Assembly (NCBI GenBank): GCA_946497955.1
Contig: CAMMMH010000009.1
Coordinates: forward strand, 1 to 50,275
DNA: 50,275 nucleotides
Source: an uncultured Mycoplasmatota bacterium
GTDB lineage: Bacteria > Bacillota_I > Bacilli_A > RF39 > UBA660
Direction: 5' to 3'
The first letter of the stretch is position 1. The number at the start of each line of letters is the position of its first letter. Shown in pieces: positions 1 through 50,275 of this stretch. The notes below the pieces were generated by a model. That model was given only the letters and a program-made list of their open reading frames with translations, ran no database searches and had not been told where the DNA came from. A program made the position numbers and the translations under genes.

Positions 1-117
1 CTTATAATTTTTTATTTCATTATTTTCGGGAACTTTAAATTTAATTTAGTCAAAAGTTTCATATTATCTATATTTTTATTTTATATCAACTTATTAATAA
101 TCACAACAAAAAGTTTA

Positions 118-1428
118 TTATCTAGCAAGCATTCCTAAAGGATCCCATGGTTTTAATTCGATTGGTTCATATGCCATTTCATCTAATTGTTCTTGAGTTA
201 AATATTTCTTATTAATAACAACTTGATATACATACTTATCAAACCAAGAATCACTTGCGACAAAATATCCTTTGTTACCTACATCTTCACCCCAACTATT
301 CTCAAGTTTCCATTTAGTTGATTTATTATCTTCTAAATTTACTCCAGTAACTACCATAGCATGATTCATTGAACTTTCATAATTATCAAGTGCCTCTTCT
401 TTAGTCATAAAGAAATCAGTTTTAAATGTATCATAATAATTAAAACTCATATCATCAAATACTCCATCTTTTTTATCTATTGTTTTTTTAAAATCACAAC
501 CTAACCAAACTACTTCTTTTGCTTGTAATTGTTTGATAACAAGTTTTTTTAACTCTTCAATAGGAAGATTAAGAAATATAGGTGTTTTTCCTTCTATAAC
601 ATTATTTAAATATTTAACTACGTAAGTTCTATTAAAAGTTTTATCCTTAGTTGGTACATTAGTAATACATACATAGTTATTTATATTTATATCAGTATAT
701 TCATGATAAAATTCTAAAGGAGTTATTCCCTTAATAATGTGATATTTTTTATCTTTATCTGTATATTCAAAATCAAACTGTTTTGGTGGAACACCATAAC
801 AACAAGCTAGTATTCTATAAATATCATCTAAATATAAACTCTTTAAATATTCTAAATTTTCATTGCTAGAAAGTAATCTTGCATTAAACTGCCTTAATTT
901 TCTGTTAAGTAGATGATTCATTTCATCTGGATTAAGACTTTGATATGTATCACTCATTGCTGTTTTAGGAACAAAACCATATTTGTTAATAATATTAGAA
1001 AAGAAATCCCAAACTCCACCGTCCTCTATACCTTTTGTTAATAAAAAGTATCTTTCTCTATCATCTGCATCTTTATCTTTAAGTTGGGCTAAACTTTCCA
1101 TAATATAATTACATTTTTCTAATTTATCATAAAAGGATATATAACTTTGAGAAATTTCAAAATTTTCTAAATCATATTTTTTACATATAGATTCTCTTAA
1201 TACATTACATCCTGCATATATAAAAGAATTATTCGCATTTTTTTGATTTACAGCCTTTAAAGTATCAAGGTTAATAGAAAAATTAAATAGTAGTTGTCCT
1301 TCCCTTTCTTTATTTCTCATAATATCTCTTATATTATTGTTTACAAGGGCACATCTTACTGCTTTATTTTCAATACCTTGTATATAGTTATTACTTATTT
1401 CTTCAAGCATTTCTCTTTTTATCTCCAT
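118..1428 (-). CDS. pepC: Peptidase C1B family protein (aminopeptidase C / bleomycin hydrolase-like), catalytic Cys replaced by Ser
   Basis: NQKNANNSFIYAGCNVLRE aligns to the PepC NQKxSGRCWxFAGLNVLRE block; MNHAMVVTGVNL (His) and KLENSWGED (Asn) retained. Confidence 0.88.
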   Translation of the reverse strand: MEIKREMLEEISNNYIQGIENKAVRCALVNNNIRDIMRNKEREGQLLFNFSINLDTLKAVNQKNANNSFIYAGCNVLRESICKKYDLENFEISQSYISFYDKLEKCNYIMESLAQLKDKDADDRERYFLLTKGIEDGGVWDFFSNIINKYGFVPKTAMSDTYQSLNPDEMNHLLNRKLRQFNARLLSSNENLEYLKSLYLDDIYRILACCYGVPPKQFDFEYTDKDKKYHIIKGITPLEFYHEYTDININNYVCITNVPTKDKTFNRTYVVKYLNNVIEGKTPIFLNLPIEELKKLVIKQLQAKEVVWLGCDFKKTIDKKDGVFDDMSFNYYDTFKTDFFMTKEEALDNYESSMNHAMVVTGVNLEDNKSTKWKLENSWGEDVGNKGYFVASDSWFDKYVYQVVINKKYLTQEQLDEMAYEPIELKPWDPLGMLAR

Positions 1429-1561
1429 ATTATCACCATCCTTTAATAGTATATCTATTATAATGGTTTTAATACGAATTTTAACATGATAAATTTAATA
1501 ACTAAATGGTTATGTTTAGAGAATATCAAAGAAGAGTTAGTTTATTTAAAAAACTAACTCT

Positions 1562-3193
1562 TTAATTTTTATAAAACTCTACTCTATTTTTAAATTCATC
1601 AATTCCAATAATTTTTAATAATTGATATAAATTAGGAGTCTTAACTCTACCTGTAAGTAGATGTCTAATCATCTCACAAACATCTCCTATATGGCCTTTA
1701 TATAAAGTTGGGCCTTCTTTATACATCTTAACACTAGGAGCATAACCCATTTCTTCGGCAAGCACTTTAATCTGATTATACCAATCATCTTCACTGTTAA
1801 AATCTTGATATATCTCTATATATTTATTAATAACATCATAATCGATTTTATCATTTATATCTTTATAAGTCTCATTTCTATCTTTATAAAATAAATCATT
1901 AAAGATATAAGCACTTTCAGTTTTAATATCTTTATAAGTTGCAATATCCTTTCTTGGACGTTTACTATCACGTTCTATATTTAAGAATGAAATTAACTTA
2001 TCTTTATCTTTAACCATTAAATCATAAAACTCTTCATCATATTTTTTATAATACTCTAAAGCATCATTATAAATAGTTTCAGCACTAATTCTAGAAAAGT
2101 AAGTTCTACAGATATTATTTAACTTCTCCATATCAAATAAAGTTCCACCTGTAGGCATCTTCTTAAATGAAAATTTAAAGTCTTCAATAGATTTATCTTT
2201 ATTTTGTAAATACCACTCTTCAAAATTAGTATTTGCTAGTGTTGCTAAATAAAGTCTAACTCCTTCTTTAGATATACCTGCTTCTTCATAAAAGCTAACA
2301 GCAAATTCTGGGTCTTTTCTCTTACTAAACTTACGGATTTTACCATCTTCTTTTTTAGTAAGAGGTGCAATATGTGCATACTTACATGGTTTAAATCCTA
2401 AAACTTGATTAAGTTGTAAATGTTTAGGAAAACTAGGTACCCATTCATCTCCTCTTAATACATGAGTTGTATGCATTAAATGGTCATCTATAACATGAGC
2501 GAAATGATAAGTTGGAATACCATCTTTTTTTAGTATTACTTCATCAATATCGTTTTCTGGCAAACTAATATCACCTTTAATTAAATCATGTAAGATTATC
2601 TCATTATGAGAATCCCCTGGGGACTTAAGACGAATAACATAACTATCACCATTAGCAAGGTGTTCTTTAACTTCATCAAGTGATAAATCTCTATCAACAG
2701 CATAACTTCCGTAAATACCAATTTTTTCTTTTCTTAACTCTTGTCCACTTCTTATATCAGCGATTTCTTCTTCACTCATAAAACAAGGATATGCTTTACC
2801 TTCACTAATTAACTTTTTAGCATAAGCCTGATATATCTCTACTCTTTCACTTTGTAAATAAGGTCCATAATTACCGCCTTTACCATATCCTTCATCATAA
2901 TCTATATCAAAAGCTTTAAGGCCATTAATAATAGCATCTATCGCTCCTTCTTTTTCTCTTTTACTATCAGTATCTTCAACTCTAAGATAAAAAATACCTC
3001 CAGTTTGTTTAGCAAGCATTGAACTAATGAAAGCCCCATATAAATTACCTACATGCATAAAACCTGTAGGTGATGGTCCAAATCTTGTAACGTAAGACCC
3101 CTCTTTTAAATCTCTAGCTGGATACTTTGCTTCTATCTCATCTACAGTTATCTTGATATTAGGAAATAATAAATCTGCAAGTTCCTTATTCAT
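1562..3193 (-). CDS. gltX: Glutamate--tRNA ligase
   Basis: TRFGPSPTGFMHVGN (HIGH-like), LRVEDTDSKREKEG, KFSKRKDP (KMSKR-like). Confidence 0.92.
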   Translation of the reverse strand: MNKELADLLFPNIKITVDEIEAKYPARDLKEGSYVTRFGPSPTGFMHVGNLYGAFISSMLAKQTGGIFYLRVEDTDSKREKEGAIDAIINGLKAFDIDYDEGYGKGGNYGPYLQSERVEIYQAYAKKLISEGKAYPCFMSEEEIADIRSGQELRKEKIGIYGSYAVDRDLSLDEVKEHLANGDSYVIRLKSPGDSHNEIILHDLIKGDISLPENDIDEVILKKDGIPTYHFAHVIDDHLMHTTHVLRGDEWVPSFPKHLQLNQVLGFKPCKYAHIAPLTKKEDGKIRKFSKRKDPEFAVSFYEEAGISKEGVRLYLATLANTNFEEWYLQNKDKSIEDFKFSFKKMPTGGTLFDMEKLNNICRTYFSRISAETIYNDALEYYKKYDEEFYDLMVKDKDKLISFLNIERDSKRPRKDIATYKDIKTESAYIFNDLFYKDRNETYKDINDKIDYDVINKYIEIYQDFNSEDDWYNQIKVLAEEMGYAPSVKMYKEGPTLYKGHIGDVCEMIRHLLTGRVKTPNLYQLLKIIGIDEFKNRVEFYKN

Positions 3194-3232
3194 CTAAATC
3201 ACTCCATCTATTAAAAAAATAATTATCTAATT

Positions 3233-3307
3233 TGGTTGCCCCAGTTAGATTCGAACTAACGCGTAATGCGGTCAGAGCGCACTGCCTTACCACTTGGCTA
3301 TGGGGCA
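3233..3307 (-). tRNA. tRNA-Gln (anticodon CTG), CCA encoded
   Basis: Minus strand TGCCCCATAGCCAAGTGGTAAGGCAGTGCGCTCTGACCGCATTACGCGTTAGTTCGAATCTAACTGGGGCAACCA folds as cloverleaf; loop CTCTGAC gives anticodon CTG; U1-A72 typical of tRNA-Gln. Confidence 0.93.
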
Positions 3308-3352
3308 ATAAATAACAATTAAATTTTATCACAAAACTCTTATCTTTACAAC

Positions 3353-3381
3353 TTGAAAAAAAGATATTTTTATGATAAGAT
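3353..3381 (+). promoter_or_regulatory. Sigma-A-like promoter for the candidate antitoxin RNA
   Basis: TTGAAA - 17 nt - TAAGAT. Confidence 0.5.
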
Positions 3382-3385
3382 GAAT

Positions 3386-3505
3386 ATGTAAGGAAAACTT
3401 ACATATAAATAAAAACGAGGAATACCTAGTTTTGCAGTTGGGCATTTACCTCAATTTTATGGTATAACACCCTTATACAAGATGTATAGGGCGTTTTTAT
3501 TTAAA
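3386..3505 (+). ncRNA. Candidate antisense antitoxin RNA, convergent with the small toxin-like ORF
   Basis: Promoter at 3353-3381, no ORF, ends at hairpin cccttatac aaga tgtataggg followed by cgttttt. Confidence 0.45.
3470..3491. terminator. Bidirectional terminator shared by toxin mRNA and antitoxin RNA
   Basis: cccttatacaagatgtataggg hairpin with U-rich run on the plus strand. Confidence 0.6.
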
Positions 3506-3565
3506 GATAATTAAAAGTACAATAACAATTAATAATGCTATTACTAGAAAATCTTTCTTGCTCAT
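3497..3565 (-). CDS. Small hydrophobic peptide MSKKDFLVIALLIVIVLLIIFK, candidate type I toxin
   Basis: 22-aa ORF with SD GGGAG 8 nt upstream (3574-3578), single TM-like segment, stop just before shared terminator. Confidence 0.5.
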   Translation of the reverse strand: MSKKDFLVIALLIVIVLLIIFK

Positions 3566-3712
3566 AGGCAAGTCTCCCTTCTAACCATTAGAAATGGAAA
3601 AATAAGGAGATAAACACCCATTACTAAGTATTCCATCTATACAATATCATAAATGCATCTATAAAACAAGCAAACAAAAGCAAGTTTTATAGATTTTTTT
3701 ATCTAATTTTTC

Positions 3713-4288
3713 TTATTTAGTTAATACTTTATCTGGTTGCTTTATAATACTTTCTGGATGATGAAAAGCTTTTTCAAATAAACTTATAGTATATTCTTCC
3801 ATATCCCAATACTGTTCATCAATTGTTTCTTTCTTTTTATCTATCGTAAAACAATATACACAATCATGCCCTCGATTAAACTCACAATCTTCTTCGCCAT
3901 CTCTAAATACTGAATTGATTTCTTCAATACAACATACCATACTCATATCTCTAGCCATTATACCTATTGTAGGAGTATCAAAACATCTTTTTCCATTACC
4001 GTCATATTCCAAAAAAGAAAAAACAACATAATTATAATTAAGACAAATACTAAGTTCTTGGCTTAAAAGTTCTTCTTGAAGACTTTCAACCCCACTTTTA
4101 ACTATGTTAGAACCAATTAAGTCTAATAATTGAATTAATCTTTTCTTTTGCTCAATATTTTCATAATCACTTATCATATATTTAATTCTTTTACAGTCTT
4201 CTTTTATCGCCTCTTGATATTCAAAAAATAAATCTAATTCTTCTTTAGGCATATCATTAGAATAATAACTTAAATATAGATAATCCAT
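3713..4288 (-). CDS. Hypothetical protein
   Basis: 191-aa ORF. Confidence 0.6.
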   Translation of the reverse strand: MDYLYLSYYSNDMPKEELDLFFEYQEAIKEDCKRIKYMISDYENIEQKKRLIQLLDLIGSNIVKSGVESLQEELLSQELSICLNYNYVVFSFLEYDGNGKRCFDTPTIGIMARDMSMVCCIEEINSVFRDGEEDCEFNRGHDCVYCFTIDKKKETIDEQYWDMEEYTISLFEKAFHHPESIIKQPDKVLTK

Positions 4289-4306
4289 TATATCAGCTTC
4301 TTTCTT

Positions 4307-5146
4307 TTAATCTGTATTATTCTTCTTTTTATGATTAATTGAATAACCTAATCTTTTAGAGTCCCCATAATTCAATTCACTTAACATATCCATTGTCATA
4401 GATAATTCTTCATTTGCTTTTTCAATCATATTTCTTTTTTGTCTATCAGTTAATTCTATATAACCATCCTCACTCATCGCTTCATAAGTTATCACCTGAT
4501 AACCAATAGGTGGACACACATCACTTAAACATAATCCATCTCTTCCTAAATAATCTCTACTTACACTAAAAGTTAAATATGTCTTTTTATTATTAGCTTT
4601 TTCTTCCGTTTCTCTAATCTTTAAGACATTATAAATAATAGGTTTGCATAGTCTAATCGCATCCTCATAATTAATTTTATCTCCTAATACATCAATATCT
4701 AAACTATCAAATAACTCTTTATACTCATCATTACCTATATTATCAACAAGGTCAACTAAATTAATAGCATTTTGCTTCAAATTAGCAAGATACATATTAA
4801 AGTATTCTAAAGTAGTTGGATTAAGTTCATAAGTAGATGCTTTTAACTTCTTCATAAAATTATCTGCAAATATCTGTGATTTACTTTTATTACTATTATC
4901 CTCTTTAGTATTAGATTGATTATCTTCCTTTTCCTTGTCTTTCAAAAATATAGTAATCTCTTCTTCTGTTAATTTTAGTCCTGCACTATTAACATAATCT
5001 CTAATTTCACTAAAAGAGATTCCTAAATTATCAGCACAAATAGAATAAATTATATATTTATCTATATAATCCCCATATTCTCCATACAATGCAAATCTTT
5101 CTTCTAAATCAACATATTTATTAATATTTATATCTATTTTTTTCAT
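4307..5146 (-). CDS. Hypothetical protein
   Basis: 279-aa ORF with upstream SD (ggagaaatgg). Confidence 0.65.
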   Translation of the reverse strand: MKKIDININKYVDLEERFALYGEYGDYIDKYIIYSICADNLGISFSEIRDYVNSAGLKLTEEEITIFLKDKEKEDNQSNTKEDNSNKSKSQIFADNFMKKLKASTYELNPTTLEYFNMYLANLKQNAINLVDLVDNIGNDEYKELFDSLDIDVLGDKINYEDAIRLCKPIIYNVLKIRETEEKANNKKTYLTFSVSRDYLGRDGLCLSDVCPPIGYQVITYEAMSEDGYIELTDRQKRNMIEKANEELSMTMDMLSELNYGDSKRLGYSINHKKKNNTD

Positions 5147-5176
5147 ATTCCATTTCTCCTTTAATATATCATCTTT

Positions 5177-5866
5177 TCAAAAACCATTTATAATCATTAA
5201 AATAATCGCTATGATACTTATAATACCAAAAGATATAGTTATTGCATGTTGTTTTTTCTTCATTTCCTTTGTTCTATAAATATAAAAATGTGTATAATCG
5301 TTTTTATTAATTAATACTTTAGTCTTAGTACCCATAGGTACTATTTTTTTCATTTTCGCACTATAATATATATCTTTTAATTTTAACTTCTTACCACTAA
5401 AATTAACTTCATATATTGGCGTATAAGCCTTAATAACAGTATTACCTTTAGTATAACTATAATCGTAGTCAATACAAATACCCTCTGTTTCAATACAGTC
5501 ACTCTTTTTAATATAATTATACTTAGATTTAGGTGAAATAATAAATGTATATACTGGCACAATAATAAAAGCGATTGGAACTAATATCATTCCATATTTA
5601 CTTATAATATATGCTAGAGATGTATCTTCAAAAAATAATAATATAGAACTTATTAATACACCAATTAAACCTACTAATAAAACCAAATACCAAATATTAA
5701 GCCCTCTATATGGGGTATTAATTACATATACTAAGCCACATATAAAGAATGCTAACATGATGTCTAAACCACCTGCTGCATAACCAACATTTAATATCAA
5801 AATTGGCATTGCTATTATAGATAAAAATATATAGATATACAAAATAGCTGTTAATTTCTTTTTCAT
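5177..5866 (-). CDS. Membrane protein, DUF3592-like (start refined to MKKKLTAIL)
   Basis: Several TM segments, then a small soluble domain; SD GGAGG before ATG at 5866. Confidence 0.6.
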   Translation of the reverse strand: MKKKLTAILYIYIFLSIIAMPILILNVGYAAGGLDIMLAFFICGLVYVINTPYRGLNIWYLVLLVGLIGVLISSILLFFEDTSLAYIISKYGMILVPIAFIIVPVYTFIISPKSKYNYIKKSDCIETEGICIDYDYSYTKGNTVIKAYTPIYEVNFSGKKLKLKDIYYSAKMKKIVPMGTKTKVLINKNDYTHFYIYRTKEMKKKQHAITISFGIISIIAIILMIINGF

Positions 5867-5897
5867 TACTTCCTCCATTAGAAAAAACATGCAAAAA

Positions 5898-6107
5898 CTA
5901 CATATATTTTTGCATTGATTTCATCATTTGATTAATTTGTTTTTGATTAGGTTTTCTACCCATCTGCATCATTAAAGCTTTAATCATTTCTTCATTAATA
6001 GGTGGATTTTTTTTCATATATCTTTTAGTAACAGTTCTTGCAATAAAGAAACCAATAATCGCTCCTATTACTAAACCTATTAAAACCATTAATATATCGT
6101 GTAACAT
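5898..6107 (-). CDS. yneF: YneF family (UPF0154) protein
   Basis: N-terminal TM then TKRYMKKNPPINEEMIKALMMQMGRKPNQKQINQMMKSM, family hallmark. Confidence 0.88.
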   Translation of the reverse strand: MLHDILMVLIGLVIGAIIGFFIARTVTKRYMKKNPPINEEMIKALMMQMGRKPNQKQINQMMKSMQKYM

Positions 6108-6151
6108 AATAACACTCTCCTTACAACAATATATTACCTTAAAATAAATAT

Positions 6152-6577
6152 TTATACAAGAATTTTCTTACTATCTAAGAAGAAATAGTCTTGATTTTTA
6201 AAATCGACGGCAAAATAAGTATTATTGATACTATTTAACTCATCAAAGAAGAAACAGTCATAATAGTTAGTTTTAACTAACATATAAGCTCTTTTTACTA
6301 CTAGAGTACTAATCTCATCATGAGCAGGATTATTGTAGTAATGAGTCTCACCTTTTTTACTATAAGGGATACTCTGATGATATTTAACAAATAAATATCT
6401 ATCAGTCTTATCCTTATCTATTTTCTTAGTTAATTGTCTAAAAAGACTATAGCCATAATTTAATTCTTCTTTTTTTAAAGTATAAATCTGTTCAAAGATA
6501 TTATATAGAATACTAGGTTTATCTATATATAAATTCTTAAATTCATCTTTAAGTTCAAAAATAAAAAACTCTCTCAT
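6152..6577 (-). CDS. sirA: SirA-like protein (YneE; sporulation inhibitor of replication)
   Basis: FFIFELKDEFKNLYIDKPSILYNIFEQIY...YFAVDFKNQDYFFL resembles B. subtilis SirA start and end; lies between tkt and yneF as in Bacillus. Confidence 0.65.
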   Translation of the reverse strand: MREFFIFELKDEFKNLYIDKPSILYNIFEQIYTLKKEELNYGYSLFRQLTKKIDKDKTDRYLFVKYHQSIPYSKKGETHYYNNPAHDEISTLVVKRAYMLVKTNYYDCFFFDELNSINNTYFAVDFKNQDYFFLDSKKILV

Positions 6578-6627
6578 TATAATCACCATCTTAACTATAA
6601 CAAGAAAGTTTTAAAATATTTGTCGAA

Positions 6628-8610
6628 TTATTTAATTATCTCTTCTATTTTTAGAGCGATTTCATCAGTAGTAAAATGGAACTTTTTATTTATATCATCT
6701 TTGCTTCCACTTGCCCCAAATCTATCCACTGTAAATAAGTAGTTATCATTATAGGCAAACTGGTACCAAGAGTATGATGAAGATTTTTCAATAATAAATT
6801 TCTTTTTACCAATAGGAAGTAACTCTTCTTTTTCTTCATCGCTTAATAAGTTATATCTTTCAATTGATGGCATTGATGCTATTCTAAAGTCATATCCCTT
6901 TTCAAATAAAGCATTAACAACATCAAAGGCAAGATCCACTTCTTCACCTGTCGCAATAATAATACCGTCTAACTTTCTTTCTTCTTGTTTTATAACGTAT
7001 GCTCCACGAGAAACATTAGGAACAGAAGATGTTTCTCTTATTTTCGTCTCATTTCGTCCTAAAACAATACAAGCTGGCTTATTTTCTTCAAAGATAGTCT
7101 TATAAGCACCAATAACTTCATTACTATCACTTGGTCTAAATACCTCTAAATTAGGAGTCGCTCTTAGTCCTACCAATTGTTCAACCGCTTGATGTGTTGG
7201 ACCATCTTCCCCTACTGTAATTGAATCATGAGTAAAGATATAAGTAACAGGTAAATTCATAAGGCAAGTTAGTCTTAAAGCAGGTTTTAAATAGTCACTA
7301 AAGGTTAAATAAGTAGAGACAAAAGGACGATATCCTGATAGTGCAAGCCCATTAGCAATAGCAGCCATAGCAAATTCTCTTACACCAAAGAAGATATTTC
7401 TACCATTATAGTCATCAGAAGAAAAGTCTCCTTTATCTGTTAAGTATGTTAGAGTTGAACTAGAAAGGTCAGCCGCTCCTCCAAAGATTAATTTACTAGA
7501 GTTAGCAAGAGAATTTAATATCTTACTACTAGCTTTTCTGAGTGACTCTACTCTTTCTTCAGGATAAGCATAGTCTAAATTAGTAAGTTCTATTTTTTTA
7601 TCACTTGACATCAATGAATCTAATAACTCTTTAGTTTTATCTTCAAGATTTTCATATTTTTCATTAAAGTCATTTTCTAAATTACTACATCTATCATCTA
7701 TAAGTTTTTGAAAGTCTTGTAGGGCTTCATTAGATATTGTAAATGGTATATCTCTAAGTCCTAATTCATGTTTAATATTAGTAATATCTTCATCATCAAG
7801 AGGCTTTCCATGAACGATATTTTTACCCGCATTACGAGAATACTTTCCTATTGTTGTCTTAACTTGAATTAAACTAGGTAAATCACTAGACTTGGCATTA
7901 GTAATTGCTTTATCAATTTCTTTAATATCATCACTAACAGTACTAACATTAAAGCCCATTGCCTTAAATCTAGCTTCTATATCATCAGTAAAAGTTTTCT
8001 TAGTATCACTATCAAGACATACATGATTAGAGTCATATAAAAGTATTAAGTTATTAAGTTTAAGATTACCTGCTAAAGATAATGCTTCATAACTAACACC
8101 TTCCATTAAATCTCCATCACCACATAAACAATATACTTTATAGTCAATGATATTATTTTTCTTATCATTAATTAAAGCTTCAGTATGTTTTTCAGCGATA
8201 GCCATACCTACAGCCATTGCCACTCCTTGACCTAGAGGCCCCGTTGTCGCATCAACTCCAGGTGTAACTCCATATTCAGGATGACCTGGAGTAATAGAGT
8301 CTATTTTCCTAAAGGCTTTTAAATCATCAAGTTCAATATTAAACCCAGCCATACCAAGTGTTGCATAAAGTAAAGCTGAACCATGTCCTGCACTCATAAC
8401 AAACCTATCTCTATTAAAAAAGTTAGGGTTCTCTTTAGAAAATCTTAAATGATGAGCATAAACAGTATAGATAATGGAAGCAGCCCCTAGTACAATACCA
8501 GGATGTCCACTATTCGCTTCATGAATCATATCAATACCAAGACCTCTAATCTGATTAACAATTCTTTCTTCATTAATATTATCTTCACTACTTTTAGTAA
8601 AAGCTAGCAT
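6628..8610 (-). CDS. tkt: Transketolase
   Basis: ANSGHPGIVLGAA, GDGDLMEGVSYEALSLAGNLKLNNLILLYDSN, VGEDGPTHQAVEQL. Confidence 0.95.
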   Translation of the reverse strand: MLAFTKSSEDNINEERIVNQIRGLGIDMIHEANSGHPGIVLGAASIIYTVYAHHLRFSKENPNFFNRDRFVMSAGHGSALLYATLGMAGFNIELDDLKAFRKIDSITPGHPEYGVTPGVDATTGPLGQGVAMAVGMAIAEKHTEALINDKKNNIIDYKVYCLCGDGDLMEGVSYEALSLAGNLKLNNLILLYDSNHVCLDSDTKKTFTDDIEARFKAMGFNVSTVSDDIKEIDKAITNAKSSDLPSLIQVKTTIGKYSRNAGKNIVHGKPLDDEDITNIKHELGLRDIPFTISNEALQDFQKLIDDRCSNLENDFNEKYENLEDKTKELLDSLMSSDKKIELTNLDYAYPEERVESLRKASSKILNSLANSSKLIFGGAADLSSSTLTYLTDKGDFSSDDYNGRNIFFGVREFAMAAIANGLALSGYRPFVSTYLTFSDYLKPALRLTCLMNLPVTYIFTHDSITVGEDGPTHQAVEQLVGLRATPNLEVFRPSDSNEVIGAYKTIFEENKPACIVLGRNETKIRETSSVPNVSRGAYVIKQEERKLDGIIIATGEEVDLAFDVVNALFEKGYDFRIASMPSIERYNLLSDEEKEELLPIGKKKFIIEKSSSYSWYQFAYNDNYLFTVDRFGASGSKDDINKKFHFTTDEIALKIEEIIK

Positions 8611-8711
8611 ATTATCACTCCTTAGTTAATACTATCATACCATATTTAAGAATTAAGTCAAAAAAAGTTTATTGATTATGTAAGGGAACTATGCTAAAAT
8701 TTAGTTGTAAC

Positions 8712-8785
8712 GCCGGTATAGTTTAGTGGTAAAACAGATCCTTGGTAAGGATCAGCGGTAAGTTCAATTCTTACTTCCGGCACCA
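8712..8785 (+). tRNA. tRNA-Thr (anticodon GGT), CCA encoded
   Basis: GCCGGTATAGTTTAGTGGTAAAACAGATCCTTGGTAAGGATCAGCGGTAAGTTCAATTCTTACTTCCGGCACCA; anticodon loop TTGGTAA. Confidence 0.9.
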
Positions 8786-8828
8786 GTGACTAATCTGTTC
8801 GAGCTATTCGAACTTTAAATATACTTTC

Positions 8829-8852
8829 AGTCTAATATAGGACTGTTTTTTT
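8829..8852 (+). terminator. Rho-independent terminator after tRNA-Thr
   Basis: cagtctaatataggactgttttttt. Confidence 0.7.
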
Positions 8853-8864
8853 GTTTAAAAAAAT

Positions 8865-8905
8865 CCCCTAGGTAATTTTGATATTTATGTCAAAATTCCT
8901 AGGGG
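8865..8905. repeat. Long near-perfect inverted repeat (hairpin)
   Basis: cccctaggtaattttga ... tcaaaattcctagggg, one bulged base, 8-nt loop. Confidence 0.75.
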
Positions 8906-8965
8906 GTTAAATATTTTGTCAAAACCAAATATAGTAATTTAAAAGAACAGTGATATAATATAGTT

Positions 8966-9964
8966 GTGGGTGATAGAATGCAAATTTCAAATAAATTTGA
9001 ATCGTTGAAAACTGAATCTAATGTTGAGTTTAATTATAGTAATTTGGGAAAAGAATACACGGTACAAATTGTCTATCCTAATGATATCAGTAATTATAAT
9101 ATTCCATATATTTTAGTTTTGCCGAAAAACATGAAAGAAAATTGTATTTTGGCTGTTGAAGCAAATAATTTGGAAACTGAAAATAGTGACGATTTATTGA
9201 ATAATGGCCTACTTACCGCACATAAATTAGTTCAACAACTAAAAGACAATGATAATCCAGTCCTTATTCCAATAGTCCCAAGCGTAAAAAATGGAACACC
9301 TTATTATCAACAATTATCAAAAGAATGTTTTTCAATTCCTAGTACTCATCCATTTTATAGAATAGATTTACAAGTTCTAAATATTATAAATGAAGTTAAG
9401 CAGAATCTTTCTGATAAAATAAATCTAAGAGATAAAATTTTTTTAAATGGATATTCATCATCAGGAGTATTTGCTCAACGATTTGCTTTATTACATCCAG
9501 AAATTGTAGATACATTATGTGTTGGTGGAGCTAGTGGTAGTATTCCAGTACCAATTTTGGAATTAGGATATCCTCTTGGAATAGCAGATTATTATGAAAT
9601 AACTGAAAAACAATTTGATTTAGAAGTTTACTCACAAATTAAATTTAGATATTATATAGGACAATTTGAAGATAAAAGAAAAGCTTCCGAAAGATATGAT
9701 GAGAGTGGTAATTTTGCACCAATGCATGATATGAGTTATTTTGATAGAAGTGTACCAACTCCCATCGGACACAAACAAAGAGCTATGTTCGGAACAAATC
9801 TCTTGGAAAGATCAAATAAACAGATAACATTAATGAAGGAGATGGGAATGGACATCGAACAGCAAATTTTTGAAGGAAGAACCCATAATAATTACAATGG
9901 AATCGGGGTAAATGAATTAGGAGATGAGTATGTAAATCATATTTATAATCAATCAGCTGCTTAA
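8966..9964 (+). CDS. Alpha/beta hydrolase (esterase/PHB-depolymerase-like)
   Basis: Nucleophile elbow GYSSSG, followed by FAQRFALLHPEIVDTLCVGGASG. Confidence 0.7.
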   Translation: MGDRMQISNKFESLKTESNVEFNYSNLGKEYTVQIVYPNDISNYNIPYILVLPKNMKENCILAVEANNLETENSDDLLNNGLLTAHKLVQQLKDNDNPVLIPIVPSVKNGTPYYQQLSKECFSIPSTHPFYRIDLQVLNIINEVKQNLSDKINLRDKIFLNGYSSSGVFAQRFALLHPEIVDTLCVGGASGSIPVPILELGYPLGIADYYEITEKQFDLEVYSQIKFRYYIGQFEDKRKASERYDESGNFAPMHDMSYFDRSVPTPIGHKQRAMFGTNLLERSNKQITLMKEMGMDIEQQIFEGRTHNNYNGIGVNELGDEYVNHIYNQSAA

Positions 9965-10043
9965 AATAAAAAGTTGTAGATAACTTCCTCAACGGCACCA
10001 GATTGATAGATAACTCGAACCTGGGGTTTGAGATTAACATAAA

Positions 10044-10079
10044 AAAGATATCAAAAGTTAAACGCTGATATCTTTTTGT
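10044..10079. terminator. Terminator
   Basis: aaaaagatatca...tgatatcttttt hairpin. Confidence 0.6.
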
Positions 10080-10131
10080 CATTTTAGAAAACACACTTGC
10101 ACACTGAAATTATCAATGTACAAGTGAAAAT

Positions 10132-10650
10132 CTATTTTTCCTTTTTATTAAGCATAGTTTTGATTAATTTTCTAATACCTTTTTCTTGCTCAAATCCAGC
10201 TGGGAAATCCACACCTTTTGGTAATTCCATTTTTATGTGTCCTTGTTTAAACCATAAAACATCTCTTAATGAGTACATTTTAAAATCAAGCAATTCACAT
10301 TGAGATACCATATTCATATTTTCTTTTCTTTCTTCTAGTGTCAAAGAGTTAAATCTCTGTGCAATACTATTTTTTTCTTCAGCAATACTTTGACCTAATG
10401 TAATAGTTTCTTCTTCTGATAAATCTTTAACTTCATTATAATCTATCATCCAATCAATACCCTTAAAAAATTCAATTTCTTCTGGTGCATCAAATTCGAC
10501 AAATTCATATCTATTGCTATCATCAATAATAACTATCCCACTACCAAAAACTTTCATAAATATAGATGCTGGTATTGCTAGATCAGTTTGATTCAAATAG
10601 GCAATATCATTTTTTTGAACATATACTGCGCTATCAGTAATTATTTTCAT
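10132..10650 (-). CDS. Hypothetical protein
   Basis: 172-aa ORF. Confidence 0.65.
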   Translation of the reverse strand: MKIITDSAVYVQKNDIAYLNQTDLAIPASIFMKVFGSGIVIIDDSNRYEFVEFDAPEEIEFFKGIDWMIDYNEVKDLSEEETITLGQSIAEEKNSIAQRFNSLTLEERKENMNMVSQCELLDFKMYSLRDVLWFKQGHIKMELPKGVDFPAGFEQEKGIRKLIKTMLNKKEK

Positions 10651-10709
10651 ATACTAAAACCTCCCTTAATTGAGTTATATAATATCATAATTTAAGGTAA
10701 ATTTCTATA

Positions 10710-10757
10710 TTTATAACTAAAATAATTACACAATTTATAACTAAAATAATTACACAA
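10710..10757. repeat. Two tandem copies of a 24-bp unit
   Basis: tttataactaaaataattacacaa repeated exactly. Confidence 0.9.
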
Positions 10758-10758
10758 G

Positions 10759-11721
10759 CTAACTAACTACTTCTAAACCTAGTAGTTCTATTTTATTAGA
10801 CAAAAGCTCTTTATTATTATCTATATCTTTTGATAAATCAGTAGATAAATATTTCTTTAAATCATCTGGAAATACAGTTACTACAGACTTTCCACCACTT
10901 AATACACTGGCTAAAAAGTTTGCACCTGAAGAAATACCTACTCCGAGTCCTAATTTACTTGCTAATATTCTACTCATATTAATGGCATCTAAATCATTAA
11001 TACTAATAACTTTATCTATTAAATTAAAGTCAACAAGTTTAGGAATAAACTCATCCCCTATCCCTTCAATCTTATGGTCACCTATAATGTTACCATCACT
11101 TAAAAGAGGCATTTTATCAGGTTCTAAAGCAATTATTTTAATATTTTTATTATACTCTTTTAATCTTTTAGCAACTCCCATTAAAGTTCCACCTGTTCCT
11201 ATACCACTAACAAAAGTATCTATTTCATTTACTTGTTCTAATATTTCTTTAGCAGTAGTTAAATAATGAGTTTCTATATTTAAGGAATTCTCAAATTGTC
11301 TTGGCAAAAATCCATTTATTTTAGAAGAAAATTCTTCACTTCTTTTAATCGCTTCCTTAAATCCTCCTTCTTCCTTACTAACTAAATATACATTAGCACT
11401 GTATAGTTTCATTATCTTTATTCTCTCTTCACTTACCCAATCTGGCATAAATATATGAACTGGATGAGAAAAATAAGCTCCTAAAGCGGCAAAAGAAATA
11501 CCTGTATTGCCACTTGTCGCTTCTACTATCGCTTGATTATCTTTTAAAACTTTTTCTTCCTTTGACTTTTTAATTATATAATAAGCAAGACGGTCTTTGA
11601 TACTACCCGTATAATTATAATACTCTAATTTGGCATAGACATAACCTTCCCTATTCTCGTAACGATACTTTATCTTAATCATAGGTGTATTACCAATTAA
11701 CTTGCTTAAATTTTCAGACAT
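10759..11721 (-). CDS. cysK: Cysteine synthase-like PLP enzyme
   Basis: LIGNTPMIKI, NYTGSIKDRLA (PLP lysine), EATSGNTGISFAALG, SGIGTGGTLMGVAKRLKE. Confidence 0.85.
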   Translation of the reverse strand: MSENLSKLIGNTPMIKIKYRYENREGYVYAKLEYYNYTGSIKDRLAYYIIKKSKEEKVLKDNQAIVEATSGNTGISFAALGAYFSHPVHIFMPDWVSEERIKIMKLYSANVYLVSKEEGGFKEAIKRSEEFSSKINGFLPRQFENSLNIETHYLTTAKEILEQVNEIDTFVSGIGTGGTLMGVAKRLKEYNKNIKIIALEPDKMPLLSDGNIIGDHKIEGIGDEFIPKLVDFNLIDKVISINDLDAINMSRILASKLGLGVGISSGANFLASVLSGGKSVVTVFPDDLKKYLSTDLSKDIDNNKELLSNKIELLGLEVVS

Positions 11722-11913
11722 AAAAGCACTTCCTATAATTATCATATAAAATATTTATTAAAAAGTGCTTAAGTATATTTTGTCTAATAGTCTATTTTTG
11801 TTATTCATTCAAGAAACACCATTAGAGTAGGTTTCTAATGATGTTTTTTGAATCTCCTTTTACCATATACTCTTCTACTAAATTATTAAATGTTTATTTA
11901 TAATCATTACCCT

Positions 11914-12384
11914 TTAATCTATTAACTCGGAATCCTGAAATAAAATTATATCTTTTAAATTATCTCTTATAAACCATAATACCTCATTATCATCATCTAT
12001 AAATATAACTTTATCATTATAATTAAGCATCTTTAAATAATTAAGTTTTAATTCTTTAGAAGTAAACGTAGGATTACTATCTTTATCAAGAATAATTCTC
12101 TTATCCTTATCAAAAAACTTAGCATATTTATCTAACCAATCATTTTTATCTTTAACTTCTCTTTTCTTCCTACAAACTGATAATATATGAAGTTCTACAT
12201 TTTTAAGACAATTCACTTTTTCTAAAGTCTTAATATTTGTCGTTAATGGTCTTTTATTAGCAAAATCTAAAGGTCTCCCAAAATCATAGGAAGCGATAAC
12301 ACCATCCATATCAACATATATAATAATTTTCTCATCTTTAGTCATCTTTTCTATTAAATTATAAAAGTACATATAATTCCTCAT
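11914..12384 (-). CDS. HAD-superfamily nucleotidase/phosphatase
   Basis: IYVDMDGVIASYD motif I, VIFIDDDNEV late acidic motif. Confidence 0.7.
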   Translation of the reverse strand: MRNYMYFYNLIEKMTKDEKIIIYVDMDGVIASYDFGRPLDFANKRPLTTNIKTLEKVNCLKNVELHILSVCRKKREVKDKNDWLDKYAKFFDKDKRIILDKDSNPTFTSKELKLNYLKMLNYNDKVIFIDDDNEVLWFIRDNLKDIILFQDSELID

Positions 12385-12425
12385 TTCTTCACTAATACAT
12401 CTATAATACTAAACTGAACATATTT

Positions 12426-13049
12426 TTATTTTTTATACTCTTTTCCATTTTCTTTAGATAATTCTATCTCCTTAATAGTTTTATCAAAAGTGTCTTTAAT
12501 CGCTTCAATTGGTACTCCTTTTTCATATAAGGAAATAACTAAGCTTGACATATTGTCTAACCCATTTTCTATCTCTTCTACATTTTCTCCAACTTTATTA
12601 TTCATAATATCATTAAAATCTATAAAATCTAGTTCACTAGTAGGCTCTACTCTATCACAGAAAAATGAACCTCCTTGACCTTCTATAACACCTATTTTAT
12701 AGTAAACTTCATTAACGCTATCTTTTATGCCATAATAAGATTGATACTCATATATATTTGGATAAATATAATTCTTATCTGCATATTCTCTTATTCCTTC
12801 AAAAAATAATGCTAAGTTCTTAACTTGTTCTAAATCATTTTTGGGTAACTCTTCAAAAAAATAAATAAAATCATCATCACAAAAATTTTCATGTTTAGCA
12901 GTAAATCTATTAAGCCAGTTCATATAATCATAACTAGAAAACAAACTTTCTAACTTAAACTTTTTTTCTTCTTTTTCCTTAAGCCATTTATCTTTATTTT
13001 TATTAACATATTCCTTTATATCTTCATCAGTAATTAACATTCTCTCCAT
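12426..13049 (-). CDS. Hypothetical protein
   Basis: 207-aa ORF, SD upstream. Confidence 0.6.
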   Translation of the reverse strand: MERMLITDEDIKEYVNKNKDKWLKEKEEKKFKLESLFSSYDYMNWLNRFTAKHENFCDDDFIYFFEELPKNDLEQVKNLALFFEGIREYADKNYIYPNIYEYQSYYGIKDSVNEVYYKIGVIEGQGGSFFCDRVEPTSELDFIDFNDIMNNKVGENVEEIENGLDNMSSLVISLYEKGVPIEAIKDTFDKTIKEIELSKENGKEYKK

Positions 13050-13306
13050 ATTAAACCTCCCATAATTACTTTAATTCATTAAAATAATTATAACTTAAAT
13101 TTTAAAAAAATACATGAATAATTAAGAAAAGTTTAGTTATTATAATAGTGTACATAAATAATATGTACAACACCAGGAAGTCTTACTACTGGTCTAAAGA
13201 GCTTTAAGCTCTTTTCTTTTTGCCAAAAATTACCCTCATAATTAGACAAATTTCTTGCATATTTTCTATTAAGATAACAAAGACTAATAGTGGAAAGGAG
13301 GAAAAA

Positions 13307-14056
13307 ATGAAAAAGATTAGTAAAATTTTATTACTATTTGTTTTAACTATTACATTATGCACTACTCTAAACGTTAAGGCTGCAACTAGTAAGACCGTTA
13401 ATAACCAGGCAGAACTAAAAGATGCTTTAAACGATAGTAATATTTCAACTATTATTCTTGGTAGTGATATTGAAACAACTGAGAAAATTAATATTCTAAG
13501 AGATGTTACTATTGATGGTAATAATAAAACTATCAAGTATATAGGAACATTTGGTTCTAGTAATAGTAGTGATAATACCGTTTGGGGAGGAATATATGTA
13601 TTACAAGTTTATAAGAGTAATGTAACTTTAAAAAATATTAAACTAACTGGTGGTAATGCAGGACTTCTTATAAATGGTGGACATGCAACTTTTGTAGGTA
13701 AAATTGATGTCTCTGGTAACGGCTTCGGTGGTATTGAACTAGGTAAAGGTAGTGGAGTTACAGAAGCACCTAAACTAACCTTAACAGATGATGCCGAGAT
13801 TATTAATACAACTGAAAGCACTGACAAACCAACACTATGGGTTCCAGATGATACAACAGGTGCAATTATAGAAATAGGTCATACCGAATTTGAGTTAAAC
13901 CCAGGAGTTGAACTTAGTCTTGATGAAATAAACGAATTAGAAGAATCTCTTGAAAACCCTGAAACAAGTGACTCACTATTATTAAATATCTTCTTCTTAT
14001 CAATCTTTGTTATTTTATCAAGTTATGCTTTTAATAAGATTCTAAATAAAGAATAA
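13307..14056 (+). CDS. Secreted parallel beta-helix-like protein with C-terminal sortase signal NPETSD
   Basis: AAAGGAGG SD, signal peptide MKKISKILLLFVLTITLCTTLNVKA, beta-helix-like repeats, NPETSD + TM + NKE tail. Confidence 0.75.
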   Translation: MKKISKILLLFVLTITLCTTLNVKAATSKTVNNQAELKDALNDSNISTIILGSDIETTEKINILRDVTIDGNNKTIKYIGTFGSSNSSDNTVWGGIYVLQVYKSNVTLKNIKLTGGNAGLLINGGHATFVGKIDVSGNGFGGIELGKGSGVTEAPKLTLTDDAEIINTTESTDKPTLWVPDDTTGAIIEIGHTEFELNPGVELSLDEINELEESLENPETSDSLLLNIFFLSIFVILSSYAFNKILNKE

Positions 14057-14062
14057 GAGAAA

Positions 14063-14782
14063 CTAGCTAGTTTCTTCTTTTTTTAACAATTTGGCATGAA
14101 CTACTACTCTTTTACCAAAGTTATCTTTACAAGTAGAAAGAGTTAATATTTTGTCACTTGTGTTCACATCAGTCTTAAAATTATAAATACTTCTTTTCAT
14201 GATAGTCTCTAAAAACTCTTTAAAATATTTATTATTACTAAAATAAGTCTTAATGTAATAACTTTCTTTATCTATAGTATAAACACTAAATATTTTAAAT
14301 GTCATTATACTTTTAGGAGTAGTTACTGTTATATAGTAATTATCTTTATTACTAAGCTTTTCTTTATCTAATAAATTATTCAAACTACCAAACATACTAT
14401 TATCAAGTCTTCCATGACCATAAATAATATTATTCTTTGATAAATTATCTAACTCGTTACGATAATCTAAAAAAATAGAACCAATCTCACTTTTCTCTTT
14501 TGTATAAGTATGATTTAAATAATAACTATTATTATTAGTCTTTACAACAGGATAACTTACTTTAGTATTATCTACTTCAATAAAACCAACTATATCAGTA
14601 TTAATTTCTTTTAATTTATCAAAATCATACTCTGCTATTTTTTCTTTAAATTCTAAATCTTTTTTATAACTATAATAGTAACTAGCAATATTATAAATTA
14701 GTATAATGATAATAATGCTACTAATTATAAAGACTAAATACCATTTTCTTTTCTTCACTTTCTTCACCTTCCTTTGATTCAT
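14063..14782 (-). CDS. srtB: Class B sortase
   Basis: N-terminal TM, NIIYGHGRLDNSMFGSL, ILTLSTCKDNFGKRVVVHAKL (His/Cys/Arg). Confidence 0.88.
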   Translation of the reverse strand: MNQRKVKKVKKRKWYLVFIISSIIIIILIYNIASYYYSYKKDLEFKEKIAEYDFDKLKEINTDIVGFIEVDNTKVSYPVVKTNNNSYYLNHTYTKEKSEIGSIFLDYRNELDNLSKNNIIYGHGRLDNSMFGSLNNLLDKEKLSNKDNYYITVTTPKSIMTFKIFSVYTIDKESYYIKTYFSNNKYFKEFLETIMKRSIYNFKTDVNTSDKILTLSTCKDNFGKRVVVHAKLLKKEETS

Positions 14783-14904
14783 TATTATTATTAGATAAAA
14801 TATGTCATATTATGTAAAAGTTTAAGTTTTTTTATTATTCTCTTTGATTTAATAAATTTTTAAGATATAATTTACTTATAATAATATTGGTAAGGAGTGA
14901 ATTT

Positions 14905-16206
14905 ATGAAGAAGAAAAAAATTATTGTTACAATAGTAATTATTGTAGCGATAGGACTATTAGTGGCAGGAGGTATTTTACTATATCAAAACTATTCTAAT
15001 AAGAATAGAATTGTAACATCATTTAACGAATTAAAGACAGCTTTGACTGAGACACTTAATCTTGATGAAAATACTACAAATACTAAAATTACCCAAACTG
15101 TAACGGGATCTACTAGATTTAATATTAATCCTATGTTAGGAAATAGTGAAGATGGTAGTGATGTTATTATTGGTAACTTAAATAATAGTACTTTTAACTA
15201 TGAGTACCGTCTTGATACTGAATCTAAAAGAATGTATATGGATGGTACATTACTATTAAATGCAACTGAACTATTAGGTATTAACTTTTATCAAGCTGAA
15301 GATATTAGTTATGTATTTTTAAGAAATATCTTTGATAAATATATTGTTATTGAAGGCAGTGATATCTTTACATATCTAGAAGAAAGTAAACAAACAAGTG
15401 ATGATATTAATTATATCTATGATAAGATAATAGAAAGTCTTGGTAATAATATTACTAGTGATGATATTAAGGTAACTAATCAAGATGGTAAGAAAAAAAT
15501 AAGTTTAGAACTTAATGAAGAAAGACTTAATGAAATTAGTGAAAATATAGTTAATGATTTAAAGAAAGATGATAAGGCTAAAGAGATTCTTGGTAATAGT
15601 TTAGATGAGTTAGAAGCTGCAAACTCTACTTTTAATTCTAATAAAAATACTACAACTACTAATAACGGTTCATTAAATTATAGTATTTTCTTAGAAAAAA
15701 ATGAAATTGTTACTTATGAATTTGCCATTAAAGATAATGATGAAAACTATAGTATAGAATTTAATAACGGAAGTGAAAAAAGCTTTATTATTAAAGAAGG
15801 AAATACCGAGAGTTTAAAAGCAGTTATTGAAGAAAGTAATGATACTACAACTATTAATCTAAGTAGTGATAATACTAATATTGGTACTATTACTATTAAT
15901 GATAATAATATTAGTCTTAGTATAGGTGATGCATCTACAGGAGTTTTAGTAAATGCTAATTTAACTAGTAGTACAGAAAATAATATTATAACAACTACAT
16001 TTAATATGGCTATATCAAGTTATGGAAGCAATATTGATGTATTAACTGTAACTGATACTAAAACAGTAACAGATGGAGTTGCAGATTTCTCTAATATTAA
16101 TCCTACAAATAACATTGATATAAATAGTTTAACAGAAACTGATATTACAACAATTCAAACAAACTTAATGACTATCTTATATAACTTCATGGGTATTGCA
16201 ATGTAA
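14905..16206 (+). CDS. Membrane-anchored extracellular protein of unknown function
   Basis: MKKKKIIVTIVIIVAIGLLVAGGILLY anchor then Asn/Thr-rich region; SD TAAGGAG. Confidence 0.7.
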   Translation: MKKKKIIVTIVIIVAIGLLVAGGILLYQNYSNKNRIVTSFNELKTALTETLNLDENTTNTKITQTVTGSTRFNINPMLGNSEDGSDVIIGNLNNSTFNYEYRLDTESKRMYMDGTLLLNATELLGINFYQAEDISYVFLRNIFDKYIVIEGSDIFTYLEESKQTSDDINYIYDKIIESLGNNITSDDIKVTNQDGKKKISLELNEERLNEISENIVNDLKKDDKAKEILGNSLDELEAANSTFNSNKNTTTTNNGSLNYSIFLEKNEIVTYEFAIKDNDENYSIEFNNGSEKSFIIKEGNTESLKAVIEESNDTTTINLSSDNTNIGTITINDNNISLSIGDASTGVLVNANLTSSTENNIITTTFNMAISSYGSNIDVLTVTDTKTVTDGVADFSNINPTNNIDINSLTETDITTIQTNLMTILYNFMGIAM

Positions 16207-16232
16207 AAGAAAAGAAGCGAAAATGCTTCTTT

Positions 16233-16727
16233 TTATTTGACTTTATATGAGTAAAAATATGATTTAGGATTTTTAATACCTTTATATTCTAGAGCGCTCC
16301 AAACTCCACTAATAACAAAATTATTCTTTAAATAAAAGTCTTTAGCTTTTTCATTTAAACTAAATGAATATAGACAAATATAATCGATGTGATTATCTTT
16401 AGCATATTTCTTTATAAAGTTTATTAAAGCTGTTCCAATACCTTTATCTTGATAACTTTTAGTAATTGCAATTTGTTTTATTTTTATATTATTAGGTGAT
16501 AGTTCAATATAAAACTTACATTCTTCATCTGGAGTAATATCTTCTTTAGATAAAGAAACATATCCCGCTACTCTATTATCTATAAATACTAATACTATTT
16601 TATCTGCATTAGTTAAATAGTCATCATCTATTAAATAACCATTAGGATAGGCATTTTCTAGATGAATACTATCAATAATATCTTTATATTTATAAAATTC
16701 GTTTTTATTTATAACTTCTATTTTCAT
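16233..16727 (-). CDS. GNAT family N-acetyltransferase
   Basis: IKQIAITKSYQDKGIGTALINFIKKYA. Confidence 0.85.
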   Translation of the reverse strand: MKIEVINKNEFYKYKDIIDSIHLENAYPNGYLIDDDYLTNADKIVLVFIDNRVAGYVSLSKEDITPDEECKFYIELSPNNIKIKQIAITKSYQDKGIGTALINFIKKYAKDNHIDYICLYSFSLNEKAKDFYLKNNFVISGVWSALEYKGIKNPKSYFYSYKVK

Positions 16728-16747
16728 AATTACCTCTTAAATGGTGT
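16716..16747. repeat. 32-bp perfect direct repeat, copy 1
   Basis: ttctattttcataattacctcttaaatggtgt; copy 2 at 17692-17723. Confidence 0.95.
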
Positions 16748-16856
16748 GAGTGTCATAGTTATCTACAACTTTTCACAAGTACAAATGATATAAATATCAC
16801 TGGCTAAATCAACTTTACAAAGCAATAGAAAAAGTAGCTATAATTTTATTGCCACT

Positions 16857-17627
16857 TTATTTTTTTATTAATGCTTTCCCCATTTCTTCCTCATAGTGCT
16901 TTTCAGCATCTTCACTAATACAATCTATAAAACCGTTTTCCATACATATTTTTATTAAATCTTCACATGATACACTATAACCTTTTGCAAATAATATATC
17001 ACCTTCAGCTCTTGCTTGACCTTTTTCATTAAATGTTGTTCCACTAGAAAAAGTAGCTCTTGGTAAATGTGTCTTTATTTTACCATCGTATTGATAAAAT
17101 TCTTTGAATTTTTAAGCTATTTTGCCATATTTATTTCTTCCATCATAAACTCGAGATAATGGTATATCTCCTTTACTAAAAGCAGTTATGCCTTGCCAAC
17201 CTTCGAATTCAGCCCAACTTTTGTCAAGCTTTTCTTCCACCATCTCGCCTTGCAGATTAAGATATTTAAAATCTTTATTTATCCATGAAACACTCCCATC
17301 TTTTCCAACAATTGCATAACCAAATTCATTAAAATCAAAGGCTACATCATATCTAAAAGGTAACAAACAATTATCTGATTCTCTTACATATGCATATTCT
17401 CCATTTGAAGTTTTAACAACTTTAAAACCATTTACAAAATTACTGTTTTCATCAACTATTTTAGATGATTTTCTAGGCCTATAATACCTAGGTAATTCAA
17501 CATGAATAGTTGTTTCAGTATCTTCTCCTTCATTTATTGTGTAGCCAATATTCCTTTTATCATTTAAATCAATAAAAATGCTACATTTACGTTTTACACT
17601 ATTGATTGTTTCTGGTATTTTCTTCAT
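16857..17627 (-). pseudogene. Hypothetical (WG-repeat-like) gene interrupted by one in-frame TAA at 17112-17114
   Basis: Same frame stays open for 84 further codons (KFKEFYQYDGKIKTHLPRATFSSGTTFNEKGQARAEGD...KALIKK*); SD AGGAGGG before ATG at 17627. Confidence 0.65.
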
Positions 17628-17691
17628 ACTTTCCCTCCTGACGAGAATATTATAACATGTTTTCAACATTTTTAATATACTTATTATCAAT

Positions 17692-17723
17692 TTCTATTTT
17701 CATAATTACCTCTTAAATGGTGT
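17692..17723. repeat. 32-bp perfect direct repeat, copy 2
   Basis: Same 32 bp as 16716-16747; overlaps the tRNA-Arg fragment 3' end. Confidence 0.95.
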
Positions 17724-17762
17724 TCACGACAGGAATTGAACCTGCGACCTTTTCCTTCGGAG
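17718..17762 (-). tRNA. 3' half of tRNA-Arg (anticodon CCG): likely attachment-site fragment
   Basis: Minus strand CTCCGAAGGAAAAGGTCGCAGGTTCAATTCCTGTCGTGAACACCA; T-arm and acceptor 3' strand present, 5' half absent. Confidence 0.7.
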
Positions 17763-18031
17763 AACTATATTTAAAATTTTAAATTTTATTTGTTTTTTTA
17801 AAACTTTGAAATATTTAAGAAAAATCAACTTGTTTTATAAAATCTTTTTTTCAAAAAATCGAAATATTTCAAGTTTTTTTAATCTCCTTTTATGAATATC
17901 GCGACAGATTCGCGACACTATAATTATAAAATCTATCCATAATTAACCCTATGCATAAACACCAATGTTTATTTAGATATTATAACAAATTATACTTTTT
18001 CTAACAATATAATTTGTCAATTTGTTATTAT

Positions 18032-19789
18032 TCATTTTATGGGACATAATATAAACTCATTACCATATTTTTCTTTCATCTTATCTAACCAGTCCCAGAT
18101 ATTATCAAGGTTAACCACTGTTATATCTATACTTCTAAAAAATGGATATTTTTTTTCAATATATTTTCTTATTAAGTTTAATTTAATTTCTATACTTTCA
18201 TCACTACTTACAAGAAAGTCAATATAAGAATTAAAAATGTCTGTACTAATAAATTTTTTACCTGTATATAATGATAATATCTCATTAAAACTAACTTTTT
18301 TTTCATTATTAAATCGAAAATGCTTGTCAAAAATTGATAATGCAGCCTCTCTTTTATCTTCATTTGAATGTGTGTATATAAATGTCGTAGATAATTGAGA
18401 ATGTCCCATTAATGTTTTTACATCAGACGGAGCTAAATTAGGATTATCATTCATTTGCATTGAACAATAACTATGTCTTAAGCCATGTAATGTAACATCT
18501 TTTAATTGCTTATGTTTATTTTTAAAAGTAGTCCATTTATTCGATGGTGTATCTGGAAACATTATTCCACCACTTCTACTTAAAAATAAATTTTTAGGTG
18601 CGACATAATTTTTATTTTTTCTTTTAAAATTCATTATCTTTCTTTCTCGCAATTTTAAATATTCTTTTATTTTATCAACACAAAATTGAGGAATAGGAAT
18701 TTCTCTAACACCACCTTCGGATTTTGTTTTTTTCTCAACTATCTTTTTATTTTCACTATCCCATACAGCAGATATTTCTATCTTTATAAAATTTTTATCA
18801 AGATGTATGTTATCAAGATGAAGCCCAACAAGTTCTCCTCTTCTCATACCTGTACAAATAAAGAGATTAAATAGTAATTCAGTAGTAATATCTTCTTTTT
18901 CTAATAATAGCATAACTTCTATTAACTCATGAATATTATAGGATTCTTTTTCTTTTGTAGATACACTAGGTGCATTAACTGTTAATACTGGGTTTGATTC
19001 AATATAATTCCAAGCTACAGCCTTATTTAATATTTTTCTAAGTAGTCTATAAACACTATTTACAGTAGTTGACGATAATGTTACTATATTACCATTTTTA
19101 TCTGGTCTTTCTCTTTTGCGTTTTTTTAATTTATTTATAATTCGTTGAACGATTAAACCATCAATTTTATATAATGGCATATTAGCTATTTCTGGCAGAA
19201 TATAATTTTTTAATTCACTTTTTCCTGTTTGAACTGTTGTAGGACTTAATTCAATTTCTGCATATTCTTTATAATAAATTCTTACAAAGTCTATAAATTT
19301 AATATTGCTTTTATTCCCCTTTCCATTTTTTAATTTAAATTCAGCTAATTTTTTATCTCTTTCCTTCTTTGCTTGAGCTAACGTTCCTTCAAATACTGTT
19401 GAATAATAATCTCCTTTTTGACCATTTGAGCCTCCTTTTCTTATAAATATTCTATATTTTTTGCCTTTCTCTATTTCATATATATACTTATCTACTTTAT
19501 TTGTTGCTTTAGGTGATTTTTTTATACACTCTTTTTTGCTTTTAATTTTTTGAGTATTTTTCGTATTTTTTTTAATTTCAAAAAAGTCTTCATCATTTTT
19601 TTGCTTATTAAGCAATAATCCATTCTCTTTTAATTTAGCATCTCTTATTTTAATTGCCTCATCTAACGTACCATTTATATATTGATCAAAGCTTATTTTT
19701 ATATTTTCTTTCTTACTAACCTTTAAAAATTTAATTCTATACCTATTTTCTGATACAAAATAAATGTATTTTTCAACTTTTTCCTGCAT
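18032..19789 (-). CDS. int: Tyrosine recombinase/integrase of an integrative element
   Basis: CTGMRRGELVGL, LHGLRHSYCSM, LMGHSQLSTTFIYTHS. Confidence 0.93.
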   Translation of the reverse strand: MQEKVEKYIYFVSENRYRIKFLKVSKKENIKISFDQYINGTLDEAIKIRDAKLKENGLLLNKQKNDEDFFEIKKNTKNTQKIKSKKECIKKSPKATNKVDKYIYEIEKGKKYRIFIRKGGSNGQKGDYYSTVFEGTLAQAKKERDKKLAEFKLKNGKGNKSNIKFIDFVRIYYKEYAEIELSPTTVQTGKSELKNYILPEIANMPLYKIDGLIVQRIINKLKKRKRERPDKNGNIVTLSSTTVNSVYRLLRKILNKAVAWNYIESNPVLTVNAPSVSTKEKESYNIHELIEVMLLLEKEDITTELLFNLFICTGMRRGELVGLHLDNIHLDKNFIKIEISAVWDSENKKIVEKKTKSEGGVREIPIPQFCVDKIKEYLKLRERKIMNFKRKNKNYVAPKNLFLSRSGGIMFPDTPSNKWTTFKNKHKQLKDVTLHGLRHSYCSMQMNDNPNLAPSDVKTLMGHSQLSTTFIYTHSNEDKREAALSIFDKHFRFNNEKKVSFNEILSLYTGKKFISTDIFNSYIDFLVSSDESIEIKLNLIRKYIEKKYPFFRSIDITVVNLDNIWDWLDKMKEKYGNEFILCPIK

Positions 19790-19807
19790 TTTTAGTGTTT
19801 CCTTTCA

Positions 19808-20140
19808 TTAAATTTTATATTTTTGATTTTCTTTTTTTGTACACATGTTTTTTTCTAACCATTTTTCTACTTCAGATTTACTAAACATTCTTTTTTTCCC
19901 AATTGAACAATAAGGCAAGTCATCATTTTGAATGGCTTTATTGATGTTATATCTAGTAAAAAAAGGATATTTTTCTATTAATTCATTTATTGTATAAAGA
20001 GTTTTAACTCTATAATGACTTTGCAAGTTGCATTCTTCTTTATCTGATTTAACAGTTTTACTGCCATTAATAGCTGTGGCAAATTCTTCTAAAGTCATTC
20101 TTTTTAAAATATCATATAATTCTTCTTTATTACTTATCAC
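19808..20140 (-). CDS. Excisionase-like helix-turn-helix protein
   Basis: YTINELIEKYPFFTRYNINKAIQNDDLPYCSIGKKRMFSKSEVEKWLEKN, adjacent to integrase. Confidence 0.7.
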   Translation of the reverse strand: MISNKEELYDILKRMTLEEFATAINGSKTVKSDKEECNLQSHYRVKTLYTINELIEKYPFFTRYNINKAIQNDDLPYCSIGKKRMFSKSEVEKWLEKNMCTKKENQKYKI

Positions 20141-20147
20141 TTAATAA

Positions 20148-20735
20148 TCACCCTTTCTCTTTATATTCATAAACCCTTTCCATTAAATTTAATGGTCTAA
20201 TATTATTCTTTTCTATATCTTTTTTAGTTTTTGAAAAATCAGAAAGCCAATATATAGCATCAATTTCTGTACTAAAAAATTCTGATTCCACTTTATTCCT
20301 AATTTCGCGAACTGCTATATATTTTCTGTTATAAAAACAATAATAATTTGTAAAAAACGCAGTATTTTTATTATTGTTTTTGTTATAATAATTGCAAAAA
20401 TCTTTATAAGATACTTTAAAAATCACAGGAAAGTATCCATGAGCAAATATTTTAATTACATCAGTATCAATAGTATTAAAATCATAAAATTGTCTATATT
20501 TATCCATTAAATCAATGGCATATAAATCTCCACATTTAGTTTTTACAATATAGCTTTTACTATTGCTTGTACGAAGTAAATACCATGTTTCTCCATATTC
20601 TTTATCTATTACTTCATATATTTTTTTAATTTTTTTAGTAATGTGTAAATCGTTTATTTCTTTTTCCCATATAATAGGTGTTTTACTCATCCCAATATAA
20701 TAATTCCACAATAGCTCATATTCTCTTTTTTCCAT
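20148..20735 (-). CDS. Hypothetical protein
   Basis: ORF in the element operon, likely start MEKREYELLW. Confidence 0.6.
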   Translation of the reverse strand: MEKREYELLWNYYIGMSKTPIIWEKEINDLHITKKIKKIYEVIDKEYGETWYLLRTSNSKSYIVKTKCGDLYAIDLMDKYRQFYDFNTIDTDVIKIFAHGYFPVIFKVSYKDFCNYYNKNNNKNTAFFTNYYCFYNRKYIAVREIRNKVESEFFSTEIDAIYWLSDFSKTKKDIEKNNIRPLNLMERVYEYKEKG

Positions 20736-20857
20736 ATTTCTCACTCCTTCGTAAATAAGGTAGTGCAATCCAACTAAAAAAGGAATTGCATTACAAAATC
20801 ATAATACAAATTCCTAATATTTTTTTCTAATCTACAAATTTATTTTTATATTATCTT

Positions 20858-21082
20858 TTATATGTTTGACTTTTTATTTCTGATTCTTTTACATTTCAAT
20901 TTAAATTCTTTTTTAGTATTAACTTCATATAAACTACTATTTAAAATAACATCAGATACTTTCTCTATTGCATTCTTTTTACTTATAGCATTAACATACA
21001 TAATATCTTTTTTATCTTTAGTAATAATAGTTACTATATAATCCTTTTCAACATATTTCTTTAATTTATTTATCATTTTCAT
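20858..21082 (-). CDS. Small hypothetical protein downstream of MazF
   Basis: 74-aa ORF overlapping the MazF ORF by 17 nt. Confidence 0.55.
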   Translation of the reverse strand: MKMINKLKKYVEKDYIVTIITKDKKDIMYVNAISKKNAIEKVSDVILNSSLYEVNTKKEFKLKCKRIRNKKSNI

Positions 21083-21434
21083 CCTCCTTATTTAAAGCAA
21101 AGGCTATCTTCAGAGCCTTATTAATTTCTTTCATCTTATAATCATCAATCAAACCAACAAAACCTTTTAATCTTTTTTTATCAACAACTCTGACTTGTTC
21201 CAATAAAATTATAGAATTAGGTTTTAATTTGCTTTGTGGATAAACTCTCACATGAGTAGGTTGAAATCTGTCTTTATACCCTTTAGTGGAAATAGGCGCA
21301 ACTACAGTAGTTGGACTATATTTATTACCAATATCATTTTGTAAAATAACAACAGGTCTGCATCCTTTTTCTTCACTTCCTAAAGCAGGGCTTAAAGATG
21401 CATAAAAAATAGCTCCTCTAATTACTTTTTTCAT
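21066..21434 (-). CDS. MazF/PemK family endoribonuclease toxin
   Basis: RGAIFYASLSPALGSEEKGCRPVVILQNDIGNKYSPTTVVAPIST...EQVRVVDKKRL. Confidence 0.9.
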   Translation of the reverse strand: MKKVIRGAIFYASLSPALGSEEKGCRPVVILQNDIGNKYSPTTVVAPISTKGYKDRFQPTHVRVYPQSKLKPNSIILLEQVRVVDKKRLKGFVGLIDDYKMKEINKALKIAFALNKEDENDK

Positions 21435-21618
21435 TTTCAGTATTTCTATCTTCTCTCAATTCTTTTATCTTAATCTTAAGGCTTTTTCTAACGTACGGTA
21501 AATCTAAAATGTTGTTTTCTTGCATTATGGTATTAACTTGATTTTCTATATCTTTCTTATTTTCTCCATCTAAAACAAATGAATATTTTTTTATTAGTTT
21601 TATCTTATATTTTTTCAT
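21418..21618 (-). CDS. Small protein upstream of and overlapping MazF (candidate antitoxin)
   Basis: 66-aa ORF overlapping the MazF start by 17 nt. Confidence 0.55.
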   Translation of the reverse strand: MKKYKIKLIKKYSFVLDGENKKDIENQVNTIMQENNILDLPYVRKSLKIKIKELREDRNTENEKSN

Positions 21619-21729
21619 AACAATCCCTTTCTTTATGTATAAATATCAGTTGTTTAATTAAAGTTTGCTAAAATATAAATATTTATATTTCAATAACCCC
21701 AACTGATATTTCAATTTATTTATTATTAA

Positions 21730-21995
21730 TTGTGTTAAAATTATTCTCACTCCCTTAACACAGGGAATCATTAAATGACTGATAGCTAATCAGTTCCATA
21801 GGAATTGCACCTCTCTGTGGATCTCACAGAGTCGCCCCGATTGATTTAGTCTGTCGCTAGACGAAAGTATCATTATCCCTATTACTTGTCATCGCATTAT
21901 TAGTAGCTAACTAATATTTATGGTCAAGTATTTATCGCAAGCGTACTTACCAACGTGCTTAATCATCTCTAATTAGTAATAGGAACGTATTTAAT
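21730..21995 (-). ncRNA. Candidate structured non-coding RNA in the mobile element
   Basis: No ORF; TATAAT at 22002-22007 upstream; paired helices cctattact/agtaatagg, ctctgtg/cacagag, ctgat/atcag; pseudoknot potential gtgttaa/ttaacac. Confidence 0.5.
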
Positions 21996-22103
21996 GACTG
22001 TATTATAATTTTTCAAAGAACATAGTTCTTAATAACAGAACAAGTGAGAAAGAATAAATTATCCTTCTCACTTGTTTGGCACTTTAAATGCGAAAAGTTA
22101 AGT

Positions 22104-22577
22104 CTAATTTTTAAATTTTTTAGAAATTTTTTCTAATGCTATATCAATACTATATTTAACAGCAACTTTAGTACAATTCTCTTCTTTAGCAATTTCTTCT
22201 AAAGTCATATCATCAAAGTAATACTTTCTTAATCTTCTTTTTTGAACATCAGGTAAAGAATTAATCACTTGCTTAATGTCATCAAAAATTATTTTTTTCT
22301 CTACATTTTCTTCTATCGAAGTTGGTAAAATTAGCATTCTTTTATATAACGTTTCTTCATATATTTCAGAATGCTCTATATGAGACCTATATTTATGTAT
22401 TTGTGATATATCCTCTAATTCAAAACTATCAAATGCTTCATATACCTTTTCTGATATTTCTATCTTATGTATAATTTTTTTATTATCTTCAAATTCTACT
22501 GTATAAGTATTTTTGTCCTCATCATAGCCTAAAGTATAAGGATTATCCTTACTTTTATTTCTTTTTGGCATTGCCAT
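22104..22577 (-). CDS. Sigma-70 region 4-like / HTH regulator of a mobile element
   Basis: INSLPDVQKRRLRKYYFDDMTLEEIAKEENCTKVAVKYSIDIALEKISKKF; ATG at 22577 with SD GGAGG. Confidence 0.75.
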   Translation of the reverse strand: MAMPKRNKSKDNPYTLGYDEDKNTYTVEFEDNKKIIHKIEISEKVYEAFDSFELEDISQIHKYRSHIEHSEIYEETLYKRMLILPTSIEENVEKKIIFDDIKQVINSLPDVQKRRLRKYYFDDMTLEEIAKEENCTKVAVKYSIDIALEKISKKFKN

Positions 22578-22581
22578 CTTT

Positions 22582-22622
22582 CTTTCCTCCAATCGAATAT
22601 TTTTAAATTGATTGGAAGAAAG
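22582..22622 (-). promoter_or_regulatory. SD-sequestering hairpin before the sigma-like gene
   Basis: ctttcctccaatc (22582-22594) pairs with gattggaagaaag (22610-22622); contains GGAGG. Confidence 0.65.
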
Positions 22623-22746
22623 GAGGACTTCTACAATTTACAGACAAAAAAAGACTGGACTTTATAGCCGTTTTAGAGCCACAAAATCCAGTCTTTTCTA
22701 TATCTCTTATATAAATTGATTTTAAGTAGTACTTCTCGTCATACAT
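22603..22746 (-). CDS. 47-aa leader ORF MYDEKYYLKSIYIRDIEKTGFCGSKTAIKSSLFLSVNCRSPPFFQSI
   Basis: TAGGAG SD upstream; overlaps an 11-aa ORF upstream; spans terminator 2 and half of the SD hairpin. Confidence 0.45.
   Translation of the reverse strand: MYDEKYYLKSIYIRDIEKTGFCGSKTAIKSSLFLSVNCRSPPFFQSI
22650..22696 (-). terminator. Leader terminator 2
   Basis: AAAGACTGGA...TCCAGTCTTT followed by TTTTG on the minus strand. Confidence 0.65.
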
Positions 22747-22803
22747 AGGCACAAACTCCTACTGCAATGCCCATATTTAATGATTTAGAAGTACTACTTA
22801 AAA
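22720..22803. repeat. 17-bp perfect inverted repeat enclosing the 11-aa mini-ORF
   Basis: ttttaagtagtacttct (22720-22736) / agaagtactacttaaaa (22787-22803). Confidence 0.85.
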
Positions 22804-22822
22804 AATCTTAACCATTAGAAAA

Positions 22823-22851
22823 AACTAGCAATAAAAACATCATTGCTAGTT
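22823..22851 (-). terminator. Leader terminator 1
   Basis: AACTAGCAAT gatgttttt ATTGCTAGTT TTTTCT on the minus strand. Confidence 0.75.
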
Positions 22852-22947
22852 ATCACATCTATCAACCTACTCCTCATAAAATTACTCTCTTTACCATCTT
22901 ATTGCATAGCTTAATGCACTGCCATTTTTTTCCTTCTATATTAACAC

Positions 22948-22976
22948 ATAATGATTGTTAAAGTTTTAAATGTCAA
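22948..22976 (-). promoter_or_regulatory. Promoter of the leader/sigma-like transcript
   Basis: TTGACA - 17 nt - CATTAT on the minus strand. Confidence 0.65.
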
Positions 22977-22991
22977 ATAAAATTATATTTA

Positions 22992-24218
22992 TTATTTTTT
23001 ATAAGTCTTTACTTTTTTTATGGTGTGATGTTCTATATACTTGTCACTATTAAGATAGGATATTAACTCGGTCGGAATATTTTCTATTCCATAATAATTA
23101 ATTAAATTAGTTATCGCTTCAGTCTTATTAGAAGTGTCCTTGAGACTGTTTTTAAAATATTCTATCTCTTTTTCATATTTTAAAGAAAATCTGAAATAGT
23201 CTTGAAATAATACTGGTAATAAAGTAATTGCATCTTTATAACCATTTTGCTCTAGTATTACTCTTTCAGCTTCTAAAACATCAATAATATCGCCTATTTT
23301 ATCAACGTGATCAAACCACATTTTCTTATGTTTGAAAAAGTCATCATGAATTCGTTTTTTATAATCTTGCCATCTTTCATCATCATAAGCTCTACTAAAA
23401 CTTTTTGGAAAATCATCATAAATACTAGGATTATAATTAATAGATGTAACATAGTCTTTATAGAAACGTTTAGGACTCTTTTCGTAAATAATGTCATTTA
23501 AATATAATGATGAAGCCCTATTTATAATAGAATAACCATCTTTATTTAAAGCAATATTACTAAATTTTATTTCTTCATACTTATCTTTTAAAATATCATA
23601 TACTCTAAAGAATCTTTCACTCAAAACCTTTGCACGAGCATCATTATAATATGTCTTAATATCCCAAAAATAATATCTAAAGTCTTGTACTTTATAATCT
23701 AACCAAGACATTTCTGCTTCTTTAAAGTCTTTATCTGTTAAAGGCTCTACATTAAAGAAACCATTTTTAGGTATATTATTAGTTAAATATTGTTTGAATT
23801 TTTCATATTTATTTTCATCACGTTTATTATAATGGTAACAATATCTTTCATTAATAGCCTTGTATATAAGATTATCATTATTGGAAAAGTCAATATATTG
23901 TATTTTTCTAAAAAAATCTATAAAATCTTTAGTCAATAAAGCATCTCTTCTCTCATCTACATCAGGACTATCTATTCCATCAATTACACACCCTAAATCA
24001 TATCCACTAGCAATGTTATCTTTAGGATTTAAAAATAGTAAAAGATCATCACGACACAAAGGTATATTATATTTTTTAAAGATAGCAGGTAATTCTGATA
24101 ACATTACTGCTTTTGCATTATCATTATCAAAACAATATTCCCTATCAAATAAATAATTAATTGGTGTAAATTGTGGACAACACATATTTTTATAATAAGT
24201 AATTTCTTCTAAATACAT
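22992..24218 (-). CDS. Hypothetical protein
   Basis: 408-aa ORF. Confidence 0.65.
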   Translation of the reverse strand: MYLEEITYYKNMCCPQFTPINYLFDREYCFDNDNAKAVMLSELPAIFKKYNIPLCRDDLLLFLNPKDNIASGYDLGCVIDGIDSPDVDERRDALLTKDFIDFFRKIQYIDFSNNDNLIYKAINERYCYHYNKRDENKYEKFKQYLTNNIPKNGFFNVEPLTDKDFKEAEMSWLDYKVQDFRYYFWDIKTYYNDARAKVLSERFFRVYDILKDKYEEIKFSNIALNKDGYSIINRASSLYLNDIIYEKSPKRFYKDYVTSINYNPSIYDDFPKSFSRAYDDERWQDYKKRIHDDFFKHKKMWFDHVDKIGDIIDVLEAERVILEQNGYKDAITLLPVLFQDYFRFSLKYEKEIEYFKNSLKDTSNKTEAITNLINYYGIENIPTELISYLNSDKYIEHHTIKKVKTYKK

Positions 24219-24359
24219 AATAATTCCTCTTTTCTAAATTAGAAACAGTATAACATTAAATAATGTTCTAATCAAATAAAAATTATATATTTTAATAAAA
24301 AAATAAATGTATTATAATATAACTATAAAAACATTAATAAATAGAAGGAGATTGTTGTA

Positions 24360-25046
24360 ATGCAAAAAGAAATAATATGGAATAATAAAAAGTGGATTAT
24401 TGACTACGAAAATGGTACAATATATCAAAAAGGTATAACTCCAGGATTACCAGTACAAGTAAGAATTGGAAATTATCGATTAACAAATCTTGGTGGAGTA
24501 TGTTATTTTACAACTGGAAATAAGTTCTATAAAATTGATGACGAAACTATATCAGAAATAAGTAAAGAAGAATATGAAAATATAAAAAACTATAGAACTT
24601 TAAATAAAAAAGATCCAGCAACAATGAAAGTTATTTCTAACTATGCAACTTCAATAATAATTGATGATCTTATGAAGAGAAAATTTAATTTAAAAGTATC
24701 TATTCCTGTTAATAACACAAATATTATAAATAGCTTTTCAAAAAAATTCTCTTCTGAAATAACAAATCAAATTAAAAGACTATCAACAGAAATAATTATG
24801 TCTTTACCAGTAAAAGTAAACACACAAACTATAAAGCATCAAATTTATAATATTTATAATAATATTGTCCAAGAAAACGAAGAATTATTTCAAGTTTTAA
24901 TTGATAATATTTATTTAAACGATAAAGAAAGATTTGATTCATTATCAGAAGATATAATAAATAGTCGTAAAAAAAACAAAAAACAAGAAGATATTCTTAA
25001 TAATCATTCAATACAAGAAGAACAAGCTGAAAGAAAAAGAAAATAA
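24360..25046 (+). CDS. Hypothetical protein
   Basis: 228-aa ORF, SD AGAAGGAG upstream. Confidence 0.65.
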   Translation: MQKEIIWNNKKWIIDYENGTIYQKGITPGLPVQVRIGNYRLTNLGGVCYFTTGNKFYKIDDETISEISKEEYENIKNYRTLNKKDPATMKVISNYATSIIIDDLMKRKFNLKVSIPVNNTNIINSFSKKFSSEITNQIKRLSTEIIMSLPVKVNTQTIKHQIYNIYNNIVQENEELFQVLIDNIYLNDKERFDSLSEDIINSRKKNKKQEDILNNHSIQEEQAERKRK

Positions 25047-25154
25047 AGATGGTAATTTATTTTACTATTTTTATACCAGACTACTAGCAATTTCATCTTT
25101 TGTTAATGGTCTTTTTATAGAAAAATAATAATTACAAAACTATCTTTGTGGGAT

Positions 25155-25814
25155 TTATAAATTCATTATTTTATCTATATCATCAGAATGCATTAAATAT
25201 TTTTCATTTCCAATAACTATATTTTTAGTAGAATAATCTATCATTTTAAACAAGTTTGAAACATCATTAGGCACATCGTAATCATCATCTCTATCTCCTA
25301 TCTGTTTAACAAAGTATTGCTCTAATATATATAATCCTGCCAAAGAATTAATTACGTTTTTTAAATTTGCCTTTTTATAATTATCATCAGTTGTTCTTTC
25401 ATGTTTTACATCATTATAATTGCCCCACCACTCTGGTGACTTTTCAGAAGACCAATTAATAAAAGGTTGTAAGGTAAAATCTCTAAATTCTACTTTTTGA
25501 TTTGTTATTTTAGGACATATTTCTATTATTTTAGTTGCATAACAATTTATTTTTTTAAATTCAAGATGTTTATTATTTTCACTACAAATTGTTTTAAGAA
25601 TTACATCAACTTCTGAACATATTGATAAATATAACAATATTAGTTTATTAGAATAGCACAAGCTATTTCCATAATTTGTAATATTGCTATCTATATATAA
25701 ACTATTCTCACCCAAATCAAAAGCAATATAATCTTCAACATCTAAAAGCTCTTTTTCTAATACTAAATAATATTGCCAATATTGTTTACAAAATTCATTT
25801 CTTGTCATTCCCAA
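25155..25814 (-). CDS. Hypothetical protein, helical, HEPN-like motif
   Basis: EWWGNYNDVKHERTTDDNYKKANLKNVINSLAGLYIL. Confidence 0.5.
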   Translation of the reverse strand: MGMTRNEFCKQYWQYYLVLEKELLDVEDYIAFDLGENSLYIDSNITNYGNSLCYSNKLILLYLSICSEVDVILKTICSENNKHLEFKKINCYATKIIEICPKITNQKVEFRDFTLQPFINWSSEKSPEWWGNYNDVKHERTTDDNYKKANLKNVINSLAGLYILEQYFVKQIGDRDDDYDVPNDVSNLFKMIDYSTKNIVIGNEKYLMHSDDIDKIMNL

Positions 25815-25826
25815 CCTCCATATAAC

Positions 25827-26424
25827 TCATATTAATTTTTTTATGTCAGAAAAATGTATAATCTTATCATATATATCAAACCAGCTATAACATCTTATAA
25901 TGTTTGAATTAGTTAATTTATTGTTATATGGATGGTCATAACAAATAACTAGCCTATCTTTTGATATTAATGAAATATTTTCTGGCTTATCCTCAATCAT
26001 TATATCTATATTTTTCTCTTTACATATATCAGATTTATTTCTACTAAATATTAGTTCATCATATACTACGTTATTTTTATCAAGCCACTCTTTAACAATA
26101 TTCTGCATTTTTGCCTTATATTTATTTTCATATGTTGTAAAGGAACGTGAAGTTATTATATAGATGTCGTTACCATCACTTTTCAACCTTTTTATCACTT
26201 CAGAAGCAAAAGGTCTAATTAGAATATTCTCTGAATAATAGAAAATATATTTTTCACAAAAAATCATTATATTGTTTTTCTGTAACTTCAAATATATTTT
26301 CGTTATCATATATATCATTATGTAATTTATATTTAACTTTTTTCTCACTAAAATATTTAGTTCCATAATCTAAAATAAAGCTATGTTCATCTGTTAATAC
26401 TCCATCAATATCTATACCTATTCT
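25827..26424 (-). pseudogene. HAD nucleotidase split by a 1-nt frameshift in a homopolymer
   Basis: MRIGIDIDGVLTDEHSF...EKQYND then FCEKYIFYYSENILIRPFASEVIKRLKSDGNDIYIITSR in the +1 frame; junction at A6/T6 run 26258-26263. Confidence 0.75.
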
Positions 26425-26456
26425 CATTGCACTCACTCCAAATTTATTATATAAAA

Positions 26457-26951
26457 TTACTTTAACCTTAATTTATATAATCTTTCTATTCTATTTTCTT
26501 TTTTAAACGTATCTACTTCACATACAAATACCCAACCAAATTTTTCATATAAACCTATATGTTCTGTATATAAATATATATTATCAAAATCTATATTTTT
26601 TTGTGCTATTTCATTGACTGTCTCAAGCAATTTTCTTCCATAGCCTTTTCCTCTATAACTCTCATCTATATAAACATTGGCAAGCCATGGATATATATCT
26701 GGTCTAACACTTAAATCTTCATAACCAAATTGATAGATCCCAATAATTTTACCATCTAAAAACAAACCATAAGTCTGTGGTAATCTTTTTTCCATCATAC
26801 TATGTTTCATAAAACATTTAACTTTTTCAAAACTATAACCATCTCTTTTACCCCACCAATTATACATCCATGTAGTTATAGTATTTAAAATATCTTCATT
26901 AACATTAACTAGTTGCTTTAATTCTAAAGACATATAATACCCTCCCATCAA
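26457..26951 (-). CDS. GNAT family N-acetyltransferase
   Basis: LANVYIDESYRGKGYGRKLLETV; YEKFGWVFV. Confidence 0.85.
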   Translation of the reverse strand: MMGGYYMSLELKQLVNVNEDILNTITTWMYNWWGKRDGYSFEKVKCFMKHSMMEKRLPQTYGLFLDGKIIGIYQFGYEDLSVRPDIYPWLANVYIDESYRGKGYGRKLLETVNEIAQKNIDFDNIYLYTEHIGLYEKFGWVFVCEVDTFKKENRIERLYKLRLK

Positions 26952-26994
26952 TTGACATATATACCATTATATCATAATTACTATACAAAACACG

Positions 26995-28182
26995 TTATAC
27001 CTCATTGTTTTTCCTAAGATATACAAGATATAGAGCGATAGCAATTTGAACATAACCTATAAGTGCAGCAACTCCAAAGATATATTTAGAACCAAAGACA
27101 AATAGTAGTCCTGTTAAATATAATCCTATAGCATTACCTAAACTACCTACTAATTTTCTAATATTAGAGAACAATAACTGATATTTTGTATCTATTCTAT
27201 TTAAATATATAGCATCAGTCTTATTTTCATAAGCAGTTGTTAAAAATAAAGATACTGTTATAGCAATTAAAGTCATCTCATTTGATGGGAAAAGAAATAC
27301 TAAAGTATAACCTAACATACGAGGACCAAATTTAAGTAATATAGTTAGGTAATCATTTTTAGGAGTTAATTTCTTTAAAGCTAAAACTCCAAATATATCT
27401 GCTATTATTCCCATTAAAAGAAAATAAAAAGTAGCATTTTTAGAAGAAATATCTAAAATATTAGTTAATATTAACATCTGCATACCTAAAGCACAGTTAT
27501 AAGATATATCAGCAATAAATATATATAATAAATAGAAATTAGATATTTTATCTCTTTTAAATACTTTTAAATATTCCTTAATACTTATATCATTATACTT
27601 TTCTTTATCATTAAATTTTACTTTACTTAAAGAGAATAATGCTATCACTAAACATATTAAAGTAACTAAAAGAAAACTATTATAATCAAAAATATAATTT
27701 CCTATGGCAACTCCTAATAAAAGCCCTCCTATTAAAACTCCTAAATCTTGACATATATAGGTTGTTAATTGTCTGTAACTATAAACCTTATCATCTTTAA
27801 TAACTCTTGTAATTAAGGGATATATCGCTAAGTAACCTACAGTATAACTTGCTACATCAAAGATAAATAAAACTGCTATCACTTTAGTAGGTAAATGCTG
27901 GTATCCTAGAAAAAGAATTAAGTAAGAAGCTATCCTTATTAAGAGAGTTGCACTTAATAATTTCTTTATATTAGCCATACTTATTTTTAGAGAAATAAAT
28001 ATTATAGATACTGCACCAAAGAAAGTAGCAAGACTCATAACTCTACTTATTTCACTGGCATCTAGACTATTTTCTTCTAGCCATAGAAGTCTAAAGTTAT
28101 TCCATAAGCCAAAGGATATACTAAAGAAAATAATCATTATAAATATGTATTTTAAGTTCTTATTCTTAATTAATTCTTTCAT
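26995..28182 (-). CDS. MFS transporter
   Basis: 395 aa, ~12 TM segments. Confidence 0.75.
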   Translation of the reverse strand: MKELIKNKNLKYIFIMIIFFSISFGLWNNFRLLWLEENSLDASEISRVMSLATFFGAVSIIFISLKISMANIKKLLSATLLIRIASYLILFLGYQHLPTKVIAVLFIFDVASYTVGYLAIYPLITRVIKDDKVYSYRQLTTYICQDLGVLIGGLLLGVAIGNYIFDYNSFLLVTLICLVIALFSLSKVKFNDKEKYNDISIKEYLKVFKRDKISNFYLLYIFIADISYNCALGMQMLILTNILDISSKNATFYFLLMGIIADIFGVLALKKLTPKNDYLTILLKFGPRMLGYTLVFLFPSNEMTLIAITVSLFLTTAYENKTDAIYLNRIDTKYQLLFSNIRKLVGSLGNAIGLYLTGLLFVFGSKYIFGVAALIGYVQIAIALYLVYLRKNNEV

Positions 28183-28192
28183 GTCCTACTCC

Positions 28193-29923
28193 TTATAAAT
28201 TATTGTTACTTACACTACTACTATCTCTTAAATTTAAATAATACTCATTGTTTTCTAAAGACTCTACTGTTCCATCTGCAACTTTCCTACCTTTATCTAT
28301 GATAATTAAGTGATCTGCTTTATTCATTACTTCTTTTTTATGAGTAATTATTATGACAGTATGGTCTTTTGATAATTCTTTAAAGACTTTAACTACACTT
28401 TTTGTATTAGTAGAGTCTAATGATGAAGTTACTTCATCAAAAAGTAATATTTCTGAGTTTGTTAAGATACTTCTAGCAATGGAAAGAAGTTGTTTTAATC
28501 TTGTCGAAACATTAGAACTATTTTCTTCTATAATTGTATTATATCCTTTAGGTAAGCTTAATATTTCTTCATGTATTCCTAGTCTTTCACATACTTCTTG
28601 TTGCCTTTTAAAGTTAGAATCCACTAAAGATAAATTATCTCTTATACTCATATTAAAGAGAATACTTTTTTGAGTTACAACACTAACATTTGTCTTATAA
28701 ACGTCATCAGTATAGTTATAAATATCTTCTTTATCTACTAAAACTTTACCACTATCTGGTTTTATTAATCTTAAAATAATATTTAATATAGTGCTTTTAC
28801 CACTACCACTACGTCCTACAATAGCGGTTAATTCATTTGGTTTTACTTTAAAAGTAATATCTTTTAAAACTTGCTTATTAGTATAAGATGAATAAACGTG
28901 TTTAAACTCTAAAAGACCTTTAATATTATCTTCAGTAGATGTATTTAATACTTTATTACTTTTTGGATGATAATTTAAAACAGAATAAATCCTTTCTACT
29001 GATACTCGGCAATTTATAACATTTTTAACACAAGTTTCTAAGACATATTTTAGTTCTTGATTTAACATAGTAAAATAGCCTATAACTAACACTATTTTAT
29101 CAACTGTATAATTATTTTGAAATAGTAAGAGTAATGTAACAGCATAAATACTTACTTCTCCTAAATCTAATATTAATTGAAGAAAATTTGACTGAATATC
29201 GGCATATCTTCTTTTCAGTCTGTAATTATGACAGAATTTTTTATTAATAGTATTAAAATGATTATAGTACTTTTCTTGTAGATTATAAACTTTCATTTCT
29301 TCAAGTGATGATAACTCTTCCATAAAGACTCCAGCGATTTTATCTTGATACTTTCTTTGCTTATGTAAATATTTAACTACTTTCTGATTAAATATCATCA
29401 TAAATATTACATAAAGACTAGAAAATAAGAATACTACTATACCTACTACTGGAGAGGTTAAAGCAGTTAGTATTACTATTACAATTATTCTGATAAAGCC
29501 TATAATAATATCACTTAAATTATCATTAATACCTACTATTTTCCATATATCACTAGATGAGGCTTGTAATACTTCGTCTATATCTTTATGTTTAGAAAAT
29601 TCTAAGTCATAGGTAGATAGTTTATCAAAAACTTTCCTCTTAAGTCCTGTATAACAATAATTAGAATCTAAAGCACCGCCTTTATAATTCCAATGATAAA
29701 ATATTACTTTAGCAGAAACAGAAGCAAAGAAATAAAATATCCATTTTAAGGTTTCATTATAATCTCCTAATGTTAGGTATTTAACAATTCCTGAAGCAGT
29801 AAATGGTATTAGAATACTGGCAATTACTGCTAAAGCTTTAGATGTAAAAATCATTATATAATAAAATTTGTTAGGCTTAATACAAGACCAATATTTTTTA
29901 TAGGTATCTATCATTAATCTCAT
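28193..29923 (-). CDS. ABC transporter, fused TMD-NBD (degenerate signature motif)
   Basis: Walker A VGRSGSGKST, Walker B ILLFDE, ITHKKE; signature reads VSTRLKQ instead of xSGGQxQ. Confidence 0.9.
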   Translation of the reverse strand: MRLMIDTYKKYWSCIKPNKFYYIMIFTSKALAVIASILIPFTASGIVKYLTLGDYNETLKWIFYFFASVSAKVIFYHWNYKGGALDSNYCYTGLKRKVFDKLSTYDLEFSKHKDIDEVLQASSSDIWKIVGINDNLSDIIIGFIRIIVIVILTALTSPVVGIVVFLFSSLYVIFMMIFNQKVVKYLHKQRKYQDKIAGVFMEELSSLEEMKVYNLQEKYYNHFNTINKKFCHNYRLKRRYADIQSNFLQLILDLGEVSIYAVTLLLLFQNNYTVDKIVLVIGYFTMLNQELKYVLETCVKNVINCRVSVERIYSVLNYHPKSNKVLNTSTEDNIKGLLEFKHVYSSYTNKQVLKDITFKVKPNELTAIVGRSGSGKSTILNIILRLIKPDSGKVLVDKEDIYNYTDDVYKTNVSVVTQKSILFNMSIRDNLSLVDSNFKRQQEVCERLGIHEEILSLPKGYNTIIEENSSNVSTRLKQLLSIARSILTNSEILLFDEVTSSLDSTNTKSVVKVFKELSKDHTVIIITHKKEVMNKADHLIIIDKGRKVADGTVESLENNEYYLNLRDSSSVSNNNL

Positions 29924-31647
29924 ATTAACACCTCACTTTCAGAGTCTAATTTCTCTTTTAAGTCATCTAATGATTTATAACTTTTCGCTTTGCCATTATT
30001 CATATAAATTATCTTATCTGCTTTAGTAATTAAATCTTCTCTATTAGTTATAACTAAAATAGTATGATCTTCTTTTAATCTTACTAGGAGGTCTATTATT
30101 TGATTTGTAGTTTTAGGATCAAGGGATGCTGTTATATCATCCATTAAAAGAATTTCGGCATCTGTTAATAAACTTCTTGCAATAGATAATAGTTGTTTCT
30201 GTCCTCCACTTATATTAGTAGCATTCCCAGTTAAAATAGTACTATACCCTTTAGATAAGCTCATAATAAATTCATGTAATCCCACTTCTTTAATTACTTC
30301 TTCTTGTCTTTTCTTATTACCATTAATTAATCTTAAATTATCTCTTATACTCATATTATAAATAAAAGGATTTTGTTTAACTAGAGTTATATTAGAAGCA
30401 TAGATACTATCACTATATTCATAAATATTAACCCCATCTAAAAATATTTCTCCTCCATTAATAGGATAAAATCTTAATAATAAGTCAAAAAGAGTTGTTT
30501 TACCACTACCAGATGGACCGATAATAACGTTTAAAGTATTAGGTTTAATCTCTAGACTAATATTATCTAAAATATATTTAGAATTATATTTATAACTAAC
30601 ATTTTTTAAAACAATTGAACCATATATCTCATTATTTTCATATTTACCAAAGAGATTAGATAAATCATCTTCATAAGTTAAGGCTTCATTTACTCTTTTA
30701 ACAGAAACATGATATTCTTTAATTTCACGATAAGATCCTACTAATTCTGTTAAGTTTTCTATCAACTGGTCATAATAACCAATAATTAAAATAACTAAAT
30801 CAATTGTAGCATTGAACTTCATCATAAATAATAAAAGGATTAAATATAAAATAACTTTGGTATATTGTGGTATTAAAGTACTAGTATTTTCATTTCTAGC
30901 ATAGTATTTACGTTTTTTAAAATAAGCTTTAGTATATCTATTTAGTTTAGTTTGTAACTTTTTATAAAGTTTATCTTTTATAGGAAGTGTTTTTATTTCT
31001 TTTAGGGCATTTAACTCTTCTACATAAGTAGAATTTAAAGTATCATTATGTTTCTTTTGTTCTTTTAGATATTTAGAAAATTTATCCATTGTTTTAGTCA
31101 TAAAAACAAGATAAATTACTAAAGATATTACTGTAATTAGAGCAAAGATAAAATTGGCTCTAAATATTAAAATAACTGTTAAGATAGCCATAAATATTGT
31201 TGAAAGATATACAGTTGTAGAGTCTAATAATAAACAATAACTCGGAATATCATCTCCTACTAGACTTAACATTTTACCATTATCTAATGTTTTAGATATT
31301 TTTCTTGATGAAGTACAAATTTTATTAAAAAGTTTTTTATGAATAATATCACAATAATAAGTTTGAAGAAAGCTATAGATATAGTAATTAAAATACCAAA
31401 CAATTTCATAGACTATATAAGCAATTGCTAGATAAAAGGTATAATTATATGCTAAAGTATTTTGTTCTGTAGCATACTTTATAATTTGACTAGCAAAATA
31501 AGGAAATACTGCCATAATAACATAACCTAAGATACAAGTAAAAAAGAAAAGAAAGGTCATAAACTTCTTAAATGGTACTACTTTAAAATCATTATACACT
31601 TCTTTTATATACTTCATACTGAATACACTTCCTACTCTATGTATCAA
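29920..31647 (-). CDS. ABC transporter, fused TMD-NBD (degenerate Walker B Glu and H-loop)
   Basis: Walker A IGPSGSGKTT, signature ISGGQKQ, Walker B ILLMDD, H-loop LVITNRED. Confidence 0.9.
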   Translation of the reverse strand: MIHRVGSVFSMKYIKEVYNDFKVVPFKKFMTFLFFFTCILGYVIMAVFPYFASQIIKYATEQNTLAYNYTFYLAIAYIVYEIVWYFNYYIYSFLQTYYCDIIHKKLFNKICTSSRKISKTLDNGKMLSLVGDDIPSYCLLLDSTTVYLSTIFMAILTVILIFRANFIFALITVISLVIYLVFMTKTMDKFSKYLKEQKKHNDTLNSTYVEELNALKEIKTLPIKDKLYKKLQTKLNRYTKAYFKKRKYYARNENTSTLIPQYTKVILYLILLLFMMKFNATIDLVILIIGYYDQLIENLTELVGSYREIKEYHVSVKRVNEALTYEDDLSNLFGKYENNEIYGSIVLKNVSYKYNSKYILDNISLEIKPNTLNVIIGPSGSGKTTLFDLLLRFYPINGGEIFLDGVNIYEYSDSIYASNITLVKQNPFIYNMSIRDNLRLINGNKKRQEEVIKEVGLHEFIMSLSKGYSTILTGNATNISGGQKQLLSIARSLLTDAEILLMDDITASLDPKTTNQIIDLLVRLKEDHTILVITNREDLITKADKIIYMNNGKAKSYKSLDDLKEKLDSESEVLI

Positions 31648-31699
31648 TTATAACAGAAAACAAAGAAAAAAGACTAGTAATTATAAACTAATCGTAATT
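31642..31699. repeat. 58-bp dispersed repeat, copy 1 (terminator-like)
   Basis: One mismatch to 35298-35355. Confidence 0.9.
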
Positions 31700-31734
31700 A
31701 AAACTTTTTTCTTCGTAACCATCTTTCTTAATTA

Positions 31735-33450
31735 CTATAAATTTTTCTGTTTAAATAGTCTTTGGTAATATCTATTATTTTCTAATAATTTCTTATGTTT
31801 ACCTATCCCTACTACTTTACCTTTATCAATAACAATCAATTCATCAGCAACTTTCATTAAATCTTTTTTATGAGTAATAATGATAACAGTATGGTCTTTC
31901 TTTAAATCTTTTAAAACTTTAATAATATGTTTTGTAGTTTTAGGATCTAAAGCCGATGTTATTTCATCAAAAAGTAAAATTTCTGCTTTAGATAATAAAG
32001 TTCTAGCCATAGAAATTAATTGTTTCTGCCCTCCACTTACATTAGTTGCATTCTCACTTAATATAGTATCATATCCTTTAGGAAGACTCATAATAAAATC
32101 ATGTATTTCAACTCTTTTACAAGCATTTATTTGATTAGTTGTATTCTTATCTACTAAAGATAAGTTTTCTTTAATACTCATATTAAATATAAAAGGTTTT
32201 TGGGTTGCGATAGAAACATTAGAAGGATAAACATTACTATTATAATCATATATATCAACACCATCTATATAAACATGACCAGAATCTATCTTATAAAGCC
32301 TTAAAAGGATTCTAAAAATAGTACTTTTACCACTACCACTTTCACCTACTATTGCTGTAAGCTTATTAGGTTCTATTTCAAAGCTAGCTTTATCAAGGCT
32401 TATATTATTTTCATACTTAAAAGTAACATTATCGAAAATAATATCACCAAAAATATTATCTTCTAAATAGTCTCCAAATTCTAACATATTTTTATTATGA
32501 TAATTTATTACTCTAGAAAGTCTATCTATTCTAACAGAACTATTACAAACCTTATTAACTTTTTCAAAAAAATCAAAATTTTCCCTTTCTATCTGGTCAA
32601 TATAAGTAACAATTAATACTAAATCACCAACACTCATAACACCTTTCATAATATGATTAATTACAATTATATATGCGATAAATTTAGATATTGTAATAAT
32701 AACAGGATATAGTACTTTAGATCTGTCCCAATACTTTCTTTTTAAGAAATATTGTTTAGTCCAGCTTCTTTTATAAATATCAAGATAGTTATTTAATTTA
32801 TTTTTCATATCAAATGCTTTAATTTCACTTGAAGCATCTAACATCTGTTCATATAAAGATGTAATTCTATCTTGATTTCTTCTTTGACCCATAAAATAAT
32901 AATCTTTTTTCTCTTGTCCTTTAGCAAGCATTACTTGATAGATTATATTAAATGCTAAAACTATTAACCCAATTTCTAAATTATAAAAAATAAGTATTAA
33001 TAAAGCCATAATATCTGTAAAAAAATGAGCAAGAGCATCTATCATTCTATCTGTAAACATACAAACATCCATAACATCACTAGTAACAGTATTATCTAAA
33101 TATGATTTAGGAAGTCTTTTGGTAAAATCTTCATCATAATGAGCGACTTTTGATGCTATTATTAGGTGAAGTTTATTATAAACATAATTAGTATTTTTAG
33201 CATAAACAACAAAGTTTAAATGATGACAAATAAGATAAACTAAATAATTAATACCTAAATAAACAATATTAATAAAAGTCTCTTGATACTCTCCTAAAGT
33301 AGCATAGTCAATTATTCTTGCTGCAAAAATAGGAGTTATTGCAAAAGTAATACTTCTAAGAAAGGCTGTTATAAACAAAAGTATTAAGTATTTCTTGTTA
33401 TCTGCTCCAAGACTAAAATAATTTTTACATATTTTAAAATATCTACTCAT
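31735..33450 (-). CDS. ABC transporter, fused TMD-NBD
   Basis: VGESGSGKST, VSGGQKQ, ILLFDE, ITHKKD; ATG at 33450 overlaps upstream stop by 8 nt. Confidence 0.92.
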   Translation of the reverse strand: MSRYFKICKNYFSLGADNKKYLILLFITAFLRSITFAITPIFAARIIDYATLGEYQETFINIVYLGINYLVYLICHHLNFVVYAKNTNYVYNKLHLIIASKVAHYDEDFTKRLPKSYLDNTVTSDVMDVCMFTDRMIDALAHFFTDIMALLILIFYNLEIGLIVLAFNIIYQVMLAKGQEKKDYYFMGQRRNQDRITSLYEQMLDASSEIKAFDMKNKLNNYLDIYKRSWTKQYFLKRKYWDRSKVLYPVIITISKFIAYIIVINHIMKGVMSVGDLVLIVTYIDQIERENFDFFEKVNKVCNSSVRIDRLSRVINYHNKNMLEFGDYLEDNIFGDIIFDNVTFKYENNISLDKASFEIEPNKLTAIVGESGSGKSTIFRILLRLYKIDSGHVYIDGVDIYDYNSNVYPSNVSIATQKPFIFNMSIKENLSLVDKNTTNQINACKRVEIHDFIMSLPKGYDTILSENATNVSGGQKQLISMARTLLSKAEILLFDEITSALDPKTTKHIIKVLKDLKKDHTVIIITHKKDLMKVADELIVIDKGKVVGIGKHKKLLENNRYYQRLFKQKNL

Positions 33451-35197
33451 TATCAAATACACCTCCCTTACTAGGTGACTTTCTAGCAATTAAATCTTGA
33501 TAATATTTATTAGTTTTTACTAAATCTTTATGAGTACCCATACCTACAATCTTACCTTCATTTAAAACTATTAAATAATCAGACTTTTTCATTAACTCTT
33601 TCTTATGAGTAATAATTAAAATAGTATGGTCTTTCTTTAAGTCTTGTAAAACATTCTCTATCTTTAAAGCTGTATCAGGGTCAAGGGAAGATGTTACTTC
33701 ATCAAAAAGTAAGACTTCAGAAGCTGTTAAAAGAGTTCTTGCGATAGAGATTAACTGTTTTTGTCCGCCACTTATATTTTTAGCATCTTCTCTTAAGACA
33801 GTATCATATCCTTTAGGAAGACTCATAATAAAGTCATGTATTCCTACTCTTTTACACATTTCAATTTGTCTAGATTTATCTTTATCAACTAAATCAAAAT
33901 TAGCTTTTATACTCATATTAAAAACAAAAGGTCTTTGGTTAACAATAGAAACATTGCTCTTATAAACTTCTTTAGCATAACTATAAATGTCTTTACCATC
34001 AATAGTTATATCACCACTATCTGGCATATAAAATCTAAGTAATAAATTAAAAATTGTTGTTTTACCACTACCTGTATGTCCTACAAGTGTAGTTATTTTA
34101 TGAGGATTAGCTGTAAAACTAATGTCAGTTAAAGTAGTTTTATTATTATATGAAAAATAAACATGATTAAACTTAACAACACCATTTATAACATCATTAA
34201 AATAATTACCAACTGGAATAGAATGAGGCTTATAATCAAGAATAGATTGTACTCTATTAACAGCAACATTAACCTCTCTAATTGTCGTAGTTGTTGTTAT
34301 AAGTTTTCTAAGAGAAACAAACAAAGAATCAAAATAACCAATTATTAAAACAACTATATCTACTGTAATATTTCCCTTAACTAATAATATAAGACATAAG
34401 AAATAAATAAGTATTTTAAACCCATAAGTTAAAAAATTAACATCATTATCTCTTATAACAGCATATTTCCTTTTAGTATTATAAGCCCTACTCCAACCAT
34501 TATTTATCTTCTTTAATTTTTCTTCTAAAGGCTCTATAATTCCAAAACTCTTAACTTCACTAGAACCTTTAGTAATTTGAGAAAATAAAACTCTATATTT
34601 ATCAACATTACTCTTTTGCTTACGATAATAAAAATCTACTCTTCTATCAGTATAATTTCTAATAAATATATAGAGTATTGTAAAAATTATAAAAAGAAAA
34701 GATATTAAAACATTACAATTAATTATAATTATAATAAGTACTAAAAATTCTAAAATACTCATTATTAATTCTGATACTCTATCACACATATCACCAATAT
34801 TCATAACATCGCCATTAACACTATTTAAAAGTTTTCCTTTATTAACGTGTTTAGTAAAGTTATCATCAATTATACTTACTTTATCAAAGATCTTCTGTTG
34901 TAAATGGACATAACAATAATGATTATTTTTACCATAATATTTATGATTTATAAAGAAAAACAAGCGATATAAAAAGTAAGACAATGCCAAAAAGCCTAAA
35001 CTTAAATAAGCCATAGGATAATCTTTTAAAGTTATATATTTAATAATTAAAGATGCCCCTAAAGGTATTAAAAGATTCGCTCCTTTATAAAGAAATGCTG
35101 TTATTAACATCATAATAAAATATTTTTTATTAAACTCTGCTAATTTAAAATAGTCTTTTATAAAATGATAATACTCCCTTATCATTACCATCACCAC
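33443..35197 (-). CDS. ABC transporter, fused TMD-NBD
   Basis: VGHTGSGKTT, ISGGQKQ, VLLFDE, ITHKKE. Confidence 0.92.
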   Translation of the reverse strand: MVMVMIREYYHFIKDYFKLAEFNKKYFIMMLITAFLYKGANLLIPLGASLIIKYITLKDYPMAYLSLGFLALSYFLYRLFFFINHKYYGKNNHYCYVHLQQKIFDKVSIIDDNFTKHVNKGKLLNSVNGDVMNIGDMCDRVSELIMSILEFLVLIIIIINCNVLISFLFIIFTILYIFIRNYTDRRVDFYYRKQKSNVDKYRVLFSQITKGSSEVKSFGIIEPLEEKLKKINNGWSRAYNTKRKYAVIRDNDVNFLTYGFKILIYFLCLILLVKGNITVDIVVLIIGYFDSLFVSLRKLITTTTTIREVNVAVNRVQSILDYKPHSIPVGNYFNDVINGVVKFNHVYFSYNNKTTLTDISFTANPHKITTLVGHTGSGKTTIFNLLLRFYMPDSGDITIDGKDIYSYAKEVYKSNVSIVNQRPFVFNMSIKANFDLVDKDKSRQIEMCKRVGIHDFIMSLPKGYDTVLREDAKNISGGQKQLISIARTLLTASEVLLFDEVTSSLDPDTALKIENVLQDLKKDHTILIITHKKELMKKSDYLIVLNEGKIVGMGTHKDLVKTNKYYQDLIARKSPSKGGVFDNE

Positions 35198-35297
35198 TCT
35201 TACTAATATAAGTTTATCATACTAATAGTAATTAATATCTCTATAGTATTCTTCAACTTTATATAAAATATATATTAACTACTTCTCTATATTTATA

Positions 35298-35355
35298 TAT
35301 CAATTATAACAGAAAACAAAGAAAAAAGACTAGTAATAATAAACTAATCGTAATT
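35298..35355. repeat. 58-bp dispersed repeat, copy 2
   Basis: tatcaattataacagaaaacaaagaaaaaagactagtaa(t/a)ataaactaatcgtaatt. Confidence 0.9.
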
Positions 35356-35360
35356 TTTTG

Positions 35361-36017
35361 TTAAAAAAGTAAATCTTCATCTTCACTAAATAAATCTTTA
35401 GGCATTTGTTTTACAAGTCTTTTTGCTTCCTCTTCAGTAGCTCGCATAACTCTTTCATTTACTGGCTCAAACTCTTCTCTCAATTCATCAATTTCTTCTA
35501 AAGTAAATCTTTGTCCTTCATAATTTCTAAGAACTGATTGAGTCATAGTTTTTCTCATTGCAATAGTATTATTATAAAATTCTTGACCAGCTTCATCTAT
35601 TATACTAGATTTATATCTTTGAATTTTTGTTTCTAATACTCTTGCTTCCTCATCAACATTTCCTCTAGCCACTTCAGCATATTGGGTTATTATATGAGAA
35701 TTACCACAAGGCATTGTGCCAAATAAACCAATGGTTTCAAATTGTCCCTCATATCCTTTAGCATCTCTTCTACCATGAAATACAAAAGGTGCACTAACAC
35801 TAAGAGGAGTAAACTTAAATAATTCCACAACTTTTCCTGGATAATATACACCAAAAATAAATCTATCCTCTGTATAAGAACTACTAGGATCAACCACTAT
35901 TCCTTCAAACCATCCATCATCTTGTAATAAAATTTGTCCTTCCCACATATCTCTGTCATTAAAATCATATCCATAAGACATATTCCAATAACCTTTAATA
36001 TCCATTAATTTTGCCAT
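35361..36017 (-). CDS. Hypothetical protein
   Basis: 218-aa ORF. Confidence 0.65.
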   Translation of the reverse strand: MAKLMDIKGYWNMSYGYDFNDRDMWEGQILLQDDGWFEGIVVDPSSSYTEDRFIFGVYYPGKVVELFKFTPLSVSAPFVFHGRRDAKGYEGQFETIGLFGTMPCGNSHIITQYAEVARGNVDEEARVLETKIQRYKSSIIDEAGQEFYNNTIAMRKTMTQSVLRNYEGQRFTLEEIDELREEFEPVNERVMRATEEEAKRLVKQMPKDLFSEDEDLLF

Positions 36018-36110
36018 AACAACACTTCCTTTGTAGTTACATATTATAATACTATTTAACTTAAATTGGAATACAATATAACAAATTTGTATAATCTAAT
36101 TATTCGCATT

Positions 36111-36698
36111 TTATTTAAAATTATTTTTAATATATTCATAAATTTCATTCCAGTTATTACAACAAGCAATACCACTTTTACTATCTAAATAATTACTTAT
36201 TCTTATTGTATTTATTCCAGCACTTGCAACTGATAAACAATTGCTTTCATTATCGTCTATTAACAAATCTATATTTTCTTCAATACATATTTTTTTCTTA
36301 TCTCTTGCATTTACTACTAATTTATCATAATAAATATTATTTTTATCAAGCCATTTTTTACTATACATATATGGATCATCATGAAATTCACTATCTCTTG
36401 CAGTTATAATTATAATCTCATGCCCATCATTTTTTAATTTATTTATTACATCAACAGCATTATCTCTAGGAATTGCCTTATTAGTAATTCCTTCTTGTAT
36501 ATCTCTTAAGAAGTATTTTAACTCTTTATAATTAAAATGGAATAACTCTTGCCATTTAGAACCATTATTATATTTATCTTCAAGGTTAATATCTTTAGGC
36601 AACTTTTTTCCTAAACTTTTAGCATATTTTTTACAAGCTTCATATAACTTATCTTTTACATCTGTTAAAGTATCATCAATATCTATACCTATCCTCAT
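36111..36698 (-). CDS. HAD-family 5' nucleotidase
   Basis: MRIGIDIDDTLTDVKDKL, IIIITARDSEFHDDP, IDLLIDDNESN. Confidence 0.8.
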   Translation of the reverse strand: MRIGIDIDDTLTDVKDKLYEACKKYAKSLGKKLPKDINLEDKYNNGSKWQELFHFNYKELKYFLRDIQEGITNKAIPRDNAVDVINKLKNDGHEIIIITARDSEFHDDPYMYSKKWLDKNNIYYDKLVVNARDKKKICIEENIDLLIDDNESNCLSVASAGINTIRISNYLDSKSGIACCNNWNEIYEYIKNNFK

Positions 36699-36832
36699 AA
36701 TTCCCTACCTCTTATAATTTTTTAATTAGTATTTAACAATAACAATTATTGTAAATGTCTTTCAATTATTTCTATTCTTTAACCATATATTATTCCCCCA
36801 TCATCCTATCAACCATAACATTCCTTTATATA

Positions 36833-37684
36833 CTATTTTATTAAAGATTTTTTCTTAGAATTCTGTAAATTGTTTCTATTTTGCATAGACATAGCCCACT
36901 TTTTTATCTCTTCCGCCTGTTCTTTAGTTTTTATACTACTCACTACTTCTTCAACTGTTAAAATTTTCCTATTGTTTAAAGTAGCTTCTCCTACTATCTT
37001 TTTAGCTTCTAAATATTCGTTTTTACGTTTTAATATTTCCTTATTTTCTTTTTTTATTAGTAATGGCTTACAGATTTCATATTCTGCAATACTATGTTCC
37101 TGTAAATTTATACATTCTAAATCAATAATAGTACTAGCACAACTCACTATTAATAAAGGTAACATTAATGGTAGTGAATAATAGGTTCCTAAACTTAATA
37201 AAGAAATAGCTACAACATCATTTTTTAAGTTTTTTTGATGAATTGCTTTATTCCAGTTTAAATAGTTAATAATTTGTGTTGGATATTTATTATCTATATG
37301 ATAATTTCTATTTTCTTCTTTATTCCATTCTTTTTTAGTTTTTAACTTAGATATTTTATTAACAAGTTCTATTAATTCTGCTTCTTCACTACTTTTAGCC
37401 TTACCTATCATCCTTTTAGTATTAAAATCACACCATTTTTCATAATAAACAACAAAATTAGGGCATATTTTTTTCATAACTTTAAATTTTAATCTCTCAA
37501 GTTTAAAAACAATTTCTCTAAACCCTAATGCTCCTAATTTTTCATGTAATTCTTTTTTTCTTTTATATATTTTTATTGCATATTTACTTTTTTCTTCATC
37601 AGTTAATTCTTCAGGAATAGTAATACTTTTAGAATTAAATATTAATTTAAAATCATCCTTAATATTCATCAAATTACCCCCCAA
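36833..37684 (-). CDS. Hypothetical membrane protein
   Basis: Central hydrophobic pair ISLLSLGTYYSLPLMLPLLIVSCASTII. Confidence 0.6.
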   Translation of the reverse strand: MGGNLMNIKDDFKLIFNSKSITIPEELTDEEKSKYAIKIYKRKKELHEKLGALGFREIVFKLERLKFKVMKKICPNFVVYYEKWCDFNTKRMIGKAKSSEEAELIELVNKISKLKTKKEWNKEENRNYHIDNKYPTQIINYLNWNKAIHQKNLKNDVVAISLLSLGTYYSLPLMLPLLIVSCASTIIDLECINLQEHSIAEYEICKPLLIKKENKEILKRKNEYLEAKKIVGEATLNNRKILTVEEVVSSIKTKEQAEEIKKWAMSMQNRNNLQNSKKKSLIK

Positions 37685-37698
37685 TATATTCTTTTGAA

Positions 37699-38001
37699 TT
37701 ATTTTAATGTCTTAACTTTTGCAATACTATTATCATCTGATAATTCTACTAACTTATCGTCAGTTAATGCTACTAGCTTCTCAAGCTCTTCATCTGATAA
37801 TGAATCAATATACTCTTCTGCACAACTTATTGTGATATTTATATGTTCTCCAGGATTAAAATTTGATGATATACTTGTAGTAGCAGAAGCATATGTAGTA
37901 AGCAAAATGTTTTGTCCATCATCATTCATAGTACTAGCTGTAGTATAATAAGGTCCACAAAGTGCAGCTGTTAATGTAGTAGAAAAAAATGTGTCAGACA
38001 T
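37699..38001 (-). CDS. Small Ser/Thr-rich protein with acidic C-terminal helix
   Basis: MSDTFFSTTLTAALCGPYYTTAST...SLSDEELEKLVALTDDKLVELSDD; SD GAGGAGGG upstream. Confidence 0.55.
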   Translation of the reverse strand: MSDTFFSTTLTAALCGPYYTTASTMNDDGQNILLTTYASATTSISSNFNPGEHINITISCAEEYIDSLSDEELEKLVALTDDKLVELSDDNSIAKVKTLK

Positions 38002-38103
38002 ATTATCCCTCCTCAATAATGAGTCATATTATATAATAAAAATGTTAAATTGTCAAATTTTCTAACTAATAAACAATAGCTAAAATTTTAGTATTTTAAC
38101 TCT

Positions 38104-38679
38104 TTATACTATTATTAATTCACTATTATTAATATGTTCCCTCATTTCATACCCATTAATATGTTTTCTAGGCTTTTGATATTTATATATTTTAATATTA
38201 TTAAAATTATAATCATTAGAAATAATCCCTTTACTTAAAGAATATCTTATAAAAACATTTCTAAAGTCTCTTAATAATTCAGTAATATTATTATATTCAT
38301 GGATTCCACTATAAAAACACTCCTTATCATTAAACATAGGCTCAAACCAATATACTTTATTATTATCATAATAAACTAAGATAGAATGACTAGGACACCC
38401 TTTATTATCATCATAAAATAAATAATAACTCTCATATCTAAAAGATGTCATACTTTTAAAAAAACACCTATATAATTCAGTCATATCCCAACAAATTCCA
38501 ATATGGCTTGTTAATAATTCTTTAGGAGTTTGTAATCTATATGTTTTAGCATCATTAACTCCATAATGTTTATTTCCATCTTTATCAATCCAGCCATATT
38601 CAAATTTGTTTTGCATATAATAGAAAAATTCTTCAATACTTATCAAACCATTTTTGATAAAAATATTTTTATAATCCAT
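38104..38679 (-). CDS. Transglutaminase-like cysteine protease-fold protein
   Basis: SHIGICWDMTELYRCFF (Cys), CPSHSILVYYDNNKVYWFEPMF (His, Glu). Confidence 0.6.
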   Translation of the reverse strand: MDYKNIFIKNGLISIEEFFYYMQNKFEYGWIDKDGNKHYGVNDAKTYRLQTPKELLTSHIGICWDMTELYRCFFKSMTSFRYESYYLFYDDNKGCPSHSILVYYDNNKVYWFEPMFNDKECFYSGIHEYNNITELLRDFRNVFIRYSLSKGIISNDYNFNNIKIYKYQKPRKHINGYEMREHINNSELIIV

Positions 38680-38764
38680 TTTAATCCCTCAAAATAATTT
38701 TAACATATTTAAACTATTGTGTTTATCTTTTTATTAATATGTTTACATCTATCAAAAAAGAGCC

Positions 38765-39259
38765 TTATTTTAGCTCTTTAACTTTTTCACTTTCTTTTTG
38801 TTCTGTATAAGTGTAATGGCTTTTAATTATTTCATTTAATCTCTTAGTATCTTTATATAATTGTGGAACATAGTCCAAATATTTATCATTAAAGTCAACT
38901 GCATTACCTAAGGAAACTTTAGCAACACATTTTTTCATTTTCTTAGATGCATATTCTATATCATATTTTTCTAGTAATTCTTCCCCTACTCCATAATAAT
39001 ACAAAAGGTTAATCACTGCTTCTATATCACATTTATAAGTGACATCATTTTCCCTTTTAAATCCAAGATTAATACCTACTATGTTATTATTTTGAAGTTT
39101 ATATACCAATAATGCATAATCTCCAACAGAGCCTATATATTCTACACCTGCAAATTTTCTATAAACTATTTTAATAGAATCATTTATACTGCTAACACTA
39201 TTAAGTTTTAATGTTTGTTCTTCCATATGTTTTAACTCATCTAACTGCATCTTAATCAT
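38765..39259 (-). CDS. Hypothetical protein
   Basis: 164-aa ORF overlapping the upstream P-loop gene by 8 nt. Confidence 0.6.
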   Translation of the reverse strand: MIKMQLDELKHMEEQTLKLNSVSSINDSIKIVYRKFAGVEYIGSVGDYALLVYKLQNNNIVGINLGFKRENDVTYKCDIEAVINLLYYYGVGEELLEKYDIEYASKKMKKCVAKVSLGNAVDFNDKYLDYVPQLYKDTKRLNEIIKSHYTYTEQKESEKVKELK

Positions 39260-39752
39260 CTATAATTCCTTTCTCTTTCAAATAATCCTCTAAATATTCA
39301 TTAGATTTAAGTATTATTAAGGGATGTTCTTGATTCATTAATTCTTCTATTCTATTATCAAAATTATCAATTCTAATATCAATAAATTCTTTAGTGTTTC
39401 CTCTATTAACAAAACGATTATAATATTCTTCCTTACAAGTTTTATCAGGAATACAAATTGTATATTCTATATTATTTTTATCTAGTTCTATTCTAATATC
39501 TTCATCTGGTGCTATTAAAATAACTTTAACATTGCCAATCAATGATTTTATTTTGTTAATATAATTATTTGGATATTCTGGATTTAATTGTTTATAAGAA
39601 GTGCTTTTTCTTAATTCTTTATTCATATTTATTACTTTATCATCATATATCCATTTATAATCAGATGACTCTAAATCTACAATATAGTCATATTTTCTAC
39701 CAACATAAGATTTACCCACTCCTGGATAGCCACGAATAATTAATGTTTTCAT
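39252..39752 (-). CDS. P-loop NTPase/kinase-like protein
   Basis: IIRGYPGVGKSYVGRKY Walker A. Confidence 0.75.
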   Translation of the reverse strand: MKTLIIRGYPGVGKSYVGRKYDYIVDLESSDYKWIYDDKVINMNKELRKSTSYKQLNPEYPNNYINKIKSLIGNVKVILIAPDEDIRIELDKNNIEYTICIPDKTCKEEYYNRFVNRGNTKEFIDIRIDNFDNRIEELMNQEHPLIILKSNEYLEDYLKEKGIIDD

Positions 39753-39926
39753 TATTAGCTCCTATAATATTACAAAATTTCTTTAATTATTTTATAAGTT
39801 TCAAAATATATCATAAGTTTTAATATTAGTACACATAATACATTTTTTCAAGACTAAAAATATTTTTTAACTTATATTTATATTATATATAATATATAGA
39901 CATTAATCAAATCCAAATACAGATGG

Positions 39927-41186
39927 CTAATTCTTATACAAATTTTCATTATTTTTTATATACCATTTTAAATATTTAGTCCTAACTAATCTATCAATTG
40001 TACAAACTAGCCCTAACCCAACTAATCCTATGTCAAGCTTTTTTATTAAATATAATAAAGGTATTCTAATACATATTCCTCCAATAAATGACGTCAATCT
40101 AAGAGCTTTTGTATCTTTGTTAGCAGCTAAATATGCCAAATAATTATTGTTAATTATATATGTAAAAAATTCAGTTGAATATAAATAAGTATATATTCCA
40201 CATTCACTCCATGGCACACTTCTACCCAAAAAGTACCAAGCCGGATAGGGAATAATAGATACAAATATTAAAGAAAAAATCAAAGAATAAGTTCCTACCT
40301 TTTTAACTTTTTCTAATAAATGTCGTTCTTTTCTTTTAATAGAATTTGCATATGAAACAAGGAGTCCAGTATAATAACCATCAGCTAATTGTAAAAGGAC
40401 TTGTACAACATTTGAACAAACACAAGCTATGACATAGGTTTCAGTACCAAAAGAACTTGATATGCTCACTAAAAAAATGTATGCAATTTTTTGAATAGTT
40501 TTGTTTAGAATTAAGTCCTTCGTATGATTAATTATATCTTTAATATATTGTTTCTTAATTTTTCTATATTTATATTTTGAAAACTTAAATAATAAAATTG
40601 CATTAATAAAAGTAGCAATAATTGTTGCAATATATATTCCAGTTTCATTGAACCCTAATTTAACACTTATAATATCTCCAACTATATTAAATAGAGAAGA
40701 AATAATAGTCGCAATTAATATAAGATTGGTTTTATTTTTTATTTTCAAATCATTTTTAGGAACATAACTTACTGCTAAAATAGGTAATTGAATAGCTTTT
40801 AATTTTAATAAAGTTGTTAGAATATTTCTAGCATCAGACTCTAAAGTATAAATATAAGTAATTTTATTAGCAAATATAAATAATATTATAGATATAAAAA
40901 TACTAGTAATAAGTTGTAAAACAATAGCAGTATCATTAATAGAATAACTATCTTTATTACTTCTAGCCAATACAATACTATGTGACTGCGAAATACATTC
41001 TTGTATTATATTTATAGCAGATTCTAAACTAATAAGTGAAGAAAATACTATAATTGCTGTTGTTCCAATAGAATTAGATATTGATTTGTCTATAACTGAT
41101 AATATTACATTAGTAAATTCAACAAAAATATATGGTAATACAAAGCAAAGTACAGATATTACAGTTTTGTTCAATTTAAAATTCAC
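39927..41186 (-). CDS. MATE/flippase-like multi-TM transporter
   Basis: 419 aa, ~12 TM segments. Confidence 0.65.
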   Translation of the reverse strand: MNFKLNKTVISVLCFVLPYIFVEFTNVILSVIDKSISNSIGTTAIIVFSSLISLESAINIIQECISQSHSIVLARSNKDSYSINDTAIVLQLITSIFISIILFIFANKITYIYTLESDARNILTTLLKLKAIQLPILAVSYVPKNDLKIKNKTNLILIATIISSLFNIVGDIISVKLGFNETGIYIATIIATFINAILLFKFSKYKYRKIKKQYIKDIINHTKDLILNKTIQKIAYIFLVSISSSFGTETYVIACVCSNVVQVLLQLADGYYTGLLVSYANSIKRKERHLLEKVKKVGTYSLIFSLIFVSIIPYPAWYFLGRSVPWSECGIYTYLYSTEFFTYIINNNYLAYLAANKDTKALRLTSFIGGICIRIPLLYLIKKLDIGLVGLGLVCTIDRLVRTKYLKWYIKNNENLYKN

Positions 41187-41212
41187 TTTACTCCTCCTCT
41201 TTTAAATAACTA

Positions 41213-41920
41213 TTATATTATTTCTTCAAGTAATTCGTTAATATTATCAACGCATTTATTAGTAACAGAAACTAACTCTTCACATGAGTTTTTAACTCTG
41301 TATCCATTATATTTTTTAATCATATCTATATCATTAACACCATCGCCAATAGTATAAGTATTAGTTGTTTTTATATCCTCTATTTTTATTATTTCTTTTA
41401 TCATTGTAGATTTACTTGCTTTAATAGAGATAACCTCTACCAAATAATCTTTATCTTCACATACAAGATAACTTTTTATATTGGTATAATTGCTATCTAT
41501 ATAACTTTTTATTTCTCTAGCTTCATTAAAATTGTATAACTTTAACATAATCTTAACTATATGCGAAGCAGTATTTACATTTTTCCTAAAATTATCAATT
41601 AGAATTATATCAGAGACATCTTTTTTATTAGCATAATTAATAATACTTTTAACTTGTTTTTCTTCTAAAGAAAAAGATTTAATAATAGTTAATTCTTTAG
41701 ATAATAATAAAGCACCATGATTTAAAATCAAATAGTCATAGGGAATTTTATATTTATCTATTTTCTCTTTTAAATCTACATAACTCCTACCTGTTGCAAT
41801 TACAAACAAGTTATTAAGTTTCCTAAAATTATTTATATTACCTATAGTCTTTTTAATATCTAAGTCACTAATATAAAATGTTCCATCATAGTCACTTACT
41901 AATAGTTTTTTCAAATCCAT
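41213..41920 (-). CDS. HAD-IIB (Cof-like) hydrolase
   Basis: LLVSDYDGTFYISD, FVIATGRSY, TYTIGDGVNDIDMIKKYNG. Confidence 0.85.
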   Translation of the reverse strand: MDLKKLLVSDYDGTFYISDLDIKKTIGNINNFRKLNNLFVIATGRSYVDLKEKIDKYKIPYDYLILNHGALLLSKELTIIKSFSLEEKQVKSIINYANKKDVSDIILIDNFRKNVNTASHIVKIMLKLYNFNEAREIKSYIDSNYTNIKSYLVCEDKDYLVEVISIKASKSTMIKEIIKIEDIKTTNTYTIGDGVNDIDMIKKYNGYRVKNSCEELVSVTNKCVDNINELLEEII

Positions 41921-41938
41921 GTCTAAAAACTCCTTTTA

Positions 41939-42547
41939 TTATAAATTATCTTTAATTTCAGGAAATAAGTCATATAAATTATAATCTAATAAGCTATCAA
42001 AATATTTTTTTAATTTGCACGTTTCTACAATATGATAATGAGTTGTATCATATACACCATGCCTCAATAATAAATCTATCATTCTTTTATCAACGGTTAG
42101 AACTTTATCAGTACACATTAAATCGCATAAGTTAATTATCTTTTCATATATTGTATATTCTTTTTTTATATAGTTTTTTACGAATTCATAATTTGCACTA
42201 GTTTTATCAATTGTTTCTCTAGATTTTGAAGTACACTCTACATCATTATTTAGAAAGGAATGTTTAATACAAATACCTGCATATTCTTCATCATATCCTA
42301 ATGATTTTATATAGTTATAGCCACAGACTTCATGATGAAAAACTTCATTTTCATTATATTTGACTTTTTTTCCTATATCATGAATATAGCCTAATGTTTT
42401 GGCATAATCTTCATCTAAATTAAGAGCTTTAGCAATCACACTAGCAGTATTACCTACACATATAGAGTGATTTATAAAATGATCATTATCTACTTCTTTA
42501 CGAGTGTTTTCTAGAATTTCTAAAGCTTTTTTACTTGTCAATTTCAT
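41939..42547 (-). CDS. HD-domain hydrolase
   Basis: INHSICVGNTASVIAKALNLDEDYAKTLGYIHDIGKKV. Confidence 0.8.
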   Translation of the reverse strand: MKLTSKKALEILENTRKEVDNDHFINHSICVGNTASVIAKALNLDEDYAKTLGYIHDIGKKVKYNENEVFHHEVCGYNYIKSLGYDEEYAGICIKHSFLNNDVECTSKSRETIDKTSANYEFVKNYIKKEYTIYEKIINLCDLMCTDKVLTVDKRMIDLLLRHGVYDTTHYHIVETCKLKKYFDSLLDYNLYDLFPEIKDNL

Positions 42548-43430
42548 TTTTAGTATCAACCTTTCTATTTTTCAATTTTCCTATTCCAATATGTATTTTT
42601 TCTCCATTTAATAGTAGTTTTTTAATTTCTTTTTGCAAGCTTGTATTTTCTTTTAAATTACAATAGTTATCGATTTGTTGTATATCAAAAACAAAGTTTA
42701 GAATATCTTTAATAGCATTTTCACCTTTATTTATATCAAATAGCTTTTGAAATTTTAGAATGTTTGAATTACTATCTAATATTTTTGTTAACTCTTTACT
42801 TAATAACCATGATTCACAATAATATTTGCAGTTTTCTTTTTTAAAATATTTCTTTATTTCTTTTTTAGAATTTTTTATAGAATTAATTACTTTATCATAA
42901 TATAACTTATCTCCTTTTGGGATATGTATTTTAATATAAACCTCTTCTTTATTATTGTAATATTCATATTGTAAGCGTCCTACTTCTATTAACTTTATAT
43001 TAATAAAATAAATTCCCCATAATACTTGTGATAATCTAATACCATCTAGTTGCCTATCATAAATATCATTTAATAAGCATTCTTTAACTCTTTTCTTATG
43101 GATAACACTTTGATAGTTGTCAAATCTATATTTTTGCATATTTTCTTGATGTTTTTTAAAACCAGATAAAAGTAATATATTATGAATAAACTTATTATAT
43201 GTTTTACCCAAAAATTCACTTAAATTATCTTTTTTCCATAATTGTTCCAGTTGATTATTTTCACAATTGTACAATAATTCAATTATATAATTTATCTTAT
43301 TTTTTAAAATATTATTATTACTAATATCAACTAAACACTTATAACATTTATCTTTATAATCATCTAAATTTATATTATAAAAATCTAAAGCTTCTTTTAT
43401 TTCCTTTCTTGTTATTAATAATGTTTTCAT
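42531..43430 (-). CDS. Acyltransferase (DUF5596-like)
   Basis: VYIKIHIPKGDKLYYDKVINSIKNSKKEIKKYF...CESWLLSKELTKILDSNSNILKFQKLF. Confidence 0.6.
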   Translation of the reverse strand: MKTLLITRKEIKEALDFYNINLDDYKDKCYKCLVDISNNNILKNKINYIIELLYNCENNQLEQLWKKDNLSEFLGKTYNKFIHNILLLSGFKKHQENMQKYRFDNYQSVIHKKRVKECLLNDIYDRQLDGIRLSQVLWGIYFINIKLIEVGRLQYEYYNNKEEVYIKIHIPKGDKLYYDKVINSIKNSKKEIKKYFKKENCKYYCESWLLSKELTKILDSNSNILKFQKLFDINKGENAIKDILNFVFDIQQIDNYCNLKENTSLQKEIKKLLLNGEKIHIGIGKLKNRKVDTKNEIDK

Positions 43431-43436
43431 CTGTAC

Positions 43437-44861
43437 TCATTCCTTTATTAATTTATTAAATAAATCTTTATAAATACTTTTATCATCTAAATGATTAACT
43501 ATAGTTATCAAATGCCTATCAGTTGTCTTTATATAAGAAGTATCATTGCTTATTAAAGGGCAACTTACTTTACTTTCTTTAAACCATTCTTTATTAATAA
43601 GATATGCTACTGCACTTATATCCCAAATAACTCTTCTTGTTTTAGTACCATGATAACCATCTTTATGAAATCTTTTAATTAAATAATTACATAATTCGTT
43701 TTTATCTTTTAAATAATGTTCTAACTCATAAATGGATGTAACAAGATTAGATGCAACATTTTCACAAGGAATAATAGTTAATTTAACTTTAGAATCAAAT
43801 ACTATTCTAATAGCTTCAACATCTTGTTTGAAATTAAACTCTAAATTATTATCTTGTAAAAAACTATTTCCCCCTAGCCAAATTACTTCTATTCTATTAA
43901 TTATTTTAGGATTATATTTAATAGCAAGAGCAACATTAGTTAATGCCCCTATAGCTAATATGTAAGTCTTTTTATTTTTTAAAGCAATCTCTATTATTTT
44001 CTTAACGGCAGAGTTTTCTTCTTGATAACCTTTACTAATATAATTAGTTGAACCATTAAATACTCTATTGTTTGTAATGAAATTTAACATATTAGAAATA
44101 TTATTTACTTCACTATAGCTTAACTTTTGACTATCTTTAACATTTACTTTATTTTTAAGAGAAAATGGTGCAATAGTAATAGCATTTATTTTAAATCTAT
44201 CTTGAGACTTTAATAAATATGCTAAAGCAAACTGATCATCACATTCATTATAAGTATCAGTATCCAATATAACATTAAGTCTTGTATCTTTATAAGTAAT
44301 AATAAAATTATAAATTTCTTCCCAATTGTGAACTCTTGTAATAGGTACACTTCTATTGCAAGGCTTATCCATTAAAAGAGTTGTTATACCATTATCAAGA
44401 CAAGATTTACATATTTTACTAGAGTCATCTATCATAATATCTATACTATTTTTGGTACAAACTTTAGCCTTAGAACTTTTATCTCTACCATCAGTAAATA
44501 TAAGTTCATCATAATAAATATTATAATCATTTAACCATTCTTTAGTCATTTCTACTGGATTAGAATATTCTTCATTATCTCTACCAGTAATAATGCAAAT
44601 AAAATGTCCATCACTCTTTAATTTATCTATATACTCTTTAGATCCATCTATAGGAGTTAAACTTTTAGCAATTCTTTCTACATTAGGATAATAAAAATTA
44701 TTAATTTCTTCTTTAGTCCAGTCAAACATTCCCTCTGTAATATAAAGATTTTCATCAACAATACCTGTATTCCTTAAATCTTTATCATGTATTAAAAACT
44801 CTTTCTCCAAAACTTCATCAAAATTAGATATTACATTATCTATATCAATTCCAATTCTCAT
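43437..44861 (-). CDS. Fusion: N-terminal HAD 5' nucleotidase + C-terminal inosine/uridine-preferring nucleoside hydrolase
   Basis: N: MRIGIDIDNVISNFDEVL, ICIITGRDNEE, IDIMIDDSSK; C: VILDTDTYNECDDQFALAYLL, ILAIGALTNVALAI. Confidence 0.85.
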   Translation of the reverse strand: MRIGIDIDNVISNFDEVLEKEFLIHDKDLRNTGIVDENLYITEGMFDWTKEEINNFYYPNVERIAKSLTPIDGSKEYIDKLKSDGHFICIITGRDNEEYSNPVEMTKEWLNDYNIYYDELIFTDGRDKSSKAKVCTKNSIDIMIDDSSKICKSCLDNGITTLLMDKPCNRSVPITRVHNWEEIYNFIITYKDTRLNVILDTDTYNECDDQFALAYLLKSQDRFKINAITIAPFSLKNKVNVKDSQKLSYSEVNNISNMLNFITNNRVFNGSTNYISKGYQEENSAVKKIIEIALKNKKTYILAIGALTNVALAIKYNPKIINRIEVIWLGGNSFLQDNNLEFNFKQDVEAIRIVFDSKVKLTIIPCENVASNLVTSIYELEHYLKDKNELCNYLIKRFHKDGYHGTKTRRVIWDISAVAYLINKEWFKESKVSCPLISNDTSYIKTTDRHLITIVNHLDDKSIYKDLFNKLIKE

Positions 44862-44999
44862 AATATCACTACTTCCCTACTTTACATTTCAATTAAAGCA
44901 ATATATTTATTTTCAATAACTATATTATATCTTTAATGTATTGCTGTTTCAAGTAATATTATGTTAGAATAATTATCAAGAAATTTAAGGAGGTCAATT

Positions 45000-45830
45000 A
45001 TGATAAGTATTGCAACTGCTAATATTGATAAAGTTAATACTAAAGAAGAACTGTTACAATTATTAAAAGATTATAAAATTATTCTTAATAATCAAGTTAT
45101 TGATTATTTAGAGTCTTTAATTAATCTAGATTTTTCTGTTATAAGAGAAAATATTGATAATAAAAGTAAAAAAGCTCTTTCAGAACTTGAAATATACAAA
45201 AGGATAGCAATTTATAATATTTATAATAGAACGATTAATCTATTTACTCAAAGTAATATGCCATTAATAATTACTGGTAATAATGAGGGATTTGAAAGTT
45301 TAAGTATCTCTGTACCAATAGAAGATAGAAATATTAAAATATTCGATTTTAAATATAGTGAACAAAAAAGTCTAAACTATAAAATACCTGATGAATATAA
45401 AACAATGAAAATTGGAAGTATTAACTTATATCAAAAAATAGAAAATAAAGAATTAAGAATACAAGAATTAAAAAGAATAATAGAGAAAATAGAAATGTTA
45501 TATGGAGCTCAAAACCCTTACCAATATTCCCCTAAAAAAGTTGGAGAATCTTATGTTAAGTGGAAAATAGAACGTCAAAAAGAAATAGAAAAATATCAAA
45601 AGATGCTTGATAAAATAGACAGTCACAATGAATTAACTGAAATTGATATTAAAGAAATCGAAATAATGAATAAAGCACATGATTTATTATTAGAAGATTT
45701 TGGATTAACAGATAATAGTTTTGAAGATGATATTTCTATATCTTCTAAGCAATCAAAAAACAATCTTAAAAAAATTCTTGTAAAAAGGCAACCAAATATC
45801 ACTATCACAAATAATATTGAATATATTTAA
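45000..45830 (+). CDS. Hypothetical protein
   Basis: 276-aa ORF, SD AGGAGG upstream. Confidence 0.65.
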   Translation: MISIATANIDKVNTKEELLQLLKDYKIILNNQVIDYLESLINLDFSVIRENIDNKSKKALSELEIYKRIAIYNIYNRTINLFTQSNMPLIITGNNEGFESLSISVPIEDRNIKIFDFKYSEQKSLNYKIPDEYKTMKIGSINLYQKIENKELRIQELKRIIEKIEMLYGAQNPYQYSPKKVGESYVKWKIERQKEIEKYQKMLDKIDSHNELTEIDIKEIEIMNKAHDLLLEDFGLTDNSFEDDISISSKQSKNNLKKILVKRQPNITITNNIEYI

Positions 45831-45879
45831 AAGAACGAATAAATAAAAATATTAATTCGTTCTTTTTTATAAATGTAAT

Positions 45880-46533
45880 TTACTTCAATACTTTCTGTTT
45901 AACTATAATATCAGGATTTAAATAATTAAGCACATCTTTATTATAAACATCAATTTTAGACCAATTACTATGAGTCATATTAACATAATTTAATTGATTT
46001 TCCTCTAATTTAAGCCTCAATTCACTTTTACAAAAAGTTATACCAGACACTGATGTACCATAGCTTGTAATTGTAATATTACTACCATAAACTCTATCAC
46101 GTAAAGTTCTAATACCATAGGTGTATATCATAGTTGGAGGATTAAATAGTTCATCAAAAACACGATAATAATATGGAAAATCTTTCTTTTTCTCATTGAA
46201 ATAAGAATAACAAGTACTTAAAGCTAAATTTCCCTCTTTAACATATTCAAGTAATTCTTTAGTTTTTCTTAATATTGTCCTCTTTTTCAAAGCATCTGGA
46301 TATATCTCTAACATTAAATTTAGTTGTTCTAAAAGTCTATTTAATTCTTCTCTATATCCATCTTCTTTATCTTTATCTATACAAGATGAAGATTTCCTAG
46401 GATCTTGAATAATTTTAGGTATATTTTCATACATATCTATAATTCTATTTTCTTTTTCTGCTAAATTAGTTATCCTATCAACCATATAATTCTTCCTTTC
46501 TTTGTATGCCATATTATAATTAAAAACAGGCAA
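45880..46533 (-). CDS. Hypothetical protein
   Basis: 217-aa ORF. Confidence 0.6.
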   Translation of the reverse strand: MPVFNYNMAYKERKNYMVDRITNLAEKENRIIDMYENIPKIIQDPRKSSSCIDKDKEDGYREELNRLLEQLNLMLEIYPDALKKRTILRKTKELLEYVKEGNLALSTCYSYFNEKKKDFPYYYRVFDELFNPPTMIYTYGIRTLRDRVYGSNITITSYGTSVSGITFCKSELRLKLEENQLNYVNMTHSNWSKIDVYNKDVLNYLNPDIIVKQKVLK

Positions 46534-46545
46534 AAAGTCAAATAT

Positions 46546-47430
46546 TTAATTTAATATTATTTTCTTTCTAGCATTAGATTTATTGTTATCAAGTACCAAA
46601 GGCTTATTTCTAGTATCTTCCATAAAATCATCAAAAGTATGATTTAAAAAATAAGTAATTGGTAAATTAGTATGAGCAAAAGTACTTGTCTCCTTATGCT
46701 TTTCATCTCTTAATTCTTCTACCTTTGATAAATATTTATCACGTAACCCTCTATTATTTATTTCTTTTAATACATTATTCATAATATTACATTTAAAATC
46801 AATCAATGAATGTAAAAACTCTCCAATAGTTAAACTTGATTCATTTAATATTTTTATTAAATCATTATATGTATCAGGATAAAGAGTTTCCCACTCATTT
46901 GGAAATTGGAAATCATTACAATATAGGAAATATAATAAAGACTGTAATTCTGTATAAATATAAGTTAATTTATCAATGCCTTTTATATTATTCTCATAAT
47001 TAGGATTTTCACACATAACAGAAACATCATTATATTTTTCTTTAATACCTTCCACAAGCATAGGATATATCAAATTATCCATTGGAATAGAAACGAAAAC
47101 ATCTGCATTTAATTTCTTTTTAAACATCATATCATGACCTTTTGAAAATAAGAACACTTCTTGTAATGATATAAAAATACTTTCTATTTTTGACTCGCTA
47201 ACACTTTGTTTTTTTAGTTCATTAATCATATAAGTAAAATTGTCATCATAACTTAAACCATTAGTAAGGAATCCAAGTTTGTCGCTACTAAAATATTGTC
47301 TTTCAAGCTCAATATTTTTATCTCTGATAAATAATACCCTCTCATCATATATTCTTTTTATTGTTTCTTCTATAGATATATTTTCCATAAACATTCCTCT
47401 TCTCTTATTAGTTATAATAAGAGAAGGCAT
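46546..47430 (-). CDS. Hypothetical protein
   Basis: 294-aa ORF. Confidence 0.6.
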   Translation of the reverse strand: MPSLIITNKRRGMFMENISIEETIKRIYDERVLFIRDKNIELERQYFSSDKLGFLTNGLSYDDNFTYMINELKKQSVSESKIESIFISLQEVFLFSKGHDMMFKKKLNADVFVSIPMDNLIYPMLVEGIKEKYNDVSVMCENPNYENNIKGIDKLTYIYTELQSLLYFLYCNDFQFPNEWETLYPDTYNDLIKILNESSLTIGEFLHSLIDFKCNIMNNVLKEINNRGLRDKYLSKVEELRDEKHKETSTFAHTNLPITYFLNHTFDDFMEDTRNKPLVLDNNKSNARKKIILN

Positions 47431-47560
47431 ATAAAAAGTCGAGCCTCAATAACTTTATTAAAAACTAACCATAATAATATTTTAAGTAAAGTTGAGTATA
47501 AAAAAACTTATCTAAATTTTTGATAAGCTTTTATTTATTAAACACTAGGGATATTGGTAA

Positions 47561-48484
47561 TTATCTTTTTGCTCCTTTTCCCTCGTTTTCATAATCATCA
47601 TCAAAACTATCTTCATCATAATCATTATCATATGATCCCATAGACATTTCATCCATAATTCCACCACCTAATAATTCAATGACACTTCTAGCCTCTGCTT
47701 CTCCTTTTTTATCAATTAATTGTTTTAATAAAGCAGGACCTCCTAAAGCATTAATTACAGTTTTAGGATATGCTTGTACCCAGTCAGGTAATGAAGAAAT
47801 ATCTTGTTTTTCTGAAGAGTCAAATGAAAGTTCATCTTTTTTCTGCTCTTTTAAAAATAAACTTGCAGATTCAACTGTAGAAAACTTTTCTCTTAAATCA
47901 TCAAGTTTATCGCAATTTTCTTGTGATAATCTTTCTTCATCTCTCCATGCATATGAATTTATTCTATCTTTATCCAAAACTTCATACATAAAATTTTGAA
48001 CTACAGGCATTAATTCTTCATCATCTGCAAAAGTATTAGCAACTAATTGAACATAGCCATCTAGTGATGTAACATCTTTAGTTTCAGGTTCTCCACCATA
48101 TCTACTACTCATCTCTTGAAACAACATTTCAGGAATACCAATATCATCACTTTTATATCTTTCGCTTTCTTCATTGGTGTTTGTTAAAAAAATATTACCA
48201 TGTTGTTTAGATATATCTACTTCTTCATATTCTCCTTCACCATCAATTTCCATAGTTATAGAATCCCCATCTGACATATAAGATAATAGTTTACTCATAT
48301 CTTCATCAGCAGAATACCAACTTAAATTTCTAGTGCATGATAACTCTGCTGAGTTATCACTCATTTCACAATTATCAAAATCAAACCTTATTATGGAATT
48401 AGGAATAATCATTTTTGCTAATTTATGAAATTGTTTTGGATGTCCTCCTTTGTATTTTATTTGGAAATCTCCTCCCCAACTCAT
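47561..48484 (-). CDS. Hypothetical protein with acidic C-terminal tail
   Basis: 307-aa ORF, SD GGAGG upstream. Confidence 0.65.
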   Translation of the reverse strand: MSWGGDFQIKYKGGHPKQFHKLAKMIIPNSIIRFDFDNCEMSDNSAELSCTRNLSWYSADEDMSKLLSYMSDGDSITMEIDGEGEYEEVDISKQHGNIFLTNTNEESERYKSDDIGIPEMLFQEMSSRYGGEPETKDVTSLDGYVQLVANTFADDEELMPVVQNFMYEVLDKDRINSYAWRDEERLSQENCDKLDDLREKFSTVESASLFLKEQKKDELSFDSSEKQDISSLPDWVQAYPKTVINALGGPALLKQLIDKKGEAEARSVIELLGGGIMDEMSMGSYDNDYDEDSFDDDYENEGKGAKR

Positions 48485-48671
48485 ATTAATAACCTCCTCT
48501 ATATATTTTCTATATATAGAATACCATAGTAATTAAAAGGTTTTTGCTTTTTTTAGATAATTTTACATAAAACTTTACATATATAAATCATTTTAAATCT
48601 CTCAAATATATAGAAAACAACTTATTTTTATTATATAATTACAATATCAAAATTCATGGAGGGAGATAATT

Positions 48672-49247
48672 ATGAAAAATATTGCAATATTTGGAAGTTC
48701 TAGGTCAGGCAAATCTACTCTATCAAAAATGATATGTAAAAAATATCCCCAATATCATATTATTATTGGAGATGATATTAGACATGCTTTTCAAGTAGTT
48801 CTACCTAATAATCATATTAGTAATAAAGGTGGAAGTGGCATGAAAGATGACTTTCCTAATTTTCTTGCCTGTCTTTTTTATAAAAGTATAAAGAGAAATA
48901 AAGGTGTTTTTAACTATATTATAGATACTTGTAATATAACTCCACAGAAAGCTAAAGAACTTTTTGATAGAGATGATACTATATTACTATTTTTAGGAAC
49001 TCCTAAACAAACCATAAAACAACATTTTGACGAAGTAAGAAAATATGAAACAGATAGTGACTGGACTAGTAGAAGAACAGATGAAGAAATAATAGAGCAT
49101 TCTAAACATTCAATAGAAAAAAGTATAGAACAAGAAAAAGAATGTAAAAAATTAGGTATTTGGTATGTTGATACGTCATTTAATAGAAATGAAGTATTAA
49201 ATGAAACTCTTAAAAAACTAGATAAAATTATTTTAGAAGATAATTAA
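48672..49247 (+). CDS. P-loop kinase-like protein
   Basis: NIAIFGSSRSGKSTLSKMI Walker A; SD GGAGGGAG. Confidence 0.75.
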   Translation: MKNIAIFGSSRSGKSTLSKMICKKYPQYHIIIGDDIRHAFQVVLPNNHISNKGGSGMKDDFPNFLACLFYKSIKRNKGVFNYIIDTCNITPQKAKELFDRDDTILLFLGTPKQTIKQHFDEVRKYETDSDWTSRRTDEEIIEHSKHSIEKSIEQEKECKKLGIWYVDTSFNRNEVLNETLKKLDKIILEDN

Positions 49248-50269
49248 TTATTTTCCTTTATTAACTTTTTTATTCTTTCTACATTTTTAGGATTATCTTC
49301 TAAATTATTCATTAATACTAAAAACTCTTCTTTAGAAAGTATAGATTTAGATAAATCAATTAAATCATCTGATGAATTTACATCTGAAAAAGGACATATA
49401 ATAGAATTAAATATTGCTACTACCAGATTTCGATTCTCTTCTGTAACTATTAATCTTATAACTTCTTTATAGTTTTCTTTTGCTAAAACATCTTTATTTG
49501 TTGCTACATAATACCCATATTTAGTTTGATATAATTCATTTGCATTCGTTATTAAACTTATGATGTCTATATAATCTTTTTTTTCTAGCACATCCTCATT
49601 TATTGCTACTGAAGAACCATTTGATGCTTGATATAATTTTTTCGCATTTATTATTAAACTTATAATTTCTCTATAATCTTCTTTTGCTAAAACATTTTTG
49701 TTTATTGCTACTTCGTATCCATATAGTGCATGATAATCCTCTTTTGTACTTGTTATTAAACTTATGATGTCTATATAATCTTCTTTTGCTAAGACATTTT
49801 TATTTATCGCTACTTCGTACCCGTATAAGGCATGATATGATTCATTTGCATTCGTTATTAGGCTTATAATTTCTCTATAATCTTCTTTTACTAGTACATC
49901 TTCATTTGTTGCTACCAAAGAGCCATATTCAGCTTGATATGGTCCTTTTGAAGTTATTATTAAACTTATGATGTCTTTATAACCCTCTTTTGCTAAAACT
50001 TTTTTATTTGTTGCCACTAAAGAACCATACAATGCCTGATACTCTTCTTTTGCAGTTGTTATCAAACTTATAATTTCTCTATAATCTTCTTTTGCTAAAA
50101 TATCTTTATTTGTTGCAACACAATATCCATATTTAGCTTGATAAGAACCTACTGCATTTGTTATTAAGTTTATAATTTCTTCACAATCTTCTTTTGCTAA
50201 AATATCTTTATTTGTTGCCGCTAAAGAACCATACAATGCCTGATACTCTTCTTTTGCAGTTGTTATCAA
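49244..50269 (-). CDS. Tandem ~34-aa repeat protein (partial, continues past the right edge)
   Basis: About 8 repeats of YQALYGSxxATNKDxLAKEDYxxIISLIxxAxxx, plus a non-repeat C-terminus. Confidence 0.7.
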   Translation of the reverse strand: MITTAKEEYQALYGSLAATNKDILAKEDCEEIINLITNAVGSYQAKYGYCVATNKDILAKEDYREIISLITTAKEEYQALYGSLVATNKKVLAKEGYKDIISLIITSKGPYQAEYGSLVATNEDVLVKEDYREIISLITNANESYHALYGYEVAINKNVLAKEDYIDIISLITSTKEDYHALYGYEVAINKNVLAKEDYREIISLIINAKKLYQASNGSSVAINEDVLEKKDYIDIISLITNANELYQTKYGYYVATNKDVLAKENYKEVIRLIVTEENRNLVVAIFNSIICPFSDVNSSDDLIDLSKSILSKEEFLVLMNNLEDNPKNVERIKKLIKENN

Positions 50270-50275
50270 ACTTAT
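49480..50275. repeat. ~102-bp tandem coding repeat array
   Basis: Period of about 102 bp; near-identical units at ~50018-50072 and 50221-50275. Confidence 0.85.

Follow-up and report, generated by a model that had tools for sequence, protein, structure and literature searches.

What keeps the regulator of an integrative element silent, and what would switch it on? The question is raised by a sigma-like gene that lies, together with a tyrosine integrase, on the minus strand of the window, by which we mean the whole stretch of 50,275 nucleotides that was analysed. Between a candidate promoter and the start of this gene stands a leader (22976-22577) in which terminators, hairpins and a 47-aa upstream open reading frame (uORF) are interleaved. 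Our reading, to which we give a probability of about 0.7 from comparison of the leader with its homologs, is that the leader would keep the sigma-like regulator off by default and switch it on through translation of a RAPP-type arrest peptide. This reading turns on an R-S-P-P motif (22632-22621) that adjoins the hairpin over the Shine-Dalgarno (SD) sequence of the sigma-like gene and that the original prediction, made from the letters of this one sequence, had missed.

Anatomy of the leader and of its element

The features of the leader and of the genes behind it are collected in Table 1. Much of the architecture first proposed for the leader holds. The two terminators are real, as the leader region has three terminator-like sites compared with 0.2 in shuffled sequences, and the 17-bp inverted repeat reaches a score of 38 while the shuffle maximum is 21. 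The 47-aa ORF is likewise confirmed, and it encloses terminator 2 (22696-22650 within 22746-22603), which is the arrangement of an intrinsic-terminator attenuator; the hairpin over the SD of the sigma-like gene is present as predicted. Only part of the promoter claim stands: the string TTGACA-N17-CATTAT exists, but promoter-like sites are no more frequent in the leader region than in shuffles (6 versus 7.5), so that the string argues only weakly for a promoter. Rfam covariance models gave no match to the leader at gathering scores, with nothing below threshold except miRNA and snoRNA noise.

Table 1. Leader features and downstream genes, in window positions.
Feature	Positions	Strand	Remarks
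Candidate promoter, TTGACA-N17-CATTAT	22948-22976	minus	10/12 consensus matches
Terminator-like hairpin 1, upstream of uORF	22823-22851	minus	12 pairs, then T run
Start-site helix, 5' arm, TTTTAAGTAGTACTTCT, conserved core GYAGTA	22787-22803	minus	pairs with 22720-22736
Small hairpin GGCA...AGGAG...TGCC around the uORF's own SD	22748-22771	minus	read from sequence
47-aa uORF, putative arrest peptide, MYDEKYYLKSIYIRDIEKTGFCGSKTAIKSSLFLSVNCRSPPFFQSI*	22603-22746	minus	end of this kind shared by 55 distinct leaders
Start-site helix, 3' arm	22720-22736	minus	within first uORF codons (EKYYL)
Terminator 2, entirely within uORF	22650-22696	minus	20 pairs; T run encodes Leu-Phe-Leu residues
R-S-P-P motif, AGA AGT CCT CCT	22621-22632	minus	motif tally, synonymous codon use, position
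SD hairpin of sigma-like gene, burying GGAGG (22590-22586)	22582-22622	minus	z = -4.9; 5' arm from second Pro codon
Sigma-70 region 4-like regulator, 157 aa	22104-22577	minus	Pfam PF08281 9.4e-07, PF04545 4.3e-06
pemK RNA (Rfam RF02913)	21796-21876	minus	61.9 bits; between sigma-like gene and pemK
PemK/MazF-like toxin	21066-21434	minus	PF02452 6.4e-30; syntenic in most relatives
xis-like HTH protein	19808-20140	minus	PF12728 2.1e-06
Tyrosine integrase	18032-19789	minus	PF00589 3.4e-19

Behind the sigma-like gene follow, in this order, the pemK RNA, a 66-aa ORF, the PemK/MazF-like toxin, a 206-aa protein, the xis-like protein and the tyrosine integrase. The succession of sigma-like gene, pemK RNA and pemK is kept among relatives, and among 13 related loci that were scanned, 10 have the RNA behind the sigma-like gene (L021, L026, L029, L035, L041, L042, L044, L074, L077 and L003); it is thus a regular component of the element family. 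An integrase of the same kind occurs in L044 (67% identical) and in L037 (99% identical), the latter being the closest relative, whose sigma protein is 96% identical to that of the window. Within the window's family, 45 of 390 genomes carry the sigma-like gene, and the host genome itself has a second copy with its own leader (L021). One related locus, L007, is a decayed element: its sigma-like gene contains a stop and its uORF frame is broken. Elsewhere in the window, four tandem related ABC-transporter half-genes (575-584 aa) occupy 28193-35197 and adjoin a transporter-like gene, and a 341-aa ORF made of near-identical repeats (..DIISLITNAKEEYQALYGSLVATNKDVLAKEDY..) lies at 49244-50269.

The motif that ends the uORF

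The uORF of the window ends in ...NCRSPPFFQSI*, with RSPP five codons ahead of the stop, and an RSPP-type motif ends the uORF in 55 of 57 distinct homologous leaders, most of them from metagenome-assembled genomes. Fifty-four fit [R/K]-[S/G/D/A]-P-[P/S/T] and one reads RLPS; the tally is RSPP 31, RGPP 9, RDPP 4, RAPP 3, KSPP 3, RSPT 2, and one each of RSPS, KDPP and RLPS. The regular expression used for this tally accepts only motifs of the RSPP kind, so the evidence is the fraction of leaders with such a motif and not the invariance of the prolines. R[SGDA]PP, the end that RAPP-like small ORFs bear, is found in 47 of the 55. The uORF directly precedes the regulated gene, and the motif lies 48-94 nt upstream of that gene, beside a regulatory RNA structure. 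The motif is absent from L052, a distant relative, and from L108; L108 and L109 are decayed copies.

Codon use in the motif indicates that the peptide itself is under selection, since its Arg is encoded by five codons from both codon blocks (AGA 34, CGT 10, AGG 4, CGA 2, CGC 1) and its Ser by both AGY (24) and TCN (13), while the second position is limited to Ser, Gly, Asp or Ala in 54 of 55 leaders. The 12 bases of the motif have a DNA identity of 0.68, compared with 0.38 for the preceding 45 nt. In a control on ten AT-rich loci, the motif was found upstream of 7 of 138 ORFs of at least 100 aa, and all seven were the sigma-like gene. A combined scanner that looks for RxPP, an SD hairpin and a start codon gave 10 real matches in 160 kb (mean of 0.45 in shuffles) and a single match in the window, the leader studied here, although it yields false matches in GC-rich DNA. 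A scan of the collection with the literal Clostridia-type CRSPP DNA pattern was abandoned, as it returned mostly unrelated GC-rich contigs; the motif alone is therefore not diagnostic without hairpin, SD and context.

RSPP, RGPP, RDPP and RAPP are all members of the RAPP-like ribosome-arrest motifs (PMC12992588). At the second position of ApdA and ApdP, Gly works at least as well as Ala, and Ser, Asp and Pro are partly active, while Arg is irreplaceable (PMC12992588); the residues found at this position in the leaders match those that work or partly work there. During RAPP-like arrest, the third and fourth codons occupy the P and A sites, and EF-P gives no release (PMC12992588); the mechanism is treated further in PMC10951233. 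With the register of the published peptides (PMC12992588) transferred to the window, the P site of the stalled ribosome is predicted at 22626-22624 and its A site at 22623-22621, and a translating ribosome would probably arrest there. Against arrest stand the partial activity of RSPP in ApdA/ApdP and the A132S variant of ApdP, which is called non-stalling in simulations (PMC10951233), as well as the Lys that replaces Arg in four leaders (KSPP or KDPP in L087, L091, L098 and L101) and is not tolerated in ApdA/ApdP; these four may be relaxed copies or may use a different arrest chemistry. In addition, L006 and L049 hold RSPP or RSPT beside the SD hairpin in a frame that is open for only 6 codons and has no ATG start, while another short ORF ends at the terminator, which may reflect either decay or a frame change. 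RxPP motifs are most depleted in Bacillota proteomes (PMC12992588), and RAPP/RGPP uORFs are reported absent from many Bacillota in a uORF survey that took in RAPP and RGPP only (PMC12992588).

If ribosomes arrest at the motif, the arrest might be regulated once formed, with the nascent peptide sensing a ligand or a force and releasing the ribosome, as in CruR, SecM and MifM. A Cys immediately ahead of the motif Arg in 35 of 55 leaders could sense a thiol or metal, and the uORF of Bordetella CruR, a RAPP uORF, does respond to copper (PMC9426467); however, by eye neither a CXXC nor a localisation signal is evident in the uORF of the window. Residues 3-12 before the Arg are rich in Phe, Leu and Ile and could feel a membrane pull, but this Phe-rich stretch is partly forced by the T run of the terminator. 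The uORF ATG, most often about 37-50 codons ahead of the motif, leaves enough peptide to fill the exit tunnel, yet the N-terminal parts of the uORFs are unconserved. We regard release by such a sensor as unlikely, though worth keeping in mind.

RNA structures around the uORF

The SD hairpin and the motif are placed next to each other throughout. The distance from the first Pro codon to the start of the hairpin's helix is 0-10 nt in every one of the 55 leaders, and in most of them the stem begins at or after the second Pro codon; the median folding z is -5.6. When the stall was modelled by removing the bases under a ribosome halted at the first Pro codon, the median unpaired probability of the SD changed from 0.003 in the free leader to 0.93, and in the window from 0.00 to 0.77. 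Computed over the 55 leaders, 53 are closed (<0.3) when free and 48 are open (>0.7) when stalled. Upstream of the motif, the uORF region contains a terminator in 42 of 55 leaders (1.6 in shuffles), whose stem ends 20-39 nt ahead of the motif, and terminator 1 is kept, with changes, in L037 and L003. The proposal that the leader couples both transcription, through a terminator in a translated uORF, and translation, through the SD hairpin, is strongly supported by this conservation in 55 leaders.

The same hairpin geometry could be read as plain translational coupling without arrest, in which ribosomes on the uORF melt the hairpin, terminating ribosomes reinitiate at the regulator, and the Pro codons are kept only as the anti-SD strand. 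The CCTCC or CCACC bases of the motif can indeed pair with GGAGG, and since the conserved CC.CC bases double as the anti-SD strand, part of their conservation is due to RNA pairing. Pairing alone leaves the synonymous variation of the Arg and Ser codons and the restricted second residue unaccounted for, however, and a stem that starts at or after the second Pro codon does not fit either. Moreover, the uORF stops ahead of the gene start in 42 of 55 leaders but runs past it in the other 13, so that termination-coupled reinitiation is not the general mechanism. Coupling of this kind thus appears quite improbable.

At the other end of the uORF, the inverted repeat covaries: double compensatory changes occur at three positions across 16 leaders. 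The helix, with its GYAGTA core, ranks first among helices in 15 of the 55 leaders, and its inner flanks are paired in 73 of 96 cells compared with 64.3 when partners are shuffled (7 of 5000 shuffles reach 73). Pairing was counted on motif-anchored arms because the MAFFT alignment of the helix is unreliable; the row of L003 is mis-anchored in this count, and its true helix was found in the separate best-helix search. Judged by this pattern of substitutions, the two arms of the inverted repeat form a long-range helix that is conserved and encloses the start of the uORF. The small hairpin around the uORF's own SD has the same layout in L021, L027, L041, L044 and L003.

Taken together with arrest at the motif, these structures would give the following sequence of events. 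The long-range helix with its GYAGTA arms and the small hairpin would hide the start of the 47-aa uORF, as the covariation suggests, and the start-site helix would thereby set the default state to off. As long as the uORF is untranslated, terminator 2 within it would end transcription, and any RNA that is read through would still keep the SD of the regulator in its hairpin. Once loaded, a ribosome would trail the RNA polymerase and prevent terminator 2 from forming, and would then come to rest on R-S-P-P, its P site occupied by the first Pro codon. The front half of this ribosome would cover the 5' arm of the SD hairpin, which would free the SD for a second ribosome to translate the regulator. 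The opening of the uORF start, or initiation there, is probably the regulated step.

Two further features of the leaders were noticed. In the hairpin at the uORF start, the GGCAAU/GGCAUU strand is complementary to a 5' hairpin loop of the AUUGCC/AAUGCC type, apparently with co-changing bases (observed in L021, L041, L003 and the window, 22925-22900 with 22772-22764), and the two may form a pseudoknot or an alternative pairing. Extra copies of AGYAGTA, up to six per leader and often in apical loops, lie upstream of the start-site helix in L021, L030, L042, L044, L022 and others; they may serve as alternative partners or bind a protein.

Mini-ORFs, known leaders and the spread of the module

The original prediction had read a chain of mini-ORFs as meaningful layers of the leader and had suggested that ribosomes stall on them. 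The strings exist, but five ATG-to-stop ORFs are close to the 2.96 +/- 1.4 of shuffles, and conservation fails between close relatives. Compared with the window, L037 has AAG for the start of MAVH, TTA for the TAA stop of MQ, and no MVKRVIL*, while its terminators and inverted repeat persist, as do the longer ORF and the SD hairpin; L003 lacks MAVH*, and its MGIAVGVCAYV* begins with ATA. MAVH*, MQ*, MVKRVIL*, MRSRL... and MGIAVGVCAYV* were accordingly rejected as a conserved core, and a conserved short leader peptide for drug-dependent stalling of the ermC type is not found among them, since L037 and L003 have lost or changed them. Ribosome stalling as such remains supported; the support comes from the conserved RAPP-like motif in which the 47-aa ORF ends and not from the unconserved mini-ORFs of 3-20 codons. 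We consider it improbable that stalling on the mini-ORFs lets the leader respond to ribosome-targeting antibiotics or translation stress, given such mini-ORFs and an arrest type that requires no drug, even though leader attenuation by ribosome-targeting drugs is known in macrolide and tetracycline resistance elements and a tet(O) gene lies immediately upstream of one homologous module. For mef/mel, leader attenuation has been linked to ribosome-targeting drugs (PMC4335068).

Several known systems share parts of this arrangement. Mobile elements are known to use attenuation by leader peptides, in some cases with terminators inside the leader ORFs, in ermC-type and tet(M)/Tn916-type leaders, where drug-dependent stalling or read-through precedes resistance genes; these leaders are not known to use an RxPP motif, and here the regulated gene is instead the element's own sigma-like regulator. 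SecM and MifM uncover a hidden SD when the ribosome stalls on the upstream peptide. Both monitor secretion or insertion, whereas no such target gene follows here, and the terminator inside the uORF is a further difference. The RAPP-like peptides (ApcA, ApdA, ApdP and the RQH family) resemble the present leaders in that a small uORF, bearing R-[A/G/S/D]-P-P close to its C terminus, immediately precedes the gene under control (PMC12992588, PMC10987492, PMC10951233). They mostly carry a localisation signal and precede secA, secDF, yidC or metal/thiol genes, in contrast to the mostly RSPP uORFs here, which sit in Bacillota mobile elements before sigma-like genes and have a terminator within. In CruR, stalling on a RAPP uORF also prevents transcription termination (PMC9426467), but that system relies on Rho and on copper through CXXC, whereas the leaders described here have intrinsic terminators and a second layer that hides the SD.

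The module is found well beyond the family of the window. Enterococcus faecalis and Streptococcus suis have the same arrangement of uORF, hairpin and sigma-like gene in elements linked to tet(O), where the uORF is ...NRKGHRAFAVFLLSIFVGKCRRAVSDMRCRSPPLHL and the NRKGHRAFAV codons form, by eye, a terminator-like stem. No annotation of this uORF was found in the public records that carry the sequence, and it had no match as a query against 299 genomes of the window's phylum. In its own frame, the ratio of nonsynonymous to synonymous differences is 0.37-0.82 for all pairs; when the other two frames are read, most pairs give values close to 1 or higher. In another Bacillota family, the module stands ahead of at least eight different sigma-like genes, and the sigma-like genes behind it in tet(O)-linked and other Bacillota elements are unrelated.

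Searches of the literature, with subscription journals largely outside their reach, found no report that links arrest peptides with conjugative elements or an RSPP/CRSPP motif with mobile elements, and no account of an RSPP-uORF system in work on the Tn1549 and Tn916 leaders. As far as could be searched, the mechanism class is already known, while the family, the host elements, the preference for RSPP, the internal terminator and the regulated genes are new. The wider claim, that an undescribed and widespread class of RSPP-type arrest peptides decides the activation of sigma-like regulators across many kinds of Bacillota elements, tet(O)-linked ones included, seems to us evenly balanced. If it is true, RAPP-type arrest peptides, so far found mainly at protein-export and metal-homeostasis genes, would gain a new biological role in integrative elements, at whose head they would be followed by unrelated sigma-like genes; activation of an element would be a direct read-out of ribosome loading or state, which would help to explain the silence of these elements, and the switching-on of the regulator would be directly testable in vitro. 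In two tet(O)-linked loci (L059, 3400-3850, and L060, 3430-3890), the TGA that ends a short ORF (MSFFRAVIYLLI...RYFSP*) shares bases with a TTG (as TTGA) that is in frame with the RSPP uORF, which suggests a coupled pair of uORFs.
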